This document shows positions 1 to 50,176 of a stretch of DNA of 50,176 nt, piece by piece. The DNA lies in assembly GCA_026989145.1 (NCBI GenBank), contig JALSJU010000091.1, forward strand, positions 1-50,176. Reading direction: 5' to 3'. Both the position numbers and the translations under genes were made by a program. Under the pieces are notes generated by a model. That model had not been told where the DNA came from and did not search any database. It was given only the letters and a program-made list of their open reading frames with translations. Source of the stretch: Thiotrichaceae bacterium. Lineage in GTDB: Bacteria; Pseudomonadota; Gammaproteobacteria; Thiotrichales; Thiotrichaceae. The first letter of the stretch is position 1. Each line of letters opens with the position of its first letter.

Positions 1-4
1 TGCT

Positions 5-889
5 GTGAAACTCGTAACGATTAAATTATCAGATATAAAAAGAAACAGTGAATACCTAAGAAATGACACCAATGTCGATACGCTTAAAAAGAGTATCGAG
101 AAAGTGGGTTTAATTAATCCTCTAACACTGAATAAAAATAACGAATTATTGGCGGGTGCGCGGCGTTTTCAGGCGATTACCGAATTGGGGTGGTCGGATG
201 TTGATGTACATATTGTGGATAGAGATTTACTGGAACAGGAGTTAATTTCTATTGATGAGAATTTGGTACGAACGCCATTGAATAAGTTAGAGTTGGAAAA
301 GTGCTTAAACCGTGGGCGTGAGATTTACGAAGAGATTAACCCAAGCGCGGTGAAAGTTGATCTTTCAACGAGTGATTTGAGTACCGAAGAAAAGCTCAAA
401 CAACAGGCTAAAGAGAAGCAGGATAATGATTCGTTTGCGGCGATTACCGCAGAGAAAACTGGGCTTTCAAAAGCAGTCATAAAGAGCGCGATTAAACGTG
501 ATGAGCTCGCATCAGATTCTGTAAAAAAGGCGCGTGGTTTGGGTGAGCTAAATGCGAGTCAGACCAATGCGATTATTGCACTGGATAAAGAAATTCAAGA
601 AAAAATATTGCCGATGATCGCCGATAAAACGGTGAATGAATCTAAGAAGATCATTAAAGCCGTAAAAGAGGGTGGTATTGAAGCAGCGATTGAAGAAAAC
701 GAAACCTTGGTGCCACTACCTAAGGAATATACTTTGTTGAAAAGCCCGATTAAACGAGTCAATAAAAACTTGTCTCGTATCCTTTTAGAGGGCCTAACTT
801 ATGATGGTCCGGAGAAGGAGCAGATAAACAAAGAAATGTTTGAGCTGAAAGAGAACTTGGTCAACTATTTTAAGATGATTGAGAGTTAG
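5..889 (+). CDS. ParB N-terminal (ParB/Srx) domain protein, possibly 5'-partial
   Basis: A ParB-like DNA-binding protein. Residues about 1-95 form a ParB/Srx domain: LLAGARRFQA (49-58) matches the GERR box and ENLVRTPLNKLE (85-96) matches the ENLxRxxLNPxE box of the family. Residues about 135-200 look like the helix-turn-helix that follows in ParB proteins. No ParA ATPase gene is visible, so this may be an orphan or plasmid-type ParB rather than the chromosome-partition protein. The GTG at position 5 gives a natural N-terminus (MKLVTIKLSDI), but the frame is open to the left edge, so a start outside the window cannot be excluded. Its 3' end overlaps the next gene tail to tail by 20 bases. Confidence 0.8.
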   Translation: MKLVTIKLSDIKRNSEYLRNDTNVDTLKKSIEKVGLINPLTLNKNNELLAGARRFQAITELGWSDVDVHIVDRDLLEQELISIDENLVRTPLNKLELEKCLNRGREIYEEINPSAVKVDLSTSDLSTEEKLKQQAKEKQDNDSFAAITAEKTGLSKAVIKSAIKRDELASDSVKKARGLGELNASQTNAIIALDKEIQEKILPMIADKTVNESKKIIKAVKEGGIEAAIEENETLVPLPKEYTLLKSPIKRVNKNLSRILLEGLTYDGPEKEQINKEMFELKENLVNYFKMIES

Positions 890-1139
890 TATTCGCTTTT
901 AGCCAGTCTTGAACTAGGGGTGACATATAAGCATTAATGTCATTGTCATTAAGTTCGGCTGTTTCATCGTGCCACCAAGCAGCAATGGCGGTGACTTCGC
1001 CGAGCGTTACATCAAAGGCTTCGGCAAAGTTTTTCATCAGGTCAATTTGTTGTTCTATTTTTGAATCTAAAACCATATAACGTAGCATTTCAGCGGGTGT
1101 TTTATTATCTTGAGCCATTTGTTGTAATGCATTATTCAT
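870..1139 (-). CDS. small hypothetical protein, 89 aa
   Basis: I do not recognise this family. The product is mostly polar and predicted helical, with no signal peptide, membrane segment or cysteine, so it is probably cytoplasmic. It carries three tryptophans, two of them adjacent (AAWWHDETAELN). The ATG start lacks a good ribosome-binding site; an A-rich stretch precedes it. It converges with the ParB-domain gene, sharing 20 bases at the stop codons. The in-frame length and natural amino-acid composition favour a real gene, but without homologs this remains uncertain. Confidence 0.5.
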   Translation of the reverse strand: MNNALQQMAQDNKTPAEMLRYMVLDSKIEQQIDLMKNFAEAFDVTLGEVTAIAAWWHDETAELNDNDINAYMSPLVQDWLKANTNSQSS

Positions 1140-1253
1140 ATTTTTTTGGATAAGTGAAAGTAGATAACTAACTATATGATAGTTGATTTAATATGTCAGG
1201 GGTATTCGAGAAATAATACGTTTGAATTATGCTACACAAAAATTTGATGATTC

Positions 1254-1521
1254 TTTAGGAATCTCTGAATAACCTAGCTGGATTTTGGCAGCGCCAAGCT
1301 TTCAAGTTCGAGGCATTTGTTTTTTGCATAGTTATTCTATGGTAAAAACAAATAACAAAGAAATTGGAAACTTGGCTAAGCCCCGTAGGGCGAGCTTACA
1401 AGGCATCAATTCCGTTGTTGTTATTTTTTGCGAAGGGAGCGACCATTCTCAAAAAATACGCCTAGGACTTGATGCCTTGTAAACTCGCAGAATCCAACTA
1501 GGTTGTTCAGAGATTCCTTTA
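1254..1521. mobile_element. MITE-like element of 260 bp with TTTA target duplication and nested stems
   Basis: Outer inverted repeats of 27 bases (1258-1284 and 1491-1517) begin GGAATCTCTGAA and differ at two positions. TTTA lies directly outside both ends (1254-1257 and 1518-1521), which looks like a target-site duplication. Inside are two more inverted repeats: 1315-1331 with 1337-1353 (17-base arms, two mismatches, 5-base loop), and 1390-1409 with 1469-1488 (20-base arms, one mismatch), the latter enclosing a further A/T stem. No transposase frame is present, so any movement would need an enzyme from elsewhere. The parent IS family is not identified. Confidence 0.75.
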
Positions 1522-1629
1522 GTTGGGAGTAAGTATCAAGTTGAGGTAACTAGAAGCAGTAAATAAAAAAGATAGTGCTAAATTAGCAGAAATGGGGATT
1601 ATCTTTATCATTGAGGCCAATATAATTAA

Positions 1630-1777
1630 TAGAGACCTTTGTACGAGTCGGATGACGAGTAGAAATGGTTGAAATTTCACTGATTTTAGCGAGCTTACCG
1701 CTTGTTGTTTAAGCGGATAACTTGATTATTAGAGCTTTAGTCGTTTTTTTCGCCGCCGACTCGTGCAAAGGTCTCTA
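1630..1777. mobile_element. MITE-like element of 144 bp with TA target duplication
   Basis: Terminal inverted repeats of about 20 bases (1632-1651 and 1756-1775) start GAGACCTTTG and differ at one position. Each end is flanked by TA, the target used by IS630/Tc1-type elements, so a relation to that group is a reasonable inference. The interior (1686-1725) carries a module with a CCGCTT/AAGCGG stem that recurs at 34831-34875 and, more weakly, at 34962-34999. A fragment resembling one terminus recurs at 42575-42594. No coding sequence lies inside. Confidence 0.7.
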
Positions 1778-2032
1778 ATATTAATTGTAGATGATGAATT
1801 TAGCTGATAACTGGTCGATTTGATGTTAAATAAGAATGAATTTAGGTAAATATACGGATTGTATTTAGAAATGAAAAAGGAGATTGTTTATTTTCAGTAT
1901 GATTCAATGAGAAAGTTAATTCATAGAGATTTCACTGATAGAGAATACTCAATAGTAGTTATTGAATAAAACAATAAATACCCCTAGAGAGGTAGTTTGG
2001 CTTTGTTTTTTATGCTACTGTCGAGTAATAAC

Positions 2033-2062
2033 AATGATTCTGTTTGTCGTATGTGAATCATT
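2033..2062. promoter_or_regulatory. 8-base perfect dyad upstream of rpoS
   Basis: AATGATTC (2033-2040) and GAATCATT (2055-2062) are perfect inverted repeats separated by 14 bases, ending 63 bases before the chosen rpoS start. Two arms with this spacing could bind a dimeric regulator or form a stem in the leader. No regulator can be named from the sequence. Confidence 0.35.
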
Positions 2063-2125
2063 ACCGCTAAGCAGGAGTGCTCCCCTAGTGCGACCTGTTA
2101 AATAGATGCTATTGGAGAGTTGTCT

Positions 2126-3121
2126 ATGATAAATACAAACTTAAATGGAGTGCCTCATGCAGGTACTAAAGAATCCTCGTATGTTACAACTATCGCTAAC
2201 GAAGAGGATAAGGCGCCCAAACCCTCAGAGAGACTTGAGCTAGATCAAAATAAAAAAAGTACAACGCGTGTTTCCCGAAAAGAGCTAGATGCCGTGCAAC
2301 TTTATTTAAAGGAGATTGAATTCTCTCCCTTATTAACCCCAGAAGAAGAAGTGAAGTATGGGCGTTTAGCAAGGCAGGGGGATGAGCTTGGTCGGACTAA
2401 AATGATCACCTGCAATCTACGTTTGGTAGTGAAAATATCACGTCGTTATATGAACCGAGGATTGCCACTGCCTGACTTGATAGAAGAAGGAAACTTGGGT
2501 CTAATTCATGCGGTTGAGAAGTTTGATCCAGAGCGCGGTTTTCGGTTTTCAACGTATGCAACGTGGTGGATACGGCAAAATATTGAGCGTGCATTGATGA
2601 ATCAATCCCGCACCATTCGTTTGCCGATTCATATCAATAAAGAAATTAATCAATTTTATCGTAAATCACGTGAACTCACCCAGCAAACAGGTGAAGAGCC
2701 GAGTATTGCTGAGGTTGCAGAGGCATTGGGGAAGCCGGCTGATAAGCTACAAAAACTCATGAGCTATGGTGAGCGAGTAAGCTCACTCGATATCAATATT
2801 GGGAAAGAGGGCAACAGTCCACTGGTTGATTTTATCTCCGAGAAAAACGAGCAAGAGCCTGATGATGCAATTAATGATGAGGCAGTACATAGCTCAGTTG
2901 AGGACTGGTTAAGTCAGCTCGAATCAAAGCAACAAGAGGTGATCGTTAGGCGCTTTGGTTTGCACGGGCATGATAACTCAACACTCGCACAGGTCGGTGA
3001 AGAGTTAGGCTTAACCCGAGAGCGGGTACGCCAAATTCAGATGGAAGCGCTCAAGCGGTTACGTCGAATTTTAGAGAATCAAGGGTTTTCTGAAGATGTG
3101 CTGTTGAGTGGTTTGAATTAG
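2126..3121 (+). CDS. rpoS: RNA polymerase sigma factor RpoS (sigma-38 type)
   Basis: This is a sigma-70-family factor of 331 residues, close to the usual RpoS length of about 330. It has region 1.2 (DAVQLYLKEI), region 2 with DLIEEGNLGLIHAVEKFD and FSTYATWWIRQNIERA, region 3, and region 4.2 with LTRERVRQIQMEALKRLRR. It lacks the long non-conserved insert of RpoD and ends in an RpoS-like tail (ENQGFSEDVLLSGLN). RpoS directs stationary-phase and general stress transcription. I chose the ATG at 2126, 8 bases after GGAG (2114-2117); the frame also allows TTG at 2120. The usual upstream neighbours nlpD, pcm and surE are absent, and the upstream kilobase is repeat-rich. Confidence 0.93.
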   Translation: MINTNLNGVPHAGTKESSYVTTIANEEDKAPKPSERLELDQNKKSTTRVSRKELDAVQLYLKEIEFSPLLTPEEEVKYGRLARQGDELGRTKMITCNLRLVVKISRRYMNRGLPLPDLIEEGNLGLIHAVEKFDPERGFRFSTYATWWIRQNIERALMNQSRTIRLPIHINKEINQFYRKSRELTQQTGEEPSIAEVAEALGKPADKLQKLMSYGERVSSLDINIGKEGNSPLVDFISEKNEQEPDDAINDEAVHSSVEDWLSQLESKQQEVIVRRFGLHGHDNSTLAQVGEELGLTRERVRQIQMEALKRLRRILENQGFSEDVLLSGLN

Positions 3122-3156
3122 CAGTCATTTCTAAAAACTAGAGCCTAATAAGCACT

Positions 3157-3236
3157 AAAAGAAGTCCACGTAAGGCACGAAAAAGCACGAAATAATGATT
3201 TTTTCGTGCCTTTTGTGTCTTTCGTGGACTTCTTTT
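3157..3236. terminator. long palindrome between convergent rpoS and nadB, probable bidirectional terminator
   Basis: The outer arms AAAAGAAGTCCACG (3157-3170) and CGTGGACTTCTTTT (3223-3236) are perfectly complementary. Inside lies a second stem, GGCACGAAAAA near 3173 with TTTTTTCGTGCC ending at 3210. A and T runs at the two ends give a T tract on either strand, as expected for a shared terminator of two converging genes. Its repeated GCACGAAA units resemble the ATGAAG-type intergenic repeats near 14.9, 42.5 and 44.8 kb, so it may be a member of a repeat family used as a terminator. Confidence 0.75.
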
Positions 3237-3287
3237 TTCCTTAAAAGCTTCTAGTTGCTGGAGAGTCTTTGAAACTAAAAACGGTCA

Positions 3288-4937
3288 TCAATCATTAAGC
3301 GTCGCATTGCTCCGGCGTAATGGGTCTAGCACCGTATTAACCTTTTCCAGTGAAGGGTCAGCCTTTGGGTAGTCTAGATTGTATTGAAGGCCCCGGCTTT
3401 CTTTGCGTGACTGAGCAGAGCGAATAATCATGCGGGCAACTTCGGCTAAGTTTCTAAGCTCGATCAAGTCACTACTAACGCGGAAGTTAGAATAGTATTC
3501 ATCAATTTCATTGAGTAGCATTTCAATACGATTGCGCGCACGTTGCAGGCGTTTGTCAGTACGTACAATACCGACGTAATCCCACATAAAGCTTCTGAGT
3601 TCATTCCAGTTATGGTTAATTACTACGCGTTCATCCGAGTCGGTTACCCGGCTTTCATCCCATGCAGGAATGTTAATATTGCTAGTCGGCGTATTTTTGT
3701 GCTGTTCTATAATATCGAGTGCAGAAGCTTGTCCGTAGACTACGCATTCTAATAATGAATTGCTCGCCATACGGTTGGCTCCGTGCAAGCCAGTAAAGGT
3801 AGTTTCGCCAATCGCATAAAGACCGTCTACATCGGTATGGCCATGCTCGTTAACCATTAAGCCGCCGCAAGTGTAGTGCGCAGCTGGTACAACAGGGACA
3901 GGTTCTTTGCTCATGTCATAGCCGAACTTACGACACATGGCGTAAACATTGGGGAAGTGCTCTAAAATAAAGGCTTCTGACTTGTGGCTAATATCTAAGA
4001 AGACAGAGTCAATACCCAAACGCTTCATTTCATGGTCAATCGAGCGAGCAACAATATCGCGTGGGGCTAAATCGCCACGCGGATCAAATTGCTCCATAAA
4101 ATAAGTGCCGTCGGGCAGCATGAGTCGCCCACCTTCACCTCGCACTGCCTCAGTAATTAAATTTGATTTTGCATGAGGATGATAAAGGCAGGTAGGGTGA
4201 AACTGCATAAATTCCATATTAGCAACACGGCAGCCTGCGCGCCAACCCATTGCAATGCCATCACCACTGGCGCCATCGGGGTTGCTAGTGTAAAGGTATA
4301 CCTTGCTTGCGCCGCCTGTAGCAATAACGGTGAATTTTGCTTCAAAGGTGCTGACTTTCTCGCTGTGTCTATCTAAAACATAAGCACCGATACAGCGATT
4401 ATCGCGTTGCTGTTGAAGCTTGCGTGAGGTTATTAAATCTATGGCTATGTGATGTTCAAATAACTCAATGTTGTTACGTGCTTTTACTGCGGAAATTAGC
4501 GTTGTTTCAATGGCTCTACCGCTAGCATCAGCGGCATGTGCGACACGCCGATTGCTATGCCCGCCTTCACGCGTAAGATGCAAATTGTTACTTCCGTTGT
4601 TGTTACTGCTAGAGTCTTTATGCTCGTTGTTAGTGTTTTCGCGAGTAAAAGGTACGCCTGCTTTGATTAGCCAATCGATAGCCTCAGGGCCTTTTTCAAC
4701 CACAAAACGAACCACTTCTTCATCGCACAGCCCAGCACCAGAATCGAGTGTGTCGGCAATATGGGATTCAAACGAGTCTGACTCATCAAGTACGGCAGAA
4801 ATTCCGCCTTGTGCATAATAGGTGCTGCCTTCATAGAGCTTTTCTTTGCTAAGTACAGCAATACTCATAGTTTTTGGTAGGCTGAGGGCTAGGGTGAGTC
4901 CAGCAGCGCCACTGCCAATAATTAATACATCATGCAT
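3288..4937 (-). CDS. nadB: L-aspartate oxidase NadB
   Basis: NadB oxidises L-aspartate to iminoaspartate, the first step of de novo NAD synthesis, using FAD in the cytoplasm. The N-terminal dinucleotide-binding loop [14 protein letters not shown] (7-20), [14 protein letters not shown] (37-50), [16 protein letters not shown] (120-135) and the C-terminal helical domain are typical. The length of 549 is close to the family norm of about 540. Residues 101-118 are an unusual Asn/Ser-rich insert just before the HLTREGG motif. The gene diverges from rpoE, an arrangement conserved in gammaproteobacteria. NadA and NadC are not in the window. Confidence 0.95.
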
Positions 4938-4980
4938 AATAAAGCGAGTTTGTTGGTTGGTTAAAATGTTTGTTTAGACT

Positions 4981-5015
4981 ATCATACCCGATAACAATAA
5001 ATAGCAGGGTATGAT
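4981..5015. promoter_or_regulatory. 9-base perfect dyad in the nadB-rpoE divergent region
   Basis: ATCATACCC (4981-4989) and GGGTATGAT (5007-5015) are perfect inverted repeats with a 17-base spacer, followed on the plus strand by a T run to about 5020. It lies between two divergent genes, where there is no upstream plus-strand transcript to stop, so an operator or a stem in the nadB leader is more likely than a terminator. The binding factor is unknown. Confidence 0.4.
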
Positions 5016-5094
5016 TTTTTTAATTGGGGTGCAGTAAATTGAAGGTTTTTCTGCGTTTATCCTAAAAGTTATACCGTCGAGGAGATAAGCCCTA

Positions 5095-5676
5095 ATGGGC
5101 GAGAACCATACTGACTTAGAACTGGTCAAACGCGTACAAGCAGGGGATAAATCCGCTTTTGATGTGTTGGTGCTTAAGTATCAACAAAAAGTGGTTAACC
5201 TTGTTATGCGGTATGTGCATGATCCACATATTGCGATGGATATTTCTCAAGAATCATTCATCAAAGCTTATCGTGGTTTAAAGAATTTTCGTGGTGATAG
5301 TGCTTTTTATACGTGGCTTTATCGAATTTCGATTAATACGGCGAAAAACCATTTAGTTTCAAGAAGCCGACGTATGCCTGATGATGATATTGATGCGCAA
5401 GAAGCAGAGCAATATGAGGGTGGTGGTAAGCTACGCGATATGAGTACGCCCGAGAATGAAATGATGACGCAGGAAATTCATTCAACTATCGCATCGGCTA
5501 TTGAAGCATTGCCTGATGATTTGCGTATTGCGATTACGTTACGTGAGCTTGAAGGTTTGAGCTACGAAGAAATTTCGGATGTGATGGAGTGTCCGATTGG
5601 TACTGTGCGATCAAGAATATTTAGAGCTAGAGATGCGATAGAAAAGGAGTTAGCGCCTTTAGTCGGGTCGACATAA
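5095..5676 (+). CDS. rpoE: extracytoplasmic sigma factor RpoE (sigma-E, AlgU-type)
   Basis: An ECF sigma factor of 193 residues (E. coli RpoE 191) that controls the response to misfolded outer-membrane proteins. Region 2 (LVLKYQQKVVNLVMRYVHDPHIAMDISQESFIKAY, split here as about 25-59) and region 4 (PDDLRIAITLRE, then GLSYEEISDVM and GTVRSRIFRARD) are clear. The ATG is preceded by GAGGAG at 5079-5084. RseA, RseB and RseC genes follow, as in the classical rpoE-rseABC operon, so the factor is probably held at the inner membrane by RseA. A hairpin separates it from rseA. Confidence 0.95.
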   Translation: MGENHTDLELVKRVQAGDKSAFDVLVLKYQQKVVNLVMRYVHDPHIAMDISQESFIKAYRGLKNFRGDSAFYTWLYRISINTAKNHLVSRSRRMPDDDIDAQEAEQYEGGGKLRDMSTPENEMMTQEIHSTIASAIEALPDDLRIAITLRELEGLSYEEISDVMECPIGTVRSRIFRARDAIEKELAPLVGST

Positions 5677-5684
5677 AAAATATC

Positions 5685-5717
5685 GTTAAGCGCGGTGTAA
5701 GTTAAAACGCGCTAAAC
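5685..5717 (+). terminator. hairpin between rpoE and rseA, possible attenuator
   Basis: GTTAAGCGCG (5685-5694) pairs with CGCGCTAAAC (5708-5717) over ten bases with one mismatch, around a 13-base loop. There is no T run after it, so it is not a strong intrinsic terminator. It could lower read-through into rseA or protect the rpoE mRNA end. Confidence 0.4.
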
Positions 5718-5827
5718 TAGACTTATAGTAGCTAAAGCCTTGTTTTTAAATCGCTTTAAAATGAACTAACTGTTTATATGCTGTCAGAGAAAATGTAACA
5801 ATTAATTATAATATTTTGGAGGTTTTA

Positions 5828-6577
5828 GTGCTTCCAAGCAATCAAGAAGATTTTAAAATGAGTAACACAAACAATACATCAATCTCGTTGAATGAGCACT
5901 TGTCAGCCGTTTTGGATGATGAGGCAGGGGCATTCGAACAAACACGAGTTTTAGATGAGTTAACAAAAAATAATTCAGTTGAACTGCGTCAGTCACTGTC
6001 ATCGTATAGCCTAATTGGCGAGTCGATGCGAAGTGCAAATTCTGCAGATACGCCAATGCCTATAGGAAATAGTTTCTTAGCCGGAATTCACGAACAAATT
6101 GATAAAGATTCTGGCTATAATCAGGTTCACATTGAAGATTCTAAACAGTCTGCTGCTAATAGTAGCTCGTGGTTACGTCCAGTCGGGGGCTTTGCATTAG
6201 CCGCATCTTTTGCCGCAATTGCTGTTATTGGTGTACAAAACCTCCAAGAAAGCCAGCAAAAAACGAATAGTGCTCAAACAGAAATTTTAGCAGCGACTCA
6301 ACTTAAGTTAAAAGAGACAAATGCTGTAAAGTCGCAATTAAGTTTGGCAGCAATGAAATCTGCAACCGTTGTATCTGCTGCTGACATGATCTCCACAGAG
6401 AGTAAGGCTGTTATTGCACAAGTTGGAAAAAAGAAAGAAGTAGCAACTGATGGGTATCAGCCAGCAGATTCTCGTACGCGCGTGATGTTAAAACAATACG
6501 TTGATAGTCATATGCAATTTGCATCAAATACTACCTTCGTACCCTCTGTGCGTGTTATTTCATACTCAGATTTTTGA
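5828..6577 (+). CDS. rseA: anti-sigma-E factor RseA (MucA-type)
   Basis: A single-pass inner-membrane anti-sigma factor that sequesters RpoE and is degraded under envelope stress. The cytoplasmic part carries the RseA_N pattern (LNEHLSAVLDDEAGAFE, then LRQSLSSYSLIGESMR), followed by one membrane segment (VGGFALAASFAAIAVIGV) and a periplasmic tail ending MLKQYVDSHMQFASNTTFV. I chose GTG at 5828 because GGAGGT (5818-5823) stands just before it, although the gap is only four bases; ATG at 5858 (240 aa) is an alternative that fits the family N-terminus better. It lies between rpoE and rseB, which fixes the assignment despite low sequence conservation. Confidence 0.88.
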   Translation: MLPSNQEDFKMSNTNNTSISLNEHLSAVLDDEAGAFEQTRVLDELTKNNSVELRQSLSSYSLIGESMRSANSADTPMPIGNSFLAGIHEQIDKDSGYNQVHIEDSKQSAANSSSWLRPVGGFALAASFAAIAVIGVQNLQESQQKTNSAQTEILAATQLKLKETNAVKSQLSLAAMKSATVVSAADMISTESKAVIAQVGKKKEVATDGYQPADSRTRVMLKQYVDSHMQFASNTTFVPSVRVISYSDF

Positions 6578-6615
6578 GTGAGTTACTTAACACCTGCATT
6601 AAAACTTAGAGTAAT

Positions 6616-7662
6616 ATGAAAATTATAAAATTGACAAAAGGACTGTCTTTAGCTGGAATATTAATTATTCCGTTGTTGGCTTTTTCTCCAGTAGTACTCG
6701 CTGACGAGGCTGCGATTGAACTAATTAACCGCATGAATCGAGCCTTAAGGGAGCTTGACTATAAAGGTTCTTTAGCCTATTTGCGTGGTGATTCTTTATC
6801 TACCTTGCAAATTGAACATAAGGTCGTTAACGGTGTGGAGTCAGAACGCGTAGTGCGTTTAAATGAGTCGGGAGGGGAGGTTTCCCGTGAGCTAACAGGC
6901 TTTTCATTGTCCTCAATTCCGCAAATTGTACCTGAGATGAATCGTGTGTATTCGTTTGATATGGGGCGTACCAATCGAATTGCGAATATTCCCTGTCGTA
7001 TTATTACCGCACGACCCAAAGACCGGAATCGTTACCTACAAAAGTTTTGTATTGATGATGTGACTGGCATGCTACTTGATTATATGTTGGTGGGTAAGTC
7101 ACATAAACCAGTTGAACAGTTAATGTTTACCACGCTAGAAATAGGTGCTGCAGAGGCCGAAACCTCAGAACAACAAGTACGTTTGAGTGATGAAGATAAC
7201 ACCTCAGTAAGCCTTACCAAGGCAGTATTGTCTGCAAAAGTCGCTCCAACTTCTCTGACAGACGCTAAAGGTACCCATGTTGGTGCTGTTATGGTGAGTG
7301 TTGAGTCGCCATCTTTGCCGCAAGGCCAGTTTTTGCAAGCAGCTAATAATATTGATCTTGATGATGGCTGGGTGATGGAGTCACTTCCAGCTGGTTATCA
7401 AATTAAAACTGCACCAGAAGGAAATAATAATTTACCACCAGGTGAGATGGGTACAAAACACTATATAGTGTCAGATGGGTTGAGTTCATTATCGGTGTTT
7501 GTTTCGCCATTAAAAGATGGGGTTAATCATTCTGCTGTAAAAATAAATTCGGGAGCCCTAAATGTTTTCTCTCAGAAAAAGGATGGTCACCTTGTTACGG
7601 TAGTTGGTGAAGTGCCAGAATCAACCTTAAAAAATATCGTAAAAAGCCTCAAGAAAAAATAG
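6616..7662 (+). CDS. rseB: sigma-E regulator RseB (MucB-type)
   Basis: A periplasmic protein that binds the RseA tail, shields it from the DegS-type protease and senses mislocalised lipopolysaccharide. A signal peptide (about 1-29, ending PVVLADEA) precedes the LolA-like N-terminal domain, which includes LINRMNRALRELDYKGSLAYLRG. A smaller C-terminal domain starts near residue 230. The length of 348 is near that of the family (about 320). The gene follows rseA by 38 bases in the same operon. Confidence 0.92.
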   Translation: MKIIKLTKGLSLAGILIIPLLAFSPVVLADEAAIELINRMNRALRELDYKGSLAYLRGDSLSTLQIEHKVVNGVESERVVRLNESGGEVSRELTGFSLSSIPQIVPEMNRVYSFDMGRTNRIANIPCRIITARPKDRNRYLQKFCIDDVTGMLLDYMLVGKSHKPVEQLMFTTLEIGAAEAETSEQQVRLSDEDNTSVSLTKAVLSAKVAPTSLTDAKGTHVGAVMVSVESPSLPQGQFLQAANNIDLDDGWVMESLPAGYQIKTAPEGNNNLPPGEMGTKHYIVSDGLSSLSVFVSPLKDGVNHSAVKINSGALNVFSQKKDGHLVTVVGEVPESTLKNIVKSLKKK

Positions 7663-7688
7663 CTTCAGAAGCTAGGTCGTAAGAATAA

Positions 7689-8150
7689 ATGTATATTGCT
7701 GATGCAGAAGAAACCGTTAAAGTTACTTTACTAGAGGATAACTATGCTTATGTGGAAACAGCAAATGCCTCAGCTTGTGGTAGCTGCGCCTCCAAGTCTT
7801 CATGCGGAAGTCTCAATTTTTTTAGTTCAGATAAAAAACAATCGCCAGAATCAGGGTTAAAAGTACGCAATACTTTAAATCTGAGAGTTGGTGATAGTGC
7901 TATTCTAACAATAGCATCTGAAAAATTACTGTTGGGTACCTTGCTTATGTATTTATTGCCCCTGGTTTCGTTATTGGTAGCAGCTAGTATTGCAAAGCTT
8001 TTTGGTGGTGAAATAGTGAGTACTGTTGTGGGCTTGTCAGGTTTTTTCCTCACACTGTTTATTATCAAAAAGTATTTCAAGCAACAAAAAGTCTCTAATC
8101 AATTCGAACCGACTTTACTTCGAAAAATAATAAACATTGAAACCAAATAA
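7689..8150 (+). CDS. rseC: SoxR-reducing/RseC family membrane protein
   Basis: A small inner-membrane protein of the RseC/MucC family, which in other bacteria mildly affects sigma-E activity and belongs to the SoxR-reducing system group. The N-terminal cysteine cluster ACGSCASKSSCG (Cys30, Cys33, Cys39) is the family hallmark and may hold a metal or redox centre. Two adjacent membrane segments follow (LLLGTLLMYLLPLVSLLVAA and IVSTVVGLSGFFLTLFII). It sits 26 bases after rseB and before the DegP-type protease gene. Confidence 0.9.
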   Translation: MYIADAEETVKVTLLEDNYAYVETANASACGSCASKSSCGSLNFFSSDKKQSPESGLKVRNTLNLRVGDSAILTIASEKLLLGTLLMYLLPLVSLLVAASIAKLFGGEIVSTVVGLSGFFLTLFIIKKYFKQQKVSNQFEPTLLRKIINIETK

Positions 8151-8217
8151 AGTGACCCTACGTTTAAAGATGGCTAGTGTTATTATTGGGAACCGCTTCA
8201 ACTTAAGGAAGGTAAGT

Positions 8218-9693
8218 ATGCTTCAAAGTAAAAAAATCATCGCTTTATTTCTCATGTCGATATTAAATGTTAGCGTATTAAGTAGCGCTTCTTATGCGGA
8301 TGGTTTGCCGGACTTCACAACTCTTGTAGAACAACACCGTACTGCCGTTGTTAATATCAGTACCAAAACCAGTAAAAAAGCAGTGAATAAATCACCGCAT
8401 GATTTTCTTGGGGGTGGTAATCGTGAAGGTAACGATGAGAAAAATGAAATGCTTGATGAGCTGATGAAGCGTTTTTTTGATGGTAATGGTAATGGTGGTG
8501 GTTTTGGTGAAAAAGATACTAGCTCGTTAGGTTCAGGTTTTATTATTTCTAAAGATGGTTATGTTGTTACTAATTATCATGTTATTCGTGATGCCGATGA
8601 AATTATCGTGCGTTTAAGTGATCGCCGTGAATTGTCTGCTAAGTTAGTGGGCAAAGATAAACGTAGTGACATCGCTCTACTAAAAGTTGAAGCAGAAAAC
8701 CTGCCGGTGTTGGATACCGGTAGCTCGAAAGATTTAAAAGTGGGTGAGTGGGTTGTTGCTATTGGTTCACCATTTGGGTTTGATCATAGCGTTACTGCAG
8801 GAATCGTAAGCGCTAAGGGACGTAGTCTACCCACTGAGAACTATGTGCCATTTATTCAAACTGATGTTGCCATCAATCCTGGTAACTCAGGCGGTCCATT
8901 GTTTAATATGAAAGGGGAAGTGGTAGGCATTAACTCACAAATATACAGCCGCACTGGTGGCTTTATGGGTGTTTCATTTGCAATACCGATTGATATTGCT
9001 AAGCGTGTGGTGGCTGATTTAAAAACCAAAGGTAAAGTATCACGTGGTTGGCTGGGTGTGTACATTCAAGAAGTAACGCGCGAGCTGGCATTATCGTTTG
9101 GCTTGGATAAGCCGAAGGGTGCATTAGTGGTTGATATTATAAAAGAAGGTCCTGCACTGGGTGTATTGCAGCAGGGTGATATCGTTTTAGAATTTAACGG
9201 GAATCCTGTTCGGGATGCCTCTACGTTACCGATTCTAGTGGGTGCAACGCCTATTGATAAAGACATTGAGGTTAAAGTAAGGCGCGGTGATAAAACAGAA
9301 GTGCTAACCTTAAAGTTAAGCGAATTACCTTCGGAAGATATGGTGTTAAGCAAAGCAGAGCCAAAGGAAAAGCCTAAAAAAGATATAAAAGCAGCGCTTA
9401 TTTTAGGTATGGAATTAGCTGAGTTAGACGATGTTGCCAAAAAATCATTAGAGATTGATCATGGTGTTGTTGTTAAACGTGTTAAAGGTGAATCAGCGAA
9501 GCATGCAGGAATTGAGTCCGGTGATGTATTGCTAATGCTAAAAGGTGAGAAGATAACCGATATTAAGCACTTTCAGCGTTTAGTGCAGGGCATGCAGGAA
9601 AATAAAACTTATGCATTTCTAGTGTTAAGAGGTGGTTCTGCCCGTTATCTTGCTCTAAAAGCTGAAAGACAAACCATTAACAAAGAAGATTAA
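8218..9693 (+). CDS. degP: periplasmic serine protease, DegP/MucD family
   Basis: A periplasmic protease/chaperone of the HtrA family that removes misfolded envelope proteins. Counting from ATG 8218 it has 491 residues: a signal peptide ending SSASYADG, a trypsin-like domain with triad His121 (TNYHVI), Asp151 (RSDIALLKV) and Ser224 (NPGNSGGPL), a Gly/Asn-rich LA-loop region (about 64-97), and two PDZ domains (about 265-355 and 395-485). I chose ATG 8218 because AAGGAAGG precedes it by five bases and the signal peptide then starts properly; an ATG at 8137 would overlap rseC and add 27 residues. This position after rseC matches mucD of Pseudomonas. Confidence 0.93.
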   Translation: MLQSKKIIALFLMSILNVSVLSSASYADGLPDFTTLVEQHRTAVVNISTKTSKKAVNKSPHDFLGGGNREGNDEKNEMLDELMKRFFDGNGNGGGFGEKDTSSLGSGFIISKDGYVVTNYHVIRDADEIIVRLSDRRELSAKLVGKDKRSDIALLKVEAENLPVLDTGSSKDLKVGEWVVAIGSPFGFDHSVTAGIVSAKGRSLPTENYVPFIQTDVAINPGNSGGPLFNMKGEVVGINSQIYSRTGGFMGVSFAIPIDIAKRVVADLKTKGKVSRGWLGVYIQEVTRELALSFGLDKPKGALVVDIIKEGPALGVLQQGDIVLEFNGNPVRDASTLPILVGATPIDKDIEVKVRRGDKTEVLTLKLSELPSEDMVLSKAEPKEKPKKDIKAALILGMELAELDDVAKKSLEIDHGVVVKRVKGESAKHAGIESGDVLLMLKGEKITDIKHFQRLVQGMQENKTYAFLVLRGGSARYLALKAERQTINKED

Positions 9694-9711
9694 TTTTAGC
9701 GATAGTCAATC

Positions 9712-9960
9712 ATGCAGATACTCACGCCAGAGGTAATCGTGTATCATCGCCAAGGCTGCCATTTGTGTGATGATGTGGTGGTTTCTTTATCTCAGTTACA
9801 AACAGATCTGGGGTACAAGATTAAACGGATAGATATTGATGAAGACGCTACGCTACGTGATAAGTATAATGCAGATGTACCTGTAGTCATGGTTAACGAT
9901 GAAGTCATTTTCTATCATTTCTTTGATGAAGACGCTTTAAGGGCAGCACTCGCTAATTGA
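9712..9960 (+). CDS. glutaredoxin-like protein (DUF836-type)
   Basis: A small thioredoxin-fold protein of 82 residues. The redox motif is CHLC (Cys16, Cys19) after VIVYHRQG, and DVPVVMVND supplies the expected cis-proline region. Such glutaredoxin-like genes are often found between mucD and lepA in gammaproteobacteria, as here. Its substrate is not known. It starts 18 bases after degP and is probably co-transcribed with it. Confidence 0.85.
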   Translation: MQILTPEVIVYHRQGCHLCDDVVVSLSQLQTDLGYKIKRIDIDEDATLRDKYNADVPVVMVNDEVIFYHFFDEDALRAALAN

Positions 9961-10004
9961 TTTGAATTAATCGAGACTCTCTGAAAACATAAATGCGGTA
10001 GCCA

Positions 10005-11810
10005 ATGTCTCAAGCCAACCAAAATATTCGAAATTTTTCTATTATTGCTCATATCGATCACGGCAAGTCGACTATCTCAGATCGCTTTATTCAAACCTGT
10101 GAAGGTTTGACTGAGCGCGAGATGGACTCGCAAGTACTTGACTCTATGGATATTGAACGTGAGCGTGGTATCACCATCAAGGCACAAAGTGTGTCGCTTG
10201 ACTTTCATTCAAAAAATGGTCAAACCTATCATCTCAACTTTATCGATACGCCTGGTCATGTAGACTTCTCATACGAAGTTTCTCGGTCTTTATCTGCTTG
10301 TGAAGGGGCGTTATTGGTTGTCGATGCCTCACAAGGCGTTGAAGCTCAATCTGTCGCCAACTGCTACACGGCGATTGATCTTGATTTAGAAGTTGTGCCG
10401 GTTCTTAATAAAATCGATTTACCCGCAGCCGACCCTGATAGAGTTTCACAGGAGATTGAAGAGATTATTGGTATCGATGCCACTGATGCAGTCCATGTTA
10501 GTGGTAAAACAGGTCTTGGGATTGAAGATTTACTCGAACAACTGGTGGAGCGTATTCCTCCACCAGAGGGTGACTTAGACAAGCCACTAAAAGCATTAAT
10601 CATTGATTCATGGTTTGATAATTACCTAGGTGTGGTTTCCTTAGTAAGAGTGGTTGACGGGCGAATTACTAAAAAAATGAAAATTATGCCGATGTCGACA
10701 AAACAAGAATACCAAGTCGATCATGTTGGTGTGTTTACGCCAAAACGTAAAGATACTGAGGCTTTGGTCGCAGGTGAAGTAGGGTTTGTCATTGCAGGAA
10801 TAAAAGACATTGAAGCGGCAAAAGTGGGTGATACCTTTACTACGCCACAAAACCCTGCAACCGAACCTTTAGCGGGGTTTAAAGAAATTCAGCCACGGGT
10901 ATTCTCTGGGCTATTTCCCGTCAGTGCTGAGGATTATGAGAACTTACGTGATGCGTTAGATAAACTCAGCCTCAATGATGCATCACTGAAATATGAGCCA
11001 GAAACATCTCAAGCGCTGGGCTTCGGTTTTCGTTGTGGGTTCCTTGGCTTATTGCATATGGAGATTATTCAAGAGCGCTTAGAGCGTGAATACGACCTTG
11101 ATTTAATCACCACTGCACCCTCAGTAATTTATGAAGTTGTCACCACAAAAGGTGAGGTGATAAATATTCACAACCCCGCTGATTTACCTGCTATTAATCA
11201 TATTGAAGAAATTCGTGAGCCCATCATTCGTGGCACAATCATGATGCCGCAAGAATATGTCGGCAACGTTATTTCGCTGTGTATAGAAAAGCGTGGCGTA
11301 CAAAAGGAAATGCAGTATCTAGGTAATCAAGTGACACTCACCTACGACTTACCCTTAAGTGAAGTAGTGCTAGATTTCTTTGATCGCTTAAAATCTGTCA
11401 GCCGTGGCTATGCCTCATTTGATTATGAACTAGACCGTTTTGAACCCGCACCTTTAGTTAAAGTTGATATATTAATAAATGGCGAGCCAGTAGATGCCTT
11501 ATCCATCATTGTACACAAAGACTTCTCTCAAAACCGTGGTCGTGTATTGGTCGAAAGAATGCGCGAAGTGATTCAACGACAAATGTTTGATGTTGCTATT
11601 CAAGCGGCTATTGGTGGCAATATTATCGCCCGCTCGAATGTAAAAGCGTTGCGTAAAAACGTTACTGCTAAGTGTTACGGTGGTGATATTTCGCGTAAGA
11701 AAAAGCTACTTGCCAAACAAAAAGCGGGTAAAAAACGGATGAAACAAGTCGGTAATGTGGAGATTCCGCAAGAAGCCTTCTTAGCTGTGTTAAAAAGGGA
11801 TGAGGGTTAG
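10005..11810 (+). CDS. lepA: elongation factor 4 (LepA/EF4)
   Basis: A translational GTPase acting on the ribosome, implicated in back-translocation and initiation. G1 is [10 protein letters not shown]3 is DTPGHVD and G4 is NKID; the EF-G-like domains II, III and V follow, then the LepA-specific C-terminal domain ([20 protein letters not shown]). The length of 601 matches the family (599 in E. coli). The ATG lacks a strong ribosome-binding site. The lepB gene follows nine bases later, the conserved lepA-lepB pair. Confidence 0.97.
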
Positions 11811-11818
11811 TTGATAGT

Positions 11819-12607
11819 ATGGAAAAAGGTTTTAATATTGAGTTAATACTTGTCGTACTTACCGCTGTAACAGGGTTCATTGTCTTACTTTATACGCTGA
11901 GTCGTTGGGGGAAGCCCAAACAGGCACGTAGTGACGACCCTTTTTTAGTTGATTTTTCTAAGTCTTTTTTTCCAATTTTATTAATTGTCGTGATCGTTAG
12001 ATCCTTCATTGCCGAGCCTTTCAGAATTCCTTCAGGATCAATGATTCCAACATTGGAGATAGGTGATTTTATTTTAGTTAAAAAGTACGCTTACGGTGTA
12101 CGACTTCCTGTTATACATAATAAAGTTCTTGAGGTGAATAAACCAGAGCGTGGGGATGTCGTGGTGTTTCGCTACCCACCACAGCCTGAGGTTAATTATA
12201 TTAAACGCTTGATCGGGTTACCTGGTGATACGATTGAGTGGTCGAATGATAAAAAACTCACTATAAACGGCAAAGCGCTTAAGTATCAACCGCTTGAAGG
12301 TTATTCCCTAAAAGGTGACTCAAATAAGGTGATTAAAGTTTCACAAGAAAGTGAAACTTTGCCCAATGGCGTTACGCATAAATTAATCCTTTACCCGCAA
12401 GGAACACGGGCCGGTAAGTGGAAAGTCCCAGAAGGGCATTATTTTATGATGGGCGATAATCGCGATAACAGTAGCGATAGCCGATTTTGGGGCTTTGTAC
12501 CAGAAGCCAATTTAGTCGGTAAGGCCTCTTTTGTGTGGATGCATTGGAATTGGCAAAAAAACGGTGATGGTTTTCAAGCGCATCGCATAGGAACTGCCGT
12601 AAACTGA
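11819..12607 (+). CDS. lepB: signal peptidase I
   Basis: This inner-membrane peptidase removes signal peptides from exported proteins. It has two N-terminal membrane segments (about 8-27 and 51-64), then RIPSGSMIPTLEIGD with catalytic Ser74, the lysine of the dyad in NYIKRLIGLPGD, and the closing motif GDNRDNSSDSRFWG. The length of 262 is somewhat shorter than E. coli LepB (324), mostly in the periplasmic insert. It is co-transcribed with lepA. Confidence 0.96.
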   Translation: MEKGFNIELILVVLTAVTGFIVLLYTLSRWGKPKQARSDDPFLVDFSKSFFPILLIVVIVRSFIAEPFRIPSGSMIPTLEIGDFILVKKYAYGVRLPVIHNKVLEVNKPERGDVVVFRYPPQPEVNYIKRLIGLPGDTIEWSNDKKLTINGKALKYQPLEGYSLKGDSNKVIKVSQESETLPNGVTHKLILYPQGTRAGKWKVPEGHYFMMGDNRDNSSDSRFWGFVPEANLVGKASFVWMHWNWQKNGDGFQAHRIGTAVN

Positions 12608-12694
12608 TTCAGCGTAGCTTCACCTTTTCTGTGTAATAATTGTTCCTGAGATAATAATTGCCTCCGTGTGCAATCATCAATTTAGGAAATAATA

Positions 12695-13189
12695 ATGAAA
12701 ATAAAAAAGAAACAACAAGGCGCTACACTGATCACATGGCTAATTGTGGCTGCCTTTCTTGGATTAACCGCAAGTGCCGTTGTGAAAGTTGCACCTTACT
12801 ATATCGAGTTTAATAGCGTAAAAAGCATGATGAAAAATATCGCGGGCACGCCAAACATAGAAAAAGCCAATATGCGTATTATTAATGCCAAAATAGAAAA
12901 ACACTTAACAGTGAATGGCTTATATGCACTTGAAAAGGCATATTATGCAAGTAAGAATCGTTCAGCGCCGACCAAGACTAAGAATCCTTTTAGTATTACA
13001 AGAATTAAAAAAACTAAAAATAAGCATAAATTAACAGTGAGCTATGATGTACCTGTTCCTTGGATTGGTAATTTGTCTTTTTTAGTTAAATTTAAGCACT
13101 CTGTAGTATTGGGCGAGCCAGAAACAGTGATTAATGAGACAGCTGATAGTTCAGAAGACCCGAATAGACGTAATAGTTTTAATTTTTGA
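12695..13189 (+). CDS. DUF4845 single-pass membrane protein
   Basis: A short protein with one N-terminal membrane helix (about 11-31, ATLITWLIVAAFLGLTASAVV) and a basic extracytoplasmic domain, of the DUF4845 family commonly encoded between lepB and rnc in gammaproteobacteria. Its role is unknown. The start of the helix (QQGATLITWL) resembles prepilin-type N-termini, but no leader peptidase site is evident. The last 20 residues are acidic and Asn-rich. TAGGAAA stands upstream of the ATG. Confidence 0.82.
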   Translation: MKIKKKQQGATLITWLIVAAFLGLTASAVVKVAPYYIEFNSVKSMMKNIAGTPNIEKANMRIINAKIEKHLTVNGLYALEKAYYASKNRSAPTKTKNPFSITRIKKTKNKHKLTVSYDVPVPWIGNLSFLVKFKHSVVLGEPETVINETADSSEDPNRRNSFNF

Positions 13190-13286
13190 TTGTAAGTTTT
13201 TTGAAATACATCTATAGAATAAGCTGAAAACATATTTCTGTTCGTCAGACCTCGTGATAAACTGCTCGTTTATTATGAGGTTTTGT

Positions 13287-14000
13287 ATGAATGTAGCGAT
13301 GAAGTTAGTAGACCTACTCGGTCATAAACACATGAGCAGTGATTGCTTTGTGCAGGCGCTAACGCATCGTAGCTATGGCTCAAAACACAATGAACGCATG
13401 GAGTTCTTAGGCGATAGCGTGCTGGGCTTAGTGATAACTAACGCACTTTTTAATAAAATGCCTGCAGCAAGTGAAGGTTACTTATCACGCCTCAGGGCTT
13501 CCTTAGTCAACGAGAATACACTCGCAGAAATCGCCAGTGAATTATCATTAGGTGATTTTTTGCGTTTAGGTGCAGGTGAGTTAAAAAGTGGTGGGTTCCG
13601 CCGAAAGTCAATATTATCAGACACTTTAGAAGCAGTTATTGCCAGTGTCTACTTAGAGCAGGGCATTGATTCAGCTAAAGAATTCGTATTAAGAATCTAT
13701 ACTAATCGCCTCGAAAATTTGCCTTCAGAAGATAGCCTTAAAGACCCTAAAAGTCGTTTACAAGAATTTTTACAATCACGCGGTCATGCCATCCCGAAAT
13801 ACAACCTTGTCAGTACTACAGGTGATGCGCATCGCCAAGTTTTTACTGCCGAATGCATTATTACAGATGTAGATATTCATACCAAAGGGATCGCAGGAAG
13901 CCGCCGTAAAGCAGAGCAACAAGCGGCCCAAAATGCCTATGAAATAGTGATGAAAAACGAAGCTGATAAGAAGCAGCAAAAAAAGGATGTTGCACCGTGA
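13287..14000 (+). CDS. rnc: ribonuclease III
   Basis: This double-strand-specific endoribonuclease matures rRNA precursors and cuts structured mRNAs. The nuclease signature HNERMEFLGDSVLG is intact, with the second acidic site in DTLEAVIASVYLE, and a C-terminal double-stranded-RNA-binding domain spans about 155-222 (DPKSRLQEFLQSRG, GSRRKAEQQAAQNA). I chose ATG 13287 (237 aa) because GAGG (13276-13279) precedes it by seven bases; GTG 13254 and ATG 13275 are alternatives. It overlaps era by a GTGA junction, so the two are translationally coupled. Confidence 0.95.
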   Translation: MNVAMKLVDLLGHKHMSSDCFVQALTHRSYGSKHNERMEFLGDSVLGLVITNALFNKMPAASEGYLSRLRASLVNENTLAEIASELSLGDFLRLGAGELKSGGFRRKSILSDTLEAVIASVYLEQGIDSAKEFVLRIYTNRLENLPSEDSLKDPKSRLQEFLQSRGHAIPKYNLVSTTGDAHRQVFTAECIITDVDIHTKGIAGSRRKAEQQAAQNAYEIVMKNEADKKQQKKDVAP

Positions 14001-14923
14001 GCAAAAAGACCCCCGCACAACAGTGTGGAACAGTCTCAATTATCGGTCGTCCCAACGTCGGTAAGTCGACCTTATTGAATCACTTAGTTGGCTACAAATT
14101 ATCTGCTATTGCTAATAAGCCACAAACCACCCGTACCAATATTCGTGGTATTTTGACCGAGACGGATAATAATAAAAACCATCAAATTATTTTTACTGAT
14201 ACTCCTGGTATTCATCAAAACTCCAAAAACCTGCTTAATCGTACGCTCAATAGTGAAGCCGTAGCTGCCGTTGAAGATGTTGATGCGATCATTATGATTG
14301 TCGAAGTGTTAAAATGGACCGATGAAGATGAGTATGTGTTAAGTCGCTTAAAACACAGCAACAAACCCGTTTTCTTACTCATCAATAAAGTAGATCGTTT
14401 AGAAGATAAAAACCGCCTGTTTCCTTACCTAGAAAAAGTAGCCGGTAAACGTGAATTTACTGAAATTATTCCGATCTCTGCGACTAAAGGTATGAATACA
14501 GATGTATTGATTGCTTCCTTACTGAAAGTATTACCCAAGTCTGAATTCATCTATCCTGAAGATCATATTACGGATAAGTCAGTGCGTTTTATTTGTAGTG
14601 AATTAATCCGTGAGCAGCTGGTTCTAAACCTACATGAAGAACTCCCATACACTACCGCCATTGATATAGAAACGTTTGAAGAAACCGACAAACTGGTCAC
14701 CATTGAAGCCGTTATTTGGGCGGGCCGTGCCAATCAAAAAGGTATAATTATTGGTAAAAAAGGTGAGACATTAAAGCGAATCGGGCAGTCAGCGAGACGC
14801 TCATTAGAAGAGTTCTTAATGAAAAAAGTGATGCTCAAACAATGGGTGAAAGTAGAAGAAAATTGGCAGAACAACCCACGCCACCTTAACGAACTTGGGA
14901 TCATTTCAAACCGCGAGTTATAA
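13997..14923 (+). CDS. era: GTPase Era
   Basis: Era is an essential GTPase that helps assemble the 30S ribosomal subunit by binding the 16S rRNA 3' end. G1 is GRPNVGKST, G3 is DTPGIH and G4 is NKVD. The C-terminal KH domain contains IIGKKGETLKRIGQSARRSLEEFL. The length of 308 is usual (301 in E. coli). It uses GTG and overlaps the rnc stop codon by four bases. A repeat pair (14927-15026) separates it from recO. Confidence 0.96.
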   Translation: MSKKTPAQQCGTVSIIGRPNVGKSTLLNHLVGYKLSAIANKPQTTRTNIRGILTETDNNKNHQIIFTDTPGIHQNSKNLLNRTLNSEAVAAVEDVDAIIMIVEVLKWTDEDEYVLSRLKHSNKPVFLLINKVDRLEDKNRLFPYLEKVAGKREFTEIIPISATKGMNTDVLIASLLKVLPKSEFIYPEDHITDKSVRFICSELIREQLVLNLHEELPYTTAIDIETFEETDKLVTIEAVIWAGRANQKGIIIGKKGETLKRIGQSARRSLEEFLMKKVMLKQWVKVEENWQNNPRHLNELGIISNREL

Positions 14924-14926
14924 AGC

Positions 14927-15026
14927 TTTTACCATGAAGCACACGAAGGTAGGTTTTGAAGAAAAGCTAAAAGACAACATAAAGTGATCTGTATCTGCAT
15001 GCCTTTCATGTTCTTCATGGTAAAAT
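14927..15026. repeat. inverted pair of ATGAAG-type intergenic repeats between era and recO
   Basis: TTTTACCATGAAGCACACG begins at 14927, and its inverted partner CCTTTCATGTTCTTCATGG begins at 15002 and continues into TAAAA. The arms, about 24 bases, are complementary with a few mismatches and flank about 50 bases. Related sequence occurs near 42525-42560 (direct) and 44827-44862 (inverted). The pair could act as a weak terminator, but it is shared with other intergenic sites and so is a repeat family. Confidence 0.6.
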
Positions 15027-15051
15027 AAATTTTTCTAAATAAAATCAAACT

Positions 15052-15723
15052 TTGCCAAACTCCTTCGCCTACATCCTAAACACACGACCCTTTCGCGAAA
15101 ATAGTCTGCTGGTTGATCTATTTACAGAGGAAGCAGGAAAAATCTGTTGTGTAGCGCGCCCTGCTAAAAAACGAGGCAAGGTTCTCAAAGGAGTCATTCA
15201 ACCGTTCCGTTATTTACATATCCAATGGATAGGTAAGGGCGATGTACAAACACTTACCGATGCAGATGAACGCGGACGACATACCATACCACCCTCTGAA
15301 CTTATGATGGGTTTGTACCTTAATGAGCTTTTATTGCTGTTAACGCATCAGCATACGCCTATGCCAGCCTTGTTCTCAGCCTACAAATACACCCTGCATA
15401 AGCTTAATGATACTGCTATTAATCAACAAATTATGATGCGCTTTGAAGTGTATCTACTTGCTGAACTTGGTTATAACTTGACACCCAGCAGTAGTAATAA
15501 ACTTTTTTATCGGTTTATTCCTGATGAGGGCTTAATGGCTACATCGACAAAGACATCAAGAAACGGAAGTGACGCAATAATTAGCATTGAGCTACTTTTA
15601 GCATTACAGGATATGCAAAATATGACAGAATCACAGTGGCAAACGTTAAGACTTTTTTTGGACGCAAGTTTAGCATTGCTCGCGCCTAGAAAGTTTAATA
15701 CCCGGCGATTATTGAATATTTGA
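15052..15723 (+). CDS. recO: DNA repair protein RecO
   Basis: RecO helps RecR load RecA onto SSB-coated single-stranded DNA in gap repair. The N-terminal OB-fold (AYILNTRPFRENSLLVDLFTEE, here about 6-27 in two overlapping pieces) and the helical C-terminal domain (MMGLYLNELLLLL onward) match the family; the length of 223 is near normal (242 in E. coli). The zinc-binding cysteines of some RecO proteins are absent, as in enterics. The only usable start is TTG at 15052, with a stop four codons upstream and no visible ribosome-binding site, so expression may be low. Confidence 0.9.
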   Translation: MPNSFAYILNTRPFRENSLLVDLFTEEAGKICCVARPAKKRGKVLKGVIQPFRYLHIQWIGKGDVQTLTDADERGRHTIPPSELMMGLYLNELLLLLTHQHTPMPALFSAYKYTLHKLNDTAINQQIMMRFEVYLLAELGYNLTPSSSNKLFYRFIPDEGLMATSTKTSRNGSDAIISIELLLALQDMQNMTESQWQTLRLFLDASLALLAPRKFNTRRLLNI

Positions 15724-15725
15724 AA

Positions 15726-16487
15726 ATGGCAGAATTAAATATGGAAGGAAATATCCGAGAAAAGCTTGAACTTGGCGTAAACATTGACCACATTGCGACA
15801 TTGCGCCAAGCCCGGGGTACAACATATCCCGACTTATTAGAAGCTGCTTTTTTAGTAAAAGAAGCCGGTGCTGACGCAATTACTATTCATCTGCGAGAAG
15901 ATCGTCGCCATATTCAAGATACGGATGTTTATGCGATTCGTAAACAAATAAATACTCGGCTCAATCTAGAGCTTGCTGCCACCGATGAAATGGTCAATAT
16001 CGCTTGTGATGTACTACCAGAAGATGCCTGCATCGTGCCAGAAAAGCGCGAAGAACTAACCACTGAAGGTGGCTTAGATGTAATTGGGCAGTTTGATCGT
16101 ATCCAAAAATCTACCCAGCAACTAACCGCAAAAGAAATACGTGTATCGTTGTTTATTGAGCCGAATATTGAGCACATAAAACGTGTACCTGATATTGGTG
16201 CACCCATTATAGAACTACACACGGGTACTTATGCTAATGCCGAAGGTGACGCTCAAAAACGAGAGCTAGCTAGAATTATCGAGGCGACAGAGTATGCGCA
16301 TTCACTCGGTATCCAAGTTAATGCCGGTCACGGCTTAGACTACGCAAATACCCAAGCGATAGTACAAATCCCTAATATTCAAGAGCTCAATATCGGCCAT
16401 TCCATTGTCGCACGAGCTTTGTTTGTAGGGATTAGTCGGGCCACTCGACAAATGATTGAAATCATAACTGAAGCCCGTAGTATTTAA
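15726..16487 (+). CDS. pdxJ: pyridoxine 5'-phosphate synthase PdxJ
   Basis: PdxJ joins 1-deoxyxylulose 5-phosphate and 3-amino-2-oxopropyl phosphate to make pyridoxine 5'-phosphate (vitamin B6). Clear motifs are GVNIDHIATLRQARGT, ITIHLREDRRHI, VPEKREELTTEGGLDV and VNAGHGLDY. The length of 253 is slightly longer than E. coli PdxJ (243). I chose ATG 15726, giving the family-like start MAEL; TTG at 15720 would overlap the recO stop. The recO-pdxJ-acpS order is conserved in gammaproteobacteria. Confidence 0.95.
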   Translation: MAELNMEGNIREKLELGVNIDHIATLRQARGTTYPDLLEAAFLVKEAGADAITIHLREDRRHIQDTDVYAIRKQINTRLNLELAATDEMVNIACDVLPEDACIVPEKREELTTEGGLDVIGQFDRIQKSTQQLTAKEIRVSLFIEPNIEHIKRVPDIGAPIIELHTGTYANAEGDAQKRELARIIEATEYAHSLGIQVNAGHGLDYANTQAIVQIPNIQELNIGHSIVARALFVGISRATRQMIEIITEARSI

Positions 16488-16529
16488 ACGTTTGTAACTG
16501 GGGATAGGGATTATGAGATTTTTTGACTA

Positions 16530-16910
16530 ATGGCTATTATCGGCATAGGTACGGATATTGTAAAAATATCACGTATTAATAAAGTTTTTAAAAAACACCC
16601 GAGAGGATTCCCCGAGCGAATACTGCACCCTAATGAATTGCAAGTTTTAGCCACGCATAAAACACCTAAAACTTACATCGCAAAACGGTTTGCGGCAAAA
16701 GAAGCCGTAGCCAAGGCGCTAGGAACTGGGATTGCAGAAGGGGTTGGCTTTCAAGAGATAGAAGTCAGTAACAATAATAAAGGGCAACCTGTGCTAACGT
16801 TACACGGAAAAACGTTACAGCTTGCACAAAAACTAGGCGTAACAAGAACCTTTATTTCACTCAGTGATGAAAAAAAATATGCCATCTCCTACGTGATTTT
16901 AGAGAGCTAA
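16530..16910 (+). CDS. acpS: holo-[acyl-carrier-protein] synthase
   Basis: AcpS transfers 4'-phosphopantetheine from CoA to the serine of acyl carrier protein. The magnesium-binding motif GIGTDIVKISRI at the N-terminus and FAAKEAVAKALGTGI in the middle identify it. Its 126 residues match the family. It follows pdxJ by 42 bases in the same direction. Confidence 0.95.
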   Translation: MAIIGIGTDIVKISRINKVFKKHPRGFPERILHPNELQVLATHKTPKTYIAKRFAAKEAVAKALGTGIAEGVGFQEIEVSNNNKGQPVLTLHGKTLQLAQKLGVTRTFISLSDEKKYAISYVILES

Positions 16911-16937
16911 TGCCCAGAAACCAAAAGGACTACGAAA

Positions 16938-17837
16938 ATGACTGATTATTTAACCATGGAATCGTGCATAGGTAAGACGCCCTTAGTCAAATTACAGCGA
17001 ATGGCGGGTGATAGCAGTAATACCATTTTAGTTAAACTAGAAGGCACTAACCCTGCAGGCTCCGTAAAAGATCGGGCTGCATTGAGCATGATTCAAAAAG
17101 CTGAAAAGCGCGGCGACATTAAACAGGGCGATACCTTAATCGAAGCCACTAGCGGAAATACCGGTATCGCCTTGGCGATGGTTGCTGCTATGCGTGGCTA
17201 TAAACTTATATTATTAATGCCAGATAATATGAGCGAAGAACGCCGAGCATCCATGAAAGCTTACGGTGCCGAGTTAGTTTTAGTTTCTAAGCAGCAGGGT
17301 GGTATGGAAGGAGCGCGTGATTTAGCGATTAAAATGGATAAACAAGGTAAAGGGTTCTTGTTAAATCAATTTGCAAACAACGACAACCCCTTGGCGCACT
17401 ACCAAACAACAGGGCCAGAAATTTGGAAAGACACGCAAGGCGAAATCACTCACTTTGTTAGTGCTATGGGCACGACAGGGACTATTACAGGAGTAGGTCG
17501 TTTTTTAAAAAATCAAAGTAACTCGATTCAAATTGTTGGCGTACAACCCAAAACCAATGATGAAGACATTCCGGGGATTCGTCGCTGGTCAGCAGAATAT
17601 TTGCCAGAGATATTTGATGCCACAGTCGTTGATCAAGAAATCGACATAACCCAAGAAGAATCAGAAACCACCATGCGAAGGCTTGCAGAACAAGAGGGGA
17701 TATTCTGTGGGGTATCATCTGGTGGCGCCGTGGCTGCTGCGTTAAAGCTTTCTCAAACACTTCAAAATTCAACCATCGTGACGATTATTTGTGACCGAGG
17801 TGATCGTTATATTTCAACAGGTGTTTTTCCTGCATGA
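16938..17837 (+). CDS. cysM: cysteine synthase B (O-acetylserine sulfhydrylase B)
   Basis: A PLP enzyme that makes cysteine from O-acetylserine and sulfide or thiosulfate. The PLP lysine is Lys44 in NPAGSVKDRAALS; the substrate loop is EATSGNTGIALA and the phosphate loop SAMGTTGTITG. The length of 299 and the sequence IRRWSAEYLPEIFDATVVD favour CysM over CysK. AAAGGA stands before the ATG. The next gene overlaps its stop by four bases. Confidence 0.93.
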   Translation: MTDYLTMESCIGKTPLVKLQRMAGDSSNTILVKLEGTNPAGSVKDRAALSMIQKAEKRGDIKQGDTLIEATSGNTGIALAMVAAMRGYKLILLMPDNMSEERRASMKAYGAELVLVSKQQGGMEGARDLAIKMDKQGKGFLLNQFANNDNPLAHYQTTGPEIWKDTQGEITHFVSAMGTTGTITGVGRFLKNQSNSIQIVGVQPKTNDEDIPGIRRWSAEYLPEIFDATVVDQEIDITQEESETTMRRLAEQEGIFCGVSSGGAVAAALKLSQTLQNSTIVTIICDRGDRYISTGVFPA

Positions 17838-18490
17838 ATGATTATTTGTTTTTCATTCCTATCGCATTAGCTTTAGCGGTAGGTGTTATTAGCCCTGGGC
17901 CGAGCTTTTTGTTTGTCGCGCAAACAGCGATGAATAAGTCACGCAACCACGGTATCGCTACCTCGCTGGGCATGGGTACAGGCGCAATGATCTTGTCGTT
18001 AATGGCAATAACAGGCTTGTTTGTTGTTTTACAAACCATACCTGTGCTTTATTTTGTGCTAAAAATACTCGGCGGAGCGTACTTGTTTTATATCGCTTAT
18101 CAAATGTGGCAGGGCGCGGATGATCCAATCGTAGCAAACTCTAACTCTAACTCTTATTCTAGCTCATCACAAAATACTCCATCACTTACAAATGGCAGCT
18201 TAATTAAAGCCTCTGTACTAGGTTTGTTAACACAGCTAAGCAACCCCAAAACGGCTATCGTAATTGGTGGTATTTTTATGGCATTTTTACCTGAGCAGTT
18301 ACCACAGTACTCAATAGTATTGCTAAGTTTAATGGCATTCGTTATTGATGCGAGCTGGTATATCTTGGTCGCGATAGCGCTGACAACACCGCATGCACAG
18401 CGCATTTATCTACGCTTTAAAAAGACTATAAACCGTCTGGCTAGCGGACTAATGGGAATGCTTGGGCTTAAGCTGGTATTTAATCAATAA
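17834..18490 (+). CDS. LysE/RhtB family amino-acid exporter
   Basis: An inner-membrane exporter of the LysE superfamily with about six membrane segments. The N-terminus has the family motif GVISPGPSFLFVAQTAMNKS and the middle has LTQLSNPKTAIV. A Ser/Asn-rich stretch (about 100-119, ANSNSNSYSSSSQNTPSLT) lies in the cytoplasmic loop and is unusual. It overlaps cysM by four bases (ATGA), which suggests, without proof, a link to cysteine or related thiols, since some family members export cysteine and O-acetylserine. Confidence 0.88.
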   Translation: MNDYLFFIPIALALAVGVISPGPSFLFVAQTAMNKSRNHGIATSLGMGTGAMILSLMAITGLFVVLQTIPVLYFVLKILGGAYLFYIAYQMWQGADDPIVANSNSNSYSSSSQNTPSLTNGSLIKASVLGLLTQLSNPKTAIVIGGIFMAFLPEQLPQYSIVLLSLMAFVIDASWYILVAIALTTPHAQRIYLRFKKTINRLASGLMGMLGLKLVFNQ

Positions 18491-18491
18491 C

Positions 18492-18527
18492 TACTCTCAT
18501 GCGTAAGCAGATACTCTCATGGTAAGC
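18492..18527. repeat. 17-base tandem duplication between the LysE-type gene and the exonuclease gene
   Basis: TACTCTCATGCGTAAGC (18492-18508) is repeated as TACTCTCATGGTAAGC (18512-18527) with one base missing. It sits just after the exporter gene and before the AGGAGG of the next gene. A palindrome, GTAAGCTTAC, overlaps the second copy. Confidence 0.5.
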
Positions 18528-18560
18528 TTACAAAAGAAATACGTTTAGAAAGGAGGCACC

Positions 18561-19352
18561 ATGAACGTTTTAGTATTCAATATAAAAACCATCCCTGATA
18601 TCGAAGCTGGTCAAGCTATTTTTGATTTACAGGGCTTGGATGATAAAAGCACCGTAAAGGCGATGCGGCACATACATCAACAAAAAACTGGCTCTGAAAC
18701 ATTACCCTTACATCTACATAAAATTGTGGCTATTTCGATTGTCTATCGCGGTATGGGTGATGACATGGGTAAGTGGCTTGCGGTACGCTCGTTAGGTGAT
18801 GAAAACAGCACGGAAACTGAGTTGTTACAGCAATTTTTTGATGAGGTGGAAGGGCGTACGCCTACGCTAGTATCTTGGGATGGCTCAGATGTTGATTTGC
18901 CGATTATTCATTACCGTGCTTTAAAAAACAGTATTAGTGCACCGGCGTATTGGGAGATGGGTGAGAATAATGCAGAATTCCGCCATGATAATTATCTTAA
19001 CCGTCAGCATCAGCGGCATACCGATTTGAAGGATGTGTTAGCAAGTTATAATCGCCATGCCAGTACGCCTTTGCATGATATTGCTAAATTACTTGGTTTT
19101 CCTGGAAGGTTGGGGATGGCTAGTTCACAGCTGTGGGATGCGTTTCGAGCAGGTGGTATTAGTGGTATTCGCCATAGTGGTGAAACGGATGTGTTAAACA
19201 TCTACTTAATTTATTTACGCTACCAGCTTATGCGTGGCGAGATTAGCGGTGATGAGCTAGAAAAAGAATTTACATTGTTACGCGAAGTGCTGGATAATGA
19301 GCCGCAATCGGGAGGCGCACATTTGCTAGAATTTTCAAAGCATTGGGTGTAG
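18561..19352 (+). CDS. PolB-like 3'-5' exonuclease family protein with altered ExoI motif
   Basis: A member of the family of predicted 3'-5' exonucleases related to the proofreading domain of DNA polymerase B. Family hallmarks are LPLHLHKIVAISIVYR (48-63), SWDGSDVDLPIIHYRAL (105-121, ExoII Asp112), HTDLKDVLASY (153-163), DIAKLLGFPGRLGM (173-186) and SGETDVLNIYLIYLR (206-220, ExoIII Asp210). The first motif, normally FDIETIPD, reads FNIKTIPD here, so both the Asp and the Glu that bind catalytic metals are replaced (Asn7, Lys9). The protein is otherwise full length (263 aa) and well conserved. AGGAGG precedes the ATG. It is either non-catalytic or uses other residues. Confidence 0.85.
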   Translation: MNVLVFNIKTIPDIEAGQAIFDLQGLDDKSTVKAMRHIHQQKTGSETLPLHLHKIVAISIVYRGMGDDMGKWLAVRSLGDENSTETELLQQFFDEVEGRTPTLVSWDGSDVDLPIIHYRALKNSISAPAYWEMGENNAEFRHDNYLNRQHQRHTDLKDVLASYNRHASTPLHDIAKLLGFPGRLGMASSQLWDAFRAGGISGIRHSGETDVLNIYLIYLRYQLMRGEISGDELEKEFTLLREVLDNEPQSGGAHLLEFSKHWV

Positions 19353-19381
19353 AGCTAACCATTACGTGTGTAACAGCGACT

Positions 19382-19428
19382 GTAGCTAAATCAGACTCGT
19401 AGCAAAGTCAGAACCGTAGTAAATCAGA
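19382..19428. repeat. three degenerate 14-base direct repeats upstream of parC
   Basis: GTAGCTAAATCAGA (19382-19395), GTAGCAAAGTCAGA (19399-19412) and GTAGTAAATCAGA (19416-19428) repeat with a period of 17. They lie in the 92-base gap before the parC start, where they may be in the mRNA leader or bind a regulator. Confidence 0.5.
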
Positions 19429-19444
19429 ATATGGCTAAATAATA

Positions 19445-21757
19445 ATGACAGATGAAATACAACTCGACCTGCTTAATTTAGATAAAATTGGCGGAGACGG
19501 TGGGGAGCGGGGCGACCACGACGGTATTGAGCGTATCCCGCTACAGGCGTATACCGAAAAGGCGTATCTTGATTATTCGATGTACGTTATTTTAGACCGC
19601 GCCTTACCTAATATTGGTGATGGCTTAAAGCCAGTACAACGTCGTATTGTTTACGCGATGTCTGAGTTGGGTTTATCAGCGGCGTCAAAACATAAAAAAT
19701 CCGCGCGTACGGTGGGTGATGTTTTAGGTAAATTTCATCCGCATGGTGATAGCGCTTGTTATGAGGCGATGGTGTTAATGGCGCAGCCGTTTTCATATCG
19801 CTACCCTTTAGTCGATGGGCAAGGTAACTGGGGTTCTCAAGATGACCCTAAATCGTTCGCCGCGATGCGTTATACAGAGTCTCGCTTAACACCTTACGCT
19901 AAAGTATTGCTGCAAGAGTTAGGGCAGGGCACGGTTGATTGGGTTGATAATTTCGATGGTACGCTTCAAGAACCTTCTTTATTACCCGCGCGTTTACCGA
20001 ATGTGTTGCTTAACGGTGGCTCGGGTATCGCGGTGGGCATGGCGACCGATATCCCACCGCATAATTTGCGTGAAGTGGTTAATGCGTGTTTGCAACTATT
20101 AAAGAAAAAAACCAGCACTGTTGAGGAGTTGCAAGAGTTTGTTAAAGGGCCGGATTACCCAACCGATGCCGAGATTATTAGCTTACCAACCGAGTTAAAA
20201 GTTATCTATGAAACGGGCAAAGGCAGCGTAAAAATGCGTGCCAAATGGGAGAAAGAAAATGGCGATGTGATTGTTACAGCGCTACCTTTTCAAGCATCTG
20301 GGGGTAAGATTTTAGAACAAATAGCCGCCCAAATGCGCGCCAAAAAACTTCCGATGGTAGCTGATTTACGCGATGAATCGGATCATGAAAACCCCACACG
20401 GTTAGTTATTACACCGCGCTCAAACCGTGTTGATATTGAACAAATGATGTCACATTTATTCGCCTCAACCGATTTGGAGCGCAACTACCGTGTCAATATG
20501 AATATGATTGGTACAGACGGTAAGCCGCAGGTCAAAAACCTAAAAGCAGTTTTAACGGAATGGCTAGAATTCCGCCGTAATACGGTGATTCGTCGAATAG
20601 AATGGCGCTTAAATAAAGTCCTTGAGCGCTTACATATTTTAGAAGGTTTATTAATTGCGCATCTGAATATTGATGAAGTGATTAAAATAATTCGTGAGAA
20701 TGATGAGCCAAAACCGGTGTTGATGGAACGCTTTAGCTTAAGCGATATTCAAGCAGAAGCGGTGTTGAATCTACGTTTACGCAATTTGGCGAAGTTGGAA
20801 GAATTCCAGATTCGTGATGAGCAAGAAGAACTCATTAAAGAGCGTGATGAATTGCAAGGGTTATTAGACAACCCCAATAAACTGACTTCATTAATTCGTC
20901 TAGAACTCAAAGAAGATGCAGAAAAATATGGTGATGATAGACGCTCGCCAATTGTAAAGCGCGAAGCCTCGCAAATACTGGATGAAACGGCGTTAATCCC
21001 ATCAGAGCCTGTTACTGTTGTCTTGTCAGAAATGGGCTGGATTCGTGCCGCTAAAGGGCATGAGATTGACCCACATTCACTCAGCTATAAACAAGGCGAT
21101 AAATACCAAGCTTCGGCCTACGGGCGTTCTAACCAGCAGGTCGTTTTACTCGACAGTAATGGACGTAGTTATACCTTAGCCGCGCATACTTTACCCTCGG
21201 CACGAGGGCAAGGTGATCCCTTAAGTGGACGGTTTAAACCCGCTGAAGGTGCTGTTTTTAAAGCGGTTATTATGTCAGGAGCTGGCAAAGGTGATGAACA
21301 ATGCTACTTAGTGGGCAGCAACTTCGGCTATGGCTTTATTGTGAAATTTGCAGATTTACAAAGCCGTGCTAAAGCCGGCAAAGCAACCGTGAGTTTAGGT
21401 AAAGCAGGTGCGCAAATCGTATGCCCATCAGCCGTTACTGATATTGAAACAGACAAAATTGCCGCAGTAACATCTGAAGGGTATTTATTGATAATTCCTG
21501 CTAAAGAGCTGCCAGAGTTACCTCGTGGTAAAGGTAATAAAATCATTAATATTCCGAGTAAAAAGCTAAAAGCTGGTGAGGAAACGGTCGTTTCCATCAT
21601 TGCCCTCGCAGAAGGCACAAAGCTGATTGTGCATGCTGGTAAAAAACATAAAGCGATTCAAGGTGAGGAGTTACTGGAATACTTAGGAGAGCGTGGTAAA
21701 CGCGGTAAGTTATTACCTAATGGTTATCGTAAGGTGAGTCATTTAGCCGTTGAGTAA
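19445..21757 (+). CDS. parC: DNA topoisomerase IV subunit A
   Basis: ParC is the DNA-cleaving subunit of topoisomerase IV, which decatenates daughter chromosomes with ParE. The catalytic tyrosine is Tyr143 in [10 protein letters not shown]. The quinolone-resistance region [12 protein letters not shown] keeps serine (Ser103) and glutamate (Glu107) at the positions equivalent to E. coli Ser80 and Glu84, so it looks quinolone-sensitive there. The C-terminal beta-pinwheel domain (about 500-770) is present. The length of 770 matches (752 in E. coli). Its partner parE is 19 kb away. Confidence 0.96.
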
Positions 21758-21847
21758 AGCTGAATCGGCTATGCAGGATGTGTTTTGGAATCAAAGACTT
21801 GTATTATATTTGTATTTTTGAATGCGAATTCGAAATTTATTCAATAC

Positions 21848-21876
21848 TTGATATTCCCTAGTGTAAACCGTATATT
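21848..21876 (+). promoter_or_regulatory. sigma-70-type promoter upstream of thioredoxin
   Basis: TTGATA (21848-21853) and TATATT (21871-21876) are separated by exactly 17 bases, a close match to the vegetative consensus. Transcription would begin about 25 bases before the GTG start at 21909 and could also serve accA and tilS downstream. Confidence 0.55.
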
Positions 21877-21908
21877 CTCTTGAATTACTTAAACAACAGG
21901 AGTTCGCA

Positions 21909-22280
21909 GTGGCGACTATAGATATAACATCAAAGACTTTTGAAGAAACAATTGAAAAAAATGACATTGTGATTGTCGATTTTTGGGCGGAGTGGTGTGG
22001 TCCATGTAAGTCTTTTGCTCCAATCTATGAAGAAGTTTCTAATAAGTTTGATGATATCGTATTTGGTAAAATTGATACTGAAGCAGAGCAGGAGTTAGGT
22101 GCACATTTTCAAATTCGTTCGATTCCTACTTTGATGATTTTTAGAGAGCAGGTGGTTATTTTTTCTCAGCCTGGAATGTTAAATGCGCAACAACTTGAAG
22201 AAGTTATCGGAAAAGTTAAAGAAATTGATATGAAGAAAGTTCATGAAGAAATTGCTGCGCAAGAGCAAGAGCAAAAATAA
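21909..22280 (+). CDS. thioredoxin with acidic C-terminal extension
   Basis: A cytoplasmic thioredoxin-fold reductant with the WCGPC active site (Trp29, Cys30, Cys33) and the cis-proline loop RSIPTLMIF. It is 123 residues, about 15 longer than TrxA, the extra part being a charged, Gln/Glu-rich helix (KKVHEEIAAQEQEQK). The GTG start is preceded by AGGAG with a six-base gap. It sits ahead of accA and tilS, 29 bases before accA. The exact thioredoxin subgroup is not clear, so no symbol is given. Confidence 0.9.
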   Translation: MATIDITSKTFEETIEKNDIVIVDFWAEWCGPCKSFAPIYEEVSNKFDDIVFGKIDTEAEQELGAHFQIRSIPTLMIFREQVVIFSQPGMLNAQQLEEVIGKVKEIDMKKVHEEIAAQEQEQK

Positions 22281-22309
22281 AACCAAACTGAATTTTAAAG
22301 AAGTAGCGT

Positions 22310-23263
22310 ATGAATCCTGATTTTCTAGATTTTGAACAACCCATTGCTGAATTAGAAGCAAAAATAGAAGAGTTGCGTTATGTTGGTGGCTCAGATGTTA
22401 ATTTGGGTGATGAGGTAGAGCGCCTAGAGTCTAAAGTTGATTCTTTAACTACTTCTATCTTTTCAAAATTAACAGCTAAACAGATTGGTCAGTTAGCACG
22501 TCATCCTAAACGTCCTTATAGTTTTGATATTATTGACCGCGTGTTTACTGATTTTCAACCATTGCACGGTGACCGTGCGTATGGGGATGATAAAGCTATT
22601 ATCGGCGGAACGGCACGTTTTGAAGGTAATCCTGTAATGGTTATCGGACATCAAAAAGGCCGTGATACCAAAGAAAATATTAAACGTAATTTTGGTATGC
22701 CTCGTCCAGAAGGTTATCGTAAAGCGTTACGTTTAATGAAAATGGCTGAGAAGTTTCATCTCCCTGTAATTACCTTTGTAGATACACCGGGTGCATACCC
22801 AGGTATTGGTGCTGAGGAGCGTGGTCAAAGCGAGGCGATTGCACGTAATTTGTATGAAATGTCACAACTACGTGTGCCAATAATTGCAACCATTACGGGT
22901 GAGGGTGGTTCTGGCGGTGCACTTGCGATTGCCGTTGCTGATCTTGTGATGATGCTAGAGTATTCAACCTATTCGGTGATTTCACCGGAGGGTTGCGCAT
23001 CTATACTATGGAAGGATGCTGGAGCGGCAGAAGAGGCTGCTAATGCCTTGGGAATCACATCAGATAAATTAATCAAACTGGGTTTGGTGGATCGCATTAT
23101 TCCTGAGCCTTTAGGAGGCGCGCATCGTGACTTCGATGCGATTGCATTTAGTATACGTGAGGGTCTACAAAGTAGCTTACGTGATCTGCGAGCACTCAGT
23201 ACAGATCAGCTTCTTGAAAAGCGCTATCAGCGTTTAATGGGTTATGGTAAGTTTGACTCATAA
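22310..23263 (+). CDS. accA: acetyl-CoA carboxylase carboxyltransferase subunit alpha
   Basis: AccA with AccD transfers carboxyl groups from biotin to acetyl-CoA, giving malonyl-CoA for fatty-acid synthesis. The N-terminal coiled region starts [20 protein letters not shown]; the crotonase-like domain shows [30 protein letters not shown] and [15 protein letters not shown]. The length of 317 matches E. coli AccA (319). The 3' end overlaps tilS by 20 bases, the common accA-tilS pairing. Confidence 0.97.
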
Positions 23264-24584
23264 CCGTAGCTCTTTAAACCCTGCATTACTTTTAGAAAAA
23301 CTCAAGTCGTTATCACCGTTTAGAAAATACCTTGTCGCTTTTAGTGGCGGTATGGATTCTCACGTTTTATTGCATTTATTATCAAAGTTAAAGCAACAAA
23401 ACTCTTATTTGTCACTACGTGCCGTGCATATTCATCATGGTTTGCAAAAGGTTGCTGATTGTTGGCCTGAGCATTGCCAAAGTATTTGTGATGATTTAGG
23501 TATTCCGCTTGAAATACATTATTTGGATTTAAACCTTGAGTCAGGCGATAGCATCGAGGCTGTTGCGCGACAAGGACGCTATCAAGCATTTCAAAGCATT
23601 ATACAGAAGGGTGAAGTTTTACTAACTGCTCACCATCAGCGTGATCAGGCCGAAACCTTATTATTACAACTTTTTAGAGGTGCAGGGGTTCAGGGTTTGG
23701 CCGCTATGCCTGTTATTATGGATTCTAACAATAGCGTGCATATTCGTCCCTTGTTGGATGAAAGTTATCAATCGTTACAAGCTTATGCTGTTGAAAATAA
23801 GCTTAATTTTATTGAAGATCCAAGTAATCAAAACAATAGTTTTGACCGTAACTTTTTGCGTAACCAAGTGTTGCCAAAACTTAGAGATCATTGGCAGGGT
23901 TTAGATAAAACACTTAGTCGAGCTGCCAAAATCCAGTCAGAAACAAAGACTTTGCTTGATCAAATGGCAGAAGCGTTACGGGTTAATTGTGCTGAATATT
24001 CAAATGTGAATATGGTTAGTAACACTTTATCTGTTGATTGTTTGTTGAGCTTACCGAGAGATAAGCAAAAGCTATTAATTCGCTATTGGATAACGAAGAA
24101 AGGGTTTTTAGCACCTTCAGAAAAAAAGCTAAAGACAGTGCTTAATGATATTTTGCTGGCAAAAGAGGATGCTCAGCCGCTAGTTACATGGCAAGGTGTT
24201 GAAATCAGGCGTTTTAATTATCAGCTTTATTGTGATGCGCCTTTAACAGAACATGATAATACGCAAAGGCTAAGCTGGGATGGACTAACGCCAGTGGTCA
24301 TTGATTCTTTAGGTATCACAATAAAGCCTGCTGTTTTGGCTAGTGTTCAATGTTACAATGAGCCGCTTAGCATTCGTTTCCGCCAAGGTGGGGAGTCGCT
24401 GCTTTTGGCGAAAATGGCAAAGAATAACAAAAACAAAACCTTAAAAAAGTATCTTAATGAAGCAGGGGTGCCGCCTTGGTTGCGTGATAGGTTGCCGTTG
24501 ATTTATTGTGGTGAGAGTTTGATTAAGGTTGTCATGTTACAAGACGTTAGTGTCTTGCAACATGAGAAAAACAAAACTATTTAA
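23244..24584 (+). CDS. tilS: tRNA(Ile)-lysidine synthase
   Basis: TilS attaches lysine to the wobble cytidine of the CAU-anticodon tRNA-Ile, switching it from Met to Ile decoding. The PP-loop ATP motif is SGGMDS (34-39); [27 protein letters not shown] and [19 protein letters not shown] (split pieces) follow. The C-terminal TilS domains ([27 protein letters not shown]) are complete, 446 residues in all. It overlaps accA at its start and metG tail to tail by eight bases. Confidence 0.95.
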
Positions 24585-26697
24585 CACGCATTCCTGCTAA
24601 AGCACCATCATCAGGGGTAAGTACAAACAAGTCCTCACCACCAGGGCCTGCCGCAAGTACCATGCCTTCGGACATGCCAAAGCGCATTTTACGGGGTGCT
24701 AGATTCGCCACCATTACTGTCATCTTCCCTTCTAATTCTTTCGGGTCGTAAGCAGATTTAATACCTGCAAAAACATTGCGTTGTTCCTCGCCATTCTCAG
24801 TATCTTCGCCTAATGCAAGGGTGAGTTGTAAGAGTTTATCTGCACCTTCAACATGCTCAGCCTTAATAATTTTAACTACGCGCAAGTCAATTTTTGCAAA
24901 GTCGTCATACTCAATGGTTGGGCTGATTGGGTCTTGCGCAAGTTGTGTGTCATCACTCTTTTGATTACTGGTATTTTTACTTGTTGCGGTTTTTGATTGT
25001 AAAGTTGCGGCCTCGGTTAATAAGACTTTGTTTGCTTCTAGCATCGCATTGACTTTATCTTCTTCAATTCGAGTCATTAAAGGCTTAAACTTATTAATGT
25101 CCGTTCCTAATAGCGGTGCCGCAACACTATCCCATTGTAATTCACCGGCATTTAAAAATGCTTCGGATTTTTCAGCTAGTTCGGGTAAAACCGGTTTTAA
25201 ATAGGTTATCAATGCGCGAAACATATTTAAGCCCTGCGAACAAATCGCTTGAACTTCAGGTAGCGTAGTCTCATCTTTGGCTAATACCCACGGTTGCTTC
25301 TCATCCACATATTGGTTAGCAAGATCGGCTAGTGCCATGATCTCACGCATCGCTTTACTGTAACGTCGACTTTCATAGGCATCTGCAATAGAATCACTGG
25401 CACTGATAAATTCTTGGTAAAGCGTCTCATCTGCCAGTGAATCAGACAATTTCCCATCAAACTTTTTGCTAATAAATCCGGCGCAACGAGAAGCGATATT
25501 AACCACTTTGCCGACTAAATCACTATTAATGCGTTGCTGAAAATCTTCTAGATTCAGGTCAATGTCATCGACCGTGTTACTTAGCTTAGCGGCATAATAA
25601 TAACGCAGTGGCTCGGCAGGCAAGTGATCCAAAAACACCCGCGCGGTGATGAATGTTCCGCGAGATTTTGACATTTTCTGGCCGTTGACATTTAAAAAGC
25701 CATGACAGAAAACCGCTGTAGGTAATCTAAAGTTGGCGGACTTAAGCACTGCTGGCCAAAATAGGGTGTGGAAATAGGCGATATCTTTACCGATAAAGTG
25801 GTATAGCTCGGTTTTTTCTTCTGCGCCTGCTGCCCAATAATCATCAAAGTTAATGTCGGGGTTCTTATTACAATAGTCTTTAAATGAGGCGATGTAGCCA
25901 ATAGGTGCATCTAACCAGACATAAAAGTATTTATCTTCGGTGTCGGGTATTTTAAAGCCCCAGTATGGTGCGTCGCGTGAAATATCCCAATCATTAAGTC
26001 CGCCGTCTAGCCACTCATTCATTTTATTGGCAATTTCTTTTTGAACGGTGCGATTTCCTTCATGGCTTCCATTTACCCATCCTTTTAAAAATTCAGCAAA
26101 GTCACTGACTTTAAAAAAGTAGTGCTCACTGTCTTTTTCAATCGGGGTTGCACCTGATACTACGGAGTAAGGGTTGTTTAATTCGGTGGTGGAATAGGTC
26201 GCTCCACACGATTCACAGTTGTCGCCGTATTGATCGTTTGCACCACATTTAGGGCAATCGCCTTTTACAAAGCGGTCTGGCAGAAACATATTGGCTTCTG
26301 GGTCGTAGGATTGTTTAACGACTTTAGTGGTAATATTACCGTTGGCTTTTGCTGCAAGATAAATCTGCTCCGCAAAGTGTTTGTTCTCTTCAGAATGGGT
26401 GGTATGAAAATTATCATATGAAATCAAAAAATCGTTAAAGTCCGTCTCATGTTCTGCCTTCATGTTGTCGATTAGTTGTTGTGGCTCGATACTTTCTTGT
26501 TGCGCGCGTAACATTATCGGTGTGCCGTGGGCATCATCTGCCCAAGCAAAAATACAAGAGTGCCCACGCAAACGCTGAAAACGTGCCCAAATATCTGTTT
26601 GGATATACTCAACCATATGGCCTAGATGAATCGGGCCATTAGCATAGGGAAGGGCGCTGGTGATTAAAATTTTACGGGGTGTTGCAGCGTGGCTCAT
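24577..26697 (-). CDS. metG: methionyl-tRNA synthetase
   Basis: MetG charges tRNA-Met. The HIGH motif appears as HLGH (24-27), the zinc knuckle as [17 protein letters not shown], and KMSKS as [10 protein letters not shown]. The C-terminal tRNA-binding (Arc1p-like) domain is fused ([20 protein letters not shown]), as in other dimeric MetG proteins; the linker before it is Ser/Thr/Gln-rich. I chose ATG 26697 (706 aa), which gives the family-like [21 protein letters not shown] (21 residues, shown as two parts elsewhere); TTG at 26763 would add 22 unconserved residues. Neither start has a clear ribosome-binding site. Confidence 0.95.
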
Positions 26698-26825
26698 AAT
26701 GAAAATATCAATTGTATTTAAAAAGGGTAAATTAACATACTTCCAATACTCTTGCTGATTCAAGTTATCGTTTTTTATAAAAAAACGTTAAGCTTCGTGT
26801 TCTCTAAATAAATGTCTGCTTTTTT

Positions 26826-27350
26826 ATGGAAAACCCTCGTCTTATTTACCGTGTAATTTTGAAAATTCTTGCACTAGGCGCTTTTTTATTATTACTTTGG
26901 GTAATGACACGCTCGTTATTTGTAGGCTCAAGTCAAAGCGAACCTGAAAACTCCAAACAGCAAGTGCAATTGATTACAGTAGATATAAGCACTATGCGAA
27001 AAGGAGAGATTAAGAAAGCCCGTTGGCAAGGTGTTGAGGTTGCCGTTTTATACAGAAAAGCATTTATTGCACAGCAAGTCCAGTCCGCTACTCAGCCGAT
27101 GCAAGCTATTAATAAGTCGGCTTCACGCTCATTTAAAGCAAATTACTTTGTTTATATCAATAAGGGTGATTCGGGTAATTGTCCCTTGTTTTATTCAGAT
27201 GATACATTTAAGGATATATGTAGTGGCACCTTATTTGATAGTGCAGGGCGTAAAATTAATGATCAGAAAAATCCTATTAATCTAAAGATTCCTCCACATT
27301 ATTTTGTGGAGGAAAAATTAGTCATTGGAAAGTGGGCTAATACACCGTAG
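26826..27350 (+). CDS. Rieske-like membrane-anchored protein lacking Fe-S ligands
   Basis: A 174-residue protein with one N-terminal membrane segment (about 7-33) and a periplasmic domain that aligns by eye to the Rieske subunit of cytochrome bc1. VDISTMRKGEIKKARWQG (52-69) matches the first beta strands; RSFKANYFVYI (101-111) precedes box 1; DICSGTLFDSAGR (130-142) matches box 2; and NLKIPPHYFVEEKLVIG (152-168) matches the closing strands. The four cluster ligands are gone: Gly114, Ser116, Asp130 and Ser133 stand where Cys, His, Cys and His belong. The two cysteines that form the Rieske disulfide remain (Cys119, Cys132). It probably keeps the fold but cannot bind [2Fe-2S] in the usual way. 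It diverges from metG. Confidence 0.75.
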   Translation: MENPRLIYRVILKILALGAFLLLLWVMTRSLFVGSSQSEPENSKQQVQLITVDISTMRKGEIKKARWQGVEVAVLYRKAFIAQQVQSATQPMQAINKSASRSFKANYFVYINKGDSGNCPLFYSDDTFKDICSGTLFDSAGRKINDQKNPINLKIPPHYFVEEKLVIGKWANTP

Positions 27351-27377
27351 CCGTTAGCTTTTTCGGAGGTGGAGTCC

Positions 27378-27410
27378 ATGTGTACTAACAGTTATCAATG
27401 GGCCTTTTAA
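27378..27410 (+). CDS. possible 10-residue leader peptide
   Basis: A short frame, MCTNSYQWAF, follows a strong Shine-Dalgarno-like stretch (GGAGGTGGAG, 27365-27374). A perfect 8-base hairpin comes 11 bases after its stop, and GGAGGT here could pair with ACCTCC at 27444-27449 beyond the hairpin. This arrangement resembles attenuator leaders, but the peptide has no run of a single amino acid, so the case is weak. Confidence 0.25.
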   Translation: MCTNSYQWAF

Positions 27411-27421
27411 ATAATCTATTG

Positions 27422-27442
27422 CTCCCTCACAAATTGAGGGAG
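27422..27442 (+). terminator. perfect 8-base hairpin upstream of a small membrane-protein gene
   Basis: CTCCCTCA (27422-27429) pairs perfectly with TGAGGGAG (27435-27442) around a five-base loop. No T run follows, so it is more likely an mRNA structure or weak attenuator than an efficient terminator. Confidence 0.45.
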
Positions 27443-27502
27443 TACCTCCATTATTGTTCTTCTCAACAAGCAATTAAATTAAACATTAATGGAGAGAGCA
27501 AT

Positions 27503-27625
27503 ATGGACATCATTATTAAGAAATCACAGCAAGTAATTCCGCAAGTTGTTTGGGATGCGTTAGGAGCAGTCGGGTTCTTATTCTTGCTTTGGGGGTGTAG
27601 TTATTTGTTTTTGTTACTGGGTTGA
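27503..27625 (+). CDS. 40-aa single-pass membrane protein
   Basis: A very small protein with a short basic N-terminal part (MDIIIKKSQQVIPQ) and one membrane helix running to the C-terminus (GAVGFLFLLWGCSYLFLLLG). GGAGAGAG (27491-27498) precedes the ATG with good spacing, which decides this start over the longer frame opening at 27398. Small membrane proteins of this type often sit beside a larger membrane complex, but no partner can be named. It lies between the Rieske-like gene and the beta-propeller lipoprotein gene. Confidence 0.55.
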   Translation: MDIIIKKSQQVIPQVVWDALGAVGFLFLLWGCSYLFLLLG

Positions 27626-27806
27626 AATCTTTGTAAGTTTGCTTTTAGGCTAGCAGCAGTCTTTGCGTATTTACTTCTGAATACTCAGCAATTGAATCCA
27701 ACTTATCTGAAGTTTTCGACCCGCTATCCTTGTATAAAGCTTAAGTAATGTCATTTTTGTTTGTCGGCTGTAATACTTAAATGAAATAAAACTTAAGGTA
27801 GTAACA

Positions 27807-28676
27807 ATGAGTATGGTTTTTAGAGTACAGCAATTAGCAGTTTCGGCATCTTTGCTATTTTTATTAACGGCTTGTGGTGGTGGAAGCGGTGGCGATGGTA
27901 ATACTGACTCCGTTACGGATACTGATGGGAAAATCAAAGGTAAAACGATCGCTTCAATCGTTGAGGCATCGGGTATTTGCTATTCTGCTGCTAATGATGC
28001 TTTGTTTGTGGTTTCCGACAAAGGTATTGTTTATAAGTTGGATATGCAGGGCAATATTTTAGCTCAGCATATGCATAAGTCTGCAAAAGGTAAGAAGTAT
28101 GATTACGAAGGTATTGCCTGTGATGATGCTAACGGTAATGTTATCGTAGCTGTTGAGGGTAAGGATAATCTACATACGATTGAGCAGAGTAATCTTTCAG
28201 CTTTGTATAAAAATAGTGCAGGAAAGCCAACGGGTGATATCGTAAGGCCAGACAATGATACTTTGTTCAAGGATGAGAAAGGCAAGACGGGTATTGAAGG
28301 TATCTCTATTAAAGAGGGTACGGTATATATCTCAAATCAGTCATTAAATCAGTACCCTGAAAAAGATTCATCATTTGTTTTTACGGTGGATGATAGTTCT
28401 GCTGATGCTCCTGTGGTTGATCAAGTTATAGATCATGGTAAAAAAGACATTGTAGGTTTAAGTTTTTATCAAGGTGACTTGTTTATGATTAGTGCAACAG
28501 ATCATGCTTTGATTCGTTATAGCCTTGAGCAGCCAAAAGTTTTAAGTACGAAAATGTTGCCTAGTGGCGTTGATGCCGAAGGTGTTGCTTTTGATAATGC
28601 CGGAAATATTTACTTTGCAGATGATAAAAATGGCAAGGTCTATCAGTATAAGGTTGCGGATTTTAATATTAATTAA
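27807..28676 (+). CDS. SdiA-regulated-type beta-propeller lipoprotein
   Basis: A lipoprotein whose signal peptide ends in the lipobox LTAC (Cys22-23 region) followed by a Gly/Asp-rich linker. The rest is a beta-propeller of the YjiK/SdiA-regulated type, with repeats such as VEASGICYSAANDALFVVSD, YDYEGIACDDANGNVIVAVEG, GIEGISIKEGTVYIS and GVDAEGVAFDNAGNIYFADD. Proteins of this family lie in the periplasm or at the outer membrane; their function is poorly known. It is followed by a clear terminator, so it ends its transcript. Confidence 0.82.
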   Translation: MSMVFRVQQLAVSASLLFLLTACGGGSGGDGNTDSVTDTDGKIKGKTIASIVEASGICYSAANDALFVVSDKGIVYKLDMQGNILAQHMHKSAKGKKYDYEGIACDDANGNVIVAVEGKDNLHTIEQSNLSALYKNSAGKPTGDIVRPDNDTLFKDEKGKTGIEGISIKEGTVYISNQSLNQYPEKDSSFVFTVDDSSADAPVVDQVIDHGKKDIVGLSFYQGDLFMISATDHALIRYSLEQPKVLSTKMLPSGVDAEGVAFDNAGNIYFADDKNGKVYQYKVADFNIN

Positions 28677-28696
28677 TCTATAGTTTTGAAATATTA

Positions 28697-28724
28697 AAAA
28701 CGCCTCACTTGTTGAGGCTTTTTT
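28697..28724 (+). terminator. intrinsic terminator after the beta-propeller lipoprotein gene
   Basis: GCCTCA (28702-28707) pairs with TGAGGC (28713-28718) around a five-base loop and is followed directly by six T residues, with an A run before it. This is a textbook Rho-independent terminator. Confidence 0.85.
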
Positions 28725-28770
28725 GTGTCTATTCAAAATAATGGTACTCAAAATATCTTAAAACCACTTG

Positions 28771-28786
28771 CATACCAACCGGTATG
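28771..28786. promoter_or_regulatory. probable TetR operator
   Basis: CATACC (28771-28776) and GGTATG (28781-28786) form a 16-base dyad with a 4-base centre, one base before the possible start of the TetR-family gene. The form, ATACC-N4-GGTAT, is typical of TetR operators, so autoregulation of the tetR-RND operon is likely. Confidence 0.6.
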
Positions 28787-28787
28787 A

Positions 28788-29507
28788 ATGTATGCTTTTT
28801 GTATGTCTGATTCTTCTTTTTTCAAAAGTAAACCTCAACAATGGTGGCATATTTGGTCGTGCTCTCGTTGTGACGGTGGTAAGGATAATAAGCTAGATAA
28901 GAGTGACGAGACTCGTGCAAAAATTCTCATGGCAGCATTTGATGAGATTTATCACCGTGGTTTTCAAGCGGCTAGTTTGAATAATATCTTGAAAAATACG
29001 GATATTACGAAAGGCGCATTATATCACCACTTCAAAAATAAAATGGAGCTGGGTTATGCCGTAGTGGATGAAATTATCTATACCACATTACGTGCAAATT
29101 GGATTGAGCCTTTACAAAATACCGATGATCCTGTCGCGATCATTCGAGAAATATTGTTAATTTCGGGTGAAAAAATGACTGATGAAGATGTGCGTTTGGG
29201 ATGTCCGCTAAACAATCTGGCTTTAGAAATGTCACCCATAGATGAAGGTTTTCGTACACGAATTACAGCTATTTATACCGAATGGCAAGAAGCCGTTGAA
29301 CAAGCTTGTGAGTGCGGTAAACAGGCTGGCAATATTAGACAAAATACAGATTCAAAACAACTCGGCGTGCTTTTTGTGGCGACCTTAGAAGGTTGTTTAG
29401 GTCTAGCTAAAAGTACCCAAAGTTTAGAAACACTCATGATGTGTGGGCAAGGTTTAGTCCAGCAATTAGAATTATTAAAGCCCGAAACAAGGAATAGGAA
29501 TGATTAA
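28788..29507 (+). CDS. TetR family transcriptional regulator of the RND operon
   Basis: A one-component repressor. The helix-turn-helix domain is at about 42-88 (TRAKILMAAFDEIYHRGF, then ITKGALYHHFKNKMELGYAV) and the C-terminal ligand-binding domain follows, with FRTRITAIYTEWQEAVEQA. About 40 residues precede the domain, rich in Trp and with a CSRC pair, which is unusual for the family; ATG 28803 is a possible later start, and neither start has a clear ribosome-binding site. A dyad just upstream suggests autoregulation. The next gene overlaps its stop by eight bases, so it is co-expressed with the RND exporter and probably controls it. Confidence 0.88.
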   Translation: MYAFCMSDSSFFKSKPQQWWHIWSCSRCDGGKDNKLDKSDETRAKILMAAFDEIYHRGFQAASLNNILKNTDITKGALYHHFKNKMELGYAVVDEIIYTTLRANWIEPLQNTDDPVAIIREILLISGEKMTDEDVRLGCPLNNLALEMSPIDEGFRTRITAIYTEWQEAVEQACECGKQAGNIRQNTDSKQLGVLFVATLEGCLGLAKSTQSLETLMMCGQGLVQQLELLKPETRNRND

Positions 29508-31854
29508 AAGTTACGCTAATTTTGTAGTCAGATACCGATGGATAATATTAGTTTTAATGTTACTGATTGTCGCGGGATCAGGCATGGGTGCCAAGAATTT
29601 ATTTTTCAATAATGATTATCGTATTTTCTTTAATAAAGATGATGCGCGCTTGAAAGCTTTTGAAAACATCCAAGACACCTATACTAAAAATGATAATGTA
29701 TTAATGGTTTTTGCACCCAAAGATGGCAAAGTTTTTACGCCAAAATATTTGGCTGCCATTGAGGATATTACCGAGCGTGCATGGCAAACACCGTATTCTA
29801 TTCGTGTTGATTCGCTATCGAACTATCAACACAGTGAATCGGTTGAGGATGATATGTCGGTGGCTAACTTGTATGAAAATGGTGCCTCCCTTGGTAGCGA
29901 TGAATTACAGCGTATTAAAAAAATCGCCTTAAACGAACCGTTACTAGTGCACCGTTTAATTTCGGAAAAAGCGCATGTTTCTGCGGTTAATATTACTGTT
30001 GAATTACCTAAAACACTCACTGACGAAAAGGGCGTTGTAACAAAGGCTGATCCAACGAAATTAGTGACTGAAATTGTTGCATCGGTACGTGACTTAAAAG
30101 CCTATGTTGAGAAAACATACCCTGAACTAACCGTGTATTTATCTGGCATTGTGATGATGAATAATGCGTTTGGCGAGGCAACTATTTATGATATGTCACA
30201 CCTTTTACCGATTACCTTATTGTTGATCTTGGTGACGGTGTTTTTATTGTTACGCAGCGTTTCGGGAACTATTATCACTTTAGTGGTTATTATATTTTCA
30301 CTTGCAACAGCCTTTGGTTTAACCGGTTGGTTAGGGATTGAATTATCTTCCCCCGTGATGTCATCACCGATTATTATTATGACGCTGGCAGTGGCTGACT
30401 GCGTGCATATTTTATCTAATTGGGTTGCGCAGATGCGTAAAGGCTCGGATAAATATGAAGCGATGCGCGAAAGCTTACGGATTAACTTTATTCCGGTGTT
30501 CTTAACCTCTATTACTACAGCAATTGGTTTCTTATCGCTAAACACCAGTGATGCGCCTCCCTTTAGAGACTTGGGCAATGTGGCAGCAATTGGTGTGATG
30601 GCGGCATTTTTCTTTTCTATTTTCTTATTACCTGCATTAGCTACTGTGCTTCCCAGTCGTGTTAAACAACAAGATGAGACAAAAACACTTAAGTTGATGG
30701 CATCTTTAGCTGAATGGGTTATTACGCATAAAAAGGCTTTGTTAGTTAGTATTGGAGGGCTCGCATTGGTATTGATTGCACTCATTCCACGTAATGAGTT
30801 AAACGATGTTTTTGTTAAGTACTTTGACAAACGTATTGAGTTTCGCGCCGATACTGATTTTATCAGTGATAATTTAACCGGTATTTATAATATAGAATAT
30901 TCCATCGAAACCAAAAATTCAGGCGATATTGCTAATCCACAAGTGCTTGCTGATATCAAAAAGTTTACCGATTGGATGTCTGAGCAACCTGAAGTGATTC
31001 ACGTCAACACGGTGACAGATACCTTTACTCGACTGAATAAAAACATGCACGGTGATGATCCTAACTATCATAAATTGCCAGAGAGTAGGGAACTGGCGGC
31101 ACAATATTTATTGCTTTATGAAATGTCGCTACCGTTTGGTTTAGATTTGAACAATCAAATTGATATTGATAAGAAAAGCACTCGTATTACGGTGACTATG
31201 AAAACACTGTCATCCAAAGAAGTATTGGCGATAGAAAGCCGTGCCGATCAATGGATGAGCGATAATATCCCCGAATTAAAAGCAGTAGGCGTTAGCCCAA
31301 CCGTGATGTTCGCACATATTGGCATGAAAAATATTATAAGTATGTTGAGTGGTACGACAATTGCATTGGTATTGATTTCGTTAATTCTTATGTTTGCGTT
31401 AGGCTCATGGCGTTATGGTTTATTAAGCTTAATTCCCAATTTGATACCTGCGGGAATGGCATTTGGTGTATGGGCGATAATTGATGGTGAGATAGGCATG
31501 GCATTATCAGTAGTGACTGCAATGACATTAGGAATCGTGGTGGATGATACGATTCACTTTTTAAGCAAATATCGCCGTGCCAGAGTCGAGCAAGGGATGG
31601 CGGCAGAAGATGCGGTACGTTATGCCTTTTCTACGGTAGGAATCGCATTACTTGTAACATCTGTCGCTTTGATTGCTGGCTTTTTAGTTTTAGCGACGTC
31701 ATCATTTAAACTCAACTCAGGGATGGGATTATTAACAGCAATTGTTATTGCCATTGCTTTATTGGTTGATTTTTTATTATTACCTCCGTTGTTGATTTGG
31801 TGGGATAAATGGTTGAATAAAGGTAGTCGGTTAGCGGTTGAACAAATTAAATAA
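29500..31854 (+). CDS. RND superfamily exporter (MMPL type)
   Basis: A large inner-membrane transporter of 784 residues with the duplicated RND layout: membrane helix (about 13-31), periplasmic loop, five helices including LLPITLLLILVTVFLLL and AVADCVHILSNWV, then the same again with MTLGIVVDDTIHFLSKYRRA. It belongs to the MMPL/COG1033 group that moves lipids, hopanoids or other hydrophobic molecules, not to the drug-efflux HAE1 group. AGGAATAGGA precedes the ATG inside the tetR end. A LolA-like protein follows, the usual partner for such exporters, which points to transport of a lipid-like substrate across the envelope. Confidence 0.9.
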   Translation: MIKSYANFVVRYRWIILVLMLLIVAGSGMGAKNLFFNNDYRIFFNKDDARLKAFENIQDTYTKNDNVLMVFAPKDGKVFTPKYLAAIEDITERAWQTPYSIRVDSLSNYQHSESVEDDMSVANLYENGASLGSDELQRIKKIALNEPLLVHRLISEKAHVSAVNITVELPKTLTDEKGVVTKADPTKLVTEIVASVRDLKAYVEKTYPELTVYLSGIVMMNNAFGEATIYDMSHLLPITLLLILVTVFLLLRSVSGTIITLVVIIFSLATAFGLTGWLGIELSSPVMSSPIIIMTLAVADCVHILSNWVAQMRKGSDKYEAMRESLRINFIPVFLTSITTAIGFLSLNTSDAPPFRDLGNVAAIGVMAAFFFSIFLLPALATVLPSRVKQQDETKTLKLMASLAEWVITHKKALLVSIGGLALVLIALIPRNELNDVFVKYFDKRIEFRADTDFISDNLTGIYNIEYSIETKNSGDIANPQVLADIKKFTDWMSEQPEVIHVNTVTDTFTRLNKNMHGDDPNYHKLPESRELAAQYLLLYEMSLPFGLDLNNQIDIDKKSTRITVTMKTLSSKEVLAIESRADQWMSDNIPELKAVGVSPTVMFAHIGMKNIISMLSGTTIALVLISLILMFALGSWRYGLLSLIPNLIPAGMAFGVWAIIDGEIGMALSVVTAMTLGIVVDDTIHFLSKYRRARVEQGMAAEDAVRYAFSTVGIALLVTSVALIAGFLVLATSSFKLNSGMGLLTAIVIAIALLVDFLLLPPLLIWWDKWLNKGSRLAVEQIK

Positions 31855-31899
31855 AATCCTGTCTTACAGGTGGTTAAACAAAATAAATTGGAGAAAAAA

Positions 31900-32703
31900 A
31901 TGTTATTTAAACAAACCTTATCATTTTCATTAGCGGTTGCTTTTTTAGGCTTGTCATTTACTGCCCAAGCAAAAGCACCGGTAGAAAACGCACAGCAAAA
32001 AGGCTTGCGAATCGCTAAAGAAGGAGATGCCAAAGACATAGGTTTTGGCGATACAACGGCGAATATGATTATGACGTTAAAGAATCGTGCTGGTAAAACA
32101 AGCCGTCGCGTGATTAGCATTAAAACCCTGGAAGGTAAGGGGGATGGTGATAAATCGTTATCTTTATTTAATCAGCCTGCAGACGTTAAAGGCACAGCCA
32201 TGTTGACCTTTTCGCACGGTTTAAAGCCCGATGATCAGTGGTTATATTTACCGGCACTAAAGCGCGTAAAACGAATCAACTCACGAAATAAATCAGGTCC
32301 GTTCATGGGCAGTGAATTTGCTTTTGAAGATTTAGGTTCTCAAGAAGTTGAGAAATACAAATACAACTATTTACGCGAAGAAGCCTGTGGTCAAGGCTGG
32401 AAGTGTCATGTGATTGAACGAACACCCGCGTATAAATATTCGGGGTATAGTAAGCAAATTTCATGGATTGATACTAAAGAATATCGTCCTGTGAAGGTAA
32501 TGTATTACGATCGTAAAAATGCTTTATTGAAAACACTTAATGCAACAGGTTTTAAACAGTATTTAGGTAAATACTGGCGACCTAGTATGATGAGTATGGT
32601 AAATCATCAAACAGGCAAAAGCACCACGTTACAATGGTCTAACTATAAATTTAAGTCTGGCTTATCGGCACGTGACTTTAATAAAAATGCATTGGCAAGA
32701 TAG
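31900..32703 (+). CDS. outer-membrane lipoprotein-sorting (LolA-like) protein
   Basis: A periplasmic protein of 267 residues with a signal peptide (MLFKQTLSF to SFTAQAKA) and the LolA-like domain typical of proteins annotated as outer membrane lipoprotein-sorting protein. Family motifs visible are PADVKGTAMLTFSHG, DDQWLYLPALKRVKRI and GPFMGSEFAFEDLG. These proteins are regularly encoded beside MMPL-type exporters and may carry the exported lipid through the periplasm. I chose ATG 31900, six bases after GGAG (31890-31893); an upstream GTG at 31870 would spoil the signal peptide. Confidence 0.87.
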   Translation: MLFKQTLSFSLAVAFLGLSFTAQAKAPVENAQQKGLRIAKEGDAKDIGFGDTTANMIMTLKNRAGKTSRRVISIKTLEGKGDGDKSLSLFNQPADVKGTAMLTFSHGLKPDDQWLYLPALKRVKRINSRNKSGPFMGSEFAFEDLGSQEVEKYKYNYLREEACGQGWKCHVIERTPAYKYSGYSKQISWIDTKEYRPVKVMYYDRKNALLKTLNATGFKQYLGKYWRPSMMSMVNHQTGKSTTLQWSNYKFKSGLSARDFNKNALAR

Positions 32704-32715
32704 GATTAATTAACG

Positions 32716-33060
32716 ATGGGAGCTTCTGCCGAGTATGTCGAATATATCAAAGAGCTACTTGGTGATTTTCCTGAGCTAACGACCAAGAAATATTTCGGTG
32801 GTATTGCATTTCGCTCTAGTCATTTAGGCACAGATAAGCAATTTGGAGTCGTGTTGGGTGATACCTTGTACTTGGTCGTTGATGATCAAACACGACCACA
32901 GTATGAAGCAAAGGGTATGACGCCTTTTAGTTATGATAAAAAGGATAAAACCGTGATTGTAAATAAATGGTTTACCGCACCAGATGAGTTATTTGAAAAT
33001 GATTCACTTATGACACAATGGGCAATGGAAGCATTAAAAGCAGCTGTTAGGTTGAAATAA
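32716..33060 (+). CDS. TfoX N-terminal domain protein
   Basis: A protein of 114 residues with the TfoX/Sxy N-terminal domain (KKYFGGIAFRSSHLG, FGVVLGDTLYLVVDDQTRPQYEAKG in overlapping parts). Full Sxy is a competence regulator, but single-domain TfoX-N proteins are common and their role is unknown. The C-terminal TfoX domain is missing. It starts 12 bases after the LolA-like gene, so it is likely co-transcribed with it. Confidence 0.85.
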   Translation: MGASAEYVEYIKELLGDFPELTTKKYFGGIAFRSSHLGTDKQFGVVLGDTLYLVVDDQTRPQYEAKGMTPFSYDKKDKTVIVNKWFTAPDELFENDSLMTQWAMEALKAAVRLK

Positions 33061-33152
33061 AAAATTAAGATTGATCAGGGTTTCCTTAAGTCGATTAATT
33101 TAGCTAACTGAATATAATCGGGCTTGATCCGTTTTTTTAAACAAGGAGTACC

Positions 33153-33614
33153 ATGAAGGCACTTGAATTAAAAATACCGCCACCCGTTTATGCCTTGAGC
33201 TTGGGTATTGTTATGTGGCTTCTGAATCAGTACTTTCCTTTAGTACGCTTTATTGAGTCTCCTTGGAATAAAATTGGCATGGCAATTATTGCCATTGCTA
33301 TCGTTTTGGACTCCTCATCACTGTTCTTATTTTTAAAAAAACGTACCACCATAAACCCGATGAAACCGACTAATACAGAAGGCTTAGTGACGGCAGGTTT
33401 ATATAAAATTACGCGTAACCCAATGTATGTGGGGTTGCTGGTTATACTGTTTGGCTATGCGATTTGGCTGGGTAGCTTAACCCCGTTTCTAATTTTACCC
33501 GTATTCTATTGGCTAATTACCAGCATGCAAATAAAGCCAGAAGAGCGAATTTTAGAAAAAAAGTTTGGAGAAGAATATTTAGATTACAAAAACAAAGTAA
33601 AGAGGTGGCTGTAA
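33153..33614 (+). CDS. isoprenylcysteine carboxyl methyltransferase-like membrane protein
   Basis: An integral membrane methyltransferase of the ICMT/PEMT superfamily, 153 residues with about four membrane segments. The SAM-binding motif region reads GLYKITRNPMYVGLL, and the conserved end is EERILEKKFGEEYLDYKNKVKRWL (given as family pattern in two halves: EERILEKKFG and YLDYKNKVKRW). The substrate is unknown; bacterial members can modify lipids or small molecules. It follows a 92-base gap that holds TATAAT at 33113-33118 without a good -35 box, and the next gene begins two bases after its stop. Confidence 0.85.
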   Translation: MKALELKIPPPVYALSLGIVMWLLNQYFPLVRFIESPWNKIGMAIIAIAIVLDSSSLFLFLKKRTTINPMKPTNTEGLVTAGLYKITRNPMYVGLLVILFGYAIWLGSLTPFLILPVFYWLITSMQIKPEERILEKKFGEEYLDYKNKVKRWL

Positions 33615-33616
33615 AA

Positions 33617-34834
33617 GTGGCAAAGCAATATTTAATCAAAAGTATGGGTATCTTATCGTTAGCAGCGTCAATGCTTGCAGTGAGTGCGAATGAGTTTTCA
33701 GGTGAAATTTCCTTACAAGGGCGTTATTTTAAAGACGAAGGCGCAAGTCCAGAACAGAATAAAAAGACCGATGTTGCGTTAAGCATTCAACCAGAATATA
33801 AACATAAATGGGATAGTGGGCATAAAAAAATAACCTTCACACCATTTTATCGTTGGAATCAGCAAGATAAAGAACGCACCCATGCAGATATTAGGCAGCT
33901 AGATTTTGTCGGTAGCCTAGGTGAAGAGGGTAACTGGGAGGTGCAAGCCGGGATTAGTAAAACTTACTGGGGGGTGACTGAATCACAACATCTGGTGGAT
34001 ATTATTAATCAAACTGATGCGTTAGAAGGTATTGACGGGGAAGATAAGTTGGGTCAGCCGATGTTTCGTGTGAGTCGTTTAGCAGATAATGGTTCATTAG
34101 ATTTAATCGTATTACCGTATTTTAGAGAGCGTAGTTTTGCGGGGAGTAAAGGACGTTTTCGTGCGCCTTTAGTGGTTGATAGCAATGCAACCACCTTTGA
34201 ATCAGCAAAAAAAGAAAAGCATATTGATTATGCACTACGCTGGACTGAAACAGTCGATGCACTAGATATTGGCATACATATGTTTAACGGTACATCACGT
34301 GACCCAGTGTTAAGCCCTATTATTAAAAATGGCAAGCCTATAGCATTAAAAGCACATTACCCACAAATAACCCAGTTAGGGATTGATTTGCAACACACCG
34401 GTGAAAGTACGATTTGGAAACTGGAATTAATTAATCGCCAGTTTGATGATTCAAAAAATCAAGATTACAGCGCATTAGTGGGTGGTTTTGAACATACCTT
34501 ACCTGCCTTTGAAAATGGCTCTGAGATTGGCTTAATCACAGAGTACCACCATGACTCCCGTGGCGAAGCTGTTGGAGTCACCTTTCAAAATGATGTCTTC
34601 GTTGGTGGGCGCTATACATTAAATGATGAGGCAGGCAGTCAGCTATTAGCAGGCGCATTCGTAGACCTAGATGATAAAACGAAAAGCTTTCGTGCCGAAG
34701 CGAGTCGTCGCCTAGGAAAAGGCTTTAAAATCAATTTAGAAGGCCAAACATTTATGGATGTAGGAAATGATAACCCATTGAAAGTGCTGGAGAAAGATGA
34801 CTTTATCCAACTAGAATTACAGAAGTATTTTTAG
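33617..34834 (+). CDS. outer-membrane beta-barrel protein
   Basis: A secreted protein of 405 residues with a signal peptide (MAKQYLIKSMGILSLAAS to LAVSAN) and an all-beta pattern of alternating polar and aromatic residues (KITFTPFYRWNQQD, WKLELINRQFDD, FKINLEGQTFMD). It ends in KYF, the C-terminal aromatic signal of outer-membrane barrels read by the Bam machinery. I chose GTG 33617, after AGGTGG in the end of the preceding gene. Its place at the end of the RND/LolA-like operon suggests it is the outer-membrane part of the same pathway. The exact family is not recognised. Confidence 0.8.
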   Translation: MAKQYLIKSMGILSLAASMLAVSANEFSGEISLQGRYFKDEGASPEQNKKTDVALSIQPEYKHKWDSGHKKITFTPFYRWNQQDKERTHADIRQLDFVGSLGEEGNWEVQAGISKTYWGVTESQHLVDIINQTDALEGIDGEDKLGQPMFRVSRLADNGSLDLIVLPYFRERSFAGSKGRFRAPLVVDSNATTFESAKKEKHIDYALRWTETVDALDIGIHMFNGTSRDPVLSPIIKNGKPIALKAHYPQITQLGIDLQHTGESTIWKLELINRQFDDSKNQDYSALVGGFEHTLPAFENGSEIGLITEYHHDSRGEAVGVTFQNDVFVGGRYTLNDEAGSQLLAGAFVDLDDKTKSFRAEASRRLGKGFKINLEGQTFMDVGNDNPLKVLEKDDFIQLELQKYF

Positions 34835-35029
34835 CGAGCTTACCGTTTGGTTTTTTCAAGCGGCTAACTTAACAGCTACGCTTAATAATTGAGTTGTACT
34901 TTTCAAGAAGAGATTTGAAAAGTCTAGCTCACTAAACTTTTAGGACGAGCAAAGCGAGACGTTAGCAAGCTTGCCACTCGGATATTTTCCAGTGCTAACC
35001 TGAAATAACTATATCAAAAAAAATTGATA
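34831..35029. repeat. two diverged copies of a repeat module shared with the 1.6-kb MITE
   Basis: TTAGCGAGCTTACCG at 34831 begins a module (to about 34875) that ends CAAGCGGCTAACTT and includes the stop codon of the barrel gene. A second, more diverged copy starts TTAGCAAGCTTGCC at 34962 and ends near 34999. The same module lies inside the TA-flanked element at 1686-1725. A short stem, TATCAA/TTGATA, follows at 35012-35029. The rest of the stretch up to about 35134 shows no gene. Confidence 0.55.
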
Positions 35030-35134
35030 GAGAGGTTATAGGTGTCCTTTTGTATAAGATGTACTGATCGCTAAATTTAGGCGCTTTATCTAAAAGGATT
35101 TTATTAAAACTCGAATATCACCTAGCATTTTCCT

Positions 35135-35356
35135 ATGCGTGCATTTATTCGGATATCTTCTAAGTTTTTATTTACTTTATTATTGCTGGTATTTTTTATA
35201 ATCATGCTCGTAAAAATATTATGCTGTAAATATTTTGATAATAAAGAAAGCTTTAAGTACGCTTCTAAAGCTCAAACAAAGCAACAATACGAGTACTTTA
35301 AAAATCTAACCTTAAGGATAAACAAATTCTTCAAGCGTAGGGTGAATTTGCAGTAA
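35135..35356 (+). CDS. possible small membrane protein, 73 aa
   Basis: A short frame with a basic N-terminus, one hydrophobic segment (FLFTLLLLVFFIIMLVKIL, about 11-29) and a lysine-rich, aromatic tail. There is no ribosome-binding site before the ATG and no family is recognised. It overlaps the convergent phosphatase gene by 45 bases. The hydrophobic segment is credible, but A+T-rich DNA yields such frames by chance. Confidence 0.3.
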   Translation: MRAFIRISSKFLFTLLLLVFFIIMLVKILCCKYFDNKESFKYASKAQTKQQYEYFKNLTLRINKFFKRRVNLQ

Positions 35357-36031
35357 CGTTAAGTGCCCTAAATCGCCATCACGCAAATAAGAAGCCCCCG
35401 TATCAATATAATATAAATTACTAATATGCAGTGGTTTCTCTCTCGGTGTATGACCCATCACAACAAGGTCGATCCCTTCTACAGGCGTAGTTTCCCCCGT
35501 TAGTTCGATATATTTAATGCGGTTACGAGACCACAACATATAATCGCGGGTTTCTTCATCAAAATAGATATTGTGGATTAGTTGTTGCCATGAAACGCCA
35601 ATAGGTAAGTCAGCATGCACAACGCCAACCTTACCTTGCTGCGTCGCTATTTCAAATGCTACAGGGAGCGCTTTGATGGATTTTCTTATTTTCTTTTGAG
35701 TACCTCTATCCACATCTTCCCACCAAGCACCACCATTATTTTCTACCCAGCTGCGGTAGTTTGTTTTTTTGTGTTTGGCTTCGATTAGCATCATTTCATG
35801 ATTGCCTTTAATCGCGTAAAACCAAGGCTTTTCTAGGAATTCAAGTACCCGATAAGACTCAGGACCACGATCAATTAAATCACCCACTGCAAAGACACGG
35901 TCAATCTCTGGATCAAAATTAAGTGTCTCAAGCTGTGACTCTAAAACGGAAAACATGCCATGAATATCACCCACCACAAAATCTCGCCCGCGCGTGTTTT
36001 GAGTGAAGAATTTAAAGGGAAAAAATGACAT
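35312..36031 (-). CDS. PrpA/PrpB-like metallophosphoesterase
   Basis: A phosphatase of the calcineurin-like serine/threonine type, 239 residues. The five metal-binding motifs are present in order: VVGDIHG, AVGDLIDRGPE, IKGNHEMM, VVHADLP and VMGHTP. Bacterial members dephosphorylate proteins or, in the ApaH group, cut diadenosine tetraphosphate; the length and the motif spacing fit PrpA/PrpB better. It stands alone between a small unknown frame and fetB, on the opposite strand. Confidence 0.9.
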   Translation of the reverse strand: MSFFPFKFFTQNTRGRDFVVGDIHGMFSVLESQLETLNFDPEIDRVFAVGDLIDRGPESYRVLEFLEKPWFYAIKGNHEMMLIEAKHKKTNYRSWVENNGGAWWEDVDRGTQKKIRKSIKALPVAFEIATQQGKVGVVHADLPIGVSWQQLIHNIYFDEETRDYMLWSRNRIKYIELTGETTPVEGIDLVVMGHTPREKPLHISNLYYIDTGASYLRDGDLGHLTLLQIHPTLEEFVYP

Positions 36032-36163
36032 ACTACTCTTAAATTTGGAGTGATTACTTACTATCTCAATAGGTATTAACAGTTACAAGAAAAATATGAG
36101 GAGTTGCAGTGAATAATGGACAAAAGCGATGCTTAACCTAGGCTTTTACAGTGATACGGGACA

Positions 36164-36880
36164 ATGACAAGTACAGTAACGACTATTCCCTTAACATCGT
36201 TAGCCTTGCTTTTAGTACCGGTTGCGTTGGTGTTATGGGTACAATATCGTTGGTCACTTAACTATAAAGAAGGGTTTTATGCTGTCGGAAGAATGTTGGG
36301 TCAGCTACTAATTATTGGCTATTTTTTGGGTTCAATATTTAATGCAGAAAGTGCTTGGGTTATCGTTCTGATTTTATCGATGATGGTATTAGCCTCGAGT
36401 TGGATAGCTTTACGTACGGTAAAAATAGATCGGAAAAAGTTATTTGTTATTGTGCTAATTTCTATCGTAGTCGGTAGCGGCAGTGTTTTACTGTTGGTTA
36501 CGCAAGGTGTTTTAAGAATTGATCCTTGGTATAAAGCGACTATTATGATTCCACTAGCGGGGATGATTTTTTCAAATGCTTTGAATGCGATTAGTTTAGC
36601 GGCAGAGCGTTTTAATGATGAGTTTAGCAGAGGGAAAAGCTATGAAGAGGCAAGAACAGTCGCTTTTAAAACAGCGTTAATTCCTATTATTAATGCACTT
36701 TTTGCCGTAGGGCTAGTATCATTGCCAGGGATGATGACAGGGCAAATACTCTCTGGAGTCGACCCCTTAATAGCCGCGCGCTATCAAATTATGGTTATGG
36801 CGATGATTTTTTCTTCGGGTGGTTTGGCGAGTGCTATTTACTTAATGTTGATAAAAAAGTATCTGATTGATAGGAGTTAA
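36164..36880 (+). CDS. fetB: FetB-type (UPF0014) ABC transporter permease
   Basis: An integral membrane protein of 238 residues with about seven membrane segments, of the FetB/YbbM family. In E. coli FetB works with the ATPase FetA in iron export and peroxide resistance. Characteristic stretches are VGRMLGQLLIIGYFLGSIF, MIPLAGMIFSNALNAISLAAE in parts, and SLPGMMTGQILSGVDPL. No ATPase gene lies next to it here, so its partner must be encoded elsewhere or supplied by another system. Confidence 0.88.
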   Translation: MTSTVTTIPLTSLALLLVPVALVLWVQYRWSLNYKEGFYAVGRMLGQLLIIGYFLGSIFNAESAWVIVLILSMMVLASSWIALRTVKIDRKKLFVIVLISIVVGSGSVLLLVTQGVLRIDPWYKATIMIPLAGMIFSNALNAISLAAERFNDEFSRGKSYEEARTVAFKTALIPIINALFAVGLVSLPGMMTGQILSGVDPLIAARYQIMVMAMIFSSGGLASAIYLMLIKKYLIDRS

Positions 36881-36889
36881 GAAGAATCT

Positions 36890-37510
36890 ATGTCTCTAAA
36901 AAAACACTGGGAAAATGTTTATACCAATAAACCTGCTAATGAGGTCAGTTGGTTTCAACCTCATGCCGAAAAATCGTTAAGCATTATTGAAAGTTTAAAA
37001 GTCCCAAAGAATGCCCGAATTATTGATGTTGGTGGTGGCGCATCACACTTAGTCGATGATTTATTAGTGTAGGGTTATAACAATCTTACAGTACTTGATT
37101 TATCCGCGTCAGCTCTTAAAACCACTCAACAAAGACTCGACGAAGCGACTAAGCGTGTACGTTGGCTGGTTGAGGATGTAACCCAGTTATCGCTACCAAA
37201 ACACAGTATTGATGTATGGCATGATAGGGCGGTATTTCATTTTCTAAACACAGAAATTGAACGCCAACGGTATGTCGAAAATATATTAAAGATTGTGAAA
37301 CCAGGCGGCTATGTGATTGTTTCAACGTTTGCAGAAGATGGTCCAACCGAGTGTAGTGGGTTGCCTGTGCAACGTTATTCTGCAGAAGGTATCCATGATG
37401 AGTTTGGTTCACCTTTCGAAATGCTGGGGCATGAGAAGGAAGCACATAAAAAACCGAACGGAACGGAGCAGAAATTTGTTTATTGCTACTGCCGACGGCT
37501 AGCATCTTAG
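36890..37510 (+). pseudogene. class I SAM-dependent methyltransferase interrupted by in-frame TAG
   Basis: One continuous frame of 207 codons encodes a class I methyltransferase, broken only by TAG at 37070-37072. Before it come HWENVYTNKPANEVSWFQP and the SAM-binding motif IIDVGGGASHLVDDLL; after it the frame continues GYNNLTVLDLSASALK, then FHFLNTEIERQRYVENILKIVKPGGY in two parts and VYCYCRRLAS to a normal stop. A single base change, for example from CAG, AAG or GAG, explains it. TAG is an ordinary stop in this window (parB-like gene, rpoS), so recoding is unlikely. It starts nine bases after fetB. The upstream part alone (60 aa) would lack most of the fold. Confidence 0.8.
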
Positions 37511-37549
37511 AAGGGCTTTGACTATAGGAGGAGGGCTGTTTTTATACGA

Positions 37550-38053
37550 TTATTGAGTGACTACTGTGACAGTAATTATATCTTGGTAAATGCCACTTTG
37601 CATAAAAACGCCACCCCAAATACCGCCAAGGTAGTAGCCTGTAGCTTTAAACTGGAGAGCTGTTGGTATGCTGTTACACAAAGTTGTTACAGGTGTGTTA
37701 CTGGCTTGTCCAAACTCTTGAGATAAATAGAGAATTTTATAGCGTATCAGTGAGCTTCCGCTACCGGTATGAAGTAAATCAAAATTATTAATGGTAGAGA
37801 AACTTATATCGCAATTACCAGGAATATTAGATTCTAAGCCCAGTGTCCCTATGTCTGTGACAACAGGGTAAATCCAATTTGCGATATCATTATTATCATA
37901 AGTTCGGGTGCTGCCTGGTGCGGTGCCAGTGAAGTTCACATAAGGTGTATGTGTAACTTCAAGATCAATGACAGTGTGATCACTGCCAGCAGAATAACTA
38001 CTCGTATTGATGAGGAGTAAAAGTAATCCTACTGTTGTTGAAAAGTTTCTCAT
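37550..38053 (-). CDS. secreted pilin-like beta-sandwich protein
   Basis: A protein of 167 residues with a signal peptide (MRNFSTTVGLLLLLINTSSYS) and two cysteines (Cys81, Cys126) that could form a disulfide. The C-terminus, SGIYQDIITVTVVTQ, resembles the closing strand of spore-coat-U/Csu-type and CS1-type fimbrial subunits (SGTYxDTVTVTV). No usher or chaperone gene is near, so the match is only suggestive. It converges with the methyltransferase remnant and is divergent from the Sel1 gene. Confidence 0.6.
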   Translation of the reverse strand: MRNFSTTVGLLLLLINTSSYSAGSDHTVIDLEVTHTPYVNFTGTAPGSTRTYDNNDIANWIYPVVTDIGTLGLESNIPGNCDISFSTINNFDLLHTGSGSSLIRYKILYLSQEFGQASNTPVTTLCNSIPTALQFKATGYYLGGIWGGVFMQSGIYQDIITVTVVTQ

Positions 38054-38237
38054 TGCTAATTATCTGCTGTTGAACCCGTATATATGTCTATTGATGGGAA
38101 AATAAGTCTCATATTAATAGTGACTGATTATTGTGTTTATAAATATTAACTGTTGTAAACTCTACTTCTAAATCTATCTTAACCTTTACTTAACATGAAA
38201 CATAAAAAATGCGACGAATGGTAAAAGCACAATTAAT

Positions 38238-38994
38238 ATGATTAACAAATTACCTGTTATGCTCCTACTGCTGGTGTTCAGCAGTGCTTACTCCTACACC
38301 TTTGATGAGAATAAAAAATCCTGTGATGGTGGTTTTGCGGGGGCATGTTACAACCTTGGTGTAATGTATTCTGAGGGTGATGGGGTAGCTAAAAATCCTG
38401 CGTTAACCGCAACGTATTACCAAAAATCCTGTGATGGAAAAGTTTATGATGCTTGTTATAACTTAGGTGTACGCTATTACAATGGCGTAGGGGTTAAGAA
38501 GGATTTTAAACAGGCTTATCAGTTTTTCAACAGAGCCTCAGCGGGCGGGATTAAAAAAGCGATAATTAATTTAGGCTTGATGAATGAGAAAGGTGAAGGC
38601 GTTAAAAAGAGCTTAAATCAAGCAATTACTTTTTATAAAAAAGCCTGTAATAGTGGCGAAATAAAAGGTTGTGCAAACCTCGGTTTACTCTATGAAAAAG
38701 GTATTAAAAAAGTACCTAAAAAGGGTAAAAAGAAGCTTATAAAAGAGTGTTAGGAAAAAGTTAAGAAAAGCCTATAAGTTAGCGCGTAAAAAAGAATATC
38801 AACAAGCTGTTCAATACTACCAAAAGGCCTGTGAAGGCGGTAGTATATTGGGCTGTAATAACCTAGGGGTAATGTACGATAACGGTGATGGAGTTAAAAA
38901 GAGTTTAAAAAAAGCCAAAGCCTACTTTGCTAAAGCCTGTCGTGCGGGGAGTGATAATGGCTGTCAAAATGTAAAAATCTTAGAAGCCCGCTGA
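38238..38994 (+). pseudogene. secreted Sel1-repeat protein, frameshifted
   Basis: A cysteine-rich Sel1-like repeat protein with a signal peptide (MINKLPVMLLLLVFSSAYS). The first frame (38238-38753) carries about four repeats, such as GACYNLGVMYSEGDGVAKN and ACYNLGVRYYNGVGVKKD, and stops at TAG 38751-38753 after a lysine-rich stretch. The next frame (+1), open from 38743, continues AYKLARKKEYQQAVQYYQKAC and GCNNLGVMYDNGDGVKKSL to TGA at 38992-38994. The repeats plainly belong together, so one base has been lost or gained between about 38743 and 38753, beside an A-rich run, or the assembly is wrong there. Paired cysteines per repeat resemble the Hcp proteins of Helicobacter. Confidence 0.75.
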
Positions 38995-39010
38995 TGCTTT
39001 GTTAATGATT

Positions 39011-39898
39011 TTAGTTTGTTTTCCTGTTGACCAAATAAACTCCTGAGATAACCATCACGGCACCCATCACAAGGATTAATGTTAGTGTTTCATCCAACAT
39101 AAGCCACGCCCAAAATACTGCACTTACTGGCATAAAATAAATAAACACGGCAGCCTTTGCTGCACCTAAATGTTTGACCCCATCTTGAAACCAGACAAAC
39201 CCCACCACGGTAGCGAGAAATGATAAGAATAGTAGGTTAAGCCCAGTCTTAAGGTTTAAGGTACTAATCGCATTCAGCAAGCCATGGTCAAAGGTAGTAA
39301 CAAAAAGCACCAGCATGCCGAGTGTGCTGGCGTAGGTAATGGTAGTTAGTGATGATAGATCACTACCTACAAAGCGCCCAAGAAGTGTGTAAACTGCCCA
39401 ACTTATTGCACAGCCTAAAAAAGCTAAATCACCTCGGTCTACACCTTTGTTAAGAACGCTACTTATATCACCTTTTGAGATAATTAAAATTGCACCGGCA
39501 ACGCATAAAATAAATCCAATAATGCGAATAGAGGTAAAACGTTCTTTAAAAATAATCGCCGCTCCGATAGCCGTTAGTAATGGATTGATCGACGTTATTA
39601 AGCTACCACGGCTAGCTTCGGTACGCGCCAAGCCATAAAAGAAAAACAAGTTATACAATGCAATACCCGTTAATCCCATCCCCAATACATAAAAGAATTG
39701 CTTTACGGTAATTCTTGGAAAACGACCTTCTTTAAAATACAGCAAGGTAAGCAACATGCTAGAGGCTAATAAAAATCGCAAAAATGCAGAAATTACAGGG
39801 TCAAGCTCGCTGCCTAATAAGCGTGCGGATGTAAAAGTACCACCCCAAACCAGCATCGCAAAGAGTAACTTTAAATAAGTTTTAACGGTTAGGCTCAC
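39011..39898 (-). CDS. EamA/DMT family transporter
   Basis: An inner-membrane transporter of 295 residues with ten membrane segments in two EamA repeats. The first repeat begins LLFAMLVWGGTFTSARLLG and ends before residue 145; the second contains FLGCAISWAVYTLLGR and ends FWAWLMLDETLTLILVMGA. Members export metabolites or drugs; the substrate cannot be told. It uses GTG and begins three bases after ung, so the two are likely co-transcribed. Confidence 0.88.
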   Translation of the reverse strand: MSLTVKTYLKLLFAMLVWGGTFTSARLLGSELDPVISAFLRFLLASSMLLTLLYFKEGRFPRITVKQFFYVLGMGLTGIALYNLFFFYGLARTEASRGSLITSINPLLTAIGAAIIFKERFTSIRIIGFILCVAGAILIISKGDISSVLNKGVDRGDLAFLGCAISWAVYTLLGRFVGSDLSSLTTITYASTLGMLVLFVTTFDHGLLNAISTLNLKTGLNLLFLSFLATVVGFVWFQDGVKHLGAAKAAVFIYFMPVSAVFWAWLMLDETLTLILVMGAVMVISGVYLVNRKTN

Positions 39899-39901
39899 CC
39901 T

Positions 39902-40582
39902 TTATAACTGCCAGTTTATCTCAGACTTACCGTTTTTAGATAAATAAGAATTAGTTTGTGAAAATGGTTTACTATCAAAAAAACCACGATACGCCGAAAG
40001 AGGGGAAGGGTGTACAGACTTAATAATAAGGTGCTTGCTGGTATTTATCATGGGGGTTTTTTTGTGCGCATTAGCTCCCCAAAGTATAAAAACAATATGT
40101 TCTTTTTTGTCGTTGATGGTTTGAATAACCATGTCAGTAAATCTCTCCCAGCCTTTGTTTTTATGCGAATTAGCGTTGCCTTGTTCTACAGTGAGCGCGG
40201 TGTTGAGTAATAAAACGCCTTGCTCAGCCCATGGTTGTAAATAACCGGTGTGGCTATTATCAATACCTAAGTCACTGAGTAACTCTTTATTAATATTAAG
40301 CAGTGATTTAGGTAGCGGCTTAACCTCAGGTAAAACTGAAAAGCACAAACCATGTGCATGGCCTGCGGTGGGGTAAGGGTCTTGCCCTAATATCACCACT
40401 TTGAGTGTCTCAAATGACATGCTGTTGAGTGCATTAAACCAAAGTGATGCAGGCGGGAGAATAATTTTCCCTTGCGAGTGTTCATCACTGAGAAATTGCT
40501 TTAGTGACTGCATATAGGGCTCAGCAAATTCATCACCCAACTGTGCTAACCAGCTACTTTCCAGTTTGACCGTATTATTCAT
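39902..40582 (-). CDS. ung: uracil-DNA glycosylase, family 1
   Basis: Ung removes uracil from DNA, the first step of base-excision repair. The catalytic motif GQDPYP holds Asp68; the uracil-binding and DNA-intercalation motif is HPSPLSAYRGF, with LLLNTALTVEQGNANSH between them. The length of 226 matches E. coli Ung (229). It lies eight bases after parE. Confidence 0.96.
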   Translation of the reverse strand: MNNTVKLESSWLAQLGDEFAEPYMQSLKQFLSDEHSQGKIILPPASLWFNALNSMSFETLKVVILGQDPYPTAGHAHGLCFSVLPEVKPLPKSLLNINKELLSDLGIDNSHTGYLQPWAEQGVLLLNTALTVEQGNANSHKNKGWERFTDMVIQTINDKKEHIVFILWGANAHKKTPMINTSKHLIIKSVHPSPLSAYRGFFDSKPFSQTNSYLSKNGKSEINWQL

Positions 40583-40590
40583 AATCTGTG

Positions 40591-42489
40591 TTAGATGATG
40601 GCAAGATCACCTTTTTCTTCCAACCAAGATTTTCTATCTTGGGCGCGTTTTTTGGCTAATAATAAGTCCATCACCGCACGTGTCTCATCGGGCTCATCCA
40701 TTGAGAGTTGTACTAAACGGCGGGTATCCGGGTCCATGCTGGTTTCACGTAACTGCAGTGGATTCATTTCACCCAGTCCTTTAAAGCGGGTGACGCTGAT
40801 TTTCCCTTTGAGTTTTTCCGCTTCAATTCGGTTAAGAATGACATCGCGCTCTTCTTCATCCAATGCGTATTCAACTTTTTTACCAATATCAATACGGTAT
40901 AACGGCGGCATGGCGATGTAGATATGCCCCGCTTTTACTAAGGGAGCAAAGTGTTGTACAAACAAAGCGCAGATTAAGGTGGCAATGTGCGCGCCGTCTG
41001 AGTCCGCATCGGCAAGGATACAAATTTTGCCGTAGCGTAAATCATCTAAGTTGTCTGAGGCAGGCTCTACCCCAATCGCCACTGAAATATCGTGTATTTC
41101 ATTGGAGGCTAAAACCTGCCCAGAATCGACTTCCCAAGTGTTCAATATCTTCCCACGTAGCGGCATGATCGCTTGAAACTCACGGCTTCGCGCTTGTTTG
41201 GCAGAACCTCCCGCAGAATCACCCTCGACCAAAAAAATTTCGGTTTGGTTTAAGTCTTGAGAGCTACAGTCAGCTAATTTCCCAGGTAGTGCAGGGCCGG
41301 TAGCAATCTTTTTACGCACGACTTTTTTACTGGCTTTAGCGCGTTTTTGGGCGTTATTAATCACATGCTCGGCAATTAAATCACCGATTGTGGGGTTCTG
41401 ATTGAGATACAAACTAAAGGCATCTTTAACAATGCCTGATACAAAACCAGCAGCAGTGCGTGATGATAAACGCTCTTTGGTTTGACCTGAAAATTGAGGG
41501 TCGAGCATTTTAAATGACAGTATAAAACATAGCTTTTCCCAAATGTCATCTGGTGCGAGCTTTAAACCACGCGGCAGTAAATTTCTAAACTCGGCAAAGT
41601 CTCGTAGTGCATCAGTTAAACCTGTGCGTAAGCCGTTAGTGTGAGTACCGCCTTGTGAGGTAGGGATTAAGTTTACATAACTTTCTTGGACTAAATCACC
41701 GCCTTCGGGTAACCAGCAAAGCGCCCAGTCAACCGCCTCGCCTTTGCCTTTAAATTCACCTAAAAAAGGCTCAGTAGGTAGATTCTCAAAACCCTGTACC
41801 GCTTCCATCAAGTAATCACGAATACCATCCTCGTAATACCATTCTTCGGTTTCGGTTTCCTTTTGGCCCGCGCCTTCCTCGGTGAAACTGATGTGCAAAC
41901 CAGGGCAAAGTACCGCTTTCGCACGAAGATTATGTTTTAAGCGTTTAACCGAAAATTTAACCGTATCAAAGTATTGTCCGTTAGGCCAAAAGTGCAGGGA
42001 GGTGCCGGTATTTTTTTTACCCACGGTATTAATGACTTCAAGGTCGGTGGCTTTATGACCATTCTCAAAGACCATTTCATGTTCTTTGCCATCACGCTTA
42101 ATACGTACTTCTAAAATTAATGATAGCGCGTTAACGACAGAAATTCCCACGCCGTGTAAGCCACCTGAAAATTCATAATTATCATCCGAGAATTTACCAC
42201 CAGCATGTAGTGTGCTTAAAATAACCTCCACCCCCGGTACACCTTGTTCAGGGTGAATATCAACCGGCATACCACGACCGTTATCAGTCACCGAAAGCGA
42301 GCCATCAGCGTATAATTTCACCTCAATTTTATCGGCATGACCGGCAAGTGCTTCATCCACCGAGTTATCAATCACCTCTTGTGCGAGGTGATTCGGGCGT
42401 GTAGTTTCGGTGTACATGCCCGGGCGCTTGCGTACTGGGTCGAGTCCACTAAGAACCTTTATTGAATCTGCGTTATAGTCGTTTGCCAT
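40591..42489 (-). CDS. parE: DNA topoisomerase IV subunit B
   Basis: ParE is the ATPase subunit of topoisomerase IV. The GHKL ATP site shows VIDNSVDEALAGHADKI and DNGRGMPV with GGLHGVGISVVNALS; the TOPRIM domain shows EGDSAGGSAKQARSREFQA and ILADADSDGAHIATL. The length of 632 (E. coli 630) and MANDYNADSIKVLSGLDPVRKRPGMY (two parts) distinguish it from GyrB, which is longer. AAGG precedes the ATG by seven bases. Confidence 0.96.
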   Translation of the reverse strand: MANDYNADSIKVLSGLDPVRKRPGMYTETTRPNHLAQEVIDNSVDEALAGHADKIEVKLYADGSLSVTDNGRGMPVDIHPEQGVPGVEVILSTLHAGGKFSDDNYEFSGGLHGVGISVVNALSLILEVRIKRDGKEHEMVFENGHKATDLEVINTVGKKNTGTSLHFWPNGQYFDTVKFSVKRLKHNLRAKAVLCPGLHISFTEEGAGQKETETEEWYYEDGIRDYLMEAVQGFENLPTEPFLGEFKGKGEAVDWALCWLPEGGDLVQESYVNLIPTSQGGTHTNGLRTGLTDALRDFAEFRNLLPRGLKLAPDDIWEKLCFILSFKMLDPQFSGQTKERLSSRTAAGFVSGIVKDAFSLYLNQNPTIGDLIAEHVINNAQKRAKASKKVVRKKIATGPALPGKLADCSSQDLNQTEIFLVEGDSAGGSAKQARSREFQAIMPLRGKILNTWEVDSGQVLASNEIHDISVAIGVEPASDNLDDLRYGKICILADADSDGAHIATLICALFVQHFAPLVKAGHIYIAMPPLYRIDIGKKVEYALDEEERDVILNRIEAEKLKGKISVTRFKGLGEMNPLQLRETSMDPDTRRLVQLSMDEPDETRAVMDLLLAKKRAQDRKSWLEEKGDLAII

Positions 42490-42524
42490 TGTTAAGCCTT
42501 AGTATAAATCCCAATTACAAAATA

Positions 42525-42595
42525 CTTTACCATGAAGTGCATGAAGGGTATGAAGAAAACAAAAAACTTTATTCGTCATCCGACTCGTGCAAAGC
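42525..42595. repeat. ATGAAG-type repeat plus a fragment of the TA-flanked MITE end
   Basis: TTTACCATGAAGTGCATGAAG (split: TTTACCATGAAG and TGCATGAAG) at 42527-42547 matches the repeats near 14.9 and 44.8 kb. Next to it, GTCATCCGACTCGTGCAAAG (42575-42594) matches the reverse complement of the left end of the element at 1630-1777 with one difference. This gap between parE and the next gene thus holds parts of two repeat families. Confidence 0.6.
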
Positions 42596-42613
42596 TTTTA
42601 TCAGTTGTAGCGA

Positions 42614-43251
42614 TTAAAACGAGAAGCCAAACTTTAACAGTTCGGCATCTATAATAATGGGCGAGTCATTTTCAAAGGAACCATCATTATTCACTAGCGA
42701 ATAACTTTTATTGTCAATATAGCGTCCAACGATGACACCCGAACCCCAGTACGTTCTGCCGTTTTCGGGGAATACCCGATAACCAATACCGACGCCAAAA
42801 CCAGTACGAAGCTTTGAGAAGGGTTCCGTTTTTTTGTAAAGGGTATTTGGACTGTCATTTATATATCTTGCGCCATCGAATTGCGAGAAGCGCGCAAATC
42901 CGCTTAAATATAAGCCATTTAACTTATCGAAAATAAATTTTCGATAATGAATATCGAAGCTTCTATTCAATAAGGGGGTGTTGTCTTCTTTTATACGACC
43001 TGCTTTCGTATTGATATATTCATCTTTACCAGAGCCATATTTAGCAATCAGCCAAGGTATCGCGATTTCAGTGTTATTGTTATGGTTGAAGTAGGAGAAT
43101 GTCCCGCTTAGCCCTTTCATTTCAGGTGAAGTAAGTAATACTCGAGGGATGTTAAATTCAAAGCCATATTTACCCCCCCTAAAGGGCTTGCAAAGCTGCT
43201 TTGAATAAATGCTAGGGATAACAGTGCGGTTGTTAAAACTTTAAAAAGCAT
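42614..43251 (-). pseudogene. outer-membrane protein gene out of frame at a G7 tract, possibly phase-variable
   Basis: The 3' frame (stop at 42614) encodes 168 residues closely related to the neighbouring gene: LSGTFSYFNHNNNTEIAIPWL, YWGSGVIVGRYID, and the end ELLKFGFSF. Upstream, an ATG at 43251 starts a good signal peptide (MLFKVLTTALLSLAFIQSSFA) in another frame. The two frames meet at a run of seven G residues on the coding strand (43173-43179). One more G would join them and give GKYGFEFNIPRVL, matching GRKNGVEFNFPRVL of the paralog. The ATG overlaps the stop of the upstream gene by 11 bases, which supports this start. So it is a frameshifted gene, an OFF state of a phase-variable gene, or a sequencing error. 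Confidence 0.75.
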
Positions 43252-43870
43252 AACCAAATTTCAATAACTCTAGGTCTATTATGATAGATGAACTTTCAGC
43301 AAAAGGCCCTGCGAATGAACTATCACCATCGTTTATAAATTCATTTTCATCCAGGTCAAGATAGCGCCCAATTATCAGCCCGCTACCCCAGTACATACGT
43401 TTATTTTTAGGGAGCATTCTTATGCCTAGCCCAACACCAATGCCTACACGAAACTTGCTGTAGTCTTCAGTATTGGGTGGAGAATATCCACCGCCGGGCG
43501 ATGTGGATGTTTGGCCTGAGTCTTCTTTGTATACCTTACCTTTAAAATGTCCTAAACGGGTAAATGCACTGAGGTAAAAACCATTCAATTCATCATCTAA
43601 AAACTGTCGATAATGCAGGTCAATCGTTTTAGTAATGAGTGCTTCATCACCTCGTCCATATTTTGCTACTAACCATGGGAAAGCAATCTCAGTTTTCCTT
43701 TGGTGATTAAAGCGTGAGTAAGTGCCACTCATGCTGATCCAGTCTTTGGTGTAGGTTAAAACCCGCGGAAAGTTAAATTCAACGCCGTTCTTGCGCCCTT
43801 GAATACGGTCTGCATAGCTCACATGAGCAATGCTGGATAAGATGAAAATGACTAATAGTTTTTGTATCAT
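43241..43870 (-). CDS. small outer-membrane-like beta protein, intact paralog
   Basis: A secreted protein of 209 residues with a signal peptide (MIQKLLVIFILSSIAHVSYA) and an all-beta pattern ending in an aromatic residue (ELLKFGYAF), as in outer-membrane barrels. It contains FNHQRKTEIAFPWLVAKYG and YWGSGLIIGRYLD, shared with the frameshifted neighbour. I chose ATG 43870, preceded by AGGGA; a longer frame to 43933 lacks a signal-like start. The family is not recognised. It overlaps the paralog's start by 11 bases, so the two are translationally coupled and arose by tandem duplication. Confidence 0.7.
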   Translation of the reverse strand: MIQKLLVIFILSSIAHVSYADRIQGRKNGVEFNFPRVLTYTKDWISMSGTYSRFNHQRKTEIAFPWLVAKYGRGDEALITKTIDLHYRQFLDDELNGFYLSAFTRLGHFKGKVYKEDSGQTSTSPGGGYSPPNTEDYSKFRVGIGVGLGIRMLPKNKRMYWGSGLIIGRYLDLDENEFINDGDSSFAGPFAESSSIIIDLELLKFGYAF

Positions 43871-44007
43871 TCTAATTCCCTGATTTTTTCTAAGTGTATC
43901 AAATATTGGGCTTTTATGGGTGAAATGATTCATTCGGTTATTCTTAATTTGTTTTAACCTGCTGTGGGTGCTATAAATTAGATGATGATTTATTGAGATA
44001 ATTCAAA

Positions 44008-44814
44008 ATGATACGTTTTTTAGTAGTAACTTTAGTGAGTTTTATTGTTTTAATCCCCTCAACTTTTGCTAAAACAGAAGCAGGTAAAGTAGATTTAGCG
44101 CGTGAAAAACGGATGGCGGCAGAGGTTGAAGATGCGGTGCTTGATGGTGAGGTGATTTTCTTAAAAGACGGTGCAAACGCTGGGCATGAATTTATGGCAA
44201 TTGATCAACAGCCTGAGGATAAAACCAAAGGAGCGGTGATTATATTACATGGGCGAGGTTTTCATCCAAACTGGCAAGATACTGTCTACCCACTGCGCAC
44301 ACAGTTACCTGCTAGAGGTTGGCGTACGCTGTCATTGCAAATGCCTGTAATGGAAAAGTCAGCGAAGTACTTTGATTACGTGCCATTATTTCCACAAGCT
44401 GCGCCACGTATTGAGGCGGGTATAAAATACTTACAAGAGCAGGGTATTAAAAATATTGTATTGTTTGCGCACAGCTGTGGTGGGCATATGGCAATGGACT
44501 GGATTCGCTCCAAAGAAGGCAAGGTCGATAAACTCATTAGTGCTTATATTGGTGCAGGTATGGGGGCGACCGATTTTGGTCAAAAAATGAAACAACCGTT
44601 TCCCTATGCATCGCTAAAAATTTCTGTATTGGATGTATATGGTTCAAAAGAATACCCCGCGGTACTCGCAAAAGCCCCCGAGCGCTTAATGATGATTATG
44701 AAAGCGGCAAACCCTAAGTCAAAACAAGTGATCGTACCCGGTGCAAACCATTACTTTACGGATAAAGGTGATGAACTGGTAAAGCCTGTTGCGGATTGGT
44801 TGGATAGTTTGTAA
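44008..44814 (+). CDS. DUF3530 family alpha/beta hydrolase
   Basis: A secreted protein of 268 residues with a signal peptide (MIRFLVVTLVSFIVLIPSTFA) and an alpha/beta-hydrolase fold. The nucleophile elbow is AHSCGGH with Ser156; the oxyanion strand is VIILHGRGFHPNWQD; VLDVYGSKEYP and VPGANHYFTDKG supply the likely Asp and His. The DUF3530 family is periplasmic and uncharacterised. It diverges from the paired outer-membrane genes. Confidence 0.85.
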   Translation: MIRFLVVTLVSFIVLIPSTFAKTEAGKVDLAREKRMAAEVEDAVLDGEVIFLKDGANAGHEFMAIDQQPEDKTKGAVIILHGRGFHPNWQDTVYPLRTQLPARGWRTLSLQMPVMEKSAKYFDYVPLFPQAAPRIEAGIKYLQEQGIKNIVLFAHSCGGHMAMDWIRSKEGKVDKLISAYIGAGMGATDFGQKMKQPFPYASLKISVLDVYGSKEYPAVLAKAPERLMMIMKAANPKSKQVIVPGANHYFTDKGDELVKPVADWLDSL

Positions 44815-44826
44815 TTTGTTTTGATT

Positions 44827-44862
44827 TTCCTTCATGTCCTTCTATGTCCTTCATGGTAAAAT
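44827..44862. repeat. ATGAAG-type intergenic repeat before murJ
   Basis: TCCTTCATGTCCTTC and TCCTTCATGGTAAAATAAAA form the inverted orientation of the repeat seen at 14927-15026 and 42525-42547. The final part matches the 15013-15030 copy almost base for base. It lies between the DUF3530 gene and murJ. A further weak unit, GCATGAAGGCATGAAA, is at about 46486. Confidence 0.55.
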
Positions 44863-44891
44863 AAAACCTTTCTAACCATAAGAAAAAATCA

Positions 44892-46475
44892 ATGAGCAGA
44901 CTCTTACGCTCTGGCGCAGTCATTAGCGCTATGACGATGATTTCTCGTGTGCTGGGCTTGGCGCGCGATGCGATTATCTTTAATTATTTTCCCGCTGGCG
45001 GTGCGCTGGATGCCTTTTTTGTGGCATTTCGGGTGCCCAATTTGTTACGCCGGATGGTGGCAGAGGGCGCGTTCTCACTAGCTTTTATCCCCGTACTATC
45101 TGAATACAAAGAAACTAAAAGCCGCGAAGATTTACAAAAGCTACTCAATCACGTAGCGGGTACTTTAAGCTTAGTGCTTTTTGGTATCACTGTTTTGGGA
45201 ATGATTTTAGCGCCATTTTTGGCAATGATTTTTGCTCCAGGATTTTCATTAGGTGATGATGCTACAAGCACCAGTGCGTCTAAACATGAGCTAACCTCAC
45301 ACTTGTTGATGATCACCTTTCCGTATATTTTCTTTATCTCATTGTCTGCATTTGCCAGCGCAATTTTAAATACCTATCAGAAGTTTGCCGTACCCGCTTT
45401 TATGCCGGTGTTGCTGAATGTGGTGTTGATCACTGCTACGATCTGGTGGGCGCCACATTTTGCTGAACCTGTTGAAGCTTTAGCCTGGGCGGTGATCATC
45501 GGTGGTATTGCACAGTTGGGCTTTCAGCTACCTTCTTTGTTTAAATTAGGCTTAATCCCTAAACTTAACTTTAAACGCGGGCACGAAGGCGTTCAACGCA
45601 TTATGAAACTCATGGCACCGGCCTTATTAGGCTCATCGGTGGCGCAAATTAATATTTTAATCAATACCGCAATTGCTTCAATGTTGGCAGCGGGCAGTAT
45701 TAGTTGGTTGTATGCATCAGACCGTTTTGTAGAATTACCGCTGGCGATCATTGGTGTTGCTATTGGCGTGGTGATCTTACCTAAACTGTCGGGCGATCAT
45801 ATCAATGCTAAGGGTAAAGCTTTTAGCGAAACGCTGGACTGGGCGGTACGCATTGGCTTGTTAGTTGCTTTACCTGCGATGGTGGGTTTAATGTTGTTAG
45901 CCAAACCCATCTTAGCTACTGCCTTACAAAACGGCGTAAATGACTGGTCATTGGTTGAAATGGCAAGTATGAGTTTAATGACTTACTCACTGGGCTTGCC
46001 TGCCTTTATTTTAGTGAAAGTGTTAGCGCCGGGTTTTTATTCACGCCAAGACACCAAGACACCTGTGAAGATTGGTTTGATTGCGATTGGCAGTAATATC
46101 GTTTTAAGCGCATTGATTGTATACCCGTGGTATAGCATGGGCTATGTAGGGCCACATGCAGGCTTAGCGTTGGCAACGGCGTTAGCGGGTTATATCAATG
46201 CGGGATTATTGTTTTATCAGTTAAAAAAGCAGGGTGTTTTTCATAGTGTTTCACGTAAATTATGGTTAAAAGACTTGGCTCGAATTTTAATTGCAGTGAT
46301 TGCAATGGCAGCGATTATTATGTGGCTGAGTCCTACGGATAGCTGGTGGCAAAGTGCGGGGTTAAGCGCCAAAATAGGGCACTTATTTGCTTTGATTGTG
46401 TTGGCTGTTATGACCTATTTTGGCACTTTGTATGCGATGGGAATTCGCAAAGCGCATTTATTGCCTGAAGATTAG
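44892..46475 (+). CDS. murJ: lipid II flippase MurJ
   Basis: MurJ moves lipid II across the inner membrane for peptidoglycan synthesis. The N-terminus MSRLLRSGAVISAMTMISRVLG and RDAIIFNYFPAGGALDAFFVAFRVPNLLRRMVAEGAFS (here in two pieces) are diagnostic, with the essential arginines of the central cavity in RVPNLLRR. About 14 membrane segments and 527 residues match the family (511 in E. coli). It follows an intergenic repeat and is transcribed alone. Confidence 0.96.
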   Translation: MSRLLRSGAVISAMTMISRVLGLARDAIIFNYFPAGGALDAFFVAFRVPNLLRRMVAEGAFSLAFIPVLSEYKETKSREDLQKLLNHVAGTLSLVLFGITVLGMILAPFLAMIFAPGFSLGDDATSTSASKHELTSHLLMITFPYIFFISLSAFASAILNTYQKFAVPAFMPVLLNVVLITATIWWAPHFAEPVEALAWAVIIGGIAQLGFQLPSLFKLGLIPKLNFKRGHEGVQRIMKLMAPALLGSSVAQINILINTAIASMLAAGSISWLYASDRFVELPLAIIGVAIGVVILPKLSGDHINAKGKAFSETLDWAVRIGLLVALPAMVGLMLLAKPILATALQNGVNDWSLVEMASMSLMTYSLGLPAFILVKVLAPGFYSRQDTKTPVKIGLIAIGSNIVLSALIVYPWYSMGYVGPHAGLALATALAGYINAGLLFYQLKKQGVFHSVSRKLWLKDLARILIAVIAMAAIIMWLSPTDSWWQSAGLSAKIGHLFALIVLAVMTYFGTLYAMGIRKAHLLPED

Positions 46476-46509
46476 CCTAAGTGTTGCATGAAGGCATGAA
46501 ATATCTGGG

Positions 46510-48333
46510 CTAGTTAACCTCAACATCAAAGCGAACAATACAAGGTGCTGTATTACTAATATTGCCACATTGTACGGTTAGAATATTGCCACTAAATTGT
46601 CCTACATCAGCATCAATAGCATCTGTCAAGTTTGTGGCTGAACCACCGTTGGTGTTAGGTGAGTTAATCACAATATTACCCGCCCAGTTAATTTTCCCAC
46701 TGCTGATTTCTGTATTTAGGTTATCAGTAATCGTGACACTTTCCCCAGCAGTAGCGTGCATATTTTGTGCATTGATTGTGTAACGGATGATTGCCCCAGG
46801 GATGCGCTTGGGGTTGTTAGTTAGATTAACAGGGTCAGAAATGACTTGTGATATTTTTGTTAAATTCATGTTTGGCATATTTGGGCAGGCGCGGTAGCTA
46901 CCGTCCCAGTTTTTACCTGCATTTTGATTGTTGAATATGCTTGTAATTGCTGTATTGTTTAAAGCACGTTTAAAAATAATTAACTCATCAACAATACCTT
47001 CCCAGTCTTGGCTCGAATCAAATCCTCCTCCGACAGAATCTTGTTCTTGACCTAGTATGAGTCCTTCAATAGTTAAAGGGCCTACTGGACTTTGCCGACA
47101 ACCTTGTAGCTGACCATCAACATAGTAACAACTCTGATTTCCTTGCCTGCTCCAAACCAAGTGATGCCATTGATTATTTGTGAAGCTAGAACTGGGTGAT
47201 ATAACACCAAATCCACTTCCTGTTTTTAAATGAAAGTTAGGGTTAGGCATACTTGAATACCAAAAAATTAACTCATTACCTTGGCCTGACCAAGCGCCTG
47301 ATAACAGTGACTTACCATTCGTTGAAGTGCCTTTGTGCCAAACAGAAATGGTAAAGTCTTTTACGCCATCTAAAGCACCAGCTCCTAAAATGGCGCGGTC
47401 TGTGGAGGTGCTGGCTCTTAAGTCTATGGCGTTGCATATCTTTCCTGGAACAACGGGTGCGTTAATAGCGCTACCGTGAAATCCACCATGCGAGTCAATT
47501 ACTTCATTGGCAGAGCCATTGTAACTGTCTTCATCAAAATGCCAGTCAGAGTAGCTATAATCAACCGGAGGTGGAGGTGGAGGCGTTGTTTGGCAGGTGT
47601 GCACCGTTCCATCCCAGTCTTTACCGGCATTTTGATTGTTGTAAAGTGTAACAATGTCTGCATTGCTTAAGGCGTTTCGATAAATGAGTAATTCATCGAG
47701 TATTCCTTCCCAATCTTGTGTCGCATTAAAGCCACCCCCTACATTATCTTGTTCTTGAGCTAAAATTAAAGACTCTATATTTAGAGCAGCCCCTGTCGTT
47801 GCATGACAACCACGTTGTACGCCATCGCTAAAGAAGCAGGTTTGACTGCCTGTACGCCGCCAAACTAGGTGGTGCCATTGGTTGTCGGTAATTGAGGGAA
47901 AGTTGATGGTTGAAAAATTACCACCTTCTAGGTAACCCTGAAATGAAGTTCCGTTTGGAAACCACATAATCAGAGCATTATCTTGGCCTGTTCTTGCCCC
48001 CGATAATAGGGCTCTTCCTGCTGTTGAAGTACCCTTATGCCAAACTGAGATGGTGAAATCTGTAGCAGCGTTTAATGTTGTTGCATCAAGAACGGCATAT
48101 TCGCCTGTAGAACTTGTAGAAAAATCAAGCGCACTACATATTTTACCTCCAGCGTTTCCTGTACTCGGTGTATAGAATACTTCACCATCTTTATTGGCGA
48201 TGATTTCATCAAGGTTATAGGTCGTACTGCTGGTTACTAGTTCATCAAGGTGATAAATTGTATTGGGTGCTGCACTCGCAACACAAGCAAATAGACTTAT
48301 AATGATGAATATTAATGTTTTCTGAAAGATCAT
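46510..48333 (-). CDS. secreted protein with two LamG-like domains and a DUF11-like domain
   Basis: A secreted protein of 607 residues: signal peptide (MIFQKTLIFIIISLFACVASA), two LamG/concanavalin-like domains (about 60-245 and 290-480) that share FTISVWHKGTS, NQWHHLVW, QDWEGI and DELLIYRNAL/DELIIFKRAL, a poly-proline linker between them (PPPPPPV), and a C-terminal DUF11-like region (KISQVISDPVNLTNNPKRIP, GESVTITDNLN). LamG domains of this layout occur in MshQ-like adhesins. It overlaps the end of the following upstream gene by an ATGA junction, so both are translated together and probably act together at the cell surface. Confidence 0.82.
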   Translation of the reverse strand: MIFQKTLIFIIISLFACVASAAPNTIYHLDELVTSSTTYNLDEIIANKDGEVFYTPSTGNAGGKICSALDFSTSSTGEYAVLDATTLNAATDFTISVWHKGTSTAGRALLSGARTGQDNALIMWFPNGTSFQGYLEGGNFSTINFPSITDNQWHHLVWRRTGSQTCFFSDGVQRGCHATTGAALNIESLILAQEQDNVGGGFNATQDWEGILDELLIYRNALSNADIVTLYNNQNAGKDWDGTVHTCQTTPPPPPPVDYSYSDWHFDEDSYNGSANEVIDSHGGFHGSAINAPVVPGKICNAIDLRASTSTDRAILGAGALDGVKDFTISVWHKGTSTNGKSLLSGAWSGQGNELIFWYSSMPNPNFHLKTGSGFGVISPSSSFTNNQWHHLVWSRQGNQSCYYVDGQLQGCRQSPVGPLTIEGLILGQEQDSVGGGFDSSQDWEGIVDELIIFKRALNNTAITSIFNNQNAGKNWDGSYRACPNMPNMNLTKISQVISDPVNLTNNPKRIPGAIIRYTINAQNMHATAGESVTITDNLNTEISSGKINWAGNIVINSPNTNGGSATNLTDAIDADVGQFSGNILTVQCGNISNTAPCIVRFDVEVN

Positions 48334-50176
48334 TTATTGTTTTTTTCAGTTGTTCTTTTAAAACTATCTTGATTAAACTTGTAGCGAAAGCTTACATAAG
48401 GCCCTTTACGGCTGTAATTATTGCTATCAAAATCTTCATCATTAAAGCCTTCTACGTTATAACCCGCTTCAATCCAAGCATTTTTTACCGGTGTAACGCC
48501 AATTGAAATGCCCGCGAACGACTCTAGTGTGTCTTCTTTCCAGTCGTGTAAGTAACCTGCTTTTACGCCAATATCCCATCTGAGTTTGATATCCCGACGA
48601 AGTTGTAACACCGCAGTATCAAATGTTGTTTTGTGTTCATTCATATTATTATTGTCGATAATATGCTTTATGCCATGATGCAGGCTTAGTTGCGTTCTTT
48701 TACTGATGCGACGGTTCAAATGCATATTATGGATCACTTTTTGGCTGTGTGTTTTAGTAAAGCCGCGCTTTCCATTGATGGCTGCGGATTCAAATTGTTT
48801 TTGTTGTTGATCAACTAAGTCAAGGCGACTATAAAAGATAAAATCTTTATCTGTTGGATGCCATGCTGTACCTAGGCTCAACTTTGTCGAGGTGTCGTAA
48901 CTTGAGTTACTATTTTCTGCATCGCTATAGTTAAATTTAGCACTGACTTCTCTGCCATTTTTTAAACGGTGTATTATCCCTAAGCGTAGGTTGGTTTTAT
49001 CGCTAAGGTCGCCATCACGTCGTTCAAATCGACCTGTCCAGCTCCAGTCTTTAATGTGTGAACCCATGCCAATTGAGAACGCTGTGTAGTCATCACGTAG
49101 GTTATTTGTGCCCTGAGGGGCTGCTTCAGATTCATTAAAACGTGGTTGTTTCTCTCCTAAGGTTTTAGCATGATCTACGCTGATATTGGCGGTTAAATGT
49201 TTAGAAACTTGGATGCGTTGGCTTAAACCTACGGTAGCGTAATCACGTTGTGCATTATCGGTTCTTTCCTTGGTGTAAGCACTTTTCGCTTTAGCGCCTT
49301 GCCAAAGTGATTGAGTAATACCCACGCGACTATTTTGAGTTTTTGTTGTGATTTCATGTTCTGCAAACACACTGGTGCCGCGCTTTACTTTAATATCTAC
49401 GCCAATCACTTTACGATTAGGGCTGCGCTCTGTTGCGTTATCTTTATTAATATTCTCTTCGAAATCAGCTCGGTAGGTAACTTTTCCGCCTTTTGTTGTG
49501 TAGCTTGCGCCACCAATGAGAGCGGTATTACTTATTGTTTCAGCGTTGAGACTTTCTTTGGTGTGACGTAAGCCCCCATTAACAGCGAATTGCTTTTCTT
49601 GGCGTTTAAGTTTTATTTCTGCCACTTGACGCTTATGATCTTTGGCAGTGCCTGTTGCAATATTTTTTTGTTGAGAAATTTCAGCATTAAGGGTGACTTT
49701 TTTGTTGATTTTATAGCGCAGTTCAGCCGCTACTTTTTCAGTACCCACTTGTGAGCTACTGGCACTCCCTTCAACCCCAAGCCCAAAGCCTTTTGCTTGC
49801 CTGCGGTAAGAAAGTTTGGCTTGTGTTCTTGTCGTATCTTTTTTAAGTGTAATTACATTGGCACTAACATCATCATGGTTACTGGTATTCGATTTTGATA
49901 AAGCAACTTCAGCATGTAATTTAGTACTTGGATTGATTTGATAGGTAGAATCAAGAGCCATGATCCGATCATTAAGTGACCCATCACCACTCACATGGAT
50001 AAGGCTTGCGCCCACTTCTAGTTTTTTATTTTTACTTTTTGCGGCAACGCGTGCGCCCGCAACGATTAATTCATTCTTATCAGATTCGCTTTCATAATCG
50101 ACTACAATAAACTGTGGATTAAATCCTTTATCGCGTCCATTGATAGGAAACTTAAAGAAGAGGGTGCCAGCATCGT
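48330..50176 (-). CDS. large outer-membrane beta-barrel-like protein, 5'-partial
   Basis: The frame is open to the window's right edge, so the true start lies outside; at least 614 residues are visible. An ATG-like start at 50015 (GTG) is internal, since the sequence upstream of it continues smoothly (GRDKGFNPQFIVVDYESES). The visible part is a long series of amphipathic beta strands, such as TKLHAEVALSKSN, LRYKINKKVTLNAEISQQ and RLGIIHRLKNGREVSAKFNY, typical of a large outer-membrane barrel. The C-terminus (VSFRYKFNQDSFKRTTEKNNK, in two parts) lacks the usual terminal aromatic residue. Its stop overlaps the LamG gene start. Confidence 0.72.
   Translation of the reverse strand, partial: DAGTLFFKFPINGRDKGFNPQFIVVDYESESDKNELIVAGARVAAKSKNKKLEVGASLIHVSGDGSLNDRIMALDSTYQINPSTKLHAEVALSKSNTSNHDDVSANVITLKKDTTRTQAKLSYRRQAKGFGLGVEGSASSSQVGTEKVAAELRYKINKKVTLNAEISQQKNIATGTAKDHKRQVAEIKLKRQEKQFAVNGGLRHTKESLNAETISNTALIGGASYTTKGGKVTYRADFEENINKDNATERSPNRKVIGVDIKVKRGTSVFAEHEITTKTQNSRVGITQSLWQGAKAKSAYTKERTDNAQRDYATVGLSQRIQVSKHLTANISVDHAKTLGEKQPRFNESEAAPQGTNNLRDDYTAFSIGMGSHIKDWSWTGRFERRDGDLSDKTNLRLGIIHRLKNGREVSAKFNYSDAENSNSSYDTSTKLSLGTAWHPTDKDFIFYSRLDLVDQQQKQFESAAINGKRGFTKTHSQKVIHNMHLNRRISKRTQLSLHHGIKHIIDNNNMNEHKTTFDTAVLQLRRDIKLRWDIGVKAGYLHDWKEDTLESFAGISIGVTPVKNAWIEAGYNVEGFNDEDFDSNNYSRKGPYVSFRYKFNQDSFKRTTEKNNK

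Follow-up and report, generated by a model that had tools for sequence, protein, structure and literature searches.

A gene in the window analysed here (the whole 50,176 nt stretch of the Thiotrichaceae bacterium contig JALSJU010000091.1) codes for a membrane protein with the fold of the cytochrome bc1 Rieske subunit, PetA, in which all four [2Fe-2S] ligand positions are replaced (Gly114, Ser116, Asp130 and Ser133). It belongs to a clusterless family spread over Gammaproteobacteria. The identity of this family, its fold, the loss of the cluster and the action of selection, taken jointly, are in our view established with very high confidence, while a structural, non-redox role of the protein is probable. 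The open reading frame delimited in a first-pass annotation of this DNA was recovered at the same position (Table 1), and its product is predicted to be a single-helix membrane protein with the N-terminus inside and a Rieske head in the periplasm.

Table 1. Features of the clusterless Rieske-like gene and its divergent neighbour, in window coordinates.
Feature	Coordinates	Strand	Remarks
Clusterless Rieske-like membrane protein gene	26826..27350	+	174 aa; start matches ortholog N-termini
N-terminal membrane anchor, helix residues 4-32	26835..26921	+	AlphaFold2 helix; N-terminus predicted inside by charge
Periplasmic Rieske-fold head, residues 50-168 (predicted)	26973..27329	+	TIGR01416 match, AlphaFold2 model, Foldseek, VIA
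Box 1 remnant G114-D-S116-G-N-C119-P-L	27165..27188	+	Gly and Ser in place of the C-x-H ligands
Box 2 remnant D130-I-C132-S133-G	27213..27227	+	Asp and Ser in place of the ligand Cys and His
Cys119, disulfide half-cystine	27180..27182	+	Invariant, 53/53
Cys132, disulfide half-cystine	27219..27221	+	Invariant, 53/53
metG, divergent neighbour	24577..26763	-	Adjacency specific to the window's genus

The window protein matches the NCBIfam model of the proteobacterial bc1 Rieske subunit, TIGR01416, over residues 37-168 (47.8 bits, E=1.6e-12), with a score below the curated cut-off of 97.4 bits. A Pfam search with this protein gave no significant match; neither Pfam nor NCBIfam has a family that fits it better than TIGR01416. 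When solved structures were searched with the single sequence, bc1 Rieske chains ranked first (E=1.2e-5). A family profile of 25 sequences matches T. tepidum PetA at 4.9e-26 and the P. aeruginosa bc1 Rieske protein at 4.4e-25; 24 of 25 family members match TIGR01416, and none of 25 matches NirD / Rieske_2 (PF13806) at E<=1.

AlphaFold2, supplied with the family alignment, modelled the window protein with a pLDDT of 87.9. All 50 matches listed by Foldseek for this model are bc1-type Rieske chains (best E=1.1e-7), and VIA-align superposes it on T. tepidum PetA (TtPetA, 7yr9) with Z 14.5 and rmsd 2.4 over 114 residues and on bovine 1rie with Z 13.3 and rmsd 2.6 over 109 residues. For a distant Ectothiorhodospira member, modelled with a pLDDT of 89.3, the fit to TtPetA 7yr9 reaches Z 24.1 and rmsd 1.9 over 145 residues. 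The strong profile and fold matches rule out a chance resemblance: the kinship of the clusterless family with bc1 Rieske proteins is real, and the alignment made by eye in the first-pass annotation is borne out by profile search, structure prediction and superposition alike.

In TtPetA the ligands are C124, H126, C152 and H155, and the disulfide is C129-C154 (PMC10492824). These residues correspond to G114, S116, D130 and S133 and to C119-C132 of the window protein, so that the positions assigned earlier to the lost ligands and the retained cysteines are correct. The comparison was extended to an alignment of 111 rows, which holds 58 true Rieske proteins and 53 distinct family members. Since the ligand motifs served to sort the rows into these sets, C/H/C/H at the four positions in 58/58 true Rieske proteins follows from the sorting, and the informative observations are the bimodality and the replacement residues of the family. 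No ligand residue is found across the 53 members save one His in sequence L105, probably an alignment slip. The four positions are mostly occupied by G/A/S, S/D/A, D/E and S/R/T, respectively. Arg133 always occurs together with Asp116 (13/13, in mutually related rows), which suggests a salt bridge at the site of the two His ligands.

Both disulfide cysteines are present in 53/53 family members and 58/58 true Rieske proteins, and the bond between them presumably forms in the family as well. No other cysteine is invariant, and most members contain just these two. With all ligands missing and no spare conserved cysteines, the family cannot carry out electron transfer of the Rieske type, and whatever the protein does must depend on its fold, on the disulfide or on the refilled pocket. 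It had been proposed that exactly the ligands were lost and the disulfide kept. Ligand loss and disulfide retention stand, but "exactly" goes slightly too far, as the family also lost the Pro loop motif over the cluster (0/53 in the family vs 45/58 in true Rieske proteins) and, for the most part, the Tat-like RR motif.

The latter was detected, by a motif test only, in 7/53 family members vs 48/58 true Rieske proteins, and the window protein has no twin arginine at its N-terminus. The anchor is more hydrophobic in the family (median 2.52) than in true Rieske proteins (1.83; p=4e-17), and the positive-inside charge pattern of 48/53 members points to the N-in topology. Two true Rieske proteins of family f31 (L091 and L093) begin with MEENRRHLL and MEEDRRQLL, with a segment ahead of the anchor that is unusually short.

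In the GTDB order of the window, 33 of 63 genomes gave matches; 29 were counted as carriers, which fall in six of the eight genera, and the remaining matches are true Rieske proteins. Of 369 genomes sampled across the class, 20 or more have a clusterless member; this is a minimum, since the matches were not all inspected. The 53 distinct members span at least 11 GTDB families of Gammaproteobacteria (f1, f20, f49, f57, f106, f126, f127, f131, f145, f151 and f155 have clusterless members). Named carriers include Granulosicoccaceae and Ectothiorhodospira mobilis, E. haloalkaliphila and E. marina, Ectothiorhodospira being a cultured genus. Matches listed by a plasmid search were annotated petA or had no annotation. 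The replacements are conserved in orthologs beside metG, within the same genus, and far beyond it.

In a maximum-likelihood tree of the 111 rows a single branch parts the family from true Rieske proteins (support 100/99, present in 200/200 bootstrap trees); the tree lacks an outgroup, so that the family forms a clade only with the root on the true-Rieske side, and its bootstrap had not fully settled. With the same proviso, this single branch lends no support to several independent ligand losses. Most simply, the cluster was lost once, early in Gammaproteobacteria. dN/dS is 0.11-0.23 in five pairs, of which the closer ones give 0.12-0.23 and the pair with the window protein has dS near saturation. 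The family is under purifying selection. Together with the 53 members sharing one pattern and separated from true Rieske proteins by one split, this rules out a decaying pseudogene, for which nothing more than the ligand loss itself could be cited; that reading, like chance resemblance, has a negligible probability.

A recurrent locus is found across many gammaproteobacterial families (L034-L073 and L138-L145): a divergent DUF423 gene, the clusterless gene, rsmJ (mostly convergent) and hprA, often with cyaY nearby. DUF423-gene-rsmJ-hprA is the ancestral locus. In the window the neighbours are metG and a TetR-MMPL group instead, and of the loci compared only those of the window's genus have metG next to the gene. 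The downstream genes for a TetR regulator, an MMPL-type transporter and a LolA-like protein (28788-32703) are also conserved beside the gene in this genus. A putative lipoprotein gene, SdiA-regulated or phytase-like, lies between the gene and tetR (27807-28676); the loci of the relatives compared did not show it as a conserved neighbour. Genome context does not reveal the function: synteny with DUF423, rsmJ, hprA and cyaY looks vertical, and the genes are divergent or convergent, with no operon. Literature on DUF423/TMEM256 function offered nothing useful for the role of the gene, and in no locus seen was it a member of a petABC operon.

These observations show a PetA paralogue that lost its [2Fe-2S] cluster and was then kept by purifying selection as a stand-alone gene. 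Its periplasmic head would be held by the retained C119-C132 disulfide, and the empty pocket would be filled by Asp/Glu130 together with the D116-R133 salt bridge or, in the window's own family, with small polar Ser/Thr. Having no cofactor to load, the protein could dispense with Tat export and be inserted in the ordinary way by a hydrophobic signal anchor. No electrons would be carried through a cluster; most likely the protein binds a partner at the periplasmic face of the membrane. By ancestry the likeliest single partner would be bc1, with the protein serving as an accessory, assembly or placeholder subunit. As a whole, this explanation is the best available, and we give it somewhat less than an even chance. 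The earlier proposal that the stable fold has taken on some new task outside redox chemistry is supported by the dN/dS of 0.11-0.23.

The choice of bc1 as partner is possible, though we would not expect it to be right. The same genome has a normal bc1 operon on another contig (C19), with a true petA, cytochrome b and c1. This complete petA rules out that the clusterless protein replaces the true Rieske subunit. Docking to cytochrome b in the true-Rieske manner is probably not retained, because the tip leucine and the Pro loop, which contact cytochrome b in true Rieske proteins, are altered in the family. Cytochrome b was found in 18/20 carrier genomes vs 292/369 (79%) overall in the class sample, an association that is not significant (Fisher p=0.27) and gives no ground for bc1 dependence. 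Genome G192 (95% complete) has the gene, while cytochrome b, c1 and a true Rieske protein were not found in it; it may be a true exception or reflect an assembly gap. No cytochrome b match was obtained in G248 (86%) and G021 (98%) either. In another genome, G324 (locus L042), cytochrome b (PF00032) is encoded three times, and the Rieske profile gives four matches. Among the tests run, nothing ties the protein specifically to bc1.

The changed docking surfaces (Pro loop in 0/53 members), the solitary position of the gene, the case of G192 and the co-occurrence result would suit a structural or scaffold role with some other periplasmic or membrane partner, such as another oxidase, a c-type cytochrome or an envelope complex, bc1 being then only the ancestry. 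However, no other partner is indicated; the neighbours rsmJ, hprA, DUF423 and metG share no common theme and look like vertical synteny. We consider this alternative somewhat unlikely.

The emptied pocket could also bind a small molecule or a metal through a conserved acid and nearby residues. Position 130, occupied by a ligand Cys in true Rieske proteins, is Asp or Glu in 50/53 members, which speaks for such binding. However, no other family-specific His, Cys or acid is conserved in more than 60% of members, box 1 is variable (S, D or A at position 116), and on a simpler view the backbone hydrogen bonds formerly made to the cluster are now taken up by the acid. Binding in the pocket is improbable. 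About as improbable is a disulfide switch, with C119-C132, which no cluster adjoins any more, acting as a reversible thiol redox sensor or an oxidoreductase site. In its favour, these are the only invariant cysteines of proteins that mostly have no others, but the same disulfide is structural in true Rieske proteins, and the two cysteines lie on separate loops, 13 positions apart, unlike a CxxC-type active site.

With partner binding by a clusterless PetA paralogue as the preferred reading, the family can be compared with known systems. It shares with the bc1 Rieske subunit (PetA, TIGR01416, PF00355) the fold, the single N-terminal anchor, the disulfide cysteines, a conserved Trp67, the DxxGR and PP motifs and, in distant members, the linker YDPxSxxSxQP. 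It differs in having neither cluster ligands nor the Pro loop, in a Tat-like motif that is mostly lost, in a more hydrophobic anchor, and in a gene that lies outside petABC and is additional to a true petA. The closest solved structure, Zn-bound immature TtPetA (PDB 7yr9), is likewise a folded Rieske head without [2Fe-2S] and demonstrates that a Rieske cluster site can take its form with no cluster present (PMC10492824). Unlike the family, it represents an ordinary Rieske protein, complete in its ligands, at one stage of maturation, whereas both ligand cysteines that hold Zn are missing from the family. NirD-type small subunits, another Rieske-type line with ligand residues lost, provide a partial precedent. 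NirD is soluble and cytoplasmic. In B. bataviensis NirD one Cys and one His ligand are substituted (PMC3475470); unlike the clusterless family, NirD is a nitrite reductase subunit on a different Rieske branch, to which no match was found.

No description of the clusterless family was found in Pfam, NCBIfam or the open-access papers searched, and its novelty, already suspected in the first-pass annotation, holds within these sources. It may be an ancient, undescribed family in which a duplicated bc1 Rieske subunit was stripped of its cluster and now serves one of the respiratory membrane complexes as a dedicated partner without a redox function; were that complex bc1, the protein would occupy or regulate a Rieske site, either as an accessory subunit or as a placeholder during assembly. 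We hold this fuller version to be rather doubtful.

Rieske proteins are defined by their cluster, and a ligand-free family that selection has kept in at least 11 gammaproteobacterial families shows that the scaffold alone is useful. The family also offers a natural test that separates features serving the cluster (ligands, Pro loop, Tat export) from those serving the fold (disulfide, conserved Trp, DxxGR). It is at the same time an annotation trap, as sequence searches reach it under the name of ubiquinol-cytochrome c reductase iron-sulfur subunit. If it does act on bc1, it would be an unrecognised component of a textbook respiratory complex, in cultured purple sulfur bacteria among others. 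Overall, it seems that a protein which once carried electrons was put to a job that involves no electron carrying.
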